This document shows positions 1-64,000 of a stretch of 64,000 nt of DNA, in pieces (position 1 is the first letter of the stretch; every line of letters begins with the position of its first letter). The stretch comes from Synechococcus sp. CBW1107 (GTDB lineage Bacteria > Cyanobacteriota > Cyanobacteriia > PCC-6307 > Cyanobiaceae): the NCBI RefSeq assembly GCF_015841355.1, contig NZ_CP064908.1, forward strand, positions 992,001 to 1,056,000, in the 5' to 3' direction. The notes under the pieces are model-generated. The model was given only the letters and a program-made list of their open reading frames with translations, did no database searches and had not been told where the DNA came from. The position numbers were made by a program, and so were the translations under genes.

Positions 1-537
1 GATCAGGCGCTGGCGCGGGAGCTGGTGGAGATGAGTCTGGACACGCGGAGCCCCCAGGCCCTGCCGGCCGGGCCGGGGGTCAACCTGATCCGCCTGGACA
101 ACAGCCTGGCCTGTCCCTTCCTGCCGGCGATGGCACCGGCCCTGCTGCGGCCTGCCACAGCCGGCTACCGGACCTGCCTGCTGGATCCCCGTGGCCCCAG
201 CCCCTGGAGCGGGAACGCCGACGCCCCCCTCGCTCTCGAGCGCCTGCCGGATGGGCCGGTGTTCCTGCAGTTGTTCGTGCGCGGCAATCCCTTCCGAGGC
301 AGCGCCGGAGGTGATGAACCCTGGCCCGAGGTGATCCGCCAGCTGCTTGGGGTCCACCGGTTGGCGGGCCTGACCGTGCTGGGCAGTCCGTATCTGTGGG
401 AAGCCCTGGAGCCCCTGCTCCCCAGCGGGATTCCCGCGGGCTACAGCCCCGCCCAGATGCCTCTGGCCCAGGCCGCCCTGCTCACCCGGCTCGGCCTGGC
501 CGTCGGTGACGCCGCCGAAGGAGGCTTCACCGACTGA
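1..537 (+). CDS. GH3-type glycosidase (NagZ-like), C-terminal part only
   Basis: The frame is open to the left edge, so only the last 178 residues are present. The segment looks like the C-terminal accessory region of cyanobacterial family-3 glycosidases (beta-N-acetylhexosaminidase/NagZ type, acting on peptidoglycan-derived muropeptides). It has a central stretch NLIRLDNSLACPFLP, a GNPFRG turn and a GSPYLW motif. The catalytic TIM barrel would lie upstream, outside the window. A GTG at 25 could be mistaken for a start, but coding continues before it. A glycosyltransferase and hemD follow on the same strand. The family call rests on recalled similarity of the tail alone, so it is moderate. 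Confidence 0.5.
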   Translation, partial: DQALARELVEMSLDTRSPQALPAGPGVNLIRLDNSLACPFLPAMAPALLRPATAGYRTCLLDPRGPSPWSGNADAPLALERLPDGPVFLQLFVRGNPFRGSAGGDEPWPEVIRQLLGVHRLAGLTVLGSPYLWEALEPLLPSGIPAGYSPAQMPLAQAALLTRLGLAVGDAAEGGFTD

Positions 538-587
538 ACCGGCTCAGAGCCGGAGACCTGACCTCACGCCCCTAACCTCACGCCCGG

Positions 588-1796
588 ATGCGGGCCGCCG
601 CCGTGCTCAGCCTGTCGATGATCGTGCGCAACGAGGCCCAGCGGCTCGGCCGCTGCCTGGAGTCGGTGGCGGGCTTCGCCGATGAACTGGTGGTGGTGGA
701 CACCGGCTCCAGCGACGGCACGGTGGCCGTGGCCGAACAGCATGGCGCCCGGGTGGAGCGCATCCCCTGGCCCGGGGATTTCGCCCCCGCCCGCAACCAG
801 GCTCTGGAGAGGGTCCGGGGCACCTGGGTGCTGGTGCTGGATGCCGACGAACAGCTGCTGGAGGACGCCAAGGAGCCCCTGCGGGCGTTGATGGCCGATC
901 CCGACACGCTGTTGATCAACCTGCTGCGCCAGGAAGTGGGCGCGCTCCAATCGCCCTACTCCAGTGTCAGCCGTCTGTTCCGGCGTCACCCTCAGATCCG
1001 CTGGAGCCGCCCGTATCACGCGATGGTCGATGACAGCGTCACCGAACTGATGGCCAGGGAGCCCCGCTGGCGGGTGGTGGACTACCCCCACCCGGCGATC
1101 CGCCATGAGGGCTACCGGCCGGAACTGCTCGCCGATGGGCGCAAAGCGCGGCAGCTGCGGCGGGCCATGGAGCAGGAGTTGCGGGACCACCCCGGCAATG
1201 CCTACGCCAGCGCCAAACTCGGCGGCCTCGAGATCAGCGAGGGGCACGTGAAGCGCGGCATCGCCCTGCTCAAGGCCGGGCTGGCCGGCTGCCCCTCCGG
1301 CGCCCACCCGGAGCGGTTCGAATTGCTGCTGCACCTGGCGATGGCCGAGGCCAGCCGCCATCCCTCCAGGGCCGCGGCCCTCTACCGGGAGGCGCTGGCC
1401 GTGCCGCTCGATCCACGGCTCCAGGTGACGGCACGGCTGAACCTGGCGGCTCTGCAGCTCCAGGACGGCGCCACGGCCGAAGCCGCCCAGCTGGCGGAAG
1501 CCGTCACACGCGGAGCCCCCGAACTGGCCCTGGGCTGGTACAACCTCGGCCTGATCCGGCGCCGTCTCGGCGACCTCCGCGGCTCCCTGGAGGCCTATGA
1601 CATCGCCGTGAGCCTGGCTCCCGAGCACGCCGAAACCCACCAGAACCGAGCTGTGGCTCAGCTGCTGGCGGGCGACATCAGCGCTGCCCGCGCCAGTTTT
1701 CGCCAGGCCATCTCCCTGTTGCGGCAGCAGGGCCGCACCAGCGACGCCGAGACCCTGCACCGGCAGGCGGGGGCCATGGTGAGACTGGACGACTGA
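588..1796 (+). CDS. Family 2 glycosyltransferase with C-terminal TPR repeats
   Basis: This 402-aa protein starts with a GT2 fold: SMIVRNE near residue 10, VVVDTGSSDGT at 36-45, and a DAD metal/nucleotide-sugar motif at 85-87. Roughly residues 190-400 are alpha-helical with TPR-like repeats (for example LGWYNLGLIRRRLGDLRGSLEAY without its last residues). The combination is typical of bacterial GT2-TPR proteins that transfer sugars to proteins or surface polymers; donor and acceptor cannot be read from sequence. It has no signal peptide or membrane helix, so it is probably cytoplasmic. It ends by overlapping the ATG of hemD in TGATG, implying translational coupling. Confidence 0.85.
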   Translation: MRAAAVLSLSMIVRNEAQRLGRCLESVAGFADELVVVDTGSSDGTVAVAEQHGARVERIPWPGDFAPARNQALERVRGTWVLVLDADEQLLEDAKEPLRALMADPDTLLINLLRQEVGALQSPYSSVSRLFRRHPQIRWSRPYHAMVDDSVTELMAREPRWRVVDYPHPAIRHEGYRPELLADGRKARQLRRAMEQELRDHPGNAYASAKLGGLEISEGHVKRGIALLKAGLAGCPSGAHPERFELLLHLAMAEASRHPSRAAALYREALAVPLDPRLQVTARLNLAALQLQDGATAEAAQLAEAVTRGAPELALGWYNLGLIRRRLGDLRGSLEAYDIAVSLAPEHAETHQNRAVAQLLAGDISAARASFRQAISLLRQQGRTSDAETLHRQAGAMVRLDD

Positions 1797-2602
1797 TGGA
1801 GGTGGCCGTGCTCTCAGGTCGGGTGGTTGTGGTGACGCGGGCCGAGCGGCAGCTGAGCGAGGCCCGGGCGCTGTTCGAGCGCGCCGGCGCCAGGGTGCTG
1901 GACCTTCCTGCGCTGGTGATCGGTCCTCCCGATGAATGGGGCCCCCTCGATGACGCCCTTGCGGAACTGGACGCCTTCCACTGGCTGGTGTTCTCCAGCG
2001 TCAACGGGGTGGAGGCGGTGGAGCAGAGGTTGCAGCGGGTCGGGAGGAACCTCGGCGATCGCCCCCGCGGCCTCAAGATCGCGGCGGTCGGCCGCAAGAC
2101 CGCCGCCCGCCTGGAGCAACTGGGTGCCCCCGCCGATTTCGTACCGCCCGATTTCGTGGCCGACAGCCTGATCGAGCATTTCCCGGTCTCGGGCTGGGGA
2201 CAACGCCTGCTGCTGCCCAGGGTCCAGAGCGGCGGGCGCACGCTGCTCGCGGAAGCCTTCGCCGAGGCCGGCACGCGAGTGGTGGAAGCGGCCGCCTACG
2301 AGTCCCGCTGTCCGCCCCATCTGCCCCTGGCCACAGCCGCCGCCCTGCGCGACGGGAAGGTGGAGGCCATCACCTTCACCAGCGGCAAGACGGTGCGCCA
2401 CACCGTGCAGCTGCTGGCCCAGGACCTGGGAGAGACCTGGCGCGAACGGCTGGAGTCCGTCGCTCTGGTGTCGATCGGTCCCCAGACCAGCGCCACCTGC
2501 CTGGAGCTGCTGGGACGGGTGGATGCCGAAGCCGACCCCCATGACCTGGAGGGGCTGGTGGCGGCCTGCGGCCGTGCCCTGGGGGGGGAGCCGGGAGCCT
2601 GA
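1796..2602 (+). CDS. hemD: Uroporphyrinogen-III synthase
   Basis: HemD cyclises hydroxymethylbilane to uroporphyrinogen III, the branch point for heme, siroheme, chlorophyll and bilins. The 268-aa product has the weakly conserved but recognisable HemD layout: N-terminal VVVTRAERQLSEARALFE, a first-lobe FSSVNGVEAV, the linker IAAVGRKTAARL, and a second-lobe FTSGKTVRHTVQLL followed by VSIGPQTSATC. Length is normal for the family. The ATG overlaps the stop of the upstream glycosyltransferase. The gene is convergent with the lipoprotein at 2657-3250, with a 54-bp gap and no clear terminator. Confidence 0.9.
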   Translation: MEVAVLSGRVVVVTRAERQLSEARALFERAGARVLDLPALVIGPPDEWGPLDDALAELDAFHWLVFSSVNGVEAVEQRLQRVGRNLGDRPRGLKIAAVGRKTAARLEQLGAPADFVPPDFVADSLIEHFPVSGWGQRLLLPRVQSGGRTLLAEAFAEAGTRVVEAAAYESRCPPHLPLATAAALRDGKVEAITFTSGKTVRHTVQLLAQDLGETWRERLESVALVSIGPQTSATCLELLGRVDAEADPHDLEGLVAACGRALGGEPGA

Positions 2603-2656
2603 ATCCCCCCGGACCCTGCTCCGCCCGTGGCCTCACACCAACCCGGAAGAGCCCCT

Positions 2657-3250
2657 TCAGAGCTCGGCGATCACCACCTGGCCCCTGGCTTTGCTCTGAC
2701 GACTCACGAGGGTCAGACGGCCACGCAGCACATCGATCGAGGCCACACCCCAGGCCTCTGGCAGAAGGTCGGTGGTGCGGCCACCGACATCGCCCACGGC
2801 CAGAGAGCCGCTCTGACTGCCGAACTGGACGAGAGCCATGGGGCGGCTGCCGCTGCTGATCACCCCCTGGAAGCGGAAGCCCTCGGGCAGGGACAGCGGA
2901 GGTGGCACAGCGGTGGGCCTGGGCCCGCCGGCGTCCCGGCTGACCCTGGTGACCGCCAGCGGCGCAAAGGGGTCGATCCGGCCCGGGGGCATCGCCGCCT
3001 CCACCTGCTGGACCGTGGGGAGCGGGGTGAAGCCTGCCTGGGCGACACCGGTCGACGCCGGAGCGGGTGGGCTTGCCGGGGCTGGGGCTCCTCCTGATGG
3101 AGCAGGGCCCGAAGGGGGGACGGCGCCTGTGTCGGCCGGGGGTGTGCCTCCGCAGCCACCAAGGCCGGCGAGCAGCAGCGGCAGCAGGGCATGGCCCAAT
3201 CCACCTCGAGCCCTGGACAGACCGGGGTGATGCTGCTCAGGGCTGGCCAT
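2657..3250 (-). CDS. Predicted lipoprotein with a proline-rich linker
   Basis: The 197-aa reading starts at ATG 3250, seven bases after a GGAG, and overlaps the preceding gene's stop by 14 bp. An upstream in-frame ATG at 3256 is also possible. The N terminus is a basic stretch, then a hydrophobic run ending LLAGLGGC, a plausible lipobox, followed by a Pro/Ala/Gly-rich linker of about 60 residues. The C-terminal ~100 residues (DPFAPL onward, then FRFQGVISSG, SLAVGDVGG, VASIDVLRGRLTLV) read as a small beta domain. The DPFAPL-plus-beta pattern recalls PilP of type IV pili, but this is only a suggestion. It sits in a run with the SRPBCC gene and zds. Confidence 0.65.
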   Translation of the reverse strand: MASPEQHHPGLSRARGGLGHALLPLLLAGLGGCGGTPPADTGAVPPSGPAPSGGAPAPASPPAPASTGVAQAGFTPLPTVQQVEAAMPPGRIDPFAPLAVTRVSRDAGGPRPTAVPPPLSLPEGFRFQGVISSGSRPMALVQFGSQSGSLAVGDVGGRTTDLLPEAWGVASIDVLRGRLTLVSRQSKARGQVVIAEL

Positions 3251-3683
3251 GCTCATGCTCCACAAGGTCCCGGAAGCGATCCAGGTTGGCCTGGAGTTCG
3301 CGTGTGACGATGCCTCCAAGGATGCTTGGTTCCATCAGAGGTGCAAGGACTCCCGGCAGCTCATAGCTCACGGTCAGCCTGACAACCGTCAGCTGATCGG
3401 ACTGGGGATAGAAGCGCACGGCTCCCTTGGTGGGCAGGCCCCCGACCGATTCCCAGTGCAGCTGCTGGGCTTCGATCCGGTGGGAGATGCGGGCCTTCCA
3501 GTGGAAGCGGAATCCCTGGGCCGCCAGGGTCCAGTCGGTGAGGTCGGGATCGTCGAGGGTGACCACCGATTCGATCCAGCGCATCCAGCGCGGCATCGCC
3601 TCCAGATCGCTCCAGACCTCCCAGACCTTCTCCACCGGAGCCTTGATCTCCGTGGTCACACTGTGCTCGAGCCAACGTCCCAT
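3237..3683 (-). CDS. SRPBCC (START/cyclase-like) family protein
   Basis: The 148-aa protein opens with a typical SRPBCC N-terminal strand and helix (VTTEIKAPVEKVWEVWSDLE), continues with MPRWMRWIESV, and ends in a long amphipathic C-terminal helix (ILGGIVTRELQANLDRFRDL). The family forms a helix-grip pocket that binds hydrophobic ligands such as polyketides or lipids. Members like this commonly sit next to zds in cyanobacteria. Only 5 bp separate it from the zds stop, so the two are very likely co-transcribed. A role in carotenoid or lipid handling is an inference from position; no catalytic residue is evident. Confidence 0.8.
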   Translation of the reverse strand: MGRWLEHSVTTEIKAPVEKVWEVWSDLEAMPRWMRWIESVVTLDDPDLTDWTLAAQGFRFHWKARISHRIEAQQLHWESVGGLPTKGAVRFYPQSDQLTVVRLTVSYELPGVLAPLMEPSILGGIVTRELQANLDRFRDLVEHEHGQP

Positions 3684-3688
3684 GCTGA

Positions 3689-5173
3689 TCAGGCCACGGC
3701 GGCGACAGAGGCCAGCCGCACAGGCTGATCCAGGATGGCGGCAGCCGCCAGTCGACCGCTCATGGTGGCCCCCTCCATCGAATCGATGTAGTCCTGGCGC
3801 GTGTAGCTGCCGGCCAGGAAGAAATTGCCCACCGGCGTGCGCTGCTCCGGACGGAAGGGTTCCATGCCGGGGGCCTCGCGATACAACGACTGAGCCAGTT
3901 TGACCACGTTGCTCCAGATCAGGTTGAGTCCGCGGGCCGAGGGGAACAGCTCACGCACCTGGGCGTCCACCAGGGCGGCGATCTCGTCGTTCCGGCGTGG
4001 AATCCAGGGATCGCCTGGGGTGAGCACGCACTGCAGGAGGGACCCCTCCCCCTCGCGCCGATAGTCGGCCGGGCTGGCCAGAGCCAGATCGGCGAAACAG
4101 CTGAAATCGGCATCAGCGGTGTACAGGAGGTTGTCCAGTCCACTCGCCGTGGTGAGATCGCGGCGGGCGGCGGCGTGAGCCTCGCCCTCCCCCAGCTCGG
4201 TCACCCAGCCGTCGTACCGCAACTGCACCGTGGCCACCGGCACCGCTTCGAGGCGGTAGATGTTCTCGAACTGGGCATAACGACGCCAGGAGGGCGGCAG
4301 CAGCCGCTGGATTCCGGGCACGTCACAGGCCGCCAGATAGGCGTCGGCCTCGACGCAGATCTCGCCATCAGGGGTCCCCAGCCTCAGGCCCGTGACCAGT
4401 GGCGCTGCCTCCGGTCCAGCGCCCTCCTCGAAGCAGACCTCACTGACCCTGTGGCGCAGGTGAAGCCTCCCCCCGCGGGCTTCGATGTAGTCGAGGATGG
4501 GCTGGTGCAGCCAGCGGTGCGGCGAGCCCTTGAGCAGATTGAGCTTGGAGGCCTCGGTCTTGGAGGCGAACATCATGAAGATCGTGAGCATGCAGCGAGC
4601 CGAGATGGCCTCGCAATCGATGAAGCCCAGGGCATAGGCGATCGGATCCCACATCCTCTCCACGCTGCGGGAACTGCCGCCGTGGCTGAGGAACCAGTCG
4701 CGAAAACTGATGCGGTCGAGGGAGCGGATCACGGCCATCGCGCCCTCGTAGTCCACCAGACCACGCACGATCGGGCTGGTGCCCAGGGCCAGGGCATTGC
4801 GCAGCTTGTCGATCCAGTCGAGCTGCGGGGTGGTGAAGAAGGCTTTTAGTCCGTTGAAGGGGGCGCCGATCGGGAAGCGGAAGTCCAGTTCGCGCAGGTC
4901 CCCGCCCCTGTTCACGAACAGATGGGTGTGCTGCTTGGGCAGGAGGTTGCCGAAGGCTCCAACCTTGCGCATCAGCGCAAACAGATTGGCGTAGTTGAAG
5001 AAGAAAACGTGCAGGCCCATCTCGATGTGGTTTCCGCCGTCATCGACCCAGCTGCCGACCTTGCCACCCACGAACGGACGGGATTCATAGAGGTCAACCT
5101 GGTGGCCGTCATCACAGAGATCTACCGCGGCTGCCAGACCGGCCAGACCAGCTCCCACGATGGCGACGCGCAC
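3689..5173 (-). CDS. zds: Zeta-carotene desaturase (CrtQ/ZDS)
   Basis: The enzyme converts 9,9'-di-cis-zeta-carotene through neurosporene to poly-cis-lycopene, passing electrons to quinone at the membrane. The 494-aa product has a Rossmann FAD motif at its start (VGAGLAGL, residues 6-13), the [13 protein letters not shown] segment, GLHVFFFNY, and the C-terminal [18 protein letters not shown] motif of plant-type desaturases. It differs from the window's second desaturase (39111-40505) by the ZDS-specific [13 protein letters not shown] region. It starts divergently from the HesB-like gene with 123 bp between them, which should hold both promoters. It is followed closely by the SRPBCC gene. Confidence 0.95.
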
Positions 5174-5296
5174 CCTGTGTCTCCCTGAAGTGCGGCAACT
5201 CTATGGAGCCGTCTCTGGCGGCGGTGGAACACCAGAGTTCGGAAGGCCTCCATAGAGTGTCTCAACATCCCGTTCCCCCTGTCGCAGGCGTCGCCC

Positions 5297-5740
5297 ATGA
5301 GCAGTCCCAGCACCGATGCCCCCTCCGCGGTCCAGGAGGCAGCCACCCCGGCGGTTGTCGGCCCACAGGCGGCCACCCACACCGGTAAGGACGGCAAGGG
5401 CATCCGCATCACCGAACCAGCCATGAAGCAGCTGGCCGCCCTGATGCAGCAGCAGGGCAACGACAAGCTTCTGAGGGTGGGTGTGCGCTCCGGTGGCTGC
5501 AGCGGCATGAGCTACACCATGGATTTCATCGACAGCGACGCGATCCGCGCCGACGATGAGCTGTACGTCTATGAGCCCGACGGTGCCCCCAGCTTCCGGG
5601 TGGTGAGCGATCCCAAGAGCCTGCTGTACATTTACGGCATGCAGTTGGATTTCAGCTCCGCCCTGATCGGTGGCGGCTTCAACTTCACCAACCCCAATGC
5701 CAGCCAGACCTGCGGCTGCGGCAGCTCCTTCGCCGTCTGA
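5297..5740 (+). CDS. A-type iron-sulfur carrier (HesB/IscA/SufA family)
   Basis: The 147-aa product carries the A-type carrier fold, with ligand cysteines C68 (SGGCSGMSY) and C139/C141 (TCGCGSSF). It probably delivers or stores Fe-S clusters for apo-proteins such as photosystem I and NDH-1 subunits. The first ~35 residues are an Ala/Pro/Ser-rich extension before the conserved IRITEPAMKQL; such extensions are common in cyanobacterial members. A small TPR protein follows 59 bp downstream on the same strand. Confidence 0.92.
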   Translation: MSSPSTDAPSAVQEAATPAVVGPQAATHTGKDGKGIRITEPAMKQLAALMQQQGNDKLLRVGVRSGGCSGMSYTMDFIDSDAIRADDELYVYEPDGAPSFRVVSDPKSLLYIYGMQLDFSSALIGGGFNFTNPNASQTCGCGSSFAV

Positions 5741-5799
5741 TCCGCCGCTGGCCGGGCCGCCAACGTGGGAATCTGGGTGTCCCTGAGCTGCCGCAGCCG

Positions 5800-6228
5800 A
5801 TGACGGCCACCACAAAGTCCGCCGAATCCCTCTTCGATCAGGCCATCAGCCGCTATCAGCAGGGGGCTGCAGCCGCTGACGTCATCGACGACTTCCTGAC
5901 GATCACGGCCCAGGCCCCCCGTCTCTCCGCCGCCTGGACCTGTCTGGCCTGGCTGCAGCTGCTCGAGGACCAGCCCGAACCGGCACTGCGCTCGGCGCGG
6001 ATGGCGGTCAAGCTCAACCCACAGGATCCCCAGTCGCGCGTGAACCTCTGCCTGGCCATGCTCGAGTCGGGGGCTAAAGGAGTCCGTGAGCACATCGATC
6101 TGGTGCTGCGCATCACGGCCGTGTCACCGGAGCTGGCCAAGGACTTGAACGAATCGATCGCCGATGGGCTCAGCCGGCGCCCGGGCTGGGAGTCCCTGGA
6201 GAAAGTCAAAGCCTGGCTCCAGGGTTGA
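5800..6228 (+). CDS. Small TPR-repeat protein
   Basis: The 142-aa soluble protein is almost entirely helical. It has two or three degenerate TPRs (LSAAWTCLAWLQLLEDQPEPA, then RSARMAVKLNPQDPQSRVN) and a C-terminal WESLEKVKAWLQG. TPRs mediate protein contacts; no catalytic motif is present. Proteins of this kind recur between the HesB-like gene and the LpxB-like gene in related picocyanobacteria, but no function is known to me. The stop codon lies just before the LpxB-like gene, suggesting an operon. Confidence 0.75.
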   Translation: MTATTKSAESLFDQAISRYQQGAAAADVIDDFLTITAQAPRLSAAWTCLAWLQLLEDQPEPALRSARMAVKLNPQDPQSRVNLCLAMLESGAKGVREHIDLVLRITAVSPELAKDLNESIADGLSRRPGWESLEKVKAWLQG

Positions 6229-6245
6229 TCCCTGGATCCATCCCC

Positions 6246-7472
6246 ATGGGCGATCCCAGCCGGCGCCTGCTCCTGCTCAGCAATGGCCACGGGGAAGACC
6301 TCAGCGGCAGCCTGATCGGGCAGGAATTGCAGCAGCTGGGACTGGAGGTCGTGGCCCTGCCGCTGGTCGGTCATGGCGGTGCCTACCGCCAGGCAGGACT
6401 GCCTGTGCTGGGGCGCACCCGGGAATTCAGCACCGGCGGCCTGGGCTACACCAGCTTCGGCGGTCGCCTGACTGAACTGGTCCAGGGCCAGGCCACCTAC
6501 CTGCTGAGTCAGCTGGTGCTGTTCTTCAGGGAAGCGCGGCACTGCGCAGCGGTGGTGGTGGTCGGGGATGTGATCCCCGTTCTCGCAGCCTGGTGCAGCC
6601 GCCGGCCGGTGATCACCTACCTGGTGGCCTACTCGAGCCACTACGAAGGCCGCCTGCGCCTGCCCTGGCCCTGCGGGAGCTGCCTGCGCAGCGGCCGCTT
6701 CCTGCGGGTGTTCAGCCGCGACGCCTTCACGGCCGCGGACCTCAGCCACCAGCTCGGGCGGCCTGTGGATTTTCTCGGCAACCCCTTCCTCGACCGGGTC
6801 CTGGAGGGCACACCTCCCCTCGACAGACAGGAGGCCGGATCGCCCATCCCACGGCTGGGGTTACTGCCTGGCAGCCGCCTGCCCGAGGCCCTGCGCAACT
6901 TCGAGTTGATGTTGCAGGTGCTCACCCGCCTGCCCGCGGACCTGCAGACCAGCAGCGGCCTGCACCTGGACGCTGCCCTGGTGGGGGCCATCGATGCGGC
7001 GACGGTGGCCAGGATCAGCCGCCCCCTGGGCTGGCACCTGGAGCCGGAGGGACGTCTGCTCCGTGGGCAGCTGGAGCTGAGGCTGCACTGGGGGAAGTTC
7101 CCGGCTGTGGTTCAGCAGGCCGACCTGCTGCTGGCCATGACCGGTACGGCCACGGAACAGGCGGTGGGCCTGGGGAAACCCGTGGTTCAGCTGGCAGGGG
7201 GTGGCCCGCAGTTCAGCCCCAATTTCGCCGAAGCCCAACGGCGCCTGCTCGGGCCCTCACTGTTCAGCGCCGAGGGGGAACCTGGCTCGGAGCGCAGCCT
7301 GGCTGGCACCGCCGAGCTGGTGGGCGAGGTGCTGCGCCAGCTGCGGCACACCGATCTGGGGGAGCGTTGCCGGCACAACGGCCTGGAGCGCATCGGTGGT
7401 CCCGGCGGGGCCGCCAGGATGGCCGGGCAGATCCTGCAGGCCCTCGATGAACCCTCAGTCCCGCTCCAGTGA
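6246..7472 (+). CDS. LpxB-like (lipid-A-disaccharide synthase-related) protein
   Basis: This 408-aa protein belongs to the cyanobacterial and plastid LpxB-related group (recalled as TIGR03492). It has an N-terminal LLLLSNGHGED, a central VVVVGDVIPVLAAW, FLGNPFLDR, the LGLLPGSRLPEA motif, and a C-terminal sugar-nucleotide half with LLAMTGTATEQAVGLGKP. Related GT-B enzymes join UDP-sugars to lipids, but the exact substrate of this group is not established. ATG 6246 was chosen; a TTG at 6225 overlapping the upstream stop is possible. Its 3' end overlaps the next small membrane gene by 26 bp. Confidence 0.82.
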   Translation: MGDPSRRLLLLSNGHGEDLSGSLIGQELQQLGLEVVALPLVGHGGAYRQAGLPVLGRTREFSTGGLGYTSFGGRLTELVQGQATYLLSQLVLFFREARHCAAVVVVGDVIPVLAAWCSRRPVITYLVAYSSHYEGRLRLPWPCGSCLRSGRFLRVFSRDAFTAADLSHQLGRPVDFLGNPFLDRVLEGTPPLDRQEAGSPIPRLGLLPGSRLPEALRNFELMLQVLTRLPADLQTSSGLHLDAALVGAIDAATVARISRPLGWHLEPEGRLLRGQLELRLHWGKFPAVVQQADLLLAMTGTATEQAVGLGKPVVQLAGGGPQFSPNFAEAQRRLLGPSLFSAEGEPGSERSLAGTAELVGEVLRQLRHTDLGERCRHNGLERIGGPGGAARMAGQILQALDEPSVPLQ

Positions 7473-7752
7473 AGCCGGCGGCACGGAAGCTCTGGCACCA
7501 CGGCTGAAGCGCTGGATCGACACCGTGCTGGTGATCGATGTCTTCCTGGTGATCGCGGGGGCGATCTGGTTCGCCCTGGCGGTGGCCCTGCACAGCCAGC
7601 ATGTGGAGGCTCCGCTGCAGCTGCTGCAGCGGCTCTGGGACCCCCTGTTCACACCGGCGATCGGCCTGCTGATGGCGGCGGCCCTGGTCAGTGGACTGCT
7701 GGGCTGGTGGCAGCGGCAAGGGCTGAGTCGAGATCGGGATAGCGGAACGTGA
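7447..7752 (+). CDS. Small membrane protein, two predicted helices
   Basis: ATG 7447 lies inside the end of the LpxB-like gene, and the 101-aa product has two clear hydrophobic segments (about residues 27-48 and 69-87) separated by a short amphipathic stretch. It ends in a charged tail. No family was recognised. Overlap with the preceding gene suggests coupled translation and perhaps a role in the same envelope-lipid function. Its last 65 bp overlap, in antisense, the 3' end of the SDR gene. The coding case rests on the membrane-protein character and the position. Confidence 0.6.
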   Translation: MNPQSRSSEAGGTEALAPRLKRWIDTVLVIDVFLVIAGAIWFALAVALHSQHVEAPLQLLQRLWDPLFTPAIGLLMAAALVSGLLGWWQRQGLSRDRDSGT

Positions 7753-8638
7753 AGCCCTGGGACTCCAGCCGCTCGGAGACCACCTGCTGGCCTTCCAGCA
7801 CCACCGCAGCTCCATCCCCGAGCATCAGCTGCAGCACCGGTGCGGGTACCGGCAACAGGCTGGGACGCTTCAGCACCCGGCCGAGGGCAGTCGCAAACCG
7901 GTCCATGCGCACGGCCTCAGGGGCCACGGCGTTGTACACGCCCTCGTAGGCCGGTGTTTCGAGAGCGGTGGCGATCAGCGCGCAGAGGTCGCTGCGCTGA
8001 ATCCAGCTCATCCACTGGCGGCCGGAGCCGATCGGACCGCCCAGGCCGGCGCGGAACACGGGCAGCATCTTGCCGAGGGCTCCCCCATCGGGGCCGAGCA
8101 CGATGCCGATCCGCAGCTTCACCACCCGGCAGTCGGCAGGAGCCTGATCAGCAGCCGCCTCCCAGTCGCGACAGAGCTGACCGAGGAGATCAGGGGCCGC
8201 CGGGCTGGATTCACTGAACCGGGCCTCCTCGCTGCTTCCGTAGTAGCCCACGGCGGAACCGCTCACCAGCACACGGCCGGGCCTGGGATGGGCCTGGAGC
8301 GCCTCCACCAGACGCGTCGTACTTCCGAGGCGGCTGTCGATCAGCCTGCGCCGCTGCTCCTCGCTCCAGCGCTTCTCCGCGATCGGCTCCCCGGCCAGAT
8401 TCACCACCCCCTCCGCCTCGGCAACGGCAGCGATCAGAGCAGGCTCCTGCCAGGAGGCCGCCTGGGCCGGATCCGCCTGGATTCGTCGCAGGTCCGGATG
8501 CTCCAGCCCCGCCAGGGGGTGGCTCTGGCGGCTCACCACCACCAGCTGATGCCCCCGAGTGAGCAGGAGAGGCACCAGCTCACGCCCCACGAACCCCGTA
8601 CATCCCAGCAGCAGCAGTCTCACGGGCCCATGCAGCAC
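7688..8638 (-). CDS. SDR-family NAD(P)-dependent epimerase, TIGR01777 type
   Basis: The 316-aa protein opens with a Rossmann nucleotide site (LLLGCTGFVGREL). It has VVNLAGEPIAEKRW, SAVGYYGSS, and the C-terminal domain typical of the YfcH/TIGR01777 group (YNAVAPEAVRMDRFATALGRVL, with LPVPAPVLQLMLGDGAAVVLEGQ). These proteins resemble nucleotide-sugar epimerases, but their substrate is unknown; some homologues affect cell division or plastid processes. It is transcribed away from ndhO with a 78-bp gap, and is convergent with the small membrane gene, overlapping it by 65 bp. Confidence 0.88.
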   Translation of the reverse strand: MLHGPVRLLLLGCTGFVGRELVPLLLTRGHQLVVVSRQSHPLAGLEHPDLRRIQADPAQAASWQEPALIAAVAEAEGVVNLAGEPIAEKRWSEEQRRRLIDSRLGSTTRLVEALQAHPRPGRVLVSGSAVGYYGSSEEARFSESSPAAPDLLGQLCRDWEAAADQAPADCRVVKLRIGIVLGPDGGALGKMLPVFRAGLGGPIGSGRQWMSWIQRSDLCALIATALETPAYEGVYNAVAPEAVRMDRFATALGRVLKRPSLLPVPAPVLQLMLGDGAAVVLEGQQVVSERLESQGFTFRYPDLDSALAAATSPAVH

Positions 8639-8716
8639 ACACCACAGCCGAGGCTAGGGGGCACCCCAGGCCGCCCGGGCCGACTTAGCGTGGTCCCTGA
8701 GCAGTGTCGACCGTCC

Positions 8717-8965
8717 ATGGCCCAGACCCCAACGGATGCCATCGCCCCCAAGGCCACTCCCATCAAGAAAGGCACCCTGGTGAAGGTCAGCAGGAGCGCC
8801 TACATGGGCAGTCTGGAAGCAGCCGCCAGCGATCCCACTCCCCCCGACTACCTGTTCGAAGGACCCGGCGAAGTGCTGGCCCTCAACGGTGACTACGCCC
8901 AGTTGCGCTGGAGCCTGCCGGTTCCGGACGTGTGGCTGCGGCTCGATCAGCTCGAGGCCTGCTGA
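8717..8965 (+). CDS. ndhO: NDH-1 subunit O
   Basis: The 82-aa protein matches NdhO, a peripheral stromal-side subunit unique to oxygenic-phototroph NDH-1. Recognisable segments are KKGTLVKVSRSAYMGSLEAAASD, shortened here to its start and end for description, and the C-terminal LRWSLPVPDVWLRLDQLE. NdhO helps control cyclic electron flow around photosystem I. The start at 8717 fits the compact family length. It is divergent from the SDR gene and convergent with the J-domain gene, 39 bp away. Confidence 0.93.
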   Translation: MAQTPTDAIAPKATPIKKGTLVKVSRSAYMGSLEAAASDPTPPDYLFEGPGEVLALNGDYAQLRWSLPVPDVWLRLDQLEAC

Positions 8966-9004
8966 CGGCTGATCCATTCATCCCGGGCCCCCGTCCGTCC
9001 GGCC

Positions 9005-9682
9005 TCAGAGATCGAGTCGGCGGCGCTCGTCCTTGAGGTGGCTGCGCCGTTGCTTCGCCTCCCGCAGCATCTCGCGGCCATCGCGCAGGTAGCTGTCGAC
9101 ATAGCCCATGGTGTAACGCTCAAGCTCCAGCAGGGCATCCTGGACCTGGCTGAGGCAGTGGTAAAGGCTGAGACCGAAGCCCTTGGCCTCGCTTGGACAG
9201 GGACGCGAGCGGTACAGGGCCTCCACCTTGTCCATACGGCTTTTGCTCTGCTCCAGGTAGGCGCAGAACGCCTCCATCAGGCTGTCGTCGTAGGGATCGG
9301 CGGCCAGAGCGCGCAACTGGCTGGGGAAGGGGTTGATCACCTGGGCCAGCAACCGATCGATCGGCCCGTAGACCTGCTGCAACCAGCCCAGCAGAGCCCC
9401 GTCACGGACGTGACCGCTGGGGGCTGGCCTGGCGGCGCCGGATGCAGGTCGCCTGCCTCGGGCTGAGGGCTGCCGGCTGAGGTCGTAGTGGCGGCGGCGG
9501 TCGCCGTCACCCAGAACCGCCCAGGCGGCATTGATGGCCAGGATCGCGGTGTCATCTCCACCGGCATCGGGATGGTGCCTCTTGACCAGGGCGCGGTACG
9601 CGGCCTTGATCTCATCCGCCCCCGCCGTGGCTGGCACGCCCAGGACGGCATAGAAGTCACTGCTGGCCAGGGCTGCCTTCAA
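9005..9682 (-). CDS. J-domain (DnaJ-like) protein
   Basis: The 225-aa product has an N-terminal J domain (FYAVLGVPATAGADEIKAAY, HPD at 37-39) and therefore should stimulate an Hsp70 ATPase. It lacks the Gly/Phe region, zinc finger and substrate domain of canonical DnaJ. Instead there is a basic linker (about 70-90) and a helical C-terminal half with LERYTMGYVDSYL and a very charged tail. The J-domain-plus-helical-tail design suggests a specialised co-chaperone. It lies downstream of the porin terminator on the same strand, so it needs its own promoter. Confidence 0.85.
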   Translation of the reverse strand: MKAALASSDFYAVLGVPATAGADEIKAAYRALVKRHHPDAGGDDTAILAINAAWAVLGDGDRRRHYDLSRQPSARGRRPASGAARPAPSGHVRDGALLGWLQQVYGPIDRLLAQVINPFPSQLRALAADPYDDSLMEAFCAYLEQSKSRMDKVEALYRSRPCPSEAKGFGLSLYHCLSQVQDALLELERYTMGYVDSYLRDGREMLREAKQRRSHLKDERRRLDL

Positions 9683-9730
9683 GGGGGGGTGATGGCGGCT
9701 GGAGCCATCATGGCAAGGGCACCAGCCATG

Positions 9731-9751
9731 AAAAAGCCCCCTGACGGGGGC
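9731..9751 (-). terminator. Rho-independent terminator after first porin
   Basis: Read on the minus strand, a GCCCCC/GGGGGC stem with a 4-base loop is followed by five T residues. It lies 40 bp beyond the stop of the porin at 9792-11477 and before the J-domain gene. Confidence 0.75.
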
Positions 9752-9791
9752 CGGTGGTGTGTGAGGGTGCGAACGGACTAGAGCAGCTGGC

Positions 9792-11477
9792 TCAGAACTT
9801 GAAGGTGGTCTGCACGAGACCGCCGAAGTTGCTGAAGCTGTTGTCGTCGCCGGTGAGCTGTCCGAGCGGACGGCTCAGGTAGAAGATCGCCGGGGTGACG
9901 GCGATGTTGTCGGTGACCTGGAACTTGTACCACCACTCCCAGACGTAGTTGCCATCGGCAGGGGTGGTGTTGCCCGAGTCATCGGTGCCGCGGGAGAGCG
10001 CGGTGGCGAACACGGGCTGACCCACGGCCATACCGGCGGCATTGCCCTTGGCGAAGAGATCAGTCCACTGCAGGCCGACGAACCAGCTCTGGCTTTCCTT
10101 CACGAAGGGCTGAACGTAATCAAGACCCAGGGCGTTGGTGCCATTGCTGGAGAGGCTGTTGAGACCCCAGCCGAGGCTGATCGAGGGAATCCAGCCACTC
10201 TCCTTGGGCTGCCAGTAGGCATTGGCCGCCACGCTGTTCGACTCCCCACTCACCAAGAACCAGCTGTTGCTGGCCGCGAAGTTGGTACCACGACGGAAGT
10301 TGGTGGCCTGCTGGCCATAGCGGTAGGCCAGCGACACGTTCCACTGGGGAGCGGTGTAGTTGAGCTGGGCCAGGAAATTCCCGCGGGCGCAATCCGTACC
10401 GATGCCACCTTCGCTGCTGGAGCAGACGTTGTCGTTCCCATCGAAGGCCTGACCTGAACTGCCCTGCTGAGCCACGTAGTTAGCCGAGGCGCTGAATCGG
10501 CCCTGACCTTTCTTGACGTTCTGCTTCCAGATCACACCGCCCAGAGCACCGGTGGCCTTGTTGTAGACACCGGGTGCACCCCAGAGCTGGAAAACATCAA
10601 GGATTTTGTCACCACCACCGCTGCCATAAAGCGACGGTGTGACAGCGACCGACTCAGTATTTCTGGCCTTGGCACCAAGAATAAAGGTGAAATCGCGGCC
10701 CAGCGGGAAGCGGTAGTAGAGACGATCGACTCCGATCGAGTCTGTGCCTCCGATGCCATTGCTGGCTACATCCAGGGCTGTGAGGTTAACCCCCTTACCA
10801 TTGAAGGCGTTATCGAAGTTACCCGAGCGCAGACGGGTGTAGAGCAGATCCTTACCAGTGAAGCTGGTAAGCAGATTCAGCCGCAGATCATAACTGAATG
10901 TCGTGGCGCCGAACTGAGCGTTGTACTTTTCAGCGGCATCACGACTGCCGAAGGTAGGCGAAGAACCGAAGACGCCGGCACCCGGGCGATCACCACTGGC
11001 CGTGACGGCGCCAATGACGAACGTGGCCTGGCCCTTAAGTTTCGTGGTTGTGGAGAACTGTGTGGCCTCCAGTTCGCCCACCTTGGCCTCGAGGCGATCC
11101 ACACGGCCCCGCAGGATGGCGAGCTCCTTCTCGAACTCCTTGAGCAGGCGGCGCAGCTCGTCGGTCACTTCGGTGATCCGATCGAGGCAGGCGTTGAGCA
11201 GAGCCGCAGCTTCCCAGCGGCTCAGGGGCTGCTTGCCTCGGAAGGTGCCGTCGGGATAACCGGCGACGCAGCCGTAGCGCTCGATCAGGTTCGAGAGTGC
11301 CTGATAGGCCCACTCGGTGGGCTGAACATCAGAAAACTGGGTGATGCTGGTCACCTGATCTTTCTTGCCGGCATACTTTTTCATGCCGTCCAGATCAAAG
11401 TCCGCGGCCGAAGCGGCCATGGGAGCCACCAGCCCGAGGGCGACCGGTGCCAGCAGCAGACGCTGGAACAATTTCAT
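9792..11477 (-). CDS. SLH/OprB-type outer-membrane porin (SomA-like), copy 1
   Basis: The 561-aa product has a signal peptide (LLLAPVALGLVAPMAASAAD), an SLH domain (about 45-100: FSDVQPTEWAYQALSNLI, GYPDGTFRGKQPLSRWEAA) that should bind peptidoglycan-linked polymer, and a short coiled coil (LLKEFEKELAILRGRVDRLE). An OprB/iron-uptake-porin beta-barrel then ends in a terminal Phe (QTTFKF), typical of outer-membrane insertion. It forms the general solute pore. The start has GAGGA four to five bases upstream. The gene is followed by its own terminator and is paralogous to the porin at 11830-13479; the SLH and coiled-coil parts are nearly identical, while the barrels differ. Confidence 0.93.
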   Translation of the reverse strand: MKLFQRLLLAPVALGLVAPMAASAADFDLDGMKKYAGKKDQVTSITQFSDVQPTEWAYQALSNLIERYGCVAGYPDGTFRGKQPLSRWEAAALLNACLDRITEVTDELRRLLKEFEKELAILRGRVDRLEAKVGELEATQFSTTTKLKGQATFVIGAVTASGDRPGAGVFGSSPTFGSRDAAEKYNAQFGATTFSYDLRLNLLTSFTGKDLLYTRLRSGNFDNAFNGKGVNLTALDVASNGIGGTDSIGVDRLYYRFPLGRDFTFILGAKARNTESVAVTPSLYGSGGGDKILDVFQLWGAPGVYNKATGALGGVIWKQNVKKGQGRFSASANYVAQQGSSGQAFDGNDNVCSSSEGGIGTDCARGNFLAQLNYTAPQWNVSLAYRYGQQATNFRRGTNFAASNSWFLVSGESNSVAANAYWQPKESGWIPSISLGWGLNSLSSNGTNALGLDYVQPFVKESQSWFVGLQWTDLFAKGNAAGMAVGQPVFATALSRGTDDSGNTTPADGNYVWEWWYKFQVTDNIAVTPAIFYLSRPLGQLTGDDNSFSNFGGLVQTTFKF

Positions 11478-11673
11478 TCAATCCTCACACCAATTGAGGG
11501 ATGGTCCAAAAGGACACTGGAAGATTGTATCGAAATGACGGATTAGGGCCCACGCCTGCGAACACATGGCCAGGTATCGCCGGTCACACACAAAACGCCA
11601 AAGCCGTTCTCCTGCAGAGGATTTCAAGCCCTGGACATAGGCAGCCAGGCCCTGGAGAAGTCCAGGTGAACAC
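11478..11673 (-). promoter_or_regulatory. Upstream region of first porin, with a likely -10
   Basis: This gene-free stretch lies between the terminator of the second porin and the first porin's ATG. On the minus strand a TACAAT hexamer at 11529-11524 sits about 47 bp before the start and is a good -10; no convincing -35 is seen. The ribosome site context GTGTGAGGA is shared with the second porin. The rest shows no ORF or strong structure. Confidence 0.45.
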
Positions 11674-11699
11674 AAAAAAGCCGTGGGCGGAGCCACGGC
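11674..11699 (-). terminator. Rho-independent terminator after second porin
   Basis: On the minus strand a 7-bp GCCGTGG/CCACGGC stem with a 6-base loop is followed by six T residues. It lies 130 bp beyond the stop of the second porin. The DNA from 11700 to 11829 contains a GATCAGC/GCTGATC repeat around 11797-11814 but no gene. Confidence 0.8.
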
Positions 11700-11829
11700 C
11701 TGAAGAGAACAGTCTGGAGAGGACCAGAACTGATTCATGAAGTCAGAAAACCAGCCAGATCAAGGTGTGTGAGGAGATGATCTGGCCGGAGAAGAGATCA
11801 GCCGAAGCTGATCAACTGATCAGGAACGA

Positions 11830-13479
11830 TCAGAACTTGAAGGTGGTCTTGACCAGGCCACCGAAGTTGTCGAAGGTGTCGCTGCTGGACTTCTGGAGCT
11901 GACCCAGGGGCACGCTGAGGTAGAAGAGCGCAGGGGTGACCGAGATGTTGTCGGTGACCTGGAACTTGTACCACCACTCCCAGGCATAGTTGCCGTCGTT
12001 GGCTTCAAGAAGATCGTTATCACCCGAATTGGTCAGGAAAGTGGCCTGACCAACGGCCATGCCGGCAGCATTGCCCTTGATGAACACGTCGGTCCATTGC
12101 AGACCCACATACCAGGATTGGGTCGTGGCACCGTCAATGGCATCTTCCAGAGCACCAGCGGAGCTGCTATCTGCGCTGTGGGAGTTAAGACCCCAACCAA
12201 GGCTGACCGAAGGGAGCCAACCGGAGTTGGAGGGCTGCCAATAGCCACTGACACCAACCGAATTCACGCTGGAGGAGAGCGCATACCCGAGGTTGGCCAG
12301 GGGAGTGCCATTGCCGCCATAGAGACCAGCCAGACCACCCTGAGGGCTGGTATAAGTGTAAGCCGCAGCGAGACCGAAGTTCTCGTTGTTCCAGGCGATC
12401 TGGGCGGTGCCGGTCTGAGCGGAACCCTCGGTGCCGATGCCGCCGAAGTTGGGGTTACCCACGTTGCCGTTGGCGGCCACGTAGTTGGCGCTGATGCTGA
12501 AGCCGCCGCTCTTCCACCAGATACCACCACCGGAGCCGAGGGTCAGGGGGTAGGCACCGGGAGCGCCGCCGTAGGTGAAGATGTCGAGGACGGTGTCAGC
12601 GGGGTACACACTGGGCCAGAAGGCGAGCATGTCGTCCTGACGGACCTTGCCACCGATCGTGGCGGTGAAGCTCTTGCCCAGGGGGAACTGATAGAAGAGG
12701 CGGTTGACTTCGACGGAATCGGCACCGCTGGCACCCTCGAAGGCCACCTCGAAGGCGTTCAGACCCACCAGGTTGTCACCGTTGGCAGCACCCCAGGGGC
12801 TGGAGCCGAAGTTGCCGGCACGCAGACGGGTGCGCAGCAGATCCTTGCCGGTGAAGCTGGTGTCGAGGAAGAGGTCGAGGTTGTAGTTGAAGGCCGTGGC
12901 GCCTTGCTGGGCCGCGGCGGCATCAGAGAACCTCTGACCGGGGGCGACCTTGCCGCCGTTGAGAACGGACTCACCAAACGTGGCCCGGGCGTCGCCGCCG
13001 AAGGAGTTGGCGCCGATGGTGAAGGTGGCCACACCACGCAGCTTGGTGGTGGTGGAGAACTGATTGGCCTCCAGTTCACCGACCTTTGCCTCGAGGTTGT
13101 CGACGCGGCCGCGCAGGATGGCGAGTTCCTTCTCGAACTCCTTGAGCAGACGGCGCAGCTCGTCGGTCACTTCGGTGATCCGATCGAGGCAGGCGTTCAG
13201 CAGAGCGGCGGCTTCCCAGCGGCTCAGCGGCTTCTTGCCCCGGAAGGTGCCATCGGGATAGCCGGCGACGCAGCCGTAGCGCTCGATCAGGTTCGAGAGC
13301 GCCTGATAGGCCCACTCGGTGGGCTGCACGTCGGAGAACTGAGTGATGCTGGTGACCTGATCCTCGGAGGCGGAATACTGGTTGATTCCGTCCAGGTTCA
13401 TTTCGCCGGCGGTGGCGGCCACGGGGGCCATCAGTCCGAGGGCGACAGGTGCCAGCAGCAATTGCCGGAAGAATTTCAT
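11830..13479 (-). CDS. SLH/OprB-type outer-membrane porin (SomA-like), copy 2
   Basis: The 549-aa reading begins at ATG 13479 (MKFFRQLLLAPVALGL), preceded by GAGGA. An earlier in-frame start at 13515 would add 12 residues before the signal peptide and is less likely. Signal peptide, SLH domain, coiled coil and beta-barrel with terminal TTFKF are arranged as in copy 1. From QVTSITQFSD to QFSTTTKL the two copies differ at only about three residues, after which the barrels diverge strongly. The protein is probably a differently selective or differently expressed pore. It is divergent from the GT39-like gene, with 75 bp between. Confidence 0.92.
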   Translation of the reverse strand: MKFFRQLLLAPVALGLMAPVAATAGEMNLDGINQYSASEDQVTSITQFSDVQPTEWAYQALSNLIERYGCVAGYPDGTFRGKKPLSRWEAAALLNACLDRITEVTDELRRLLKEFEKELAILRGRVDNLEAKVGELEANQFSTTTKLRGVATFTIGANSFGGDARATFGESVLNGGKVAPGQRFSDAAAAQQGATAFNYNLDLFLDTSFTGKDLLRTRLRAGNFGSSPWGAANGDNLVGLNAFEVAFEGASGADSVEVNRLFYQFPLGKSFTATIGGKVRQDDMLAFWPSVYPADTVLDIFTYGGAPGAYPLTLGSGGGIWWKSGGFSISANYVAANGNVGNPNFGGIGTEGSAQTGTAQIAWNNENFGLAAAYTYTSPQGGLAGLYGGNGTPLANLGYALSSSVNSVGVSGYWQPSNSGWLPSVSLGWGLNSHSADSSSAGALEDAIDGATTQSWYVGLQWTDVFIKGNAAGMAVGQATFLTNSGDNDLLEANDGNYAWEWWYKFQVTDNISVTPALFYLSVPLGQLQKSSSDTFDNFGGLVKTTFKF

Positions 13480-13554
13480 GGGGTCCTCACACAAGTTGGC
13501 GCGATGCGCCTGCATGAAGAATCACCCCCAGCCGCCGAGCTGGCCCGGGTAGAT

Positions 13555-15714
13555 GTGACAGAAAGCACAACGGCTGGGGGGAACGGTGCCTGGTCCAGAC
13601 TTGTCCCAACCGCCGCCACGGCCCTGAACGCACGGTCCCAACGCCCCTGGCTGTGGTGGCTGGCTCTGGCGGCCCTGTGGTTGGCGGGCAGCCTGGCCGA
13701 CAGGCTCTGGCTGCATCTCGATCAGCGGCTGCCGGCCTGGGACCAGGCCGACTATCTCAACAGTGCGATGGACCACGGCCGGGCCCTGGGGCTGCTGCCG
13801 GGCGGGGGCTGGCAGGGCTGGCCGGACCTGCTGGATCTCTCCCCCAAGGTGCCGCCGCTGGCGAGTCTGGTGAACGGCGCGGTGATCGCCCTCGCTGGCG
13901 ACAGCCCCGATCAGGCCAGCGCCGCCCTGGCTCTCTGGCAGGGGTTGCTGCTGGTGAGCGTGGCCGGCTGGGGACGACAGCTGGTGTCGCCCGGTTTCGG
14001 CCTGCTGGCGGCGGCGCTGACCAGCACCACACCGGCCCTGGTCAGCCTCCGGCTGGATTTCACCCTCGACCTGCCCCTCACCGCCACCAGCGTGCTGGCC
14101 CTCTGGCTGCTGGGGCGCTGGGCGGCACCTGAGCCCAGGGGGGGGAGCTGGGGACAGGCCGCTGCAGCGGCGCTGGCGCTGGCGGCGGCCGTGCTGGTGA
14201 AGCAGAGCGCGTTGCTGGTGCTGCTCCCCCCAGCCCTGTGGGCGGCGCTCCGGGGGCTGGGACACCCCCAGCGGCGCTGGCAGGCGCTGGGGGGCCTGGG
14301 GCTGGTGCTCGCCCTGGTGCTCCCCTGGCTGCAGCACAACTGGATCACCACCATCGGCGGCACCAACAGGGCCGTGCTGGAGTCGGCCGCCCAGGAGGGA
14401 GACCCGCCGCCGTTCAGCCTGGCCAGCCTCCTCTGGTATCCCCGGCTCTGGCCCCGGCAGCTGGGACTGGTCAACAGCCTGCCTGCCGTGGCAGGCGCGC
14501 TGCTGGCCCTGGGCGCCGCCTGGCGCCGTCGGGGGTTCCCGCGACCTCAGCCAGCCGTTGAGACGGGTCAGGCCAAGGACGGCCGGGGCTGGGCCTGGCT
14601 GATCGGCTGCAGCCTCAGTGGCTGGCTGTTCACCACCCTCAGCCCCAACAAGGACCCCCGCTACATCACTCCGGTCCTGCCCCTCCTGGTGCTGCTCCTG
14701 TGCTGGGGCTGGTGGCAGCTCGGAGGGGTCCTTCGCCGGCAGGGCCAGGGGCGCGCCAGCTGGGTGGCCCTGTCCGCCGGGCTGGCGGTCAGTGCGGGCA
14801 GCGCCGTGGCCGCCCAGGCCGGCGAGATCCGCTGGCAGCCCCGCTCACCCCTTCCAGCGGTCATGGACGCCATGCGTCAGCAGGTGGGTGAGCAGCCCTG
14901 CACCCTGGTGGTGCTGCCCAATGCCCCCGAGCTCAACGAGCACACCGCCACGGTGTTCGGTCGGGCCCGGGGAGGGCAGATCGTGGCCAGGCAGCTCGGC
15001 CGTCAGCCCAGAGAACGGCAGCTGGTGCTGGATCAGGCGGAGTGGATCCTGCTCACCACCGGCGAGGCGGGCATGCGGCGGGAAGCCTCACGGCAGCTGG
15101 CCAGGGAGATCCGCCAGGATCCCCGATTCCGGTTGGTGGGCCGCTGGCCCTGGAGCGACGGCGAACCTGTGGAGCTGTGGACGCGCCGCCGGCCCGTGGC
15201 CGCCACGGCCCGCTTCGATCGCCGCTTCATCGAACTGGCCTCCGGCCTGAAGCGGGGTCCCGCCGGGCTGGCGCCGGTGTTTGAGGCCATCGGCCCCCAG
15301 CACCAGCTCGATGGCCACTGGCTCTACCAGGGTCGGGTGACCGACTGGGCCGAGCAGCGCCTGCGCTCCGATGCCAGTGATCGTGAGGCGCTCTGGACAC
15401 TGGCGCTTCTGGCGGTCCTGCACAACCGTCCGAACCAGGCGGATCATTGGTTCTCCCGCCTGCAGACCCTGGAGCCGGGCAACCCATGGCCGCCGGCCTA
15501 CCGCAGTGTGGTGCTGCTGGCCGGCTGGAATCCCTGGCGCGCCCATGCCGTGGCCAGCGCCGCGGCCCGTGGTCATCAGGAGCCGGTGCTCGACGCCCTT
15601 GCCGATGTGAGCGGCGCCCTGCTGGCCAATCCCTTCAGCCTGCAGCGGGCCTTCCGTTCGGTTCCCCAGGCCACCAGCAGAGTGACCGACCAGATGAAGC
15701 AGGACCAACGATGA
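13555..15714 (+). CDS. GT39-like polytopic membrane glycosyltransferase with TPR-like tail
   Basis: About 719 aa if the GTG at 13555 is the start; this start is uncertain because no good ribosome site precedes it. Many hydrophobic helices fill residues 30-440. The first extramembrane loop holds an acidic pair (WDQADY) like the DE motif of PMT/ArnT enzymes, which use polyprenyl-phosphate sugars in the periplasm. The soluble C-terminal ~270 residues end in a TPR-like segment (REALWTLALLAVLHNRPNQA). The stop overlaps the next gene's ATG in ATGA. Substrate unknown; protein or surface-polymer glycosylation is inferred. Confidence 0.72.
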   Translation: MTESTTAGGNGAWSRLVPTAATALNARSQRPWLWWLALAALWLAGSLADRLWLHLDQRLPAWDQADYLNSAMDHGRALGLLPGGGWQGWPDLLDLSPKVPPLASLVNGAVIALAGDSPDQASAALALWQGLLLVSVAGWGRQLVSPGFGLLAAALTSTTPALVSLRLDFTLDLPLTATSVLALWLLGRWAAPEPRGGSWGQAAAAALALAAAVLVKQSALLVLLPPALWAALRGLGHPQRRWQALGGLGLVLALVLPWLQHNWITTIGGTNRAVLESAAQEGDPPPFSLASLLWYPRLWPRQLGLVNSLPAVAGALLALGAAWRRRGFPRPQPAVETGQAKDGRGWAWLIGCSLSGWLFTTLSPNKDPRYITPVLPLLVLLLCWGWWQLGGVLRRQGQGRASWVALSAGLAVSAGSAVAAQAGEIRWQPRSPLPAVMDAMRQQVGEQPCTLVVLPNAPELNEHTATVFGRARGGQIVARQLGRQPRERQLVLDQAEWILLTTGEAGMRREASRQLAREIRQDPRFRLVGRWPWSDGEPVELWTRRRPVAATARFDRRFIELASGLKRGPAGLAPVFEAIGPQHQLDGHWLYQGRVTDWAEQRLRSDASDREALWTLALLAVLHNRPNQADHWFSRLQTLEPGNPWPPAYRSVVLLAGWNPWRAHAVASAAARGHQEPVLDALADVSGALLANPFSLQRAFRSVPQATSRVTDQMKQDQR

Positions 15715-17363
15715 GGGTGGGCCGCGTGCTGCTCGGGCTCTGGGCCGTGGCCCTGGTGCTGGCCCTCGCCGGCCTGGGCAATCTGCCCCTGCGCGACTGG
15801 GATGAGGGCATCGTGGCTCGGGTGGCCCTGGAGACCAGCCAGGCGCCCTGGCCCGACAGCCTGCTGCCGACGTTCTGGGGATCCACCTATCTGAACAAGC
15901 CTCCGGGACTGCACTGGCTGATCGCAGGCGTGATCCAGCTCTGGCGCGCCCTCAGCGGCGAGGCCACCGCCCTCCCCCCGGAGTGGGTGATCAGGCTGGC
16001 GCCGGCGCTGATTTCGAGCCTGCTGGTGCCGCTGATCGGCGCGATTCAGCTGCGCCTGCGGCCCAGCCAGCCCCAGGCCGCCGTAGCAGCGGCAGCCATT
16101 GCCCTCACCCTGATGCCCCTGGTCCGCCACAGCCGGCTGGCCATGCTCGATGGGGCCCAGCTCACGGCCATGGCCCTGCTCTGGCTGGGCCTGCTGCTGG
16201 CTGGGCCCCGGCCTCGGGCGGCCCTCTCGGGCGGCCTGATCGCTGGGGCAGGGGGCAGTGCCCTGCTGCTGCTCAAGGCGCCGGTGCTGTTGCCGGTGCT
16301 GACCACGGGGCTGCTGCTGCGCTGGCTCGATCATGATCTGGATCGGCGGGCCTGGCTGCGCCTGGGCCTGGGCCTGGGCCTCGGGCTGTCATTGGGCCTG
16401 GCCTGGCACGGCTGGCATGGGCTGCAACGGGGCCCGGAGGCCCTGCTGATGTGGGGCGGCCAGGGGCTGCTGCGTTTCACCACCACGGTGGAGGAGCACC
16501 ACGGCGGTCCTCTCGTGCCGCTGCTGGAGGTGCTGGAGGGGGGGTGGCCCTGGCTGCCCCTCTGGCCTATCGGTCTGGGGCTGGCCTGGCGGGAACGGCG
16601 GCAACCGGCCGGCCGCTGGAGCCTGGGCCTGACCCTGGCCGCCACCCTCACCGTGCTGCCGATGAAGACCCAGCTGCCCTGGTACAGCCTGCTGCTCTGG
16701 CCACCGTTCTGCCTGATCTGCGGGCCGGTCCTGGCTCGCCTGATGGAGCCACCCCGCCCCCGAGGCCTGCTGAGGCCGCTGCCCTGGTTCTGGGCCGTTC
16801 TGGGGGGGGTGCTGGTGTTGGCATCCCTGCTGGCGCCATCGCCGCTGCGCTGGATGCCCCTGCCGGCGGGGCTGGGACTGCTGTTCGGGGGAATCAGCCT
16901 GAGCCGGCCAGCCCAAGGCCGACGACGGCTGGGGTTGGCACTGTTGCTGCTTGGTTGGAGCGCTTCGCTGCTGTTGTTTGTACTGAGCCCACTCTGGAAC
17001 TGGGAACTCAACGAACACTGGTCGGTGCTGCCCGCCGCTGAGCTGGCCCGAAGCGCCAGGGATGGGGGCGCTGCGGCCGAGCTGCCGATCCACATGCCCG
17101 GCAATCAGGGGCGGCGGCCCAGCCTGCGCTGGTATGCCGAGCGGGAGCTCTTCAAGCTGCCTGACAGCCCCGACGACCACTGGCCGAAGCGTTTCCGGGT
17201 GCTGCTGCGCCCCTCCGACGGCATCGGCAGGCTCGAGGCCGGCAACCCCAGGCGCCTGCGGCTGCAGGATGCCATCTGTGACCTGGAGGCCCGCGGTGGC
17301 GATAGCTGGCAACGCTGGATCTGCTCAGGAGGAGTCCAAGCTCCTGCCGTCCAGACCCCCTGA
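15711..17363 (+). CDS. GT39 (PMT/ArnT-like) membrane glycosyltransferase
   Basis: The 550-aa product is a canonical ArnT-like protein: an N-terminal helix, then LRDWDEGIVAR with the catalytic-type DE pair near residue 27, GSTYLNKPPGLHWL, and about ten further membrane helices. A short soluble C-terminal domain follows (ELPIHMPGNQG, then RWYAEREL). The KPP motif after the first loop is a family hallmark. It should transfer a lipid-linked sugar to lipid, protein or polymer on the periplasmic side. ATGA overlap with the preceding gene and overlap with the next indicate a three-gene operon. Confidence 0.85.
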   Translation: MRVGRVLLGLWAVALVLALAGLGNLPLRDWDEGIVARVALETSQAPWPDSLLPTFWGSTYLNKPPGLHWLIAGVIQLWRALSGEATALPPEWVIRLAPALISSLLVPLIGAIQLRLRPSQPQAAVAAAAIALTLMPLVRHSRLAMLDGAQLTAMALLWLGLLLAGPRPRAALSGGLIAGAGGSALLLLKAPVLLPVLTTGLLLRWLDHDLDRRAWLRLGLGLGLGLSLGLAWHGWHGLQRGPEALLMWGGQGLLRFTTTVEEHHGGPLVPLLEVLEGGWPWLPLWPIGLGLAWRERRQPAGRWSLGLTLAATLTVLPMKTQLPWYSLLLWPPFCLICGPVLARLMEPPRPRGLLRPLPWFWAVLGGVLVLASLLAPSPLRWMPLPAGLGLLFGGISLSRPAQGRRRLGLALLLLGWSASLLLFVLSPLWNWELNEHWSVLPAAELARSARDGGAAAELPIHMPGNQGRRPSLRWYAERELFKLPDSPDDHWPKRFRVLLRPSDGIGRLEAGNPRRLRLQDAICDLEARGGDSWQRWICSGGVQAPAVQTP

Positions 17364-18981
17364 ACAGAGGCGGGCCCAGCGGGCCGTGCTGGTGGCGGCG
17401 GTGCTCTTCGCGCTGATCGGGCTGCTGCTGCAGTGGTGGCGGCTGCAGGTGCTCACCGCCTCCTACGACCAGGGCATCTTTCTGCAAACGATCTGGAGCG
17501 GATTGCAGGGCCATCCCTTCGAGAGCACCCTCTCCTCCCAGCTCTCCACCAATGTCATCCACGCCGGGGAACCTCCCTCCCTGGGCTATCACCGCCTGGG
17601 CCAGCACTTCACCCCAGCCCTGCTGCTCTGGGTGCCCCTGGTTGGGCTGCTGGGGATCTGGGCGCTGCCGCTTGTGCAGGTGGGCCTGATGACCGCCGCC
17701 GGACTGGTTCTGCATCGAATCGCCCGCGAGCGATTGCAGGATCCCTGGCTGGCCGCCTTCCTGGCCTGCAGCTTCTTCGGTGCCAACGCGGTGATCGGCC
17801 CCACCTGGGGGAACTTCACCGATCTGTGCCAGCTCCCCCTGGCCGTGCTGCTGCTCTGGTATGGGCTGCAGCGCCGCCTCTGGTGGTTGCTGGCGCTGAC
17901 GGCGGTGGCGGTGCCAATGATCCGCGAGGACACCGGCGTTCTGCTGGTGGGGATCAGCCTCTGGATCCTGGTGCGGCAGCGTCAGCGCTGGCCCCTGGCC
18001 CTGGCTCTGGCCGCCCTGGGGCTGGGCTGGGTGTTGCTGGTGACCAACGTGCTGATGCCCCTGTTCAGCGACGACAACTCCCGCCGCTTCATGGTGGAGA
18101 ACTTCGGCCAGTACATCGGTGACGCGGAGCAGGCCAGCAGCCTGGAGGTGCTGCACAAGGCTCTCAGGCAGCCGTTGGTGATACTGCGGGAGCTGATCTG
18201 GCCGCCAGGAGAGACTCTGCGTTACCTGCTGGCGCAGGGTCTGCCCCTGATGCTGGTGCCGCTGATCAGCCTCGACAGCTGGCTGCTGATGGGCATGCCC
18301 CTGCTGGGCCTGCTGCTGGCTCAGGGATCGAACAACCCCCTCTCGATCAACCTCCGCTACGCCCTGCTGGTGGTGCCTGGGCTGTTCGCCGGGGCGATCG
18401 AGTGGTGGCGCCGCCATCCCCAGGTCTTTGCCCATCGGCGTCTGCGCCGGGTCTGGATCGGCTGCATCACGCTCTCGCTGCTGTTCACCCTGCTGGCCAA
18501 CCCCAACCGCAGCCTCTCGTTCCTGATTCCCGACAGCATCGATCCCTGGGTCTACAGCTCACCGCCGCGTCAGTGGAGCCACGGGGCCAGCGCCCGGGCG
18601 CTGCTCAGAACGATCCCCGAGGGCGCCAGCGTGACCGCCACCACGCCGCTGATCCCCCACCTGGCCCAGAGACCGGTGCTGATCCGCTTCCCGAACGGGG
18701 TGATCTACCGCGACCGCCAGGGCAGTCGCCGGGCCGTCGACTGGATCGCCATCGATTTCGATTGGTTGCGCCGCTATGCGGTGGCATTCCCCGTCGATCG
18801 GGAAGCCCTGGAGACCAGCCTCGAGGCCCTGAACTCCCTGCCTGAGCCCTACGGAGTGAGGGCCTTCGCCGATGGGGTGGTGCTGCTGCAACGGAAAGCG
18901 CCCGATGTGCAGCCAGCGCGGCGCCAGCTCCAGGAGCTGATGGGCTCGATCCAGCGACAGCTCGATCGCAGACCCGACTGA
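17296..18981 (+). CDS. DUF2079 polytopic membrane protein
   Basis: This 561-aa reading starts at GTG 17296, which has GGAGG six bases upstream and overlaps the preceding gene by 68 bp. Other candidates are a CTG at 17344, nine bases after AGGAGGAG, and a GTG at 17386. The protein has roughly ten membrane helices, an early SYDQGIFLQTIWS motif with an acidic residue in the first loop, PMIREDTGV, and a soluble C-terminal part (TTPLIPHLAQRP, VDWIAIDFDW). DUF2079 proteins are distant GT-C relatives of unknown function. Placement after two GT39 genes supports a role in glycan transfer. Confidence 0.82.
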   Translation: MAIAGNAGSAQEESKLLPSRPPEQRRAQRAVLVAAVLFALIGLLLQWWRLQVLTASYDQGIFLQTIWSGLQGHPFESTLSSQLSTNVIHAGEPPSLGYHRLGQHFTPALLLWVPLVGLLGIWALPLVQVGLMTAAGLVLHRIARERLQDPWLAAFLACSFFGANAVIGPTWGNFTDLCQLPLAVLLLWYGLQRRLWWLLALTAVAVPMIREDTGVLLVGISLWILVRQRQRWPLALALAALGLGWVLLVTNVLMPLFSDDNSRRFMVENFGQYIGDAEQASSLEVLHKALRQPLVILRELIWPPGETLRYLLAQGLPLMLVPLISLDSWLLMGMPLLGLLLAQGSNNPLSINLRYALLVVPGLFAGAIEWWRRHPQVFAHRRLRRVWIGCITLSLLFTLLANPNRSLSFLIPDSIDPWVYSSPPRQWSHGASARALLRTIPEGASVTATTPLIPHLAQRPVLIRFPNGVIYRDRQGSRRAVDWIAIDFDWLRRYAVAFPVDREALETSLEALNSLPEPYGVRAFADGVVLLQRKAPDVQPARRQLQELMGSIQRQLDRRPD

Positions 18982-19022
18982 AGGAACGGGGCTCCAAACA
19001 GGAACCGGGCAACAAGAACGAT

Positions 19023-19072
19023 GCCCCCGTAACCGCGTTCCTGAGCAGGCTCAGAAGCGAGGTGACGGGGGC
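19023..19072 (-). terminator. Large hairpin, possible terminator of small minus-strand unit
   Basis: An 8-bp perfect inverted repeat GCCCCCGT/ACGGGGGC (19023-19030 and 19065-19072) encloses a second repeat CTGAG/CTCAG. On the minus strand it is followed by a T-rich but interrupted run (ATCGTTCTTGTT). It could end the small unit at 19128-19298 or act in both directions, since the DUF2079 gene stops 41 bp away. Confidence 0.4.
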
Positions 19073-19127
19073 GTTCGCCGGGTCCACTCTGGCGCGGAAC
19101 CGATTGATCAGGAAACAAGCGCCGAAA

Positions 19128-19181
19128 TCAGCCGGCGTTCTCCGCGATCAGCAGACCCTGGGTCATGGAACTGTGGCTCAC
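19128..19181 (-). CDS. Possible 17-codon small ORF with a strong ribosome site
   Basis: A GTG at 19181 is preceded by AAGGAGGAGGT with a short spacer, one of the strongest Shine-Dalgarno sequences in the window. The reading is VSHSSMTQGLLIAENAG and stops at 19128. Upstream is a TTAGAT -10-like hexamer at 19298-19293 and downstream is the hairpin at 19023-19072, so this could be a complete small transcription unit of about 250 nt. No family was recognised. It may instead be a leader peptide or an sRNA with a chance ORF. The 420-bp gap between DUF2079 and psbD contains nothing else I can call. Confidence 0.3.
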   Translation of the reverse strand: MSHSSMTQGLLIAENAG

Positions 19182-19292
19182 GGGCACCTCCTCCTTGGGG
19201 GGATAAAGCCAGCCGGCGACGCATTCGAAGCGGGCTCATCGGGCACGGGGCCTGACGGCCTGCTCCACGACACTGCTGACGGAACAGGACGA

Positions 19293-19298
19293 ATCTAA
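19293..19298 (-). promoter_or_regulatory. Possible -10 element of small minus-strand unit
   Basis: TTAGAT on the minus strand, about 110 bp before the 17-codon ORF. Just upstream is a 12-bp perfect palindrome GCCTGGCCAGGC at 19306-19317, which could be an operator. No clear -35 is present. Confidence 0.25.
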
Positions 19299-19359
19299 GG
19301 GAGTTGCCTGGCCAGGCGAGAGCCCTTGAGCCGGGCAGCACAGGGAGAATCCTGGCCAC

Positions 19360-19381
19360 AAAAAAGCGCCCCGAAGGGCGC
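19360..19381 (-). terminator. Rho-independent terminator after psbD
   Basis: On the minus strand a GCGCCC/GGGCGC stem with a TTCG loop is followed by six T residues, 22 bp after the psbD stop. It supports psbD being transcribed alone. Confidence 0.85.
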
Positions 19382-19402
19382 CGTGTGGACGATGACAGCC
19401 GA

Positions 19403-20461
19403 TCAGAGGGCGTTGCCGCGGGGCAGGACCTCTTCAGGGAAGACGAAGTTTTCATGCGGCTGGTCGGCCGGTGCCATCCAGGCACGCAGACCCTCGTTCA
19501 GAAGAATGTTCTTCGTGTAGAAGGTCTCGAATTCGGGGTCCTCAGCGGCGCGGATCTCCTGCGACACGAAGTCGTAGGCACGCAGGTTGAGGGCCAGGCC
19601 GATGATGCCGATGCTGCTGGTCCACAGACCCATCACCGGCACGAACAGCATGAAGAAGTGCAGCCAGCGCTTGTTGGAGAAGGCGATCCCGAAGATCTGG
19701 CTCCAGAAGCGGTTGGCGGTGACCATCGAATAGGTCTCCTCTTCCTGGGTGGGCTCGAACGCCTTGAAGGTGTTCGCCTGCTCGGAATCCTCGAACAGGG
19801 TGTTCTCCACCGTGGCGCCGTGGATGGCACAGAGCAGAGCACCACCGAGGATGCCGGCCACGCCCATCATGTGGAACGGGTTCAGGGTCCAGTTGTGGAA
19901 GCCCTGCAGGAAGAGCAGGAAGCGGAAGATGGCGGCCACCCCGAAGGAGGGGGCGAAGAACCAGCTGCTCTGGCCCAGCGGATACATCAGGAAGACACTG
20001 ACGAACACCGCGATCGGACCGGAGAAGGCGATGGCGTTGTAGGGACGGATGCCCACCAGACGGGCGATCTCGAACTGACGCAGCATGAAGCCGATCAGCG
20101 CGAAGGCGCCGTGCAGGGCGACGAACGGCCAGAGGCCGCCCAGCTGCACCCAGCGCACGAAGTCACCCTGGGCTTCCGGGCCCCAGAGCAGCAGCAGGCT
20201 GTGCCCCATGGCATCAGCCGGGGTGCTCACCGCGGCGGTGAGGAAGTTGCAGCCCTCCAGGTAGCTGCTGGCAATGCCGTGGGTGTACCAGGAGGTGGCG
20301 AAGGTGGTGCCGGTCAGCCAGCCGCCCAGGGCCAGGTAGGCCGTGGGGAACAGCAGCAGGCCGGACCAGCCGACAAAAACAAAGCGGTCACGCTTGAGCC
20401 AGTCATCGAGGATGTCGAACCATCCCCGTGCGGCAGGCGCGCGCCCTACAGCGATCGTCAT
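19403..20461 (-). CDS. psbD: Photosystem II D2 protein, stand-alone copy
   Basis: D2 forms the photosystem II reaction-centre core with D1. The 352-aa protein is complete and has the expected functional residues: Y160 (tyrosine D), H197 (P680 ligand), H214 and H268 (non-haem iron ligands). It starts [20 protein letters not shown] and ends [11 protein letters not shown]. In cyanobacteria one psbD copy normally overlaps psbC; here a terminator follows at once and no CP43 gene exists, so this looks like the separate second copy (psbD2), often light-responsive. UPF0367 is divergent from it. Confidence 0.97.
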
Positions 20462-20491
20462 GCGGGTACTTCATGAAGCTTTACACGATTT

Positions 20492-20497
20492 ATCCTA
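20492..20497 (-). promoter_or_regulatory. Possible -10 element of psbD
   Basis: TAGGAT on the minus strand, about 30 bp before the psbD ATG, in an AT-rich patch (20476-20498) within GC-rich DNA. The same patch has TTTAC/TTTAT half-repeats that only loosely resemble an RpaB HLR1 site. No -35 is clear. Confidence 0.25.
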
Positions 20498-20637
20498 CGG
20501 AAAACCGGCAGGCGTCGGGAGCCGGCCCGATCGAGCACGCCAGTAAATAAGTAATTGCACTCAGCAGGCCCGGGGCATGGCCAGCGGCGGCGCGGCAGGC
20601 CGTTCGCCAGAGTGGCCCTGGTCTTCAAGCGCACAAC

Positions 20638-20901
20638 GTGTACGTCGTCGAGCTCGTCCTCAAGCTCAGCCCCATGCCCATCTCGGTGCAACGCAAGGAG
20701 CTGAGCGACGCCCAGTCGCTCCACAGCGAGATCCGGGCGGCCATGGAAAGCGGCCATCCCCGGGTGCTCGAGCTCCACTGCGAGAAAGCCGAAGAGAAGC
20801 GCGTGAGCCTGCTGAGCGGCGAACTGCTGGCCGTTCAGCTCTATGAGAAGTCGGCGGTCGGCGGCGGCAGCAAGCGGCCAGGCTTCAGCGTCGACGGTTG
20901 A
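20638..20901 (+). CDS. UPF0367 family protein
   Basis: The 87-aa product matches the cyanobacterial UPF0367 family: [24 protein letters not shown], a central [13 protein letters not shown], and the C-terminal [13 protein letters not shown]. The function is unknown; the small basic/acidic domain without membrane segments suggests a soluble protein. The start is GTG 20638. The stop overlaps the ABC ATPase start in TGATG, so the two are translated together. It is divergent from psbD with a 176-bp shared upstream region. Confidence 0.88.
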
Positions 20902-21635
20902 TGTCCCGGGGCAACCCCTCCAGCGATGCCGTCTCGCCCCGGTCTCCTGCCCTGGAGGTGGAGGATCTCTGTTTCGGCTGGCCCAACGGGAGAGCCGCCC
21001 TCGATCATTGCGACCTGCTCCTGCCCGGGCCAGGCCTCTGGATGCTGGTGGGCGGCAACGGCAGCGGCAAGAGCACCCTGCTGCGTCTGATCGCCGGCCT
21101 GCTCGAGCCCAGTGCCGGCCGGGTGGCACTCACACTGAAGCCCGCCCTGGTGTTCCAGAACCCTGATCACCAGTTGCTGCTGCCCAGCTGCGGCACCGAT
21201 CTGCAGCTCGGCCTTGTGCAGGGTCGGCCGGCCGCGGAGCGGCAGGCGCGGGTGTCCGCAGCCCTCGCCCAGGTGGGGCTGGGTGGGTTCGAAGGGCGGC
21301 CGATTCACACCCTCAGTGGCGGTCAGAAACAACGACTGGCGATCGCTGGCGCCCTTGCAGGAGATGCGGGCCTGCTGCTGCTCGATGAACCCACAGCCCT
21401 GCTCGACCCTGAGAGTCAGCAGGAGGTGCTGGACCTGATCGAGCGGCTCTGCCACCGGCGCGAGCGGCCGCTGACGGCCCTGTGGATCACCCATCGGCTC
21501 GAGGAGCTCGACCATTGCGATGGTGCCGCCGAGATGGAACGGGGCCGGATCGGATCCTGGGGGAAGGGCCCAGCCCTGCGGCAGCGCATCGGGAGCCGAC
21601 GTCCCCCCTTGCCGGGCGGCAGGGCCGACGGGTAG
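20901..21635 (+). CDS. ABC transporter ATP-binding protein
   Basis: The 244-aa protein has a full ATPase domain: Walker A GGNGSGKST (51-59), a Q-loop around LVFQNPDHQLL, the signature LSGGQKQRLAIAGAL, Walker B LLLLDEPTALLD and an H-loop in ITHRLEEL. The FQNPDHQ Q-loop is characteristic of energy-coupling-factor/CbiO-like importers of cobalt, nickel or vitamins. No permease or substrate-binding gene is nearby, so the membrane partner must be elsewhere. ATG 20901 overlaps the UPF0367 stop. Confidence 0.88.
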   Translation: MSRGNPSSDAVSPRSPALEVEDLCFGWPNGRAALDHCDLLLPGPGLWMLVGGNGSGKSTLLRLIAGLLEPSAGRVALTLKPALVFQNPDHQLLLPSCGTDLQLGLVQGRPAAERQARVSAALAQVGLGGFEGRPIHTLSGGQKQRLAIAGALAGDAGLLLLDEPTALLDPESQQEVLDLIERLCHRRERPLTALWITHRLEELDHCDGAAEMERGRIGSWGKGPALRQRIGSRRPPLPGGRADG

Positions 21636-21651
21636 GTTCACCTGAGCCCGT

Positions 21652-21723
21652 TCCTCGGTAGCTCAGTGGTAGAGCGGTCGGCTGTTAACCGATTGGTCGC
21701 AGGTTCGAATCCTGCCCGGGGAG
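21652..21723 (+). tRNA. tRNA-Asn (anticodon GTT)
   Basis: A 72-nt cloverleaf: acceptor TCCTCGG/CCGGGGA, a D-arm with AGCTCAGTGGTAGAGC, anticodon loop CTGTTAA with GTT, T-arm GCAGG-TTCGAAT-CCTGC and discriminator G. The 3' CCA is not encoded. It lies 16 bp after the ABC ATPase gene. Confidence 0.97.
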
Positions 21724-21874
21724 TTCATCACCAGAGTGCCGCGTTCTGAACGATGGCCCCGGTCACACTGGTCTTCTTGTGCTGTCTGGACAGAGTCCAA
21801 CGTCTCCAGGGAGCCGGTGGAGGGCACTGTGTTGTCACAGCGGGACGGCGCTGGCAAGGCCTGAGCCGGTAGAA

Positions 21875-21886
21875 AATCTATAGATT
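21875..21886. promoter_or_regulatory. 12-bp AT-rich palindrome upstream of rpaA
   Basis: AATCTATAGATT is a perfect palindrome about 120 bp before the rpaA start. It contains TATAGAT, a good -10 for the plus strand, so it could be the rpaA promoter core or an overlapping operator. The rest of 21724-22007 has no gene. Confidence 0.4.
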
Positions 21887-22007
21887 CAATTCAGACAGCT
21901 CCGGGCTTGTCGGGGCAGATTCCTTGTCAGAACAGTCTTTCGTCCCTCCGAGCCAGCCGCCGCAGCGGCCTGCCGAAACGCGCTGAAGCGGCGGATCAGG
22001 AGAAAAT

Positions 22008-22865
22008 ATGGACTCACTTGTTGATGCCGGCCATTTTCCGCCAGCCGTCACGTGTCCTCCAGCACCTGCCATGAAACCCTGCATCCTGCTGATCGAGGAC
22101 GACGAGGACATGCGCGAGCTGGTGGCGGGCCATTTCGAGCACGGTGGCTTCGTGGTGGAGACCGCCGATGACGGGATCAAGGGTCAGGCCCTCGCCCTGC
22201 AGGCCAACCCGGATCTGATCCTGCTCGATCTGATGCTCCCGAAGGTCGATGGTCTGACTCTCTGCCAGCGGCTGCGCCGGGATGAGCGCACCGCCAGCAT
22301 CCCGATTCTGATGATCACAGCCCTGGGCGGCACCAAGGACAAGGTGAGCGGATTCAACTCCGGCGCCGACGACTACCTCACCAAACCCTTCGATCTCGAG
22401 GAGCTGATGGTGCGGGTGAAAGCTCTGCTGCGCCGCAGCGACCGGGCCCCACTCTCCACCAAGCACAGCGAAATTCTCAGCTATGGCCCCCTCACGCTGG
22501 TGCCGGAGCGGTTTGAGGCGATCTGGTTCGACGAGCCGGTGCGCCTGACCCACCTGGAGTTCGAGCTGCTCCACTGCCTCCTGCAGCGCCATGGCCAGAC
22601 CGTGGCGCCCTCGTTGATCCTCAAGGAAGTCTGGGGCTACGAACCGGACGACGACATCGAGACCATCCGGGTGCACGTGCGCCACCTGCGCACCAAGCTG
22701 GAACCCGATCCGCGCAAACCTCGCTTCATCAAAACGGTCTATGGAGCCGGTTACTGCCTGGAGCTGCCCACCGGAGCCAAGCTCGCCCAGCAGGAGGCCC
22801 TGATGCGCAGCCAACGGGAGGAGGAGCAGCTGGCCGCAGCCCCCCACGCCCTCGAGAGCGCCTGA
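22008..22865 (+). CDS. rpaA: Response regulator RpaA (OmpR/PhoB type)
   Basis: RpaA is the circadian-clock output regulator phosphorylated by SasA; it drives dusk genes. The receiver domain holds the acidic pocket IEDDED and phospho-acceptor D74 (D53 if counted from the second methionine, as in other RpaA). The winged-helix DNA-binding domain has the RpaA-type stretch [20 protein letters not shown] and [22 protein letters not shown] 22008 has AGGAG six bases upstream and adds 21 residues to the usual N terminus (ATG 22071, no visible ribosome site). The last ~30 residues form a charged tail. Confidence 0.93.
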
Positions 22866-22872
22866 GCCCAGC

Positions 22873-23841
22873 TCAGCTGATCACTCCACTCAGCTCCAGC
22901 AGAGCCACTTCCCAGGCCAGGCGCGGTTGCACGAATCCCCGCAACTGGCCCCGCAACCGCTCCAGCCGCTGCTGTGTCTCCAGCAGCGGCTCCCTGCGCC
23001 AGAGACGCAGCTGCCACCAGTTCAGCAGCCACAACTGCTGATCCAGATCGAGCGTTTCACTCAGGTCGCGGGCCAGAGCCATGGCCTCGAGCGGATCGGC
23101 CGCCAGGGCCCCCAGCCGTTCCGCCAGGCCGCTGGGCAACCCTCGCCACTGACGGCGATGCTCCATCAGGGCCCCCGGGGCGCCGGCGGCCAGCTCGATC
23201 AGTTCGGGAGGCTCATCGGCCCCTGGGGCGCCTTGAGCCTCGGTGACATCAGCCTGCCGCGCCATGACCTCGGCCATCGCGACGGGATCGAGGCGGCGGA
23301 AGGGAATCTGCTGGCAACGGGAGCGGATCGTGCTGAGCAGGCGCTCCGGCGCGGCGCTGAGCAGCAGCAACAGCCCAGCCCCAGGCTCCTCCAGGGTCTT
23401 GAGCAACCCGCTGGCCGCCCCCTCCGCCATCAGCTCCACGGCCTCGATCACCACCACCGGGCGTGGACCAGCCACCGCCCGCCTCGCCAGAAACGGTCCG
23501 ACGGATCGGATCTGCTCCAGCCGGATCTGCGGCAGACCCCGTTTGCTCACCCCCTCGGCCATCGCCTGGCTCACCGGCACGAGCCGTCCCTGGTGGGAGT
23601 AGGTGGGCTCCAGCCAGAGCAGATCAGGATGATTGCCCTGGCTCAGGCGCCGTCGCACGGCCGGGGCGCCTGCGGGTCCAGCCAGAATCCCCTCCAGGAA
23701 GCGCAGCCCCCCCAGGCGCCGCCCCACTCCCTCAGGTCCGGAGAGCAGGTAGGCCGCGGCAAGGCGCCGCCGCTCCAGGGCCGAGCGCATCAGCGCCACC
23801 GCTGTGGGCTGGCCGATCAGATCAGCAAAGAGATCAGCCAT
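22873..23841 (-). CDS. holB: DNA polymerase III delta' subunit
   Basis: The 322-aa protein starts MADLFADLIGQPTAVALM, typical of clamp-loader delta'. It has a degenerate P-loop (SGPEGVGRRLGG, lacking the GK[ST] lysine), a SRC-type arginine-finger motif (TIRSRCQQIPFRRL), and a helical C-terminal collar domain. Delta' is structural in the clamp loader, so the missing lysine is expected. The start overlaps the tmk stop by 8 bp, and the pairing tmk-holB is common in bacteria. It faces rpaA tail to tail with 7 bp between. Confidence 0.9.
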   Translation of the reverse strand: MADLFADLIGQPTAVALMRSALERRRLAAAYLLSGPEGVGRRLGGLRFLEGILAGPAGAPAVRRRLSQGNHPDLLWLEPTYSHQGRLVPVSQAMAEGVSKRGLPQIRLEQIRSVGPFLARRAVAGPRPVVVIEAVELMAEGAASGLLKTLEEPGAGLLLLLSAAPERLLSTIRSRCQQIPFRRLDPVAMAEVMARQADVTEAQGAPGADEPPELIELAAGAPGALMEHRRQWRGLPSGLAERLGALAADPLEAMALARDLSETLDLDQQLWLLNWWQLRLWRREPLLETQQRLERLRGQLRGFVQPRLAWEVALLELSGVIS

Positions 23842-24508
23842 CGGGATCGCCTGGCCAAACCCGGGGGAAGCGCTCCAGCAGCGCCGCGCGCAGGGCCGCT
23901 TCCACCTCAGCGGGCGATCCGGCGGCATCCACCCGGCTCCAGCCCCTCTCCGCCGCCAACCGGGCAAAACCGGCCGACACCCGTTCCAGAAACGGAAGGC
24001 CAGCCGCCTCGATCCGATCAGCGCCTCGATGCCCACGACGCTGGGCGGAAAGGGTCAGGGGAAGATCGAGCCAGAGGGTGAGGTCGGGCTCCAGGCCGTC
24101 GGTGGCCATGGCCTCCAGCTGGTCGATCAGCTCGAGGGACAGCCCCCGGCCGTGTCCCTGGTAGGCGGCCGTGGAGCCGGCGAAGCGATCGCTGAGCACC
24201 CAGTGACCAGCCGCCAGGGCCGGCTCGATCAGGCTCTGCACATGCTGGGCGCGATCGGCGGCGTAGAGCAGGAGCTCGGCGGTGGCCACCGGCGCCGCCT
24301 CCTCCGGGGGATGCAGCAGCAGCTGCCGCAGACCACGACCGAGCGGGGTTCCGCCGGGCTCACGGCTGCTCACCAGGCAGGCACCGGCCGGCATCAGGCC
24401 GCTGAGGGGAAGCCAGAGAGCGAGGCGTTCGAGCTGGCTCGACTTGCCCGAGCCATCGATGCCCTCCAGCACCAGGAAACGGCCTCGCGGGTGCTCAGGC
24501 ACGGCCAT
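23834..24508 (-). CDS. tmk: Thymidylate kinase
   Basis: Tmk phosphorylates dTMP to dTDP for DNA synthesis. The 224-aa enzyme has the P-loop EGIDGSGKSSQ (about 15-25), SREPGGTPLG, the DRFAGSTAAYQGHGRGL active-site segment and a LID-region TLSAQRRGHRGADRIE. Length is normal. It overlaps the 3' end of the copper ATPase by 14 bp and holB by 8 bp, forming a tightly coupled minus-strand set. Confidence 0.95.
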   Translation of the reverse strand: MAVPEHPRGRFLVLEGIDGSGKSSQLERLALWLPLSGLMPAGACLVSSREPGGTPLGRGLRQLLLHPPEEAAPVATAELLLYAADRAQHVQSLIEPALAAGHWVLSDRFAGSTAAYQGHGRGLSLELIDQLEAMATDGLEPDLTLWLDLPLTLSAQRRGHRGADRIEAAGLPFLERVSAGFARLAAERGWSRVDAAGSPAEVEAALRAALLERFPRVWPGDPDG

Positions 24509-26882
24509 GGAGCAGCAACGCGTTGACGACCACGGTGATCGAACTGACCGCCATCAGGAGAGCGGCCAGCGGGGGGGAGAGCAGCAGGCCGAAGCCCGGC
24601 AGCAGGGCCCCAGCGGCGATCGGCAGCACGATCAGGTTGTAGCCGAAGGCCCAGAACAGGTTCTGCTTCACCTTGGCCAGGGTGCGACGAGCCAGCCGGA
24701 GGGCCTCCACCAACGACTCCAGCCGGTCGCCGAGGATCACCAGATCAGCGGTGTCCTGCGCGATCTGGGTGCCGGTGCCCACGGCGATGCCCAGATCAGC
24801 CGCTGCGAGGGCCGGAGCGTCATTGATGCCATCACCCACCATCGCCACGGTCCCCTGCTGACGCCAGCGCAGGATGTGCTCCAGCTTCTGCTGGGGGTCG
24901 AGTTCCCAGGCCAGGCCAGCGGCGGGCAGGCCGAGGCGATCACCCAGCTGCAACACGGGCTCGCGGCGATCTCCGCTCAGCACCCCCAGCCTCAGGCCCA
25001 TCTCCGCGAGCTCAGCAAGGGCCTGGGCCGCATCGGCGCGGGGCTGGTCCTGAACCGCCACCAGGCCGAGCACGGCCGCCGGGGCGGCCACCGCCAGCAC
25101 CGTGGCCCCCTCCGACTCCAGATGGTCCAGCTGCTGTTCCAGATCGGCAGGGAGGGTCAGACCGTGGTCACTCAGCCAGCCCGGGCGTCCGACCCGGGCC
25201 AGCCCTTCCAGCCCTTCCAGCCGGCCCTCCACACCGGACCCCACCTCGGTACGGCTCTCGCTCACCTGGGTCAGGGACAGACCGCGGCACTGGGCCTCCT
25301 GCAGCAGGGCATGGGCCAGCGGGTGGCGGGTGTGCTGCTCGAGGCTGGCGGCGACTTGGACCAGGGCATCCCCAGCCGCACCGACGGGGTCGCCGCCGCC
25401 AGCGGGCAGGACGGCCACCACCAGAGGCCGGCCAAGGGTGAGGGTTCCGGTCTTGTCGAACAGCACGCTGTCGAGTCGGGCCGCCATCTCGATCGCGTCG
25501 CCGCCGCGGAAGAGCAGGCCGGAACGGGCCGCCTGGCCCGATCCCACCGTGATCGCCGTGGGGGTGGCCAGGCCCAGGGCGCAGGGGCAGGCCACCACCA
25601 GCACGGCAATCGCCAGCTGCAGCGCGAGGGAGAAGGGTGTGGTGGCCGTGGCCCCCAGGACCCCGTGGCCGACATGGGCCCCGTGGCCCGCCCCCATCAG
25701 CACCTGCGGCCAGAGCCTGGTGCCCCATTGCCACCAGAACACGAACGTGGCCAGGGCCAGCAGCAGAACGGCCACGCTGAAGCGGCCGGCCACCCGGTCA
25801 GCCAGGCTCTGGATCGGCGCCTTGCGGGCCTGGGCCTGCTCCACCAGGGCAATGATCCGGGCCAGGGTGGATTCGGGCCCGGTGCGCCGCACCTCCAGCT
25901 CCAGGGGTGCCTGCAGGTTGAGCATTCCGGCCATCAGCTCGTTGCCGGGCCCGGCGTCCAGGGGGAGAGGCTCCCCCGTGAGACTGGACACATCCACCGC
26001 GGAGTGACCCTCCACCACCTCAGCGTCGACGGGGACGCGGTCCCCGGGAAGCAGACGGATCCGATCGCCTGGGCGAAGGCCGCCGACGCGCACCTCCCGG
26101 GGAGGTCCATCGCCAAGGAGAAGCAGGGCCGTGTCGGGCTGCAGATGCGCCAGCTGCTCGAGGGCCTGGCCTGTGCGGTTGCGGGCACGCTCTTCAAGGA
26201 AGCGGCCCAGCAGCACGAAGCCCAGCAGCATCACGGGCTCATTGAAGAAGCAGGGCCAGCCCGACGCCGGCTGCAGATAGGCCACCAGGCTGGCCAGGTA
26301 GGCGCTGCCCATGCCCAGCCCCACCAGGGTGTCCATGCTGGGGGTCCGCTGCCAGGCGTTGCGGGCGCCCCGCACCAGGATTTCCCGCCCGGGTCCGAGC
26401 AGGGCCACGCTGGCCACGAGGGCGTGAAAGCCCAGATCCCCCAGCCTGGGCACCCCGGGCAGGGCCATCAGGGCCGCCGGCAGGTGGCCCCCCTGAGCCA
26501 GGTGACCGAGCACCGACACCAGCAGCAGGCTGAGGGCCACGATCAGCTGGCGCCACTCCTGACGCCAGCGACGCTGCCGGTCGCGCTCGGCGCGGCTGGG
26601 ATCGGGGCCCGTCTGATCGCGCCGGTGAGCCTCGAAACCCAGGGCCTGCAGGCTGGCGATCAAGGCTGTCGCCGGATCGTCAGACGGGGTGCTCCGGGCC
26701 GGATCCAGGCCGATCCAGGCGGTGCGGGTCACCAGATTGACGCTGGCCTGGCTGACCCCGGGCTGCTCGAGAAGGCGTCGCTCCACCGCCCGCACGCAGC
26801 CGCCGCACTTCATGCCATCCACATCCAGGAGCACGGGCTCGACGGGTGCGCTGGGCGCTGGGAGGGGGGAGGTCAGGGTCAC
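24495..26882 (-). CDS. Copper-transporting P1B-type ATPase (CtaA/PacS-like)
   Basis: The 795-aa pump has an N-terminal heavy-metal domain with GMKCGGC (23-29), a transmembrane CPC (ACPCALGLATPT), the phosphorylation loop DKTGTLTLG, and GDGINDAPALA. These define a Cu(I) P1B ATPase. In cyanobacteria CtaA brings copper into the cell and PacS into thylakoids to supply plastocyanin and cytochrome oxidase; which one this is cannot be decided by eye. A His-rich loop (GAGHGAHVGHGV) precedes the CPC helix. It shares a 98-bp divergent region with ycf3. Confidence 0.9.
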   Translation of the reverse strand: MTLTSPLPAPSAPVEPVLLDVDGMKCGGCVRAVERRLLEQPGVSQASVNLVTRTAWIGLDPARSTPSDDPATALIASLQALGFEAHRRDQTGPDPSRAERDRQRRWRQEWRQLIVALSLLLVSVLGHLAQGGHLPAALMALPGVPRLGDLGFHALVASVALLGPGREILVRGARNAWQRTPSMDTLVGLGMGSAYLASLVAYLQPASGWPCFFNEPVMLLGFVLLGRFLEERARNRTGQALEQLAHLQPDTALLLLGDGPPREVRVGGLRPGDRIRLLPGDRVPVDAEVVEGHSAVDVSSLTGEPLPLDAGPGNELMAGMLNLQAPLELEVRRTGPESTLARIIALVEQAQARKAPIQSLADRVAGRFSVAVLLLALATFVFWWQWGTRLWPQVLMGAGHGAHVGHGVLGATATTPFSLALQLAIAVLVVACPCALGLATPTAITVGSGQAARSGLLFRGGDAIEMAARLDSVLFDKTGTLTLGRPLVVAVLPAGGGDPVGAAGDALVQVAASLEQHTRHPLAHALLQEAQCRGLSLTQVSESRTEVGSGVEGRLEGLEGLARVGRPGWLSDHGLTLPADLEQQLDHLESEGATVLAVAAPAAVLGLVAVQDQPRADAAQALAELAEMGLRLGVLSGDRREPVLQLGDRLGLPAAGLAWELDPQQKLEHILRWRQQGTVAMVGDGINDAPALAAADLGIAVGTGTQIAQDTADLVILGDRLESLVEALRLARRTLAKVKQNLFWAFGYNLIVLPIAAGALLPGFGLLLSPPLAALLMAVSSITVVVNALLLHGRA

Positions 26883-26980
26883 GGGCCGGTGCTCAGCCCC
26901 AAGGGTAGGGAGTGTGGCGGAAGCTCCCTGGCGCGGCGGGCACCCGTCAGGATGGGAGCACCGATCACACGAGCCGCGCC

Positions 26981-27502
26981 GTGCCCCGCAGCCAACGCAA
27001 CGACAACTTCATCGACAAGAGCTTCACGGTGATGGCCGACCTGATCCTCAAGGTGCTGCCCACCAACCGCCGCGCCAAGGAGGCCTTCGCCTACTACCGC
27101 GACGGCATGAGCGCCCAGGGCGATGGTGAATACGCCGAGGCGCTCGAGAACTACGACGAGGCGCTCAAGCTGGAAGATGACCCCCTGGATCGCGCCTTCA
27201 TCCTCTACAACATGGCCCTGGTGTACACGAGCAACGGCGACCACCAGCGGGCGATCGAGACCTACGAACAGGTGCTGGAGCTCAACAGCCACATGCCCCA
27301 GGCCCTGAACAACATGGCGGTGATCCACCACCACCTGGGCTCCCTGGCCGAGGAGCGGGGCGACACCGACGAGGCGGACCGACGCTTCTCCCAGGCCGCC
27401 GAGTACTGGACCAAGGCGATCCGGATGGCCCCCAACAACTACATCGAAGCCCAGAACTGGATCAAGACCAGCGGCCGCGGTTCCGTCGACGTGTATTTCT
27501 GA
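26981..27502 (+). CDS. ycf3: Photosystem I assembly protein Ycf3
   Basis: Ycf3 is a thylakoid-associated TPR protein that helps join PsaA and PsaB. The 173-aa product starts at GTG 26981 with the family signature [20 protein letters not shown]. It has three TPRs (for example [20 protein letters not shown] and [20 protein letters not shown]) and ends [20 protein letters not shown]. Length is close to the usual 170. The stop is only 4 bp from the radA stop on the other strand. Confidence 0.95.
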
Positions 27503-27506
27503 GGCC

Positions 27507-28934
27507 TCAGTCGGCGGCGGGATCCGCCCCCAGGGCCGCCACCAGGGCCTCAGCCACCCCTCCGGCCTCCAGCAGCTCCAGCCCCAGAGCGGCCGCCACC
27601 GGAGCCAGCCCGCTGCCGCGGGGCACCACGGCCCGGGTGAACCCGAGGCGAGCCGCCTCCTGCAGACGTAACTCCAGCTGCCCCACCGAGCGGATCTGTC
27701 CCCCCAGCCCCAGCTCCCCCACCAGCACCGTGCCGGCCGGCAGGGTGAGGTCGCGGTAGCTGGCGACCACCGCAGCCGCCACCCCCAGATCAGCGGCGGG
27801 CTCCTCCACATCCAGTCCCCCAGCCACGGCCAGATAGCAATCGAAGCGGGAGAGGGGCAGGCCCAGGTGCTTCTCCAGCACCGCCAGGATCTGGTGCAGA
27901 CGGTTGATGCCGATCCCCGTGGCGGTTCGCCTCGGGCTGGCGTAACTGGTGGTGCTCACCAGCGCCTGGAGATCCACCAGCAGCGGCCGGGTGCCCTCGC
28001 AGGCCACGATCGTGGCGGTGCCGGCGCAGGGTCCGTCTCCCCCCAGGAACAGCTCGCTGGGGTTGGTCACCTCCGCCAGGCCCCGGTCGCGCATCTCGAA
28101 CACCCCCAGTTCATGGGTGGCCCCGAAGCGGTTCTTGACCGCCCTCAGCAGGCGGTGGCTGGCAAAGCGGTCACCCTCGAAGGTGAGCACGGCATCCACC
28201 AGATGCTCGAGCACCTTCGGCCCCGCCAGCATCCCCTCCTTGGTCACATGGCCCACCAGCAGCAGGGCCGTGTCCTGGCGCTTGGCCAGCCGCTGCAGGG
28301 CTGCGGCGCAATCCCTGACCTGGGAGACCGAGCCCGGGGCGCTGCTCAGCTCGGCGTCATGGAGGGCCTGGATGCTGTCGATGATGGCCACAGCCGGACG
28401 CAGCGCCTCCAGCTCCTGGAGCACCAGCTCCAGGTCGGTTTCGGCCAGCAACTGCAGGCCGGCCTGGTCGCCCGTCCCCTCCGCTCCTGCCTCCGGGCCC
28501 AGGCGCCGCCAGCGCAGCTTGACCTGCTGGGCCGATTCCTCGGCACTCACGTAGAGCACGGAGCAGGCCTCCGCCAGGGCCCGCGCGCTCTGCAGCAGCA
28601 GGGTCGACTTGCCGATGCCGGGATCCCCGCCCACCAGGACCAGCGATCCGGGCACCAGGCCACCGCCGAGGACCCGATCCAGCTCAGGGAAGCCCGTGGC
28701 GAGCCGTCGCAGCGGGCGCTCGCCCACGGCCTGAATCGGCTCGGAGCGCCGCGGCAGGGGGGTGGCCCCATCCGCAGGGGGAGCCGGTGCGGCGCGCCGA
28801 CGGCGGCCATCAGCGGCGGGATTGCTCTGCTCCACCAGGCTGTTCCAGCTGCCGCACCCCGGACAGCGACCGAAGAACTGCCGGGATTGAGCTCCACAGC
28901 TCTGGCAGGCGTAGAAAGGGGTGGAACGTCCCAA
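27507..28934 (-). CDS. radA: DNA repair protein RadA (Sms)
   Basis: RadA is a RecA-related helicase that extends branches during recombination. The 475-aa reading has a zinc finger (CQSCG then CPGCG), Walker A GDPGIGKST, the RadA-specific KNRFGATHE motif, and a C-terminal Lon-like domain. I chose TTG 28934 because it gives the family-like N terminus MGRSTPFYACQSCG. Earlier starts would run into the rpaB gene. It shares a 91-bp divergent region with rpaB and nearly abuts ycf3. Confidence 0.93.
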   Translation of the reverse strand: MGRSTPFYACQSCGAQSRQFFGRCPGCGSWNSLVEQSNPAADGRRRRAAPAPPADGATPLPRRSEPIQAVGERPLRRLATGFPELDRVLGGGLVPGSLVLVGGDPGIGKSTLLLQSARALAEACSVLYVSAEESAQQVKLRWRRLGPEAGAEGTGDQAGLQLLAETDLELVLQELEALRPAVAIIDSIQALHDAELSSAPGSVSQVRDCAAALQRLAKRQDTALLLVGHVTKEGMLAGPKVLEHLVDAVLTFEGDRFASHRLLRAVKNRFGATHELGVFEMRDRGLAEVTNPSELFLGGDGPCAGTATIVACEGTRPLLVDLQALVSTTSYASPRRTATGIGINRLHQILAVLEKHLGLPLSRFDCYLAVAGGLDVEEPAADLGVAAAVVASYRDLTLPAGTVLVGELGLGGQIRSVGQLELRLQEAARLGFTRAVVPRGSGLAPVAAALGLELLEAGGVAEALVAALGADPAAD

Positions 28935-29025
28935 GGAGGTTTGTGACGAATGGTGGCTTTGGTGAACTTGCGGGGGCTGGCGCCTTTTCAGTAGGCGGAG
29001 ATTTTGTAACCGTGCCGGCGACACG
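28935..29025. promoter_or_regulatory. Divergent radA/rpaB promoter region
   Basis: The only space for both promoters. On the minus strand GTTACAAA at 29010-29003 matches one half of the HLR1 element bound by RpaB, but the second half-site at the proper 10-base repeat is absent. Autoregulation is therefore only a possibility. Confidence 0.35.
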
Positions 29026-29772
29026 ATGACGGTTTCCAGTTCAGCCAAGGAGACCATCCTGGTCGTCGACGACGAAGCCAGCATCAGGCGGATCCTGGAC
29101 ACACGCCTGTCGATGATCGGCTACCAGGTCGTCACGGCCTCCGACGGCGTGGAGGCGCTCGAGGCCTTCCGTCAGTCGAACCCGGATCTGGTGGTGCTCG
29201 ACGTGATGATGCCCAAGCTCGATGGCTACGGGGTCTGCCAGGAGCTGCGCAAGGAATCGGATGTGCCGATCGTGATGCTCACGGCCCTGGGCGATGTGGC
29301 CGACCGCATCACCGGCCTGGAGCTGGGGGCCGATGACTACGTCGTCAAGCCCTTCAGCCCCAAGGAACTCGAGGCCCGCATCCGCTGCGTGCTGCGCCGG
29401 GTGGAGAAGGACCAGGTGGTGGGGATCCCCAACTCCGGAGTCATCCAGGTGGGGGAGCTGCGCATCGACACCAACAAGCGTCAGGTGTACCGGGGGGAGG
29501 AGCGCATCCGGCTCACCGGCATGGAGTTCAGCCTGCTGGAGCTGCTGGTGAGCCGCTCGGGCGAACCCTTCAGCCGCGGCGAAATCCTCAAGGAAGTCTG
29601 GGGCTATACACCCGAACGCCATGTGGACACCCGGGTGGTGGATGTCCACATCTCCCGGTTGCGCTCCAAGCTGGAGGATGATCCAGCCAATCCCGAGCTG
29701 ATCCTCACGGCACGCGGCACGGGATACCTGTTCCAGCGCATCGTGGAAGCCGTTGCCTCCGAAGGAACCTGA
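29026..29772 (+). CDS. rpaB: Response regulator RpaB (OmpR type, Ycf27)
   Basis: RpaB controls high-light and photosynthesis genes through HLR1 sites and is regulated by the Hik33 kinase and redox state. The 248-aa protein has the receiver pocket VVDDEAS, phospho-acceptor D59 in VVLDVMMPKLDGYGVCQELR (first part shown only), DYVVKPFSPKELEARI, and a winged-helix domain with [23 protein letters not shown] 29026 fits the family start. The 3' end overlaps plsX by 20 bp, so the regulator and lipid genes are probably one transcript. Confidence 0.95.
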   Translation: MTVSSSAKETILVVDDEASIRRILDTRLSMIGYQVVTASDGVEALEAFRQSNPDLVVLDVMMPKLDGYGVCQELRKESDVPIVMLTALGDVADRITGLELGADDYVVKPFSPKELEARIRCVLRRVEKDQVVGIPNSGVIQVGELRIDTNKRQVYRGEERIRLTGMEFSLLELLVSRSGEPFSRGEILKEVWGYTPERHVDTRVVDVHISRLRSKLEDDPANPELILTARGTGYLFQRIVEAVASEGT

Positions 29773-31090
29773 TCTCGATCCCCGCTCCGGCAGGCGTGCC
29801 AAGCCAAGCCGGGCCATCCGCCGTCTGGTGATCTGGTACCGCCGCAATGCGGCGGTCACTTCGCTCGTGGGCACGGCCACCTCCTCCGCCAGCACCGCAG
29901 CCTCGGCAGCCGCCTCGGCAGCAGGATCCGTGGCCGGCAGCATGGCCTCCACGGCCGGCTCGGTCCTCAACCCGCTGGTCATCGATCCCCTGCGCCGGCT
30001 GCAGCAGAGCGGTGGGGAGGAACTGGCGGCCATCAACCGGGGCGAGCGCCTCTGGGTGGCCGTCGACGGCATGGGCGGTGACCACGCTCCCGGACCGATC
30101 CTGGAGGGTTGCCTCAGGGCGGTGCAGATCCTGCCCGTACGCATCCGCTTCGTGGCCGAAACTGCGGCGGTGGAAGCGGTGGTACCCCAGCTGGGCCTGG
30201 GTGAGCTGCTGCGGGAGGCGGTCCAGCGGGGTCTGATCGAGCTGGTGCCCAGTGGCCCGTCCGTGGGCATGGACGACGAGGCCACGGTGGTGCGGCGCAA
30301 GCGCGACGCCAGCATCAACCTGGCCATGGACCTGGTGAAGCGGGGTGAGGCCACCGCGGTCTATTCCGCTGGCAACTCAGGGGCCGTGATGGCCTCGGCC
30401 ATCTTCCGTCTGGGGCGTCTCAAGGGCATCGACCGGCCTGCCATCGGTGCCCTCTTCCCGACCAAGGATCCAACCCAGCAGGTGCTGGTGCTCGACGTGG
30501 GCGCCAACATGGACTGCAAACCGGGCTATCTGCACCAGTTCGCCCTGCTGGGGAGCATCTACAGCCGGGATGTTCTTGGTGTGCCCCGGCCGAGCGTCGG
30601 TCTGCTCAACATCGGCGAGGAGGAGTGCAAGGGCAACGAGCTCACGCTCAAGGCCTTTCCGCTGCTGGCGGCTGAGCCGAGGATCCGATTCAAGGGCAAC
30701 TGTGAAGGCCGCGACGTGCTCTCAGGCGCCTTCGATGTGGTCGTCTGCGATGGCTACACCGGCAACGTGCTGCTCAAGTTCCTCGAGTCCGTGGGCAGCG
30801 TGCTGCTCGATGTGTTGCGGGCTGAACTGCCCCGCGGCCGCCGCGGCAAGGTGGGCTCGGCCTTCCTGCGCAGCAATCTGATCCGCATCAAGAAGCGCCT
30901 CGACCATGCCGAGCACGGGGGTGCCCTGCTGCTGGGCGTGAATGGCGTCTGCGTGATCGGCCATGGCAGCAGCAAGGCCCTCTCGGTGGTCAGTGCCCTG
31001 CGCATCGCCCACCTGGCCGCCAGCCATGGGGTGATGGACGACCTGCACCGGCTCAGCGCCCAGGAAGACACCGTCACGGCCTGTGGTTGA
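29753..31090 (+). CDS. plsX: Phosphate acyltransferase PlsX with N-terminal extension
   Basis: PlsX makes acyl-phosphate from acyl-ACP for phospholipid synthesis. The core begins near residue 100 (WVAVDGMGGDHAPGPILEG) and has AVYSAGNSGAVMASA, VLDVGANMDCKP and VVCDGYTGNVLLKFLES. Before it are about 95 extra residues: a basic RRLVIWYRRN segment and a Ser/Ala/Gly-rich stretch (SSASTAASAAASAAG). The TTG at 29753 overlaps rpaB by 20 bp; an in-frame ATG at 29942 would remove most of the extension. It is followed by fabH. Confidence 0.92.
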   Translation: MPPKEPDLDPRSGRRAKPSRAIRRLVIWYRRNAAVTSLVGTATSSASTAASAAASAAGSVAGSMASTAGSVLNPLVIDPLRRLQQSGGEELAAINRGERLWVAVDGMGGDHAPGPILEGCLRAVQILPVRIRFVAETAAVEAVVPQLGLGELLREAVQRGLIELVPSGPSVGMDDEATVVRRKRDASINLAMDLVKRGEATAVYSAGNSGAVMASAIFRLGRLKGIDRPAIGALFPTKDPTQQVLVLDVGANMDCKPGYLHQFALLGSIYSRDVLGVPRPSVGLLNIGEEECKGNELTLKAFPLLAAEPRIRFKGNCEGRDVLSGAFDVVVCDGYTGNVLLKFLESVGSVLLDVLRAELPRGRRGKVGSAFLRSNLIRIKKRLDHAEHGGALLLGVNGVCVIGHGSSKALSVVSALRIAHLAASHGVMDDLHRLSAQEDTVTACG

Positions 31091-31115
31091 CTGAGCCCAA
31101 CTGAGGACTGGGAGA

Positions 31116-32174
31116 GTGTCGCTCGGCCGGATGGGCGCAGGCATGGCCCTGGTGGGCAGCGGCAGCTCTCTGCCGCTGGTCAGCATCAGCAATGAGCAGC
31201 TCAGCCGCAGGGTCGACACCAACGACGCCTGGATCCGCAGCCGCACCGGCATCAGCGCCCGCCGGATCGCCGGTCCCGGTGAAACCCTCACCAGCCTGGC
31301 CACCGCTGCCGCCCGGGCCGCCCTGGATCAGGCCGGCTGGGACGCCGGGGATCTGGACCTGATCCTGCTGGCCACATCCAGTCCCGATGATCTGTTCGGC
31401 ACGGCCCCCAGGGTGCAGGGGGCCCTCGGGGCCAGGCGGGCGGCGGCCTTCGATCTCACCGCCGCCTGCAGCGGCTTTCTCTTTGCCCTGATCACCGCCG
31501 GCCAGTACATCCGGGGAGGGACGGTGGGGCGGGCCCTGGTGATCGGTGCCGATCAGCTCAGCCGCTGGATCGACTGGGACGACCGCAGCACCTGCGTGCT
31601 CTTCGGTGACGGTGCCGCTGCCGTGGCGGTGGAAGCCTGCGAGGAGTCGAGCAACGGCCTGCTGGGCTTCAAGATGCACTCCGATGGCCGCCGGGCCGAC
31701 TGCCTCTCCCTGCGCCAGCGCGACGATCACGTTCCTCTGCTGGAGGGTCATTCGAACCAGAAAGGCGGCTTCGAGACCATCCACATGAATGGCCAGGAGG
31801 TCTACAAGTTCGCCGTCCGGGAGGTCCCGGCGGTGCTGCAGGATCTGCTGCAGAGCACCGGCACCTCATCGGAGCAGCTCGACTGGCTGTTGCTGCACCA
31901 GGCCAATCAGCGCATCCTCGATGCAGTGGCCGACCGCTTCGCCATCCCGCATGAGCGTGTGCTCAGCAACCTGGCCCGCTACGGCAACACCTCCGCCGCC
32001 ACCATCCCGCTGATGCTGGATGAGGCGGTCAGGGATGGCCGGGTGCGCCCGGGCGATCTGATCGCCAGCAGCGGCTTCGGAGCCGGACTCAGCTGGGGTG
32101 CGGCACTGCTGCGCTGGGGTGGCCCTGAGGTCTCCCGGGGGCCCGCCGACCCCACTCGAACCGCACCGCCGTAG
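31116..32174 (+). CDS. fabH: 3-oxoacyl-ACP synthase III
   Basis: FabH condenses acetyl-CoA with malonyl-ACP to start fatty-acid synthesis. The 352-aa protein has the catalytic Cys118 in TAACSGF, His in LLLHQANQRI and Asn in RYGNTSAATIP, the standard Cys-His-Asn triad. GTG 31116 is used; ATG 31131 and ATG 31143 are alternatives that would shorten it by 5 or 9 residues. The C-terminal ~15 residues past WGAALLRW are a low-complexity tail. It sits between plsX and fabD. Confidence 0.96.
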   Translation: MSLGRMGAGMALVGSGSSLPLVSISNEQLSRRVDTNDAWIRSRTGISARRIAGPGETLTSLATAAARAALDQAGWDAGDLDLILLATSSPDDLFGTAPRVQGALGARRAAAFDLTAACSGFLFALITAGQYIRGGTVGRALVIGADQLSRWIDWDDRSTCVLFGDGAAAVAVEACEESSNGLLGFKMHSDGRRADCLSLRQRDDHVPLLEGHSNQKGGFETIHMNGQEVYKFAVREVPAVLQDLLQSTGTSSEQLDWLLLHQANQRILDAVADRFAIPHERVLSNLARYGNTSAATIPLMLDEAVRDGRVRPGDLIASSGFGAGLSWGAALLRWGGPEVSRGPADPTRTAPP

Positions 32175-32202
32175 TCTCCAGCCGGTGCGAGCGCTTGTCG
32201 CC

Positions 32203-33102
32203 ATGGGGATTGCCTGGGTGTTTCCCGGCCAGGGCTCACAGAAAACCGGCATGGCCGGTGGTGTGCTGGAGCTCCCGGAGGCCCGCGAACGCTTCGCCGC
32301 CGCCTCCGATCTGCTGGGCAGCGACCTGCTGGCGATCTGTGCCGGGGAAACGTGCGAGGGGGAGGGGAAGCAGACCGATCTGAGCGACACCCGCAACACC
32401 CAACCTGCCCTGTTCGTGCTGGAAAGCCTGCTGGTGGATGGCCTCAAGGCCCAGGGGCGCCTGGCCGATCTCGTGGCCGGCCACAGCCTCGGGGAACTGG
32501 TGGCCCTCTATGCCGCCGAAGTCTTCGACTTCAGGACCGGCCTCGAGCTGATGTGCCGTCGCAGCGAGCTGATGGCCGCGGCCGGAGGCGGAGCGATGAC
32601 TGCGGTGATGGGCTTCGATCGCAGAGAACTGGAGGCCCTGGTGGAGGCCAGCGAAGGCGTGGTGATCGCCAACGACAACAGTGCGGCCCAGGTGGTGATC
32701 TCCGGCCTTCCGGAAGCCGTGACCACCCTGGCCTCCCAGCTCTCCTGCAGGCGGGCCATCCCACTGGCCGTCTCCGGGGCCTTCCACTCTCCGTTCATGG
32801 CCGATGCGGCCGACGCTTTCGCCGCCCTGCTGGAGGAGGTCCCCTTCGGCCACGCCAGGATCCCGGTGCTGAGCAACACGGATCCAACCCCCACCACCCA
32901 GGGAGCCGAGCTCAAGCAGCGCCTGCGCCGGCAGATGGTCAGCGGGGTGCGCTGGCGGGAAACCATGGATCAGATGGCGGCCCACGGGATCGACACCGTG
33001 GTGGAGATCGGCCCTGGCAACGTGCTCAGTGGTCTGATCAAACGCAGCCTGAGCGGGGTCACCACCGCCCAGATCGGCAGCGCCGCCGACCTGGGCCTGT
33101 GA
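32203..33102 (+). CDS. fabD: Malonyl-CoA:ACP transacylase
   Basis: FabD loads malonyl onto ACP for chain elongation. The 299-aa protein starts MGIAWVFPGQGSQKTGM, has the nucleophile Ser95 in GHSLGEL, an Arg in ELMCRRSELM, His in SGAFHSPFM and a terminal VVEIGPGNVLSGLIKR. The start at 32203 places the conserved WVFPGQGSQ at the N terminus as expected. The stop overlaps the plsC GTG in GTGA. Confidence 0.96.
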   Translation: MGIAWVFPGQGSQKTGMAGGVLELPEARERFAAASDLLGSDLLAICAGETCEGEGKQTDLSDTRNTQPALFVLESLLVDGLKAQGRLADLVAGHSLGELVALYAAEVFDFRTGLELMCRRSELMAAAGGGAMTAVMGFDRRELEALVEASEGVVIANDNSAAQVVISGLPEAVTTLASQLSCRRAIPLAVSGAFHSPFMADAADAFAALLEEVPFGHARIPVLSNTDPTPTTQGAELKQRLRRQMVSGVRWRETMDQMAAHGIDTVVEIGPGNVLSGLIKRSLSGVTTAQIGSAADLGL

Positions 33103-33869
33103 GCGACAGCACCGTGGCCCCCCCGGCCAGCGGGCCGATCCCTCCCCGCCGCCGCCTGCGCCGCCGCCGGACTGAGCCCCCGGGCCTGCTCACCCCCAGG
33201 CCGAGCCTCACCTATCGCCTGATCAGCTACCTGCTGGTGTTTCCGGTGTTCCGGCTGCTGTTCAGGGGCCGCACCAGCGGCAATGACCGGGTTCCCATGG
33301 ATGGGGCCCTGGTGGTGGTCGCGAACCATGGGTCCCATCTCGACCCGCCCCTGCTGGGGCACGCCCTGGGGCGTCCTGTGGCCTTCATGGCCAAGGCCGA
33401 ACTGTTCCGGGTGCCCCTGCTGGGGCCCATCATCCGGGCCTGCGGGGCCTATCCCGTCTCCCGTGGTGCCAGCGACAGGGAGGCCATCCGCATTGCCACC
33501 GACCGCCTGCTCGAGGGCTGGGCCACCGGCGTGTTCATCGACGGCACCCGCCAGCCGGACGGGCGCGTGAATCAACCGCAGCCAGGAGCCGCCCTGCTGG
33601 CGTCACGGGCAGGGGTTCCTCTCCTGCCGGTGGCGATCATCAACAGCCACCGGGCCCTCGGAACAGGCCAGAGCACACCAAGGATGGTGCCGATCCACAT
33701 CCGCATCGGCCAGATCATTCCGCCACCCGCCTCCCGTCGCCGCGTCGACCTGCTGGCCACCACCGCCGCCTGTCAGGAGCAGATCAATGCGCTCCTGGAT
33801 CAGGGCCTGCTGGCCCCAGGGCGGGCCCCAGCCGCCCTGCCGCCCACGAGCGAAGATCCCGACCGGTGA
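33099..33869 (+). CDS. plsC: 1-acyl-sn-glycerol-3-phosphate acyltransferase
   Basis: PlsC acylates lysophosphatidate to phosphatidate at the membrane. The 256-aa product has the acyltransferase box NHGSHLDPP (HX4D), FMAKAELFRVPLLGP, a substrate motif VFIDGTRQPDGR (variant of FPEGTRS) and LLPVAIINSHRAL. The first ~40 residues are Pro/Arg-rich. The GTG start overlaps fabD by 4 bp. The plsX-fabH-fabD-plsC order gives initiation, malonyl loading and two acylation steps in one unit. Its 3' end overlaps the YdcF-like gene by 86 bp in antisense. Confidence 0.92.
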   Translation: MSDSTVAPPASGPIPPRRRLRRRRTEPPGLLTPRPSLTYRLISYLLVFPVFRLLFRGRTSGNDRVPMDGALVVVANHGSHLDPPLLGHALGRPVAFMAKAELFRVPLLGPIIRACGAYPVSRGASDREAIRIATDRLLEGWATGVFIDGTRQPDGRVNQPQPGAALLASRAGVPLLPVAIINSHRALGTGQSTPRMVPIHIRIGQIIPPPASRRRVDLLATTAACQEQINALLDQGLLAPGRAPAALPPTSEDPDR

Positions 33870-34368
33870 TCACCCAGGCGGCAGCCCTCAGGCCATCGCC
33901 CCAGACCTTGCGTCGTCCCTCCGGCAGGCAGCGGTCTCCGCAGGGGACGGCCACCGGGGTGAGATGAATCCCTCGGCTGCCGGCCACGATCCGTCCCACC
34001 AGCAGGGCCCGGTCCATGTGATCGCTGCTGGTGACCAGCAGGACATGGTGGATGCCGAGTCGCCGGAGGTCATCCACCACCGTGGTGAAGTTGCCCAGGG
34101 TGTCGCGGGCCCGGTAGTCCAGACGGAACTGGCGACGATCGAGCCCCTCCTGGCTGAACAGCCACTGGGCGTATTCCGGATTGCTGCCACCACTCACCAG
34201 CAGGGGGAGCCCGTCACGGTGAGCCAGCCGGCCGGCCAGCTTCTCCCGCTCGATATCGCCACCCAGCACCAGGATCAACTGGGGCTGGCCGAGGCTGGGC
34301 AGCAGCAGCCCCCGGCCCACCACGACCAGCGCGCCGGCCAGCAGTGCCAGCACCAGCAGCCGTCGCAT
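33784..34368 (-). CDS. YdcF-like (DUF218) membrane-anchored protein
   Basis: The 194-aa protein has one N-terminal hydrophobic helix (LLVLALLAGALVVVGRG), then the DUF218 core: LILVLGGDIEREKLAG, LLVSGGSNPEY, RDTLGNFTTVVDDLRRLG and HVLLVTSSDHMDRAL. E. coli YdcF binds S-adenosylmethionine, and the SanA/ElyC relatives affect envelope integrity; the reaction is unknown. ATG 34368 shares a base with the tsaB stop (TGATG). The 3' end runs 86 bp into plsC on the other strand. Confidence 0.85.
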   Translation of the reverse strand: MRRLLVLALLAGALVVVGRGLLLPSLGQPQLILVLGGDIEREKLAGRLAHRDGLPLLVSGGSNPEYAQWLFSQEGLDRRQFRLDYRARDTLGNFTTVVDDLRRLGIHHVLLVTSSDHMDRALLVGRIVAGSRGIHLTPVAVPCGDRCLPEGRRKVWGDGLRAAAWVITGRDLRSWAAGRLGPALGPAGPDPGAH

Positions 34369-35027
34369 CAGGGCTGGCCCACCGGGCTGGTGGGATACAG
34401 GGGAAGCACGCCGGCCCAGGGAGCCGCCGATCCCGCCGTCGCCGCCAGGCCGCTCAGGCGCAGCAACTGGTCCACGTCGGCGGCCGGATCGACCCGTGCC
34501 TCCAGGCGAGGGCCTGCCGGCAGATCGCTGAGCTGTCCGTACAGGCGCGGAGCCTCCCGCTCGGCGATTCCCCCCAGAGCCCACTCGTCCACGGCGTAGC
34601 AACCCGCCACGATGCCTCGACGGGGAAGCTCCTGCAACAGCCAGAAGGGCTGATCGTCCACCTCGGCCCGCTGACGCAGGCGGTGAGCGATCAGCAGGAA
34701 GCTGCTGAATCCATCCAGGGGCAGCGCCAGCTGCTGGGCCAGGGTGCGGGCGAAGACCACGGTCACCCGGGTGCCGGTGAATCCGCCCGGGCCCGTGGCG
34801 ACGGCCAGACGCGCCAGCTGGTGCCACCGGTGGGCGGGCAGCAGCTCCTCGACGCAGGCCAGCAGGTCGTTGGAGAGCCTCCGGCCCAGGGGATGACTGC
34901 GGATGGTGGAGCTTGGCTCGGCCTGCGCTGCAGGGTGCGACGACGGCGCCAGAGGGGCGAGTCCCAGCCCCAGAACCTCGCTCGTGCTGTGCAGTGCCAG
35001 CAACCAGGGCGGGGTGGCAGCGCTCAT
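34368..35027 (-). CDS. tsaB: tRNA threonylcarbamoyladenosine synthesis protein TsaB
   Basis: TsaB works with TsaD and TsaE to make t6A37 in ANN-decoding tRNAs. The 219-aa protein has the N-terminal LALHSTSEVLGLGL, the diagnostic GPGGFTGTRVTVVFARTLAQQ (first part) and the SSFLLIAHRLRQR segment. It lacks the metal-binding histidines of TsaD, as expected. ATG 35027 overlaps the ycf34 stop by 4 bp. It is the middle member of ycf34-tsaB-ydcF. Confidence 0.9.
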   Translation of the reverse strand: MSAATPPWLLALHSTSEVLGLGLAPLAPSSHPAAQAEPSSTIRSHPLGRRLSNDLLACVEELLPAHRWHQLARLAVATGPGGFTGTRVTVVFARTLAQQLALPLDGFSSFLLIAHRLRQRAEVDDQPFWLLQELPRRGIVAGCYAVDEWALGGIAEREAPRLYGQLSDLPAGPRLEARVDPAADVDQLLRLSGLAATAGSAAPWAGVLPLYPTSPVGQP

Positions 35028-35275
35028 GCCGGCACCATCTCTCCTGGGCGCAAGCGGCTCCAGCGGCCAGGGTCGGGCTGGAAACTGCCGCAAGCCCTCA
35101 CGTCCCACTCCACCCCCACCTGATCGCCCTCCAGGCTGATCACCTGCACATGAATGCGGGGAGACTCGGGACAGAGATCCGGCTCCATGCTGAGGTGCTC
35201 CACACCGTGCTGCCCCTCCACCGCGTGATAGGCCTGACAGCGCTCCACCCAGTGGCAGTCGACGCAGATGCACAT
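35024..35275 (-). CDS. ycf34: Ycf34 family protein
   Basis: The 83-aa product has the Ycf34 signature: N-terminal cysteines C2, C4, C7 and C13 in MCICVDCHWVERCQAYH, and the C-terminal WSRLRPGEMVPA. Ycf34 of cyanobacteria was reported to bind an Fe-S cluster and to influence photosynthetic electron transport. The start at 35275 matches the family. It lies inside the first codons of the opposite-strand cca reading. Confidence 0.93.
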   Translation of the reverse strand: MCICVDCHWVERCQAYHAVEGQHGVEHLSMEPDLCPESPRIHVQVISLEGDQVGVEWDVRACGSFQPDPGRWSRLRPGEMVPA

Positions 35276-36539
35276 GCCGCCGGAGCTCTTCTCTCCCCCC
35301 ATTCTGAGGTGGGCGTGCGCCCCTGAGGGACGCAGGGTTGCCGCCACCGCTGTCCTGCGCCAGGTCCTGGGCCTCGGCAGCTGGCCCCTGCCCCCGGAGT
35401 CCTTCCCGAGGGGCACAGCCCTGGTGGGGGGCGCCGTGCGCGATGGACTGCTGGGGCGCCTGGGTCCTCAGCCCGACCTGGACCTGGTGGTGCCCGGTGA
35501 CGCCATCAGCCTCTGCAACAGCCTGAGCCGCCGCCACGGCGGCAGCGTGGTGATTCTCGATGCCAAGCGCTCCATCGCCCGGCTGGTGCTGCGCGGGTGG
35601 AGCCTGGACCTGGCCCGCCAGGCGGGTGACGATCTGGAGAGCGATCTCTGGAGGCGGGACTTCAGGCTGAATGCTCTGGCCATGCCGCTGGTTCCAGCGT
35701 CCGAGCTGCTGGATCCCACCGGTGGCCTGGAGGATCTCGTCAGGGGAGAGCTGGTGGCGGTGCGGGAAGCCAACCTGCTCAACGATCCGCTGCGCATGCT
35801 GCGGGGGATACGCCTGGCCGCCGAGCTGGGCTTCCGGCTGGAGCCCCAGACCCGTGGCTGGATCGAGCGCCACCACGGCCGGATCAGCCAGGTGGCGCCG
35901 GAGCGCGTGCTGCAGGAACTGGAGAAGCTGGCGCAGGCCCCCGCCGGGGGGACGGGCCTGGAGGAGGCTCTGAGCTATGGCCTGCTCGATCCCTGGCGTT
36001 CAATCGGCCGGGAGCCGCTCTGGGGACAGGGAGTGGCTCCGGAGCTGGGGCTGACCCCCGAGGAAGCGGCCCGGGCCGTGCCCCTGGCCCGGCTGGCGCG
36101 GGTGCTCGATGCGCCGGCTCTGGAGCGATTACGCAGCAGTCGCCAGTTGCAGCAGCGCTGCGGCCTCTTGCGCCACTGGCTGCTGCGGCTGCTGGAGGGC
36201 GCCGAGGGCGCCGCCTCCGGCCTGCAGCGCCTGGATGAAGGGGAGCGCCTGAGGCTGCATCAGCAGCTGGAGTCGGATCTTCCGGCCCTGCTGCTGTTTT
36301 TTCCAGCCAACCTGGCGAAGGACTGGTTAGCGCACTGGCGTAATCACCAGGATCCGTTGTTTCACCCCCGTCCACCGGTCGATGGCAGCACTCTTCAGGA
36401 GCACCTGGGGCTGAGCCCGTCCCGACGGCTGGGGGACCTGCTCGCCCATCTCACGCTTGAAGCCGCCTATGGCCGGATCCAGGGCCGGGAGGAGGCCCTG
36501 CACGCGGCCCGTCTCTGGATGGAGCGAACCACGGCATGA
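35268..36539 (+). CDS. cca: tRNA nucleotidyltransferase / poly(A) polymerase family
   Basis: The 423-aa protein has the class II nucleotidyltransferase core: LVGGAVRDGLLG, the metal pair DLDLVV, RRDFRLNALAMP and NDPLRMLRGIRLAAELGF. The helical C-terminal half is as in CCA-adding enzymes. It adds or repairs the tRNA CCA end, needed here since the window's tRNA-Asn gene lacks an encoded CCA; some relatives split the C- and A-adding steps. The only standard in-frame starts before the core are ATG 35268 and 35274, both overlapping the ycf34 start on the other strand. Confidence 0.88.
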   Translation: MHMPPELFSPPILRWACAPEGRRVAATAVLRQVLGLGSWPLPPESFPRGTALVGGAVRDGLLGRLGPQPDLDLVVPGDAISLCNSLSRRHGGSVVILDAKRSIARLVLRGWSLDLARQAGDDLESDLWRRDFRLNALAMPLVPASELLDPTGGLEDLVRGELVAVREANLLNDPLRMLRGIRLAAELGFRLEPQTRGWIERHHGRISQVAPERVLQELEKLAQAPAGGTGLEEALSYGLLDPWRSIGREPLWGQGVAPELGLTPEEAARAVPLARLARVLDAPALERLRSSRQLQQRCGLLRHWLLRLLEGAEGAASGLQRLDEGERLRLHQQLESDLPALLLFFPANLAKDWLAHWRNHQDPLFHPRPPVDGSTLQEHLGLSPSRRLGDLLAHLTLEAAYGRIQGREEALHAARLWMERTTA

Positions 36540-36710
36540 TTTACTTGAGGATGAAAAGGCATCCATCCACAGCCTGACACTGCCCGTAAGCATCGGCTGA
36601 TCGTCTGAGGTTTCGTCAAGGGATTTCCGAGCCACTGGCTCTCCAGACCAACCTGTTCATCGATCAACACTCCGCCATCGGTCAAACATTTCCCTTCCTC
36701 CCCTCGTTTC
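36540..36710 (+). promoter_or_regulatory. Upstream/leader region of RRM gene with pyrimidine tract
   Basis: This 171-bp gap contains a short GGATG/CATCC hairpin just after cca (36549-36564) and, directly before the RRM gene's ATG, a 22-base stretch (36689-36710) with a single purine and no Shine-Dalgarno. The leader may be bound by the RRM protein itself; that is an inference. Confidence 0.35.
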
Positions 36711-37142
36711 ATGAGCGTTCGTCTTTACGTCGGCAACCTGCCGCAGAGCTTCGATGACAAGGAACTGACAGCCCTGTTCACCTCCGTCGGTGAAGGCGTG
36801 CGATTCAAGACCGTTCAGGACCGTGAAACCGGCGCCTGCCGAGGCTTCGGCTTCGCCAACGTCGACGACGAGAAGCTCGCTGATGCGGTGATCGAGCAGC
36901 TCAACGGTCGCGACTTCGGTGGTAACAGCCTGCGCATCGAGCGCTCCGAGCGGCGCGACTCCCGTGGCGCGGCCCCCAGCACCGACCGCCGTGGCGCTGG
37001 TGCCACGGCCACCGTGGCCCGCAAGGCGGTCAACAAGGTGGTGCACAGTGACGACATCACCGAAGGCGCTCCCGATCCACGCTGGGCCGGCGAACTGGCC
37101 AAGCTCAAGTCGCTCCTGGCCAACCAGACCGCAGCCGTCTGA
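36711..37142 (+). CDS. RRM-type RNA-binding protein
   Basis: The 143-aa protein has one RNA recognition motif with RNP2 RLYVGNLP (4-11) and RNP1 RGFGFANV (44-51). Its C terminus lacks the glycine-rich region of some Rbp proteins and instead has an Arg-rich linker and a conserved-looking HSDDITEGAPDPRWAGEL tail. Cyanobacterial Rbp proteins bind U-rich RNA, respond to cold, and some direct photosystem mRNAs to thylakoids. It has no visible ribosome site. Confidence 0.93.
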   Translation: MSVRLYVGNLPQSFDDKELTALFTSVGEGVRFKTVQDRETGACRGFGFANVDDEKLADAVIEQLNGRDFGGNSLRIERSERRDSRGAAPSTDRRGAGATATVARKAVNKVVHSDDITEGAPDPRWAGELAKLKSLLANQTAAV

Positions 37143-38175
37143 GGCAGCGGTCCAAGCCGGGTCCCCGTTCGCTCCCTTCAGGCCTGGTGCGTGACTGATC
37201 CAGCTGTTGATGGTCCTCGCCCGCTCCAGCACTGGTGCTGGCGAGGCCATTCGATCGGCTTCACCAGCCAGGCCCCGGAACAGAGCTCGGACGACACCAG
37301 CTCATCGACGCCATCCGCTCAGGACGTTGTGGTGCTGATCCACGGCTTCGGGGCATCCAGCGGCCACTGGCGTCACAACCTGCCCGAACTGGGGCAGCAC
37401 TTTTCCACCTACGCCATCGACCTGCTGGGATTCGGCTCCAGTGACAAGCCCTGCTCCCAGCTGCGCGGGGAAACCGCCAGAGCGGGGGCTGTCGGTTATG
37501 GCTTTGATCTCTGGGCCGAGCAGGTGGCCGACTTCGCCACCTGGATCCTGGGCTCGGCGACCACAGGCCCGTCGGGCCAGGCGCCCAGCCTGCAGCTGGT
37601 CGGCAATTCGATTGGCGGCGTGGTGGCCCTGCGGGCCACTGAACTGCTGGTGGATCGCGGCCTGGCACCACGCCAGGTGATCCTGATCGATTGCGCTCAG
37701 CGCACTCTTGATGAGAAACGAGTGGCGCTCCTGCCCTGGCCGCAGCGCCTCAGCCGTCCTCTGATCAAGCAACTGGTGCGCCAGCGCTGGCTGATCGCCC
37801 CCCTCTTCCGCACCCTGGCACGGCCCGCCTTCATCCGGCGGGTGCTGGCCATGGCCTATCCCAGCGGCGCCAACGTCGACGACGCCCTGGTGGAGCTGCT
37901 CTTTCGCCCCAGCACCGATTCCGGAGCCCCGGAGAGCTTCCGCGGCTTCGTCAACCTCTTCGATGACCACCTCGCTCCGGAGATCCTCGCGCGTCTGGGC
38001 CCCGTGCCGGTGCGCATGATCTGGGGCGAGCTGGATCCCTGGGAGAATCCAGCAGAGGCCAGGCAATGGGCTGAGCAGTTCGCCTGCATTCGTGAGCTGC
38101 GGCTGCTGCCGGGACTCGGCCACTGCCCCCACGACGAAGCCCCGCAGCTGGTGAACCCGATCCTGATCGAGTGGC

Positions 38176-40986
<2,811 letters not shown>

Positions 40987-40990
<4 letters not shown>

Positions 40991-41697
40991 CCCGCTCCCG
41001 TTACGACCGTGGCGACCTCGGCCGGGGGGGCTATGGCCGTGGCGGCGAGACCCGTGCCAGGCCGGCTGCTGAGGGACGCGATCCCTACGAGGCCTACGAA
41101 CGAGCGCCCCGCTCCCGGCGGACGACGGCCGAGCGCGGGGGTGGCGGCGGCGGCAACGGAGGCAATGGCGGAGCCGGTGGTGGAGGGGGCGGAGGCAGTC
41201 CTATTCAGCTCAATGTCGGCACCATCGCCGTGCTGGCGGGTGTGCTGGTGCTCGGCATCGGCATCGGCACGGCCCTCTCGAGCAATACACCTGGCAACCA
41301 GGGCAACATCGCCAGCAGCCAGCAACTGGATCTGGCGGTGCCCGATCCCGAATTCTGCAAGCAGTGGGGGGCCAGTGCCTTCGTGATGGATGTGGAGCTC
41401 TACACCACCATGAACCCGAGCAGCAGCTTCGTGACCCAGCCCACCCTGCAGCCGGGCTGCGTGATCCGTCGGGAGAACTGGAGCGTGCTCCAGAAGGAGG
41501 GCGCGGTCACCTCCGAGCAGATGCGCCAGTGCAAGCAGCGCATGAACACCTTTGCCTACATCGGCTCGATCCGAGACAAGCCCATCGTGCGTTGCGTCTA
41601 CCAGACCGACATCAGCGGCAACAAGTTCCAGACCCGGGGCATTGCCGGCGCAGCCGACGACGCCACCGGCCTCACTCCCGAAGCCGACCAGTTCTGA
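40987..41697 (+). CDS. DUF3172 membrane-anchored protein
   Basis: The 236-aa protein has a basic, Arg/Tyr/Gly-rich N terminus, a long poly-glycine run (about 51-70), one membrane helix ([21 protein letters not shown]) and a C-terminal domain with spaced cysteines (EFCKQWG, PGCVIRR, QCKQRM, VRCVYQ). This matches the DUF3172 family of cyanobacteria and plastids, of unknown function. It starts at TTG 40987 overlapping ndhM. It is convergent with rbcR, 13 bp apart. Confidence 0.82.
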
Positions 41698-41710
41698 TCA
41701 GCCCCCGGAA

Positions 41711-42712
41711 TCAGGAGGCCGAGGCCGTCTGGGCCACGGCCTCCACAGGGGAGGGAGCCGTCCGCACCGCGGGCTGGCGCAGAGGACTGTCAGCACTGGC
41801 GAACACCGGCAGCACCTCACGGCGGAAGGCCTCTGAAGCCCTGGAGCAGTAGCGGGCCGGATGGGTGATCAGCTTGAGCTGACGGCGCACGAGCAGGTCG
41901 GCGACGATCGGGCGGTGCAGGCTGCCCGTGGCGAGTTCGCGCTCGATCGAGACCACCGGAAGGAAGGCCGCACCGAGGCCCGACTGCACGGCGTTCTTGA
42001 TCGCTTCGAAGGAATTGAGCTCCATTTCGATCTTGAGGCGCTGCACCTCCAGACCGGATCGGGCCAGCAGATGGTCCACCATCTTGCGGGTGGTCGACTG
42101 GGCGTCGAGGCAGACGAAGCCGAGGCGGTAGAGGTCGTCCTTGTGCAGCTCGGGCAGACGCGCCAGGGGGTGCTTCACCGGCAGCACCAGGGCCAGTTCA
42201 TCGTTGGTGTAGGGAACCACCTGGAGGAGATCGGCCAGTTCCGTGGGCAGCTCGCCACCGATGATCGCCAGATCGATCTGACCGTTGGCCACGCTCCAGC
42301 TGGTGCGGCGCGTGCTGTGCACCTGGAGCTGCACTGACACATCCGGATATTTCTGGCGGAACAGCCCGATCATGCGGGGCATCAGATACGTGCCGGTGGT
42401 CTGGCTGGCGCCCACGATCAGGGAACCACCGCGCAGGTTGTGGAGATCATCGAGGGCCCTGCAGGCCTCCTGACACTGGCTCAGGATCCTGTCGCAATAG
42501 CTCAGCAGGAGGTGACCGGCCTCGGTGAGCTGAGCCTTGCGCCCGCCCCGGTCGAACAGCAGCACATCCAGCTGCTTCTCCAGGTTCTGGATCTGCAGGC
42601 TCACCGCCGGCTGGGTGACGTAGAGGCTGTCGGCAGCTTTCTTGAAGCTGCCCTCGCTGGCGATGGCGCGCAGGATGCGCAGCTGATCGAGGGTGAAGGG
42701 CAGATCAGCCAT
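41711..42712 (-). CDS. rbcR: LysR-type regulator, RbcR/NdhR group
   Basis: The 333-aa protein has an N-terminal LysR winged helix ([37 protein letters not shown]) and a periplasmic-binding-type effector domain ([18 protein letters not shown]). RbcR/CmpR/NdhR proteins of cyanobacteria sense carbon-state metabolites and control Rubisco, bicarbonate uptake or ndhF/ndhD operons. The choice of RbcR over NdhR is by resemblance. It is divergent from the Z-ISO-like gene, and ndhF follows that gene. Confidence 0.87.
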
Positions 42713-42845
42713 GGGATGGGCCCTGGGCCTGGCTCCGGCTGGAAGAAGAAACTCTAAAGGGGAAACTCCGGAACCCCGGGCCCCGTGATCCCAGGCCGGG
42801 ATGGAATGACATCTCCGTCAGAATCACCGCTTCCGCTGCGGCTTC

Positions 42846-43628
42846 GTGGCCCTGTCTCCGCCCTGCTTCGCCCAGCTCACCGACAGCCTTGCCGCCGTGC
42901 CGCCGGAGCACCGCTCCAGCCTCGTGATGATCGCCCTGCTGCTGGGATTCGCCCTGCTGCACAGCGGGGGGGCAGCCCTGCGGGTCCAGGCGGAACAGCG
43001 CGTCGGGGCCCGGTTGTGGCGTCTGCTGTTCGCCGCCGCGAGCATCCCGGCGGCCGTGGTGGTGGTGGGGTATTTCATCGCCCACCGCTACGAGGGCGTT
43101 CGGCTCTGGAACCTCCAGGGAACCCCCGGGTTGATCCCCCTGGTCTGGGTGGGTACGGCCATCAGCTTCTTCTTTCTCTACCCGGCCACGTACAACCTGC
43201 TGGAGATCCCGGCGCTGCTCAAGCCCCGGGTCCGTCTGTACGCCAGCGGGATCATCCGCATCAGCCGCCATCCCCAGGCGGTGGGTCAGGTGCTCTGGTG
43301 CGCCACCCACCTCCTCTGGATCGGCAGCAGCTTCATGCTGGTCACCTGCGCGGGCCTGATCGGCCACCATCTGTTCGCGGTCTGGCATGGCGACCGGCGG
43401 TTGCGGGCCCGCTTCGGCGAGGCGTTCGAGGACCTGCGAGCCAGCACGTCGGTGATTCCCTTCCTCGCGGTGCTCGACGGCCGCCAGCAGCTGGTCTGGG
43501 GGGAATTCCTGCGGCCGGCCCAGCTGGGGATCGCCATCGCCATCGGTCTGTTCTGGTGGAGTCATCGTTTCCTCGGCCTGGCGGCAGGGGCCTTTCTGGG
43601 GGGACCGCTGGGTCGGCTGCTGGGTTGA
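42846..43628 (+). CDS. NnrU-domain protein, probable 15-cis-zeta-carotene isomerase
   Basis: The 260-aa membrane protein has about six hydrophobic helices and NnrU/Z-ISO motifs: LLLGFALLHSGGAALR (with a conserved His), FFFLYPATYNLLEI, and IIRISRHPQAVGQVLW with the heme-ligand-type His. Z-ISO is a haem protein isomerising the 15-cis bond of zeta-carotene between PDS and ZDS. GTG 42846 is used. In related cyanobacteria a gene like this precedes ndhF, as here. Confidence 0.8.
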   Translation: MALSPPCFAQLTDSLAAVPPEHRSSLVMIALLLGFALLHSGGAALRVQAEQRVGARLWRLLFAAASIPAAVVVVGYFIAHRYEGVRLWNLQGTPGLIPLVWVGTAISFFFLYPATYNLLEIPALLKPRVRLYASGIIRISRHPQAVGQVLWCATHLLWIGSSFMLVTCAGLIGHHLFAVWHGDRRLRARFGEAFEDLRASTSVIPFLAVLDGRQQLVWGEFLRPAQLGIAIAIGLFWWSHRFLGLAAGAFLGGPLGRLLG

Positions 43629-43711
43629 GCGTGCCCGTGACTCCAGGCCGAAGGCCCTGATCGCGGTCCAACACACAGCCCGAACCACCTGGGCAGGCTG
43701 CTTACACTCCG

Positions 43712-45748
43712 GTGGCCCGCACCCTGAGCTGGATGACGTCGGCTGCCGAACTTGCCTGGTTGATCCCCGTTCTGCCCCTTGCTGGGGCGGCCATCACCGG
43801 CCTCGGCCTGATCAGCTTCAATCGAACCGTCAACCGACTGCGCAAGCCGGTGGCCCTGCTGCTGCTGAGCTGTGTCGGGGCGGCCGCGGTGCTCAGCTTC
43901 GCCGTGCTGGCCGAGCAGCTGGCGGGAGCTCCAGCCACCGAGGTTCTCTTCGACTGGGCCAGCGCGGGCAGCTTCAATCTGCAGATGGGTTTCCGGGTGG
44001 ATGCCCTCGGGGCCGTGATGCTCGCCCTGGTCACCACCATCGCCCTGCTGGTGATGGTCTATTCCGATGGCTACATGGCCCACGACAAGGGTTATGTGCG
44101 CTTTTTCACCTACCTGGCCCTCTTCAGCAGTTCGATGCTGGGCCTGGTCATCAGCCCGAACCTGCTCGAGATCTACGTGTTCTGGGAGCTGGTGGGGATG
44201 TGCTCCTACCTGCTGGTCGGCTTCTGGTACGACCGGGACGGTGCCGCCAACGCCGCCCAGAAGGCCTTCGTGGTGAACCGGGTCGGCGACTTCGGCCTGC
44301 TGCTGGGCATCCTCGGGCTGTTCTGGGCCACGGGCGCCTTCGGCTTCGAGGAGATCGGCTCCCGCCTGGCGGACGCCGTGGCGGGCGGCAGCCTTTCCAA
44401 CGGTGCGGCTGTGCTGCTCTGCCTGCTGGTGTTCTTGGGACCCATGGCCAAATCGGCCCAGTTCCCCCTGCATGTGTGGCTGCCCGACGCCATGGAGGGT
44501 CCCACCCCCATCTCCGCTCTGATCCATGCCGCCACGATGGTGGCGGCCGGGGTCTTTCTTGTGGCCCGGCTGCAGCCCGTCTATGCCCCCTTTCCCCAGG
44601 TGCAGCTGGTGATCGCCGTGGTCGGCACGATCACCTGCTTCCTGGGGGCTTCGATCGCCCTCACCCAGATGGACCTGAAGAAGGGCCTCGCTTACAGCAC
44701 CGTGAGCCAGCTGGGTTACATGATGCTGGCCATGGGCTGCGGCGCCCCGGTCGCCGGCATGTTCCACCTGGTCACCCACGCCTTCTTCAAGGCGATGCTG
44801 TTCCTGGGCTCCGGTTCGGTGATCCATGCCATGGAGGAGGTGGTCGGTCATGAGCCGGTGCTGGCCCAGGACATGCGCCTGATGGGCGGCCTGCGTCAGT
44901 TCATGCCCGTGACGGCCATCACCTTCCTGATCGGCTGTGTGGCCATCAGCGGCATCCCTCCCCTGGCGGGCTTCTGGAGCAAGGACGAAATTCTCGGGCA
45001 GGCGTTCAACACTTATCCGATTCTCTGGGTGGTGGGCTTTCTCACCGCCGGCATGACCGCCTTCTACATGTTCCGGCTCTACTTCCTCACCTTCGAGGGC
45101 GAGTTCCGCGGCAATGACCAGGCTGTTCAGGCCCAGCTGCTCAGGGATGCCGGCAAGCTCCCGCCTGGGGCGGAGGGCGAGGGTGCCGGCTATGGCCACC
45201 ACGCCAGCCATCCCCATGAATCCGGCTGGCAGATGGCCCTGCCCCTCGCGGTTCTGGCGGTGCCGTCGGCACTGATCGGCCTTCTGGGCACCCCCTGGCA
45301 CAGCCGCTTCGCCGGCCTGCTCGATCCCCGGGAAGCCGCCGAGATGGCGGAGCACTTCTCCTGGGCTGAATTCCTCCCCCTGGCGGGTGCCTCGGTGGCC
45401 ATCTCGATCACCGGAATCACGATCGCGGTCCTGGCCTACTCGCTGCACAAGCTGGATCTGGCCACCCTGGTGGCCGCCCGGTTCCCAAGCCTCAACGCCT
45501 TCCTGGCCAACAAGTGGTACCTCGACGATCTCAACGACAGGCTGTTCGTGCAGGGCAGCCGCAAGCTGGCGCGTCAGGTGCTTGAAGTGGACGCCAAGGT
45601 GGTCGATGGGGTGGTCAACCTCACCGGCCTGCTGACCCTCGGCAGCGGAGAAGGCCTCAAGTATTTCGAAACCGGCCGGGCCCAGTTCTATGCCCTGATC
45701 GTGTTCGGTGGTGTGATCGCCCTGGTGGTGCTGTTCAGCAGCTTCTGA
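43712..45748 (+). CDS. ndhF: NDH-1 subunit 5 (NdhF1)
   Basis: The 678-aa protein is a NuoL-type proton-pumping subunit. It has about 15 helices, VYSDGYMAHDKGYVRFFTYL, the WLPDAMEGPTPISALIHAAT motif, VTHAFFKAMLFLGSGSVIH, and the long lateral helix at the C terminus. The pairing with ndhD just downstream identifies the respiratory/cyclic NDH-1L form rather than the CO2-uptake ndhF3/ndhD3 form. The GTG at 43712 or ATG at 43733 may be the start. Confidence 0.95.
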   Translation: MARTLSWMTSAAELAWLIPVLPLAGAAITGLGLISFNRTVNRLRKPVALLLLSCVGAAAVLSFAVLAEQLAGAPATEVLFDWASAGSFNLQMGFRVDALGAVMLALVTTIALLVMVYSDGYMAHDKGYVRFFTYLALFSSSMLGLVISPNLLEIYVFWELVGMCSYLLVGFWYDRDGAANAAQKAFVVNRVGDFGLLLGILGLFWATGAFGFEEIGSRLADAVAGGSLSNGAAVLLCLLVFLGPMAKSAQFPLHVWLPDAMEGPTPISALIHAATMVAAGVFLVARLQPVYAPFPQVQLVIAVVGTITCFLGASIALTQMDLKKGLAYSTVSQLGYMMLAMGCGAPVAGMFHLVTHAFFKAMLFLGSGSVIHAMEEVVGHEPVLAQDMRLMGGLRQFMPVTAITFLIGCVAISGIPPLAGFWSKDEILGQAFNTYPILWVVGFLTAGMTAFYMFRLYFLTFEGEFRGNDQAVQAQLLRDAGKLPPGAEGEGAGYGHHASHPHESGWQMALPLAVLAVPSALIGLLGTPWHSRFAGLLDPREAAEMAEHFSWAEFLPLAGASVAISITGITIAVLAYSLHKLDLATLVAARFPSLNAFLANKWYLDDLNDRLFVQGSRKLARQVLEVDAKVVDGVVNLTGLLTLGSGEGLKYFETGRAQFYALIVFGGVIALVVLFSSF

Positions 45749-45837
45749 GCCGGGGCACTGTGTGTGTCATCCCTTATCTGGAGGCGGCCTGAGCGGCAGG
45801 TATTTCTACACTCCGCCCAGACCTGATCCCTGCCCTC

Positions 45838-47520
45838 GTGCCGCTCGATCCTGCCGTTGCCACGGGCGCCCTTGGTGCCTTGAGCGACGCACCCGCCACC
45901 GTCTTCCCATGGCTGAGCGTTTCGATCCTGTTCCCGATCGCCGCGGGCCTGCTGATCCCCTTCATCCCGGATCCAGGTGACGGCAAGACGATCCGCTGGT
46001 ATGCCCTCGGCGTTGCCCTGGTCACCTTCCTGGTCACCGCCGGCGCTTACATCAACGGCTACGACCCCTCCGTGGCCGGACTGCAGCTGATTGAACGGGT
46101 GGATTGGGTTCCCGATCTGGGACTGGCCTGGTCGGTGGGAGCCGACGGGCTCTCGATGCCCCTGATCCTGCTCACCAGCTTCATCACGGCCCTGGCGGTG
46201 CTGGCGGCCTGGCCCGTCACCTTCAAGCCCAGGCTCTTCTACGTGCTGATCCTGGCCATGGACGGCGGTCAGATCGCCGTGTTCGCCGTGCAGGACATGC
46301 TCCTGTTCTTCCTGTCGTGGGAACTGGAACTGCTGCCCGTCTACCTGCTGCTGGCGATCTGGGGGGCGAAGAAACGGCAGTACGCCGCCACCAAGTTCAT
46401 CCTCTACACAGCCGGCGGATCGGTCTTCATCCTGCTGGCAGCCCTGGCGATGGGCTTCCATGGCGGCGGCACCCCCACCTTCGAGTACACCGCCCTGGCG
46501 GCGAAGGAGTTCGGCACACGCTTCCAGGTCCTGGCCTACGCGGGCCTGCTGATCGCCTTCGGGGTGAAACTGCCGATCGTGCCCCTGCACACCTGGCTGC
46601 CCGATGCCCACGGGGAAGCCACGGCGCCGGTGCACATGCTGCTGGCCGGCATCCTGCTCAAGATGGGCGGCTACGCGCTGCTGCGCTTCAACGTGCAGCT
46701 GCTGCCCGATGCCCACGCCCAGTTCGCGCCCCTGCTGGTGGTGCTCGGGGTGGTGAACATCATCTATGCGGCGCTCACCTCCTTCGCCCAGCGCAACCTC
46801 AAACGCAAGATCGCCTACAGCTCGATCAGCCACATGGGCTTCGTGCTGATCGGCATCGGCAGCTTCAGTGCCCTCGGCACCAGCGGCGCCATGCTGCAGA
46901 TGGTCAGCCACGGCCTGATCGGGGCCAGCCTCTTCTTCCTGGTGGGCGCCACCTACGACCGCACCCACACCCTCCAGCTCGATGAAATGGGCGGCGTCGG
47001 CCAGAAGATGCGCAAGATGTTCGCCCTCTGGACCGTCTGCTCCCTGGCCTCCCTCGCCCTGCCCGGCATGAGCGGCTTCGTGTCGGAGCTGATGGTGTTC
47101 GTGGGCTTCGTCACCAGCGAGGCCTACTCCCTCAGCTTCCGCATCGTGATGGCCGCCCTGGCAGCGGTGGGGGTGATCCTCACACCGATCTACCTGCTCT
47201 CGATGCTGCGGGAGATCTTCTTCGGCAAGGAGAACACCGAGCTGGTGTCCCACACCAAGCTGGTGGATGCGGAACCACGCGAGATCTACGTGATCTCCTG
47301 CCTGCTGGTGCCGATCATCGGCATCGGCCTCTATCCGCGCCTGATGACCGACACCTACCGCGCTTCGATCGAGGCCCTGGTGCAACGCGAGGAGGCCGCC
47401 ATGGCCCGGATGATTCCGGCCGGACGCCAGGGCCTGATTCGTCAGAACCCTCCCCTGGCTCTGCTCCGTGCTGGCGTGGAGCCCCATCAGCCCCTGCTGA
47501 CCGCTCCTCTGCTGCCCTGA
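45838..47520 (+). CDS. ndhD: NDH-1 subunit 4 (NdhD1)
   Basis: The 560-aa NuoM-type antiporter-like subunit has 14 or so helices, a conserved [15 protein letters not shown] with the functional glutamate, [20 protein letters not shown] and [20 protein letters not shown]. It works in NDH-1L as a proton channel. The GTG start follows ndhF by 89 bp without a terminator, so the two are probably co-transcribed. Confidence 0.95.
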
Positions 47521-47566
47521 GCGAGGAGTCAAAGGGAGTTACGAAACCCTGCGGATGCTGCCCGCC

Positions 47567-47589
47567 CATCCCCCTGTCCAGGGGGGATG
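47567..47589 (+). terminator. Hairpin after ndhD, possible terminator
   Basis: CATCCCCC and GGGGGATG form an 8-bp stem with a 7-base loop, 47 bp after the ndhD stop. No T run follows, so termination would be atypical; it may instead be an mRNA 3'-end stabiliser. Confidence 0.4.
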
Positions 47590-47673
47590 CCTACGCTCCC
47601 AGCGAGTTGGGCCCGCCCGGGCCATCAGCGCTCCAGTCCTCAACCATTCGCCTCGCCCCAAGCGTCTCGAACC

Positions 47674-48048
47674 ATGCGTCAGCTGAACTTCCTGCTGATC
47701 TTCAGCTTTGGCCTGGCCACGGTGATGTTCACCCTGGAGAACACCACCGCCACCACGGTGCACTTCCTTCCCGGGGTGAGCGCGACGCTTCCCCTGGCCG
47801 CGATGATGCTGGTGGTGGGAGGCATCGGTGCCACCGCCGCCTGGGTGTTCGCCGTCTGGACGGGAGTCGTCAAGAAGGTGGAGCAACTGCAGGAGCAGAG
47901 CGAACTGGAGGCCCAGCAGGTGCGGATCCAGGAGCTCGAAGCCGACGTGCAGCGCTACCGGGCGACGGTGGATGCCCAGTTGAGTCTGCTGCCGGCCGCC
48001 GGCCAGAGTTCGGCCCCGAGCCCTGAACCCCAGCCCGAGGAAGCCTGA
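47674..48048 (+). CDS. LapA-domain (DUF1049) membrane protein
   Basis: The 124-aa protein has two membrane helices (LNFLLIFSFGLATVMFTL; LPLAAMMLVVGGIGATAAW) separated by a short loop with FLPGVSATLP. A coiled coil follows (VKKVEQLQEQSELEAQQVRI), then a Pro/Ser-rich tail. This is the LapA/YciS layout; in E. coli LapA controls LPS synthesis through LpxC stability, but cyanobacterial homologues are uncharacterised. ATG 47674 gives the first helix right after the start. Confidence 0.8.
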   Translation: MRQLNFLLIFSFGLATVMFTLENTTATTVHFLPGVSATLPLAAMMLVVGGIGATAAWVFAVWTGVVKKVEQLQEQSELEAQQVRIQELEADVQRYRATVDAQLSLLPAAGQSSAPSPEPQPEEA

Positions 48049-48102
48049 TCGAGAGCACCCCGCTGGCCGTCGGGTCCCAGACGGGGTACGTTTCCGGCAG
48101 AT

Positions 48103-48996
48103 GTGGAAGGTTCGTTCTTGGCTGATGCAGGCGCCAGGCTGGCGATTCGCCTGCTTCAGGATGCCGCCGAACGTGGCGAGATCGACCCCTGGGACGTGGA
48201 TGTCATTGCCGTGGTCGACGGCTTCCTCGACCAGCTTCGCCAGAGGATCGGCGCCCCCCGGCTGGTGAGCGGACCCGGTGAGGGAGGCAGTTTCGAGAGT
48301 GATCTTGCCGCCACCAGTGAGGCGTTTCTGGCCGCCTCCGTGCTCGTGAGCCTCAAGGCCGAGATCCTCGAGCAGCAGACCCTGCCGCCGGAACCGGAAC
48401 TGGAGCAGGACGCCTTCGCCTTCGACGAGGAGGACGCTGGATCCTTCGAGCTGCTCTCCTTTCAGCTGCCACGCCGTCCGGAGCGTCACCTGTTGCGGCG
48501 GGCCGTGGCACCACCGCCGCTGCAGCGTCCCGTCACCCTGGGGGAACTGATCCGCCAGCTGGAGGACATCGCCGAGCGGCTGAAGCAGGGGGACGTGAGC
48601 GGACGATCCCGGCAGCGCGGACCTCGCTACAGCGAGCGGGCGGCGATCGAGCAGGTGGCGGCTCTGGCCCATCGTGAAAAACTGCCGGAAACCACCGCCG
48701 CTCTCAGCCACTTCCTGCTGGAGTGGCAGGCCGCCAGCGACTGGGTGAACTTCGAGGTGCTCGTGGAAGCCTGGGCCGAGGCCGCCCCGGCGGATCTGGA
48801 CCAGGACCGTGTCGGGGTGTTCTGGGCTCTGCTCTTCCTCTGCTCCCAGGGCAGAGTCGACCTGCAGCAGGAGGGAGGCCTCTTCGGCCCCCTGTTCCTC
48901 AGGGGTTGCTGGGAAGGCATGGGCGCTGGACCGTCAGTGCTTCCACACGGACTGGTGCCAGCTCCCTCTCCGGCTCGGGAGGCGCAGGCCGCCTGA
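48103..48996 (+). CDS. scpA: Segregation and condensation protein A
   Basis: ScpA bridges SMC heads in chromosome condensation. The 297-aa protein has an N-terminal RLLQDAAERGEIDPWDVDVI, SEAFLAASVLVSLKAEIL and a C-terminal winged-helix (VGVFWALLFLCSQGRVDLQQ) as in ScpA kleisins. It is somewhat longer than the family at its tail. GTG 48103 is used. The sugar nucleotidyltransferase follows 49 bp later. Confidence 0.88.
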   Translation: MEGSFLADAGARLAIRLLQDAAERGEIDPWDVDVIAVVDGFLDQLRQRIGAPRLVSGPGEGGSFESDLAATSEAFLAASVLVSLKAEILEQQTLPPEPELEQDAFAFDEEDAGSFELLSFQLPRRPERHLLRRAVAPPPLQRPVTLGELIRQLEDIAERLKQGDVSGRSRQRGPRYSERAAIEQVAALAHREKLPETTAALSHFLLEWQAASDWVNFEVLVEAWAEAAPADLDQDRVGVFWALLFLCSQGRVDLQQEGGLFGPLFLRGCWEGMGAGPSVLPHGLVPAPSPAREAQAA

Positions 48997-49045
48997 GGGT
49001 CTTCACTAGGCTGCCTTGAATCAGATCAGAAGGGGACAGGTGCCC

Positions 49046-50230
49046 ATGAAGGCCATGATTCTCGCGGCCGGCAAGGGAACTCGGGTGCAGCCCATCACCC
49101 ACACGATTCCCAAGCCGATGATCCCGATTCTGCAGAAACCCGTGATGGAGTTTCTGCTGGAGCTGCTCCGTCAGCATGGGTTCACCGAAGTCATGGTCAA
49201 TGTTTCACACCTGGCCGCGGAAATCGAGAACTACTTCAGAGATGGCCAACGCTTCGGCGTGGAGATCGCCTACAGCTTCGAAGGGCGCATCGAAGACGGA
49301 GAACTGATCGGTGCCGCCCTCGGTTCCGCCGGGGGCCTCAAGAAGATCCAGACCTTTCAACCCTTCTTCGACGACACCTTCGTGGTGCTCTGCGGCGATG
49401 CGCTGATCGACCTCGACCTCACCGAGGCCGTGCGCCTTCACAAGGAGAAAGGGGCCATGGCTTCCCTGGTCACCAAGCGGGTGCCCAAGGATCAGGTGAG
49501 CAGCTACGGCGTGGTGGTCACCGACCAGGACAGCCGGGTGCTGAGCTTCCAGGAGAAGCCCTCGGTGGCCGAGGCCGCCAGCGACATGATCAACACCGGC
49601 ATCTACATCTTCGAGCCGGAGGTTCTGGATCACATCCCCGCCGGCATTCCCTTCGACATCGGCGCCGATCTCTTCCCCAGGCTGGTCGCCGCCGGGGCGC
49701 CCTTCTACGCCCTGCCGATGGATTTCGAATGGGTGGACATCGGCAAGGTTCCCGACTACTGGCAGGCGATCCGCAGCGTGCTCGAGGGCAAGGTCCGTCA
49801 GGTGCAGGTGCCTGGCCGGGAAGTGCGCCCGGGGATTTTCACAGGTCTGAACGTGGCCGCCGACTGGGACAAGATCAACGTCACCGGCCCCATCTACGTG
49901 GGTGGCATGACCCGGATCGATCCCGGCGTGACGATCGTGGGGCCGGCCATGATCGGACCGAGCTGCCACATCTGTGAAGGCGCCACGATCGACAACTCGA
50001 TCATCTTCGATTACTCCCGCATCGGGGCCGGCGTGCGCCTGGTGGAGAAACTGGTGTTCGGCCGCTACTGCGTCGATCGCAACGGCGACCACTTCGACCT
50101 GCAGGAAGCCTCCCTCGACTGGCTGATCACCGATGTGCGCCGCCAGGATGTGGTGCAACCCTCGCCCCAGCAGAAGGCGATGGCTGATCTGCTCGGCACG
50201 GATCTCGCCCTCAGTGCGGGTGAGAACTGA
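49046..50230 (+). CDS. Sugar-phosphate nucleotidyltransferase (GDP-mannose pyrophosphorylase-like)
   Basis: The 394-aa enzyme has the signature LAAGKGTRVQPITHTIPKPM, a metal-binding GDALIDLDL and the sugar-binding FEWVDIG. A C-terminal left-handed beta-helix (VTGPIYVGGMTRIDPGVTIV) follows. The pattern fits mannose-1-phosphate guanylyltransferase or glucose-1-phosphate nucleotidyltransferase making NDP-sugars for polysaccharide. ATG 49046 has AGGGG upstream and was preferred to the TTG at 49016. It overlaps metF by 20 bp on the opposite strand. Confidence 0.85.
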   Translation: MKAMILAAGKGTRVQPITHTIPKPMIPILQKPVMEFLLELLRQHGFTEVMVNVSHLAAEIENYFRDGQRFGVEIAYSFEGRIEDGELIGAALGSAGGLKKIQTFQPFFDDTFVVLCGDALIDLDLTEAVRLHKEKGAMASLVTKRVPKDQVSSYGVVVTDQDSRVLSFQEKPSVAEAASDMINTGIYIFEPEVLDHIPAGIPFDIGADLFPRLVAAGAPFYALPMDFEWVDIGKVPDYWQAIRSVLEGKVRQVQVPGREVRPGIFTGLNVAADWDKINVTGPIYVGGMTRIDPGVTIVGPAMIGPSCHICEGATIDNSIIFDYSRIGAGVRLVEKLVFGRYCVDRNGDHFDLQEASLDWLITDVRRQDVVQPSPQQKAMADLLGTDLALSAGEN

Positions 50231-51131
50231 CCTCCGTCAGCACCGCCCCTCCTGGCGGCGAGACGCCAGCCTCGGCCAGGATCCAGGGGATGCGCTCCTC
50301 CGCCTTCACCGCCATCAGATGAACCCCCTGGGCAATGGCCCGGTACGCACGCACCTGTTCGGCGGCGATCGCCACGCCTTCGGCCGCCGGATCCGCTGAC
50401 GCCGCCAGCCTGTCGATGATCGGCTGGGGAATCGAGGCTCCCGGCACCACGCGATTGATGAAGGCCGCGTTCCGTGCCGACTTGAGCAGAAACACCCCCG
50501 CCAGCACTGGCAGTCCCAGGGGTTCGCTGATCTCGCCACAGAAGCGGCGCAGCGCTTCTGTGCTCATCACCATCTGGGTCTGCAGGAAGCGTGCACCGGC
50601 CTCCTGCTTGCGCGCCACCCGCGCCCGCAGTCCGCTCCAGCTGGTCGACTGGGGGTCGGCCGCGGCCCCTGGGAACAGAGCCGTGGGCCCATCCGGCAGC
50701 ACGCCCTCCACTGGATCGAGGCCAGCATTGAGGCGGCCCAGCAACTGCAGCAGGCGCACCGACTCCAGCTCATTGACGGCCCGGGCACCCGGCTGATCCC
50801 CGGCGCCCACCGGGTCCCCGGTGAGGCAAAGCACATTGCGGATGCCGAGGGCGTGGGCACCGAGCAGATCGGCCTGGAGAGCAATCCGGTTGCGGTCGCG
50901 ACAGGCCAGCTGCAGCACGGGCTCGATCCCGGCCTCGAGGAGCAGGCGGCAGAGGGCAAGACTGCTCATGCGCATCACGGCCCTGCTGCCGTCCGTGACA
51001 TTGACGGCATGGACCAGCCCACGGAGCTTGGCGGCCACTGTGAGGGTGCGAGTGGGATCTCCCCCCCGCGGCGGGGTCACCTCAGCCGTGATGGCGAACT
51101 GTCCGGTCTCCAGGGCCTGGCGCAGAAGCAA
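50211..51131 (-). CDS. metF: 5,10-Methylenetetrahydrofolate reductase
   Basis: MetF reduces methylene-THF to methyl-THF for methionine synthesis, using FAD. The 306-aa TIM-barrel protein has AITAEVTPPRGGDPTRTL, HAVNVTDGSRAVMRMSSLA, VLCLTGDPVG and FLQTQMVMS. The TTG at 51131 is the only start seen in frame near the N terminus. It is divergent from the LuxR-type gene (78-bp gap). Confidence 0.92.
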   Translation of the reverse strand: MLLRQALETGQFAITAEVTPPRGGDPTRTLTVAAKLRGLVHAVNVTDGSRAVMRMSSLALCRLLLEAGIEPVLQLACRDRNRIALQADLLGAHALGIRNVLCLTGDPVGAGDQPGARAVNELESVRLLQLLGRLNAGLDPVEGVLPDGPTALFPGAAADPQSTSWSGLRARVARKQEAGARFLQTQMVMSTEALRRFCGEISEPLGLPVLAGVFLLKSARNAAFINRVVPGASIPQPIIDRLAASADPAAEGVAIAAEQVRAYRAIAQGVHLMAVKAEERIPWILAEAGVSPPGGAVLTEVSSHPH

Positions 51132-51209
51132 GGGACAGGGGATCGCTCAGGGCCCATCATGCGTCAGCGGCCGCTGCTTACAGTGGAACCTTGGAGGGGT
51201 GGAGTCTGG

Positions 51210-51479
51210 ATGTCCGATCGAGACAATCACATCCAGCTGCGCTCCAATCTTTCGGAACGCGAGCTGGAAATCATCGAGCGGGTCGCGACGGGCCTGACCA
51301 ATCAGGAAATCGCCCTTGAGCTGATGATCAGCAAGCGAACGGTCGACAACCACGTCAGCAATATCTTCACCAAGACCGGCGCCAAGAACCGCGTGGCCCT
51401 GTTGAACTGGGCGATGGATAACGGCAAGATCTGCCGGGATGGCTTCAACTGCTGCCATTTACCCAGCGCTGAAGGCTGA
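51210..51479 (+). CDS. Small LuxR-type regulator (PedR-like)
   Basis: The 89-aa protein is essentially one LuxR/GerE helix-turn-helix: LSERELEIIERVATGLTNQE, LMISKRTVDNHVSNIFTKTG, ending in a short Cys-containing tail (ICRDGFNCCHLP). It has no receiver domain. Size and sequence resemble PedR, which in Synechocystis is inactivated by thioredoxin when photosynthetic electron flow rises; the tail cysteines would fit redox control, but the PedR identity is by resemblance. ATG 51210 has GGAG upstream. Confidence 0.82.
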   Translation: MSDRDNHIQLRSNLSERELEIIERVATGLTNQEIALELMISKRTVDNHVSNIFTKTGAKNRVALLNWAMDNGKICRDGFNCCHLPSAEG

Positions 51480-51536
51480 TTCGGACTCCGGCCATGAGCC
51501 TGATCAGGCCCCTTCAGGGCAGGGTTCCAGCTTCGA

Positions 51537-51722
51537 TCAGACGCTTTGGGACATGCCGGCCGAAACCGTCCTCGGCAGGTACGGTACCTCGACCGTGGCG
51601 GTGAGGGACTGCAGGCTGTAGCCGTCGGGTCGAAGCCCGAACAGATCGGCGTAGTCGAGGCAATCGTCGGTGTCGCGGCCGGCGAAGCGGAGCACGCCTT
51701 GGTGGTCGTAGAGGCCGATCAC
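51537..51722 (-). CDS. Small conserved-looking protein, 61 aa
   Basis: The reading MIGLYDHQGVLRFAGRDTDD followed by CLDYADLFGL and YSLQSLTA resembles short acidic proteins found in other cyanobacteria. It appears soluble, a small beta/alpha domain without motif. The GTG start at 51722 has no ribosome site, and an AT-rich inverted repeat lies 26 bp upstream. Function unknown. Confidence 0.6.
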   Translation of the reverse strand: MIGLYDHQGVLRFAGRDTDDCLDYADLFGLRPDGYSLQSLTATVEVPYLPRTVSAGMSQSV

Positions 51723-51747
51723 GGACGGAACGGGGCGGGGAGGAGAG

Positions 51748-51767
51748 ATTAAGGAGAAATCCTTAAT
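51748..51767. repeat. Perfect 8-bp AT-rich inverted repeat
   Basis: ATTAAGGA and TCCTTAAT flank a GAAA loop. It is a striking AT-rich element in GC-rich DNA, between the CYTH gene stop and the 61-aa gene start, and could be an operator or a weak terminator of the CYTH transcript. Confidence 0.5.
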
Positions 51768-51773
51768 GAAATC

Positions 51774-52352
51774 CTAGCTGATGTCGCTGTCGTTACAAAG
51801 GCCATCCGCCAACAGACTCTGCCGGTCCGCCTCGGGCCAGCAGCTCCAGGGACGTCGGGCCAGGGCCGCATTACTGAGCTCCCCAAGTCCGGTGATCTCC
51901 CGATGGCACCACGGTGGCAGCACCAGCGCCTGCTCCTCCCGCTCCAGCTCCACTTCAGCCACCACCAGAGGCGAGTTCTCCCCCTCGAACACATCAAGCA
52001 CCCACTCCCCGCCGGGCAGGTCAAGCCCGTAGCGCTCCTTATGGAGGCTGGCCGAGGCCAGGCCCAGCAGCTGCCGGGCATCGGCGACGGGAATCTCATA
52101 CTCGAATTCGGCCCGGGTGACGGCGGTGACGGTGGCCTTGAGAGTCAACCAGGCCCTGGCTGCCTTCGCCCCCTCGTCACGCTCGTCCTCCAGGCGCACC
52201 CGCACGGTGACCCCATCGGCTGAAGCCTGCAGGTACCCCTGGCAGAGGTGCTGCCGCCAGAGAATGTGCTCCTTCCACCCCGCTCCCCGCACGAGGAAGC
52301 GGCGCTCGATCTCCAGAGCCACCGATCCAGACCCACACACCGTCCGGCCCAT
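51774..52352 (-). CDS. CYTH-domain protein
   Basis: The 192-aa protein has the CYTH/triphosphate-tunnel signature ExExR (EIERR, residues 14-18). Further charged strands (VTVRVRLEDERDEG, AWLTLKAT, EFEYEIP, VVAEVELERE) line such tunnels. CYTH proteins hydrolyse inorganic triphosphate, thiamine triphosphate or act as adenylate cyclases. No HD or CHAD domain is fused. ATG 52352 is used; GTG for the valine at residue 11 would place the motif nearer the start. Confidence 0.88.
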   Translation of the reverse strand: MGRTVCGSGSVALEIERRFLVRGAGWKEHILWRQHLCQGYLQASADGVTVRVRLEDERDEGAKAARAWLTLKATVTAVTRAEFEYEIPVADARQLLGLASASLHKERYGLDLPGGEWVLDVFEGENSPLVVAEVELEREEQALVLPPWCHREITGLGELSNAALARRPWSCWPEADRQSLLADGLCNDSDIS

Positions 52353-52384
52353 CCTGGCGTCAGGCCCGTCGCCGAGTTCTGCGT

Positions 52385-53344
52385 TCAGTTGGCGGAGGGT
52401 TCCGAGGCGGTGAGGTCGCCGGCCCAGTGCAGCTTGTGGCTGAGGGTGCGGTAGTAGGAGGGGCTCTGCTGCAGCACCACCATCAGGGCGCAGTGGCTGG
52501 AGCGCTGCACCACGCAGCGATCACCAGGCTCCAGCATGGTGGCGTGGGCTCCGTCCTTCCAGAGCTTCACCCGCCGGCTCGGCTCCCCAAGGGGCCAGAT
52601 CGCCAGCTGCGAGCGGGGTGGCACCACCACCGGCCGGCTGGAGAGGCTCATCGGGCAGATCGGGTTGACCACGATGGCATCGATTCCTGGATGGAGGATC
52701 GGGCCTCCCGCCGCCATGGCGTAACCGGTGGAGCCGGTGGAAGTGGCGATGATCAGTCCATCGCCGCGGAACTGATCCACCACCTCCCCGTCGATCTCCA
52801 GCTCCAGCACGCAAGTGGGCGAGAGCTCATCGAGGAAGGGACGGAAATAGAAATCGTTGAGCGCACGGTGCAGTCGGGCGGGCCCATCGGCGCTGGGATC
52901 CTCGGGCTCATCCCCTTCGGGAACCCCATCGCCGCGATCGACGAAGGCTTCCAGCATCATGCGGCGCTCGAGGGCGAAGCGGTCATCGCGGAGCCGTTGC
53001 CAGAGGTTGTCTTCCGAAGAGGTGGTGCTGAGCACCAGCAATTTGCGCTCATGGGTGAGGAATCCGAGGTGACCGCCCACGTTGAAGCTCAGGATCGGCA
53101 CATCCAGGGGACCGAGGTGACGGGCCGCGCCCAGGACGGTGCCATCTCCGCCCAGCACCACGGTGAGGTCTGGCAGACAAGGCTCGGTGGCCAGCAGGCC
53201 CGGGAACGGGTTGGAGCTGGCTCCGCTGCTGGCGACTGTGACCTGGACCCCCTGGGAGCGCAGGTCTTCGGAGCAGCGTCGTGCCTGGCGCTGAGCCGCC
53301 TGGCTGCCGGAGCGAACGATCAGCCAGACCCGCTGGAGCTGCAT
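52385..53344 (-). CDS. nadK: NAD kinase
   Basis: NadK makes NADP+ from NAD+. The 319-aa protein has GGDGT at 65-69, [13 protein letters not shown], the long [20 protein letters not shown] region and [12 protein letters not shown]. It follows ndhA-I-G-E, 54 bp after ndhE on the same strand. That arrangement ties the NADP supply to NDH-1 expression, as in other cyanobacteria. Confidence 0.95.
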
Positions 53345-53398
53345 GGAATCAGGCGCGAATCCCGCATCGGCGGACCGTAGGGGAGAAGGCGGGCAAGG

Positions 53399-53725
53399 TC
53401 ACCAGCGCAACAGATTGAAGCGCTCCATATCGACGGTCTCGCGGTTGCGGTAGAGGGAGAGCAGGATCGCCAGACCCACGGCCGCTTCGGCAGCAGCCAC
53501 GGTGATCACGAAAATGGCAAAGACCTGGCCACGGATCTGCTGACCATCGATGTAGCTGGAGAAGGCCATCAGGTTGATGTTGACGGCATTGAGCATCAAC
53601 TCGATGCTCATCAGAACCCGCACCGCGTTACGGCTGTTGATCAGGCCCCAGACCCCTGTACAGAAGAGGATGGCGGCGAGCACCAGGTAGGCCTGGAGCG
53701 GAATGTCGATGGATGTGGGAGGCAT
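53399..53725 (-). CDS. ndhE: NDH-1 subunit 4L (NdhE)
   Basis: The 108-aa NuoK-type membrane subunit has three helices, with the proton-relay glutamate in [18 protein letters not shown] and a second in [11 protein letters not shown]. It lies 2 bp after ndhG and ends the ndhA-I-G-E run before nadK. Confidence 0.95.
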
Positions 53726-53727
53726 GA

Positions 53728-54354
53728 TCAGACTTTCTCCAGCAGGGTGGTCTCGCCGGCGGGACTCTCCAGCAGCAGGGGGGTGCGTTCCTTTTCGATC
53801 AGGCCCTGATCGGCTGCTTCACCGGTGATCACATCACTGCTGAACACATCGCGACGAGCGAGCACGATCGCTCCGATCATCGCCATCAGCAGCAGCACCG
53901 AGGCCAGTTCGAAGGGCAACAGATAATCACTGAACAGATGGATTCCGATCAGCACCGTGGCGTCATCCCCGAGGGGAGTGGGCCCGGGAACCGCCCAGGG
54001 GGTGGTGAGATCGACCCGCAGGATCAACAGGAACAGACCGAGGCAGACACCCCCGGAGAGCACCCGGCGCAGAAGCAGACCGGGGATCTCGGCCATGGCC
54101 TCTTTCTTGTTCACGAGCATGATCGCGAACAGGATCAGCACGTTCACGGCGCCCACGTAGACCAGGACCTGCGCCGCGGCAACAAAACTGGCATTGAGCA
54201 GCAGGTAGAGACCCGCCACGGAGAGGAACACGCCAGCCAGCAGGAAGGCCGAATAGACAATGTTAGGCAACAGCACAACTCCCAGGGAGCCCAGCACCAG
54301 CGTGAGGGAGAGGGCGGTGAAGCAAATGAGCTGGGTGACGGACGCGATCGTCAT
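53728..54354 (-). CDS. ndhG: NDH-1 subunit 6 (NdhG)
   Basis: The 208-aa NuoJ-type membrane subunit has five predicted helices and the [18 protein letters not shown] core. The C-terminal ~40 residues are soluble and charged. Its start shares a base with the ndhI stop, indicating coupled translation. Confidence 0.94.
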
Positions 54355-54965
54355 CAGGCGTTCTCCACGGACTTGGCGGCTGAGGCCGCCATCTCGGCCT
54401 GCACCTGCTCGGGCAGCTGTCCGGCCCTCGGCCTGGAGGGATCGACGCCATGGGGATCCATTTCACCCTTGGGCAGATAGGCCAGCTCGCGCAGGGGCAC
54501 CACGGCAGGATCACTGGTGACGCTGGTGGGAAGGCGGCCCAGGGCCACGTTGTCGTAGTTGAGGCTGTGGCGATCAAAGGCCGCCAGCTCGTACTCCTCA
54601 GTCATGGAGAGGCAGTTGGTAGGGCAATACTCCACACAATTGCCGCAGAAGATACAGACTCCGAAATCAATGGAGTAGTTCTTGAGCTCCTTCTTCTTCG
54701 TCTCCTTGTTCATCACCCAGTCGACAACCGGCAGGTTGATGGGGCAGACGCGAACACAGACTTCACAGGAGATGCACTTGTCGAACTCGTAATGAATCCT
54801 GCCGCGATAGCGCTCCGAGGGAATCAGCTTCTCGTAGGGGTATTGAACGGTGATCGGCCGTCGGCGCAGGTGATCAAACGTGACCGACAGGCCCTGAGTG
54901 ATGTAATTGGCTGCGCCTACGGCGTCCTTGGTGTAGTCACCGACCTTTTGCAGGAATCCGAACAT
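54354..54965 (-). CDS. ndhI: NDH-1 subunit I, ferredoxin-like
   Basis: The 203-aa protein carries two [4Fe-4S] clusters: C64, C67, C70, C74 and C104, C107, C110, C114, in [12 protein letters not shown] and [12 protein letters not shown]. It transfers electrons from reduced ferredoxin towards plastoquinone in NDH-1. A 99-bp gap separates it from ndhA. Confidence 0.96.
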
Positions 54966-55064
54966 GGCAGGAGAGTCGGAGAGGAAGGAAGACAGGAGCT
55001 GGGGAGCTGGGACTGGGGCTCAGGAGGGACCTGAAAGTTGGACCCATGATGACCGGCGGGGGGC

Positions 55065-56240
55065 TCAGCCGCCGAAAAAGGCGGGGAAGGCGAGCTTGAG
55101 GCCAGCGGTGACCAGCAGATTGACCAGGGCTATCGGCAGCAAAAACTTCCAGCCCAGATCGAGGAGCTGGTCGATGCGCACGCGCGGAAGGGTCCACCGC
55201 AGCAGGATGGCGATGAACACCAGCAGATAGGCCTTCAGCACCGTCATGACGATGCCGACCGAGCCTGTGATCACCTGCACCAGCGGGGCATCCACCGGCT
55301 GGCCGAGGACTCCGGCCAGCCATTCCACAGGCAGGGGGAATCCCCAGCCGCCGAGATAGAGCACGGCCACCAGCAGGGCCGAGAGCACCAGGTTGATGTA
55401 GCTGCCCAGATAGAAGAGGGCGAACTTCATGCCGGCGTATTCCGTCTGGTAGCCGGCCACCAGTTCCTCCTCCGCCTCGGGGAGGTCGAAGGGGAGGCGC
55501 TCGCACTCCGCCAGGGCGCAGATCCAGAAGATCAGGAAGCCCACCGGCTGGCGCCAGATGTTCCAGCTGAGGATGCCGGCACCGTTCTGCTGGTTGACGA
55601 TGTCAACGGTGCTGAGCGAATTGCTCATCATCACGACGGCCAGCACCGCCAGAGCCAGAGGGATCTCGTAGCTGATCGACTGGGCGGCGGCTCTCAGCCC
55701 ACCCAGCAACGAATACTTGTTGTTGCTGGCGTAACCGCTCATCAGCAGACCGATCGGCTGGATGCTGCTGAGGGCGATCCAGAGGAACACGCCGATGCCC
55801 ACATCGCTGATGAGCAGGTTCTGGCCGAAGGGAACCACCAGCCAGGAGAGGATCACCGGCACCAGCACCAGCACCGGACCGAGGGTGAAGAGCAGCCCGT
55901 CGGCGCGGTGAGGGATGACGTCTTCCTTGAACAGCAGTTTGAGGCCGTCGGCCATCGGCTGCAGCACACCGAGGGCACCGGCGTATTCAGGGCCGATCCG
56001 CTGCTGCACGGCGGCGGAGATCTTGCGTTCCAGCCAGACGTTGACCAGAACGCCGATGACGGCGGCCACCAGCACCAGCAGCATCGGCAGGGGAAGCCAG
56101 AGCAGATGGGCCGCGCCCTGGCTCAGGCCGAAGCCTTCCAGGGTGCTGGTGAAACTGGATTGAAGGTCAAGACCAGGACCGACCACCGCCAGAGAGGGCC
56201 AGCCGGTGGTCAGGGGAACTGGTGCCGGGTCGATCAACAC
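55065..56240 (-). CDS. ndhA: NDH-1 subunit 1 (NdhA)
   Basis: The 391-aa NuoH-type subunit forms the quinone tunnel. It has eight helices, [20 protein letters not shown], the [11 protein letters not shown] loop, and [20 protein letters not shown] (quinone-site acidic loop). The usual N terminus begins near GPGLDLQ, so the GTG at 56186 may be the real start rather than 56240. It is the first gene of the ndhA-I-G-E-nadK set, 36 bp after gltA. Confidence 0.95.
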
Positions 56241-56276
56241 CGTGACAACTCCGCAGCGCGCTGAGGTGAGGGCAAC

Positions 56277-57467
56277 TTAAACGCCTGGCAGGGCATTGCG
56301 GGCATCCTGAGGCAACCAACTCCTGCGGCCCGGACCGGTATAGATCTGGGTGGGCCGGTAGATGCGGTTGGCTCCGAGCTGCTCCTTCCAGTGGGCCAGC
56401 CAGCCGGCCACCCTGGCGATCGCGAAGATCGGGGTGAACAGATCCCGGGGGATGCCGAGCTTGCGGTACACCAGGCCGGAATAGAAGTCGACGTTGGGGT
56501 AGATGCCCTTCGGTCCAAGCCGATCGGCGGCCACCTCCTCCACCCGCCGGGCCACGTCGTACATGGCGTCGTGACCGAAGCGATCGAAGAGCTGCTCGGC
56601 CAGGCCCTGGAGAATCACGGCCCGGGGGTCCTTGACCTTGTATTCACGGTGCCCGAAGCCCATGATCTTCTGCTTCTCGGCAATGGCCCGGTCCAGCCAG
56701 GCTTCCACCCGGTCCTCGCTGCCAATCTGCTCGAGCATGGCCAGCACGTCTTCGTTGGCACCGCCGTGGAGGGGGCCGGCCAGGGTGCCCACCGCCGAGG
56801 CCACCACGGCGTAGGGGTCGGTGAGGGTGCTGGCGGTGACCCGGGCACTGAAGGTGCTGGCGTTGAGACTGTGCTCGGCGTGCAGGATCAGGCAGGAATC
56901 GAAGATTCTGGCCGCCAGCGGATCAGGCTCCCGCTCGGTCAGCATGTAAAGGAAATTGGCCGAATAGGACAGATCGTCGCGGGGCTGGATCGGATCCTGA
57001 CCCAGGCGGATCAGCTGGTAGGCGGCGACCATCGTGGGGATCTTGGCGATCAGGCGCACCACCGCCGCCTCGATGTAGGCGGGATCATCCAGGGCCCGGC
57101 GGGAATAGAACAGTCCCAGGGAGGCCGCGCTCGTCTGCAGCGCGTCCATGGGGTGCCCGTCGGCCGGGAAGCACTTCATCATGTCCCGGATGCGGAAGCT
57201 CACCCTCCGGTGCATCTGCACGTTCTGCTCGAACGCCCGCAGGTGCTCGACGGTGGGCAGCTCTCCCCAGATCAGCAGATGGGTGGTTTCGAGAAAGGTG
57301 CTGTGGGCCGCCAGTTCCTCGAGGGGATAGCCGCGGTAGGTGAGCAGGCCCCGGAGGCCATCGATGTCACAGATGGCCGACTGGGTCGCCGGCACACCCT
57401 CCAGTCCGGGACGGAAGACGGGCGCCGCTTCGGCCGCGACCCGGTTTGCATCCATCACCATCCGCAT
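56277..57467 (-). CDS. gltA: Citrate synthase
   Basis: Citrate synthase condenses oxaloacetate and acetyl-CoA; in cyanobacteria it feeds 2-oxoglutarate for nitrogen assimilation. The 396-aa product has FLETTHLLIWGELPT, catalytic-type histidines in LHAEHSLNAST and GPLHGGANEDVL, and the Asp in YPNVDFYSGLVY. ATG 57467 was chosen; GTG 57506 and ATG 57455 are alternatives. It lies upstream of ndhA on the same strand with no clear terminator. Confidence 0.95.
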   Translation of the reverse strand: MRMVMDANRVAAEAAPVFRPGLEGVPATQSAICDIDGLRGLLTYRGYPLEELAAHSTFLETTHLLIWGELPTVEHLRAFEQNVQMHRRVSFRIRDMMKCFPADGHPMDALQTSAASLGLFYSRRALDDPAYIEAAVVRLIAKIPTMVAAYQLIRLGQDPIQPRDDLSYSANFLYMLTEREPDPLAARIFDSCLILHAEHSLNASTFSARVTASTLTDPYAVVASAVGTLAGPLHGGANEDVLAMLEQIGSEDRVEAWLDRAIAEKQKIMGFGHREYKVKDPRAVILQGLAEQLFDRFGHDAMYDVARRVEEVAADRLGPKGIYPNVDFYSGLVYRKLGIPRDLFTPIFAIARVAGWLAHWKEQLGANRIYRPTQIYTGPGRRSWLPQDARNALPGV

Positions 57468-57534
57468 CGTCCCTGCTTCAGATCCGAAGCTAGGTCGAGG
57501 CTTCACCCCCTGCCGTAGCCCTGCTGACCAGCCC

Positions 57535-58065
57535 TCAGATGAGACAGGCGGGGCTGAGCAGCAGGCGCAGGCAGGCGCTGCCCGCCAGGGGGCGGTGGGC
57601 CAGGCTGCCCGGGGCAGGCAACTCGAGCAGGGCCACTCCGGACTTCTTCAGGCGCAGGGCTCCGCAGGGAGCGCCACAGAGGTGGGCGGCCAGGGCGCTG
57701 AGGTCGGGTTCATGGCCCACCAGTCCAAGGCGGCCACCTCCGGCCAGCGGGCCATCCGCTGCCAGCCATTGCTCCATCAGAGGCATCGGGTCGGCACCGG
57801 GGGCGAGTTCGGCGGCGATCGCCAGCGCAGCGCAGAGCCCCTCCTCCCTTGCGATCTGGGCCGTCTGAAGGGCCCGCACCAGTGGACTGCTCAGCAGCTG
57901 ATCGCAGTGCAGCTCCAGGTCGAGCAGCCGCCGCACCACCGCGGCCGTCCGGCGGCGGCCCCGCTCCGTCAGGGGACGCTCGCCATCGGGCCGCACACCG
58001 GGGCCGGGTGCCTGGCGCTCCTCGGCGAGGCCATGGCGCAGCAACAGCAGGGTGACACCGGCCAT
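57535..58065 (-). CDS. sixA: Phosphohistidine phosphatase SixA
   Basis: The 176-aa histidine phosphatase has the RHG nucleophile motif at 10-12, a second arginine in LLSSPLVRALQTAQI, and the second histidine in LVGHEPDLS. SixA removes phosphate from histidine in phosphotransfer proteins. It follows the DUF3352 gene by 2 bp. Confidence 0.9.
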   Translation of the reverse strand: MAGVTLLLLRHGLAEERQAPGPGVRPDGERPLTERGRRRTAAVVRRLLDLELHCDQLLSSPLVRALQTAQIAREEGLCAALAIAAELAPGADPMPLMEQWLAADGPLAGGGRLGLVGHEPDLSALAAHLCGAPCGALRLKKSGVALLELPAPGSLAHRPLAGSACLRLLLSPACLI

Positions 58066-58067
58066 GG

Positions 58068-59705
58068 TCAGCCCAGCTCCAGATGGGCCCGCAGGGCGAG
58101 CAGCGACGACGGTCCGAGCGGCGGCGGCGCATCCTCCAGCAGGGGAGGCTCGATCGCCACACTGAAGGCCAGGCCCTTCACGCCTCCCACCAGGGAATGG
58201 CCCACCAGGCCGGTGACCAGTTGCCAGGGGTGCCAGGGCACCAGAAGGTCCTGGGCGGGTTCGGCAGCCAGGGCAGCCTGCAGGGGAGCGCTGCGGGTCC
58301 CCAGAGTCTGCAGCTGCTCGACCCGCTCCTGGGGGGCCTGGCGGCCCTGCAGCTGATCGTCGAGGGCCGCCAGGCCCTCACCCCACCAGGTTGTGTCACC
58401 CTGATCGAAGCGGGCACCGGCCAGCGTGGCCTGCAACCGGTCCGGATCGCCCTTTCCGGGGCGAGCCTCCAGGCGGCTCCACACCTGAAGGGTCCGACCG
58501 GCCCGGCTCAGGGGCGCCGGGCTGTAGCCCTGCTCGATCAGGGCAGGACGGAGTTGCTCCGTGGTCAGGGCCGTGGTGGCCGTGGCGAGCATCCAGCCCT
58601 CCCGGCGGCTCAGGGCCAGCAGGGGACCATGGTCGGCGGCCGCCACCAGTGTCGGCAACGGTCCGTTCAGTTGAGCGAGGGTCTGCCGAAGCAGCGGCCC
58701 CACCAGGGAGTTCCAGAGGTCAGCGCTGGCCGGATCGCCCTGGTCCGCCAGCAGGGAGGCCGGATCCTGGAGCAGGGCCAGACTGGCCACCGGACCGCTC
58801 AATCCGGCGAGCAGATCGGGGAGCGGATCCAGCTGCAGCGGCGGCAGGTCCTGACGCACGGGCAGCAGTGCCTGGAGCTGAAGGCCCCGGCCGGCCGGCA
58901 CCAGCGAAGCCACCAGGTCACCAAGCCCCTCGGCTCCGGTCAGGGTGGGGGGGAGATCGAGCCAGTCGCTGAAGGCCTGCGGGCGGGCGGTGAGCAGGGC
59001 CACTCCCCGCTCCAGTCGGCCGACCGCGGCCTGGAGCGAGTCCTGTCCCGCCTGGTTGAGTTCCTCGATCTGAGAGACATCGAGGGCCTGCTCCAGCACC
59101 CCACGGCCGGAGGCGATCAACACCAGCCGGTCGTCGATCAGGGCCGTGGCCATGGGCTGAGTGGTCTCACCCACCAGGGCTCCCCGCCCGCTGATCAGCC
59201 CCATGCCCCGGTAACTGCTGATCTGCAGAGCGGTGCCCGCCAGGCTGCGGGACTGCCAGAAACGCTGAAGGAAGCGGCGCGCGCCCTCGGGTTCGCGGCA
59301 GCCCAGGGCCAGCAGCCAGCCGCTGGGGCCGTCGCTCCCCTCCGGAGCGATCACCGCCAGGCTGGTTTCGGGGCCCAGCCAGCTGGCCAGCTCGCTGGAA
59401 TAGTCGAGGCCGGCCGTGGCGTAGGCACCATCGCGCAGATTCAGCATCAGTCCGGCTGCCCCCCGGCGCTGGGGCGGGGGAGCCACGGCCCTGGCATAGG
59501 CCACCAGGTCGTCAGGTTCCACCAGGAGATGAAGACTGAGCAGGGCGGTGCGCGGCACGAAGCGGGCAGCCAGGGGCAGATGCAGCGGCTGCCGCTCCAG
59601 GCGGAGGGGACTCTGACGGAGCGCCAGCCACCAGAAGCCTCCCCCCAGGGAGAGCAGGAGCAGAGCTGCCGTCAGCACAGCCGCCAGGAAGGGGCGAGCC
59701 TTCAT
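58068..59705 (-). CDS. DUF3352 protein, membrane-anchored
   Basis: The 545-aa protein has one N-terminal helix (PFLAAVLTAALLLLSLGGGF) and a long extracytoplasmic region. Motifs include LPLAARFVPRTALLSLHLLV, LASWLGPETSLAVIAP and LISGRGALVGE. These match the cyanobacterial DUF3352 family, of unknown function and probably periplasmic or lumenal. ATG 59705 was preferred to GTG 59714. The gene is divergent from the rhodanese gene and overlaps nothing. Confidence 0.82.
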   Translation of the reverse strand: MKARPFLAAVLTAALLLLSLGGGFWWLALRQSPLRLERQPLHLPLAARFVPRTALLSLHLLVEPDDLVAYARAVAPPPQRRGAAGLMLNLRDGAYATAGLDYSSELASWLGPETSLAVIAPEGSDGPSGWLLALGCREPEGARRFLQRFWQSRSLAGTALQISSYRGMGLISGRGALVGETTQPMATALIDDRLVLIASGRGVLEQALDVSQIEELNQAGQDSLQAAVGRLERGVALLTARPQAFSDWLDLPPTLTGAEGLGDLVASLVPAGRGLQLQALLPVRQDLPPLQLDPLPDLLAGLSGPVASLALLQDPASLLADQGDPASADLWNSLVGPLLRQTLAQLNGPLPTLVAAADHGPLLALSRREGWMLATATTALTTEQLRPALIEQGYSPAPLSRAGRTLQVWSRLEARPGKGDPDRLQATLAGARFDQGDTTWWGEGLAALDDQLQGRQAPQERVEQLQTLGTRSAPLQAALAAEPAQDLLVPWHPWQLVTGLVGHSLVGGVKGLAFSVAIEPPLLEDAPPPLGPSSLLALRAHLELG

Positions 59706-59773
59706 GCGCCGCACGCAGGGGTCCTGTCATCTTCAACCATGACCACGCCCGCTGGACTGTCAGCATGGATCCC

Positions 59774-60124
59774 ATGACCACCCCGATTCCAAGGGCCATC
59801 CGTGCCAGTGCGCTCCAGCAACGGCTGCTCGCCGGCGAACCGCTGCTGCTGGTTGACGTGCGTGAACCGGCTGAACTCGAGATGGCGTCGCTGAACGAGC
59901 CGGTGCTGCATCTGCCGCTCAGCCGCTCAGCGGAGTGGGTGGAGCGTGTGGAAAGCCTGATCGGGCGCGACCGGACGGTGGTGGTGCTCTGCCATGCCGG
60001 AATCCGCAGCTGGCAGTTCGCCTGCTGGTTGATGGAGGCCCAGGGCTACGACGACGTGCTCAACCTGCAGGGTGGCATCGACGCCTGGAGCGTGGAGGTG
60101 GATTCCTCGGTGCCGCGCTACTGA
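59774..60124 (+). CDS. Rhodanese-domain protein
   Basis: The 116-aa single-domain protein has LLLVDVREPAELEMASL, the catalytic Cys73 in VVVLCHAGIRSW, and a terminal LNLQGGIDAWS. Such proteins transfer sulfane sulfur or act as redox/phosphatase modules. ATG 59774 was chosen; an in-frame ATG at 59765 is equally possible. It is followed by hrcA. Confidence 0.88.
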   Translation: MTTPIPRAIRASALQQRLLAGEPLLLVDVREPAELEMASLNEPVLHLPLSRSAEWVERVESLIGRDRTVVVLCHAGIRSWQFACWLMEAQGYDDVLNLQGGIDAWSVEVDSSVPRY

Positions 60125-60225
60125 GGGCCGCTCAGCGGCACCGGTTCCCATCCTGACCGCAACAGGCCGGCTGGAGAGGGGATTTCTTCTTTACCATCAG
60201 AGCCTCCCATCCCGCCAGCGCGCAT

Positions 60226-61227
60226 GTGATCGCCCTGCCCCACCGCCAGCAGCAGGTGCTGCAGGCCACGGTGCATCACTACGTCGACACCATGGAGCCG
60301 GTGGGCAGCCGCACCCTGATCCGCCGCTTCGGTCTGCCCGCCAGCGCGGCCACCGTGCGCTCCACCATGGGAGCGCTTGAGCAACGGGGCCTGCTGCTGC
60401 AGCCCCACACCTCGGCCGGCCGCATCCCCAGCCAGCAGGGCTACCGCCTCTACGTGGATGCGCTGCTGCCGGCCCCCGGTGCCGGGGCGGTTCAGCTGCA
60501 GCGGGAAATGCTGGGCCTGAGCCTGCAGTGGGCGGCACTCGATGATCTGCTTCTGCATGTGGCCCGTCGCCTGGCCGATCTCACGGGTCTGATGAGTCTG
60601 ATCACCCGTCCTCAGCGGGCCGAGTCCCGTCTGCAGGCGATCCGGCTGGTGCCCAATGGCGAGCGGCTGCTGGTGTTGCTGGTGGAGAACGCCCTGGTCG
60701 CCAGCAGCCTCAACCTGCGCCTGCCCCCCGGGGCCAGTCCGGAACTTCCAGCCCTGGAGAGGTGGCTGCAGACGGAACTGGACGGCCCTCCTGGGGGCCT
60801 CATCCGCTGGGAGAGCCTCCCCTCCCAGCTGCGCACCAGCGGCGGCGTGCTGCGCCAGGCCCTGCGCAGCCATCGTCAGGCCCGAAGCAGTGATGGCGAC
60901 GGTGCCGTTGTCGTGGGCATGGGCGGGCTCCTGGCCCAGCCCGAATTCAGCCGCAGTGCCGATCTCAGGCCATTGCTGCAGCTGGTGGAGGAGGAGCCTC
61001 AGCGTCTTTTGCATCCGTCCAGGCAGCAGGATCCGGAGGGGATCTGGATCGGAGCGGAGCATCCCCACCCCGCCCTGCGCCACTGCGCCGTGGTGCGGGC
61101 CACCTACCGGAGCGGAGACGGCAGCGAAGGCCAGGTGGCCCTGCTGGGACCGATGCGGATGGCTTATGCCACGGCGATCTCAGCGGTGCGCTCAGTGGCC
61201 ACTAGCCTGCAGCGTCTGCTCAGCTGA
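60226..61227 (+). CDS. hrcA: Heat-inducible transcription repressor HrcA
   Basis: HrcA represses groESL and other chaperone genes at CIRCE sites. The 333-aa protein has the winged-helix N terminus (RQQQVLQATVHHYVDTMEPV, GSRTLIRRFGL, ASAATVRSTMGALEQRGL) and the HrcA core (RIPSQQGYRLYVDALL, LGPMRMAYATAISAV). GTG 60226 is used. I see no CIRCE repeat in its short upstream region. Confidence 0.95.
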   Translation: MIALPHRQQQVLQATVHHYVDTMEPVGSRTLIRRFGLPASAATVRSTMGALEQRGLLLQPHTSAGRIPSQQGYRLYVDALLPAPGAGAVQLQREMLGLSLQWAALDDLLLHVARRLADLTGLMSLITRPQRAESRLQAIRLVPNGERLLVLLVENALVASSLNLRLPPGASPELPALERWLQTELDGPPGGLIRWESLPSQLRTSGGVLRQALRSHRQARSSDGDGAVVVGMGGLLAQPEFSRSADLRPLLQLVEEEPQRLLHPSRQQDPEGIWIGAEHPHPALRHCAVVRATYRSGDGSEGQVALLGPMRMAYATAISAVRSVATSLQRLLS

Positions 61228-61238
61228 GGCCCGACGGA

Positions 61239-62057
61239 ATGACCTATTGCGTGGGGTTCTGGTTGGAGGCCGGCCTGGTGATGGCCTCCGACTCCCGCAC
61301 CAACGCCGGTGTCGACTACATCTCCTCCTACCGGAAACTGCACATCTTCGAGCCGGCTCCCGACCGGCTGTTCATGCTTCTGGCCGCCGGCAACCTGGCC
61401 ACGACCCAGGCGGTGATCAATCACATCAAGCGCGACCTGAACCAGGCCAGGCGCGATGGATCGCCCATGGCGGGGCTGCCGCTGGTCGGTCAGGGGGGGT
61501 CCGGTGGGGCGTCCAGACAACACGATCTGCTCAGTGCCAGCTATCTTTTCGAAGTGGCCGCCTACATCGGCCGGCTGAGTGTGGAGGTGCAGAACGAGAA
61601 CCACTCGGCGCTGCACCAGGTGGGTGCCAGCGGCGAGGCCAGTTTCATCCTCGGCGGCCAGATCGCCGGCCAGCCCCATGGCCTGTATCTGATCTACCCC
61701 CAGGGCAACGCGATCATGGCCACGCCCGAAACACCGTTCCTGCAGATCGGGGAGAGCAAGTACGGAAAGCCGCCGCTCGATTCGGTGGGACATTGCCGGA
61801 TGTCGCTGGAAGACGCTGCCCGGCTCTGTCTGGTGTCGCAGGTGATCACCCGGCGCTCCAACCTCACCGTGGGACCCCCGTTCGAAGTGGCGATCTATCC
61901 GCGGGACAGCCTGGCGGTGGCGCACCACCAGAGACTGGAGCGGGGCGCAACCGAAATCGCCGAAATCAACCGGATCTGGATCGAGAGTCAGCGCCAGGCG
62001 ATGCAACGGCTGCCCCGCTTTCCCTGGGAGCAGGAGCGGTCCGGAGTCCCCACCTGA
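61239..62057 (+). CDS. Anbu-type proteasome homologue
   Basis: The 272-aa protein begins MTYCVGFWLEAGLVMASDSR, the Anbu/HslV-like start in which Thr2 becomes the N-terminal nucleophile; Asp18 and Lys33 (YRKL) fit the catalytic positions. Further core sequence includes ASGEASFILGGQIAG and GESKYGKP. Anbu is a self-compartmentalising peptidase relative, often found with an ATP-grasp, alpha-E and transglutaminase set; none is next to it here. It lies 11 bp after hrcA, on the same strand. Confidence 0.9.
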   Translation: MTYCVGFWLEAGLVMASDSRTNAGVDYISSYRKLHIFEPAPDRLFMLLAAGNLATTQAVINHIKRDLNQARRDGSPMAGLPLVGQGGSGGASRQHDLLSASYLFEVAAYIGRLSVEVQNENHSALHQVGASGEASFILGGQIAGQPHGLYLIYPQGNAIMATPETPFLQIGESKYGKPPLDSVGHCRMSLEDAARLCLVSQVITRRSNLTVGPPFEVAIYPRDSLAVAHHQRLERGATEIAEINRIWIESQRQAMQRLPRFPWEQERSGVPT

Positions 62058-62075
62058 GCGACCCCGCAACCTGGG

Positions 62076-63356
<1,281 letters not shown>

Positions 63357-63381
63357 CGGTGATCGATCGGGGAACCCCAGC

Positions 63382-63636
63382 CTAGGAAGCAGGCCGCGGC
63401 GGCACCGGGGGCGGTGGCAGGGTCCAGCTGTCGTCAGCGGAGGAGCGGGACGGCGGCCAGCCCAGGGGCTCATCGATGGCCAGCCCCGCCGCGGGATCGC
63501 GGCAGGGCGGCGCCTCCACCATCGAAAAGGTCAGGGAGCGGGCATCGGCTCCCGGCACAGGACGGCAGGAGGCCGGCGCCGGGCTTGGCACCAGATCGAG
63601 GCGGAGCATCTCGAAGCGGACGGGCGGCAGATCCAT
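63382..63636 (-). CDS. Hypothetical small protein upstream of trpB
   Basis: An 84-aa reading ([20 protein letters not shown], then [17 protein letters not shown]) with a proline-rich tail ends 25 bp before trpB on the same strand. An alternative start at 63675 would overlap the SUI1-like gene. No family was recognised and there is no good ribosome site, so it is only probable. Its position fits a first gene of a trpB transcript, divergent from SUI1. Confidence 0.42.
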
Positions 63637-63683
63637 CGGCTCAGGGGTGCGCTGTGATGGAAGGCGTAGCGGCAACAGGGTCC

Positions 63684-64000
63684 ATGGGCAAGGGAGGCTG
63701 GCAGGAATTCAGCGCCGCGGCGAGCACCGCCCGGCCGGCGGCTGCGGATGCAGCGGTTCCACCCCGGCCGCAGCAACGGGTGCGGGTGCAGCGCACCAAG
63801 GCGGGCAAGGGAGGGAAGACCGTGACAGTCATCACCGGCCTCGAGATCTGTGAGGCCGACTCCCGGGCCCTGCTCAAGCGGCTCAAGGCCACAGCCGGCA
63901 GCGGCGGCACCCTCAAGGACGGCGTGATCGAGCTGCAGGGGGATCAGGTGACCACCTGCCTGGAGACGCTCACGGCGGAAGGCTTCCGGCCCCGGCAGGC
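63684..64000 (+). CDS. SUI1/eIF1-like translation initiation factor, 5' part
   Basis: The gene runs off the right edge; 105 codons are visible. The N terminus MGKGGWQEFSAAAS and the core RVQRTKAGKGGKTVTVITGL, LKRLKATAGSGGTLKDGVIE, TTCLETLTAEGFRP match the bacterial YciH/SUI1 family. These resemble eukaryotic eIF1 and can affect start-codon selection. ATG 63684 was chosen because it gives the KGGW family start; ATG 63657 is also in frame. Confidence 0.85.
   Translation, partial: MGKGGWQEFSAAASTARPAAADAAVPPRPQQRVRVQRTKAGKGGKTVTVITGLEICEADSRALLKRLKATAGSGGTLKDGVIELQGDQVTTCLETLTAEGFRPRQ

Follow-up and report, generated by a model that had tools for sequence, protein, structure and literature searches.

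Two small RNAs of cyanobacteria come closest to the locus analysed in this work. According to the available text of PMC4734099, the Synechocystis 6803 sRNA ncl0160 (cited there to Mitschke 2011) has 83 homologues with a frame of 23-25 amino acids, a ribosome site and an ATG or GTG start; the frames end with TAA in 47 cases, with TAG in 34 and with TGA in 2. The peptide was inferred from the alignment, and RNAcode was applied to alignments in the same paper. The second, Sye_sRNA1, is described in the accessible part of PMC6091082 as the top-ranking sRNA by abundance in S. elongatus UTEX 2973 under two conditions, with a main transcript of approximately 200 nt. Its fold is conserved in the 53 homologues reported, which mostly follow psbD or cobB; in Synechocystis, the homologues TU475 and TU2045 (strains 6803 and 6714) rank among the most abundant transcripts. 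The same text reports that the levels of Sye_sRNA1 or its homologue change with high light, heat and dark and are lowered by high light; the dark response was upwards in dRNA-Seq but downwards in a Northern blot after 12 h.

Layout of the locus and comparison with chance

The window, the whole stretch of DNA analysed here, comprises 64,000 nt of Synechococcus sp. CBW1107. The element is read on the minus strand, with a predicted RNA at 19285-19012. Between 19297 and 19012 a -10 box, a 5' hairpin, a Shine-Dalgarno (SD) sequence, a 17-codon GTG...TGA frame and a terminator follow one another in this order. A sequence-only reading of this DNA had proposed a -10-like element, an SD, a GTG, a 17-codon ORF, a nested hairpin and an imperfect T run in a gap of about 420 bp; all of these parts were found, and the gap between psbD (19403) and the DUF2079 gene (18981) measured 421 bp. 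The features below draw on two alignments: A1 (60 sequences kept from 170 usable elements so that no two share 90% identity or more) and A3 (47 of these 60 leaders, after 13 were dropped by hand as redundant or irregular).

19403 to 20461, minus strand: psbD (photosystem II D2 protein), outside the RNA; NCBIfam TIGR01152, 767.9 bits
19292 to 19297, minus strand: -10 promoter element TAGATT; leader alignment A3, 47 chosen relatives
19208 to 19280, minus strand: long 5' hairpin H1 (GTCAGC ... GCTGGC); pair counts in 47 of 60 leaders
19186 to 19196, minus strand: Shine-Dalgarno sequence AAGGAGGAGGT; letters and 49 of 49 blastn loci
19128 to 19181, minus strand: 17-codon ORF, GTG start at 19181, TGA stop; frame VSHSSMTQGLLIAENAG
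19080 to 19158, minus strand: hairpin H2; A1 consensus fold and pair counts
19012 to 19079, minus strand: terminator hairpin H3 with base C-G-A ... U-C-G and an imperfect U run; pair counts

In the 47 leaders of A3 the -10 box reads TAnnnT, with an invariant A and last T and the first T in at least 90%. A G seven bases past the -10 box (19285) is also invariant and is the likely transcription start. The RNA 3' end is predicted near 19012, and the element is thus predicted to be a free-standing RNA with its own promoter and terminator, about 274 nt long if both of these ends are right. The 5' strand of H2 (19158-19133) runs from the last base of codon 8 through the first base of codon 17, and its 3' strand (19102-19080) is the segment after the stop, so that the second half of the frame is one strand of a hairpin. 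The stop codon (19130-19128) sits in the H2 loop, two unpaired bases after the helix.

Upstream, the distance from the psbD end (19403) to the SD is 206 nt. The RNA gene is set apart from psbD by a compact stem that resembles a terminator, with a T run, immediately behind psbD (19382-19365, minus strand). Downstream, the DUF2079 membrane-protein gene is on the plus strand, ends at 18981 and is convergent with the element; it is the last of three long, partly overlapping frames that read like membrane proteins (12097-18981, plus strand).

The exact motif AAGGAGGAGGT occurs once in the window. With up to two mismatches there are 27 matches versus 17.4 expected, a number reached by 2 of 100 shuffles, and AAGGAGGAGGTG occurs four times in the 3.2-Mb genome versus three times for the reversed control. 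Taken by itself, the SD motif does not stand out clearly from chance: of the earlier claim that so strong an SD is rare in the window, the single exact copy stands, but the motif is not clearly rarer than in shuffled or reversed controls. A generic sigma-70 scan called no promoter at the element. The fold of the single sequence had a z-score of -2.4, and 5 of 200 shuffles reached an equally good fold. As the SD motif is not clearly rarer than the controls and the promoter scan was silent, the case rests on comparison, and it is conservation among relatives that lifts the element above chance; a chance ORF is ruled out by the conservation of the SD and the frame.

Searches of the window with Rfam 15 at gathering score and with ARAGORN returned only a tRNA-Asn (21651-21724) and nothing on the element. 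When Rfam 15 matches up to E = 5 were admitted, four sub-threshold matches appeared; all of them fell within 19301-19386, next to the terminator of psbD, and the element itself had none. No Rfam 15 family, tRNA or tmRNA was found in 20 loci of other cyanobacterial families either. The element is therefore not assigned to a tRNA, a tmRNA or any Rfam 15 family, and an annotation relying on Rfam 15 would miss the gene.

Distribution and genomic context of the RNA family

Loci of the Cyanobium/Synechococcus/Prochlorococcus family are called alpha, and those of other cyanobacterial families beta. A covariance model (R1, 169 positions) built from the 60 alpha sequences matched 203 of 400 family genomes at E<=0.01, and 197 had no match. 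Nearly all of the 203 genomes carried one copy and about five carried two (7 candidates per genome were scored). A second, diverged copy was seen at G042:C1:2023818-2023981 (R1 E=3.1e-23), approximately 5 kb from the main copy. In a class-wide sample, R1 matched 41 of 242 genomes at E<=0.1, including full-length matches in other families; the weakest of these 41 matches are probably chance. Twenty other-family loci were fetched, themselves found by R1, with E-values from 5.9e-16 to 5.8e-6 over 62 kb. A second covariance model (R2, alignment A2), which contains no alpha-family member, was made from 18 of them, leaving out L195 (near-identical to L193) and L209 (no clear terminator). R2 matched 203 of the 242 class genomes at E<=0.001, with 39 lacking a match, and recovered the window locus at E=2.7e-6. 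This reciprocal comparison, with R1 outward and R2 back, shows homology in sequence and structure between the window element and the other-family loci. Judged by these matches the RNA family is widespread, occurring in most sampled genomes of the class; 58 of the 146 genomes in a phylum sample matched, all 58 inside the class.

The RNA is dispensable in some lineages, as R1 had no match in 197 of the 400 family genomes and R2 had none in 39 of the 242 class genomes. Twenty R1-negative family genomes were listed, of which 19 have 1.0-1.9 Mb and one (G054) 3.0 Mb. The groups g18, g11, g39 and g86 (1.6-1.9 Mb) had no match with R1 or R2 where listed and appear to be streamlined Prochlorococcus; other Prochlorococcus genomes carry the element among the pattern matches listed. 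A pattern scan of named contigs gave at least 120 places, and the hosts among the matches listed were Cyanobium, Synechococcus, Prochlorococcus, Vulcanococcus, Aphanothece and cyanobacterial bins. Two contigs carried other labels, L089 that of a Bifidobacterium breve MAG and L063 that of 'bacterium TMED88'. The L089 bin seems to hold a cyanobacterial contig, since its DUF2079 neighbour is 66% identical to that of the window. Viral contigs gave no match to the exact alpha pattern, which disfavours a phage origin.

A co-oriented psbD was found no more than 1,500 nt upstream in at least 57 of 142 alpha and at least 20 of 37 beta loci; these counts are lower bounds because 41 alpha and 8 beta loci had less than 450 nt of upstream sequence. 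It is more than 800 nt away in 10 of the 57 alpha loci and in 1 of the 20 beta loci. In the largest neighbour cluster (DUF2079-like), 42 of 49 members are downstream and on the opposite strand, and the neighbours of the element differ between genomes. A by-eye reading of the upstream proteins of 15 loci did not bring cobB to notice. From its arrangement the RNA gene is its own free-standing unit, given that the downstream neighbour is convergent and the neighbours vary, and its association with psbD is old without being fixed.

Conservation of the frame and of the RNA fold

The gap had blastn matches in 44 of 99 related genomes at E<=0.1, and its core in 198 of 400 family genomes at E<=0.01. 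The 57 blastn-derived loci, to which no ORF filter was applied, reduced to 49 distinct loci, and all 49 had GGAGGAGGTG, an RTG start, exactly 17 codons and a stop. The sequence-only reading had named a lack of conservation of the ORF or its ribosome site as grounds for giving it up; both proved conserved. The alpha search pattern demands RTG and GGTC, and the conservation of those letters was judged on the 49 unfiltered loci. Every one of the 181 pattern matches (repeat fetches included) had 17 codons, with GTG (103) or ATG (78) as the start and TGA (170), TAA (7) or TAG (4) as the stop. A loosened ORF pattern, with the SD, RTG and some letters in codons 4, 8 and 9 prescribed, gave 142 distinct alpha loci, and 17 codons were kept in 141. 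The frame was also kept at 17 codons in L214 and L223, which are outside the pattern, and the SD of L214 (GGAGGAGATGCC) is intermediate between the alpha and beta forms. Twelve further loci were picked by R1 score; SD, RTG and 17 codons were present in 11 of them. The twelfth was the same exception as among the 142 loci, L221 (1508, minus strand; genome G020, small and 71% complete), where the frame is broken inside the ORF. The RNA of L221 outside the frame break still matches R1 (1.2e-31), and the break is either an assembly error or real decay.

The beta loci keep the same plan, mostly with longer frames. In the 20 other-family loci, GGAGGTGATGCC stands before ATG in 17, GGAGGTGGTGCC in two and GGAGGTGTTGCC in one, and the frame has 23 codons in 17 loci, 24 in one and 17 in two. 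From the R2 matches, twenty further other-family loci were hand-picked to cover diverse and low-scoring cases, disregarding the ORF. Each carried an SD followed by a frame of 17-27 codons that starts with ATG, where the second ATG was taken as the start if two in-frame ATGs followed the G-rich run; GGAGGTGATGCC was present in 12 and near variants in the rest, and the stops were TAA, TAG or TGA. The loci with 23-24 codons end with TAA (20), TAG (14) or TGA (1). Among the alpha loci, ATG and GTG starts interchange, like the three stops.

The RNA fold was conserved together with the frame. In the 60 alpha sequences of A1, 97.6% of cells pair and 15 of 34 pairs change on both sides; 0 of 500 shuffles reached the covariation score. 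Most of these double changes are in the terminator H3, with compensatory change in 10 of 17 pairs, and H2 (helices 1-3) has 97.6-98.7% of cells paired with double changes in 5 of 17 pairs. In H1, 94.7% of cells are paired and 14 of 17 pairs show compensatory change, with a covariation score reached by 0 of 500 shuffles; the pair counts for H1 lean towards clear leaders, as 13 of the 60 leaders were excluded by hand. Single-sequence folds of the leader gave the long hairpin, by our criterion, in 40 of 60. The base of the terminator is C-G-A/U-C-G in alpha and mostly C-U-A/U-A-G in other families. These comparisons of related sequences show that the structure of the RNA is conserved. An open 'landing pad' at the SD was considered and rejected: the SD is unpaired in the alignment consensus, but single-sequence folds show no greater exposure. 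Its mean unpaired probability was 0.27 in alpha versus 0.33 for the whole RNA (above the whole in 11 of 59) and 0.35 versus 0.35 in beta (above the whole in 11 of 20).

Counted from the end of the paired H2 5' strand, the stop begins at a distance of 2 nt in alpha and of 6 nt in 17 of 18 A2 loci, although the beta frames are 6-7 codons longer. The exception is L193 (S. elongatus-like), where the stop is inside the beta helix model. In L061 and L079 most of the H2 loop is absent and the frame ends with TAG at the same codon, so the H2 loop may be dispensable.

Substitutions were compared at the three codon positions. The 105 unique alpha frames, with the broken one counted, had a diversity of 0.20, 0.24 and 0.21 at positions 1, 2 and 3; for beta frames of 23 codons the values were 0.16, 0.22 and 0.21. 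In the longer frames, the N-terminal block had 0.25 at each position and no third-position excess; the C-terminal block had 0.13, 0.20 and 0.24, a modest excess obtained with 44 of 56 unique frames that were chosen by length and a peptide pattern, a choice that favours conserved ones. Departures in the C block comprised 25 synonymous and 56 non-synonymous changes. In a column-shuffling test, amino-acid similarity was above the null in both blocks (0 of 200; relatedness ignored). Within alpha, codons 2, 3, 5, 6 and 7 vary freely and codons 10-16 contain long runs frozen at the nucleotide level. G is constant at codon 9, and E at codon 14, across all 49 unfiltered frames and all ten R1-score frames shown. 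Diverged loci again have SSK...G and RLCAGAVL-like ends, where some of the changes are synonymous. The frame is kept, but codon positions vary about equally overall. Selection on the frame and stop is clear from these alignments, and selection on the peptide letters appears weak or mixed. Selection on the peptide only was set aside, the signal being weak or mixed across the codon-position and shuffling tests. As far as sequence comparison goes, the start, frame and stop are shown to be maintained, and kept more strictly than the peptide.

Interpretation and relation to known RNAs

We give a probability of roughly one half to the reading that the window element is the alpha orthologue of Sye_sRNA1/ncl0160, a single-copy structured RNA gene whose translation acts on the RNA itself. 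Such an action is suggested by the frame and stop position being kept more strictly than the amino acids. We infer that the element is transcribed in CBW1107, that it is translated and that translation would remodel it; its homologues are transcribed, according to the available text of PMC4734099 and PMC6091082. Ribosomes would load at the strong SD, read the 17 codons into one strand of H2 and stop in the H2 loop. Each round of translation would open H2, which would reclose behind the ribosome. Ribosome traffic would set the fold of the RNA, and hence its stability or partner binding, and would make the RNA sensitive to the translational state in light, in the dark and under heat. Several observations count against this reading: the genomes with no R1 or R2 match, an SD no more exposed than average in single-sequence folds, the few double changes in H2, the weak peptide signal in the C-terminal block, the stop position in L193 and the broken frame of L221. 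Another proposal, which we hold to be unlikely, is that the RNA senses or buffers translational capacity by means of a near-maximal SD and an ORF of little sequence importance, with the opening of H2 or ribosome titration coupling protein synthesis to light.

The RNA could also serve mainly as the message for a functional micropeptide of 17 aa in the window (in other cyanobacteria mostly 23-27 aa), its folds doing no more than protecting or tuning that message. This is possible but doubtful. A strong SD, start, frame and stop are kept, two residues are constant and similar peptide ends recur, amino-acid similarity exceeds the column-shuffled null, and a peptide is inferred for ncl0160 in the part of PMC4734099 available; however, no third-position excess exists over the whole frame, five alpha codons vary freely, and the conserved C-terminal block is missing from the 17-codon frames, where the RNA family persists regardless. 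If the ORF were instead a by-product of a trans-acting antisense-type sRNA (like PsrR1 or Yfr1), a reading we regard as unlikely, the freezing of codons 10-16 within the family, the free-standing gene and the high abundance of homologues given in the accessible part of PMC6091082 would fit. The frozen runs, however, largely coincide with H2 pairing, and the stop codons interchange at a fixed position, as ATG and GTG do at the start.

A leader peptide with an attenuator of the downstream gene is highly improbable: a short ORF, a hairpin and a terminator do follow in order, but the downstream gene (DUF2079) is convergent here, the same cluster is downstream and on the opposite strand in 42 of its 49 members, and neighbours vary between genomes. 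A transcription-attenuation leader was rejected on the same grounds, as no co-oriented gene lies behind the terminator, which ends the RNA. The sequence-only reading had left the choice between a micropeptide, a leader peptide and a regulatory RNA; a structured, free-standing sRNA with a maintained short ORF is what remains of it, and the leader peptide is dropped.

L193 and L195, which we take to be S. elongatus, are matched by R1 over their full length; their frames have 17 codons, and psbD lies no more than 100 nt ahead of their SD. The window element resembles Sye_sRNA1, as described in the available text of PMC6091082, in being a free-standing small RNA with a conserved fold and psbD upstream. 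It differs in length (approximately 200 nt for Sye_sRNA1 versus 274 nt predicted here), and the 53 homologues reported there compare with R1 or R2 matches in a few hundred genomes in this study. The available text on Sye_sRNA1 makes no mention of an ORF. With ncl0160, as far as PMC4734099 was available, it shares the short conserved ORF, the ribosome site, the ATG or GTG start and the use of all three stops. The ncl0160 frame has 23-25 codons versus 17 in the window and the S. elongatus-like loci, and TGA ends 2 of its 83 frames versus 170 of 181 alpha pattern matches; with so few TGA stops, it is scarcely possible that the reported set covers much of the alpha branch. Its stop usage is close to that of the 23-24-codon loci found here.

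Two other RNAs were compared, each by its description in the parts of the papers at hand. Yfr103 of marine picocyanobacteria (PMC5069720) is similar in length (290-328 nt), hosts and very high abundance, but its seven paralogues in CC9605 do not seem to fit the element, which is single-copy in nearly all matched genomes. Yfr6 of Prochlorococcus MED4 and SS120 (PMC1242208, PMC2518516) is likewise small (244 nt) and contains a short ORF, but its frame has 33 aa and its neighbours are others; a Northern signal was reported in MED4 and SS120 only, of four strains. Identity with Yfr6 was ruled out by frame length (33 versus 17 codons) and host range. By contrast, Sye_sRNA1, ncl0160 and the window element are taken as one family on the basis of their features and synteny, the published reports being compared by description. 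Two separately named RNAs are thereby joined into one family, present in 203 of 242 class genomes and in none outside the class in the phylum sample, and a picocyanobacterial branch with a shorter frame is added to it. In this family the frame, the stop position and the RNA fold are conserved together, and the question of whether the peptide, the RNA or translation itself matters is made testable.
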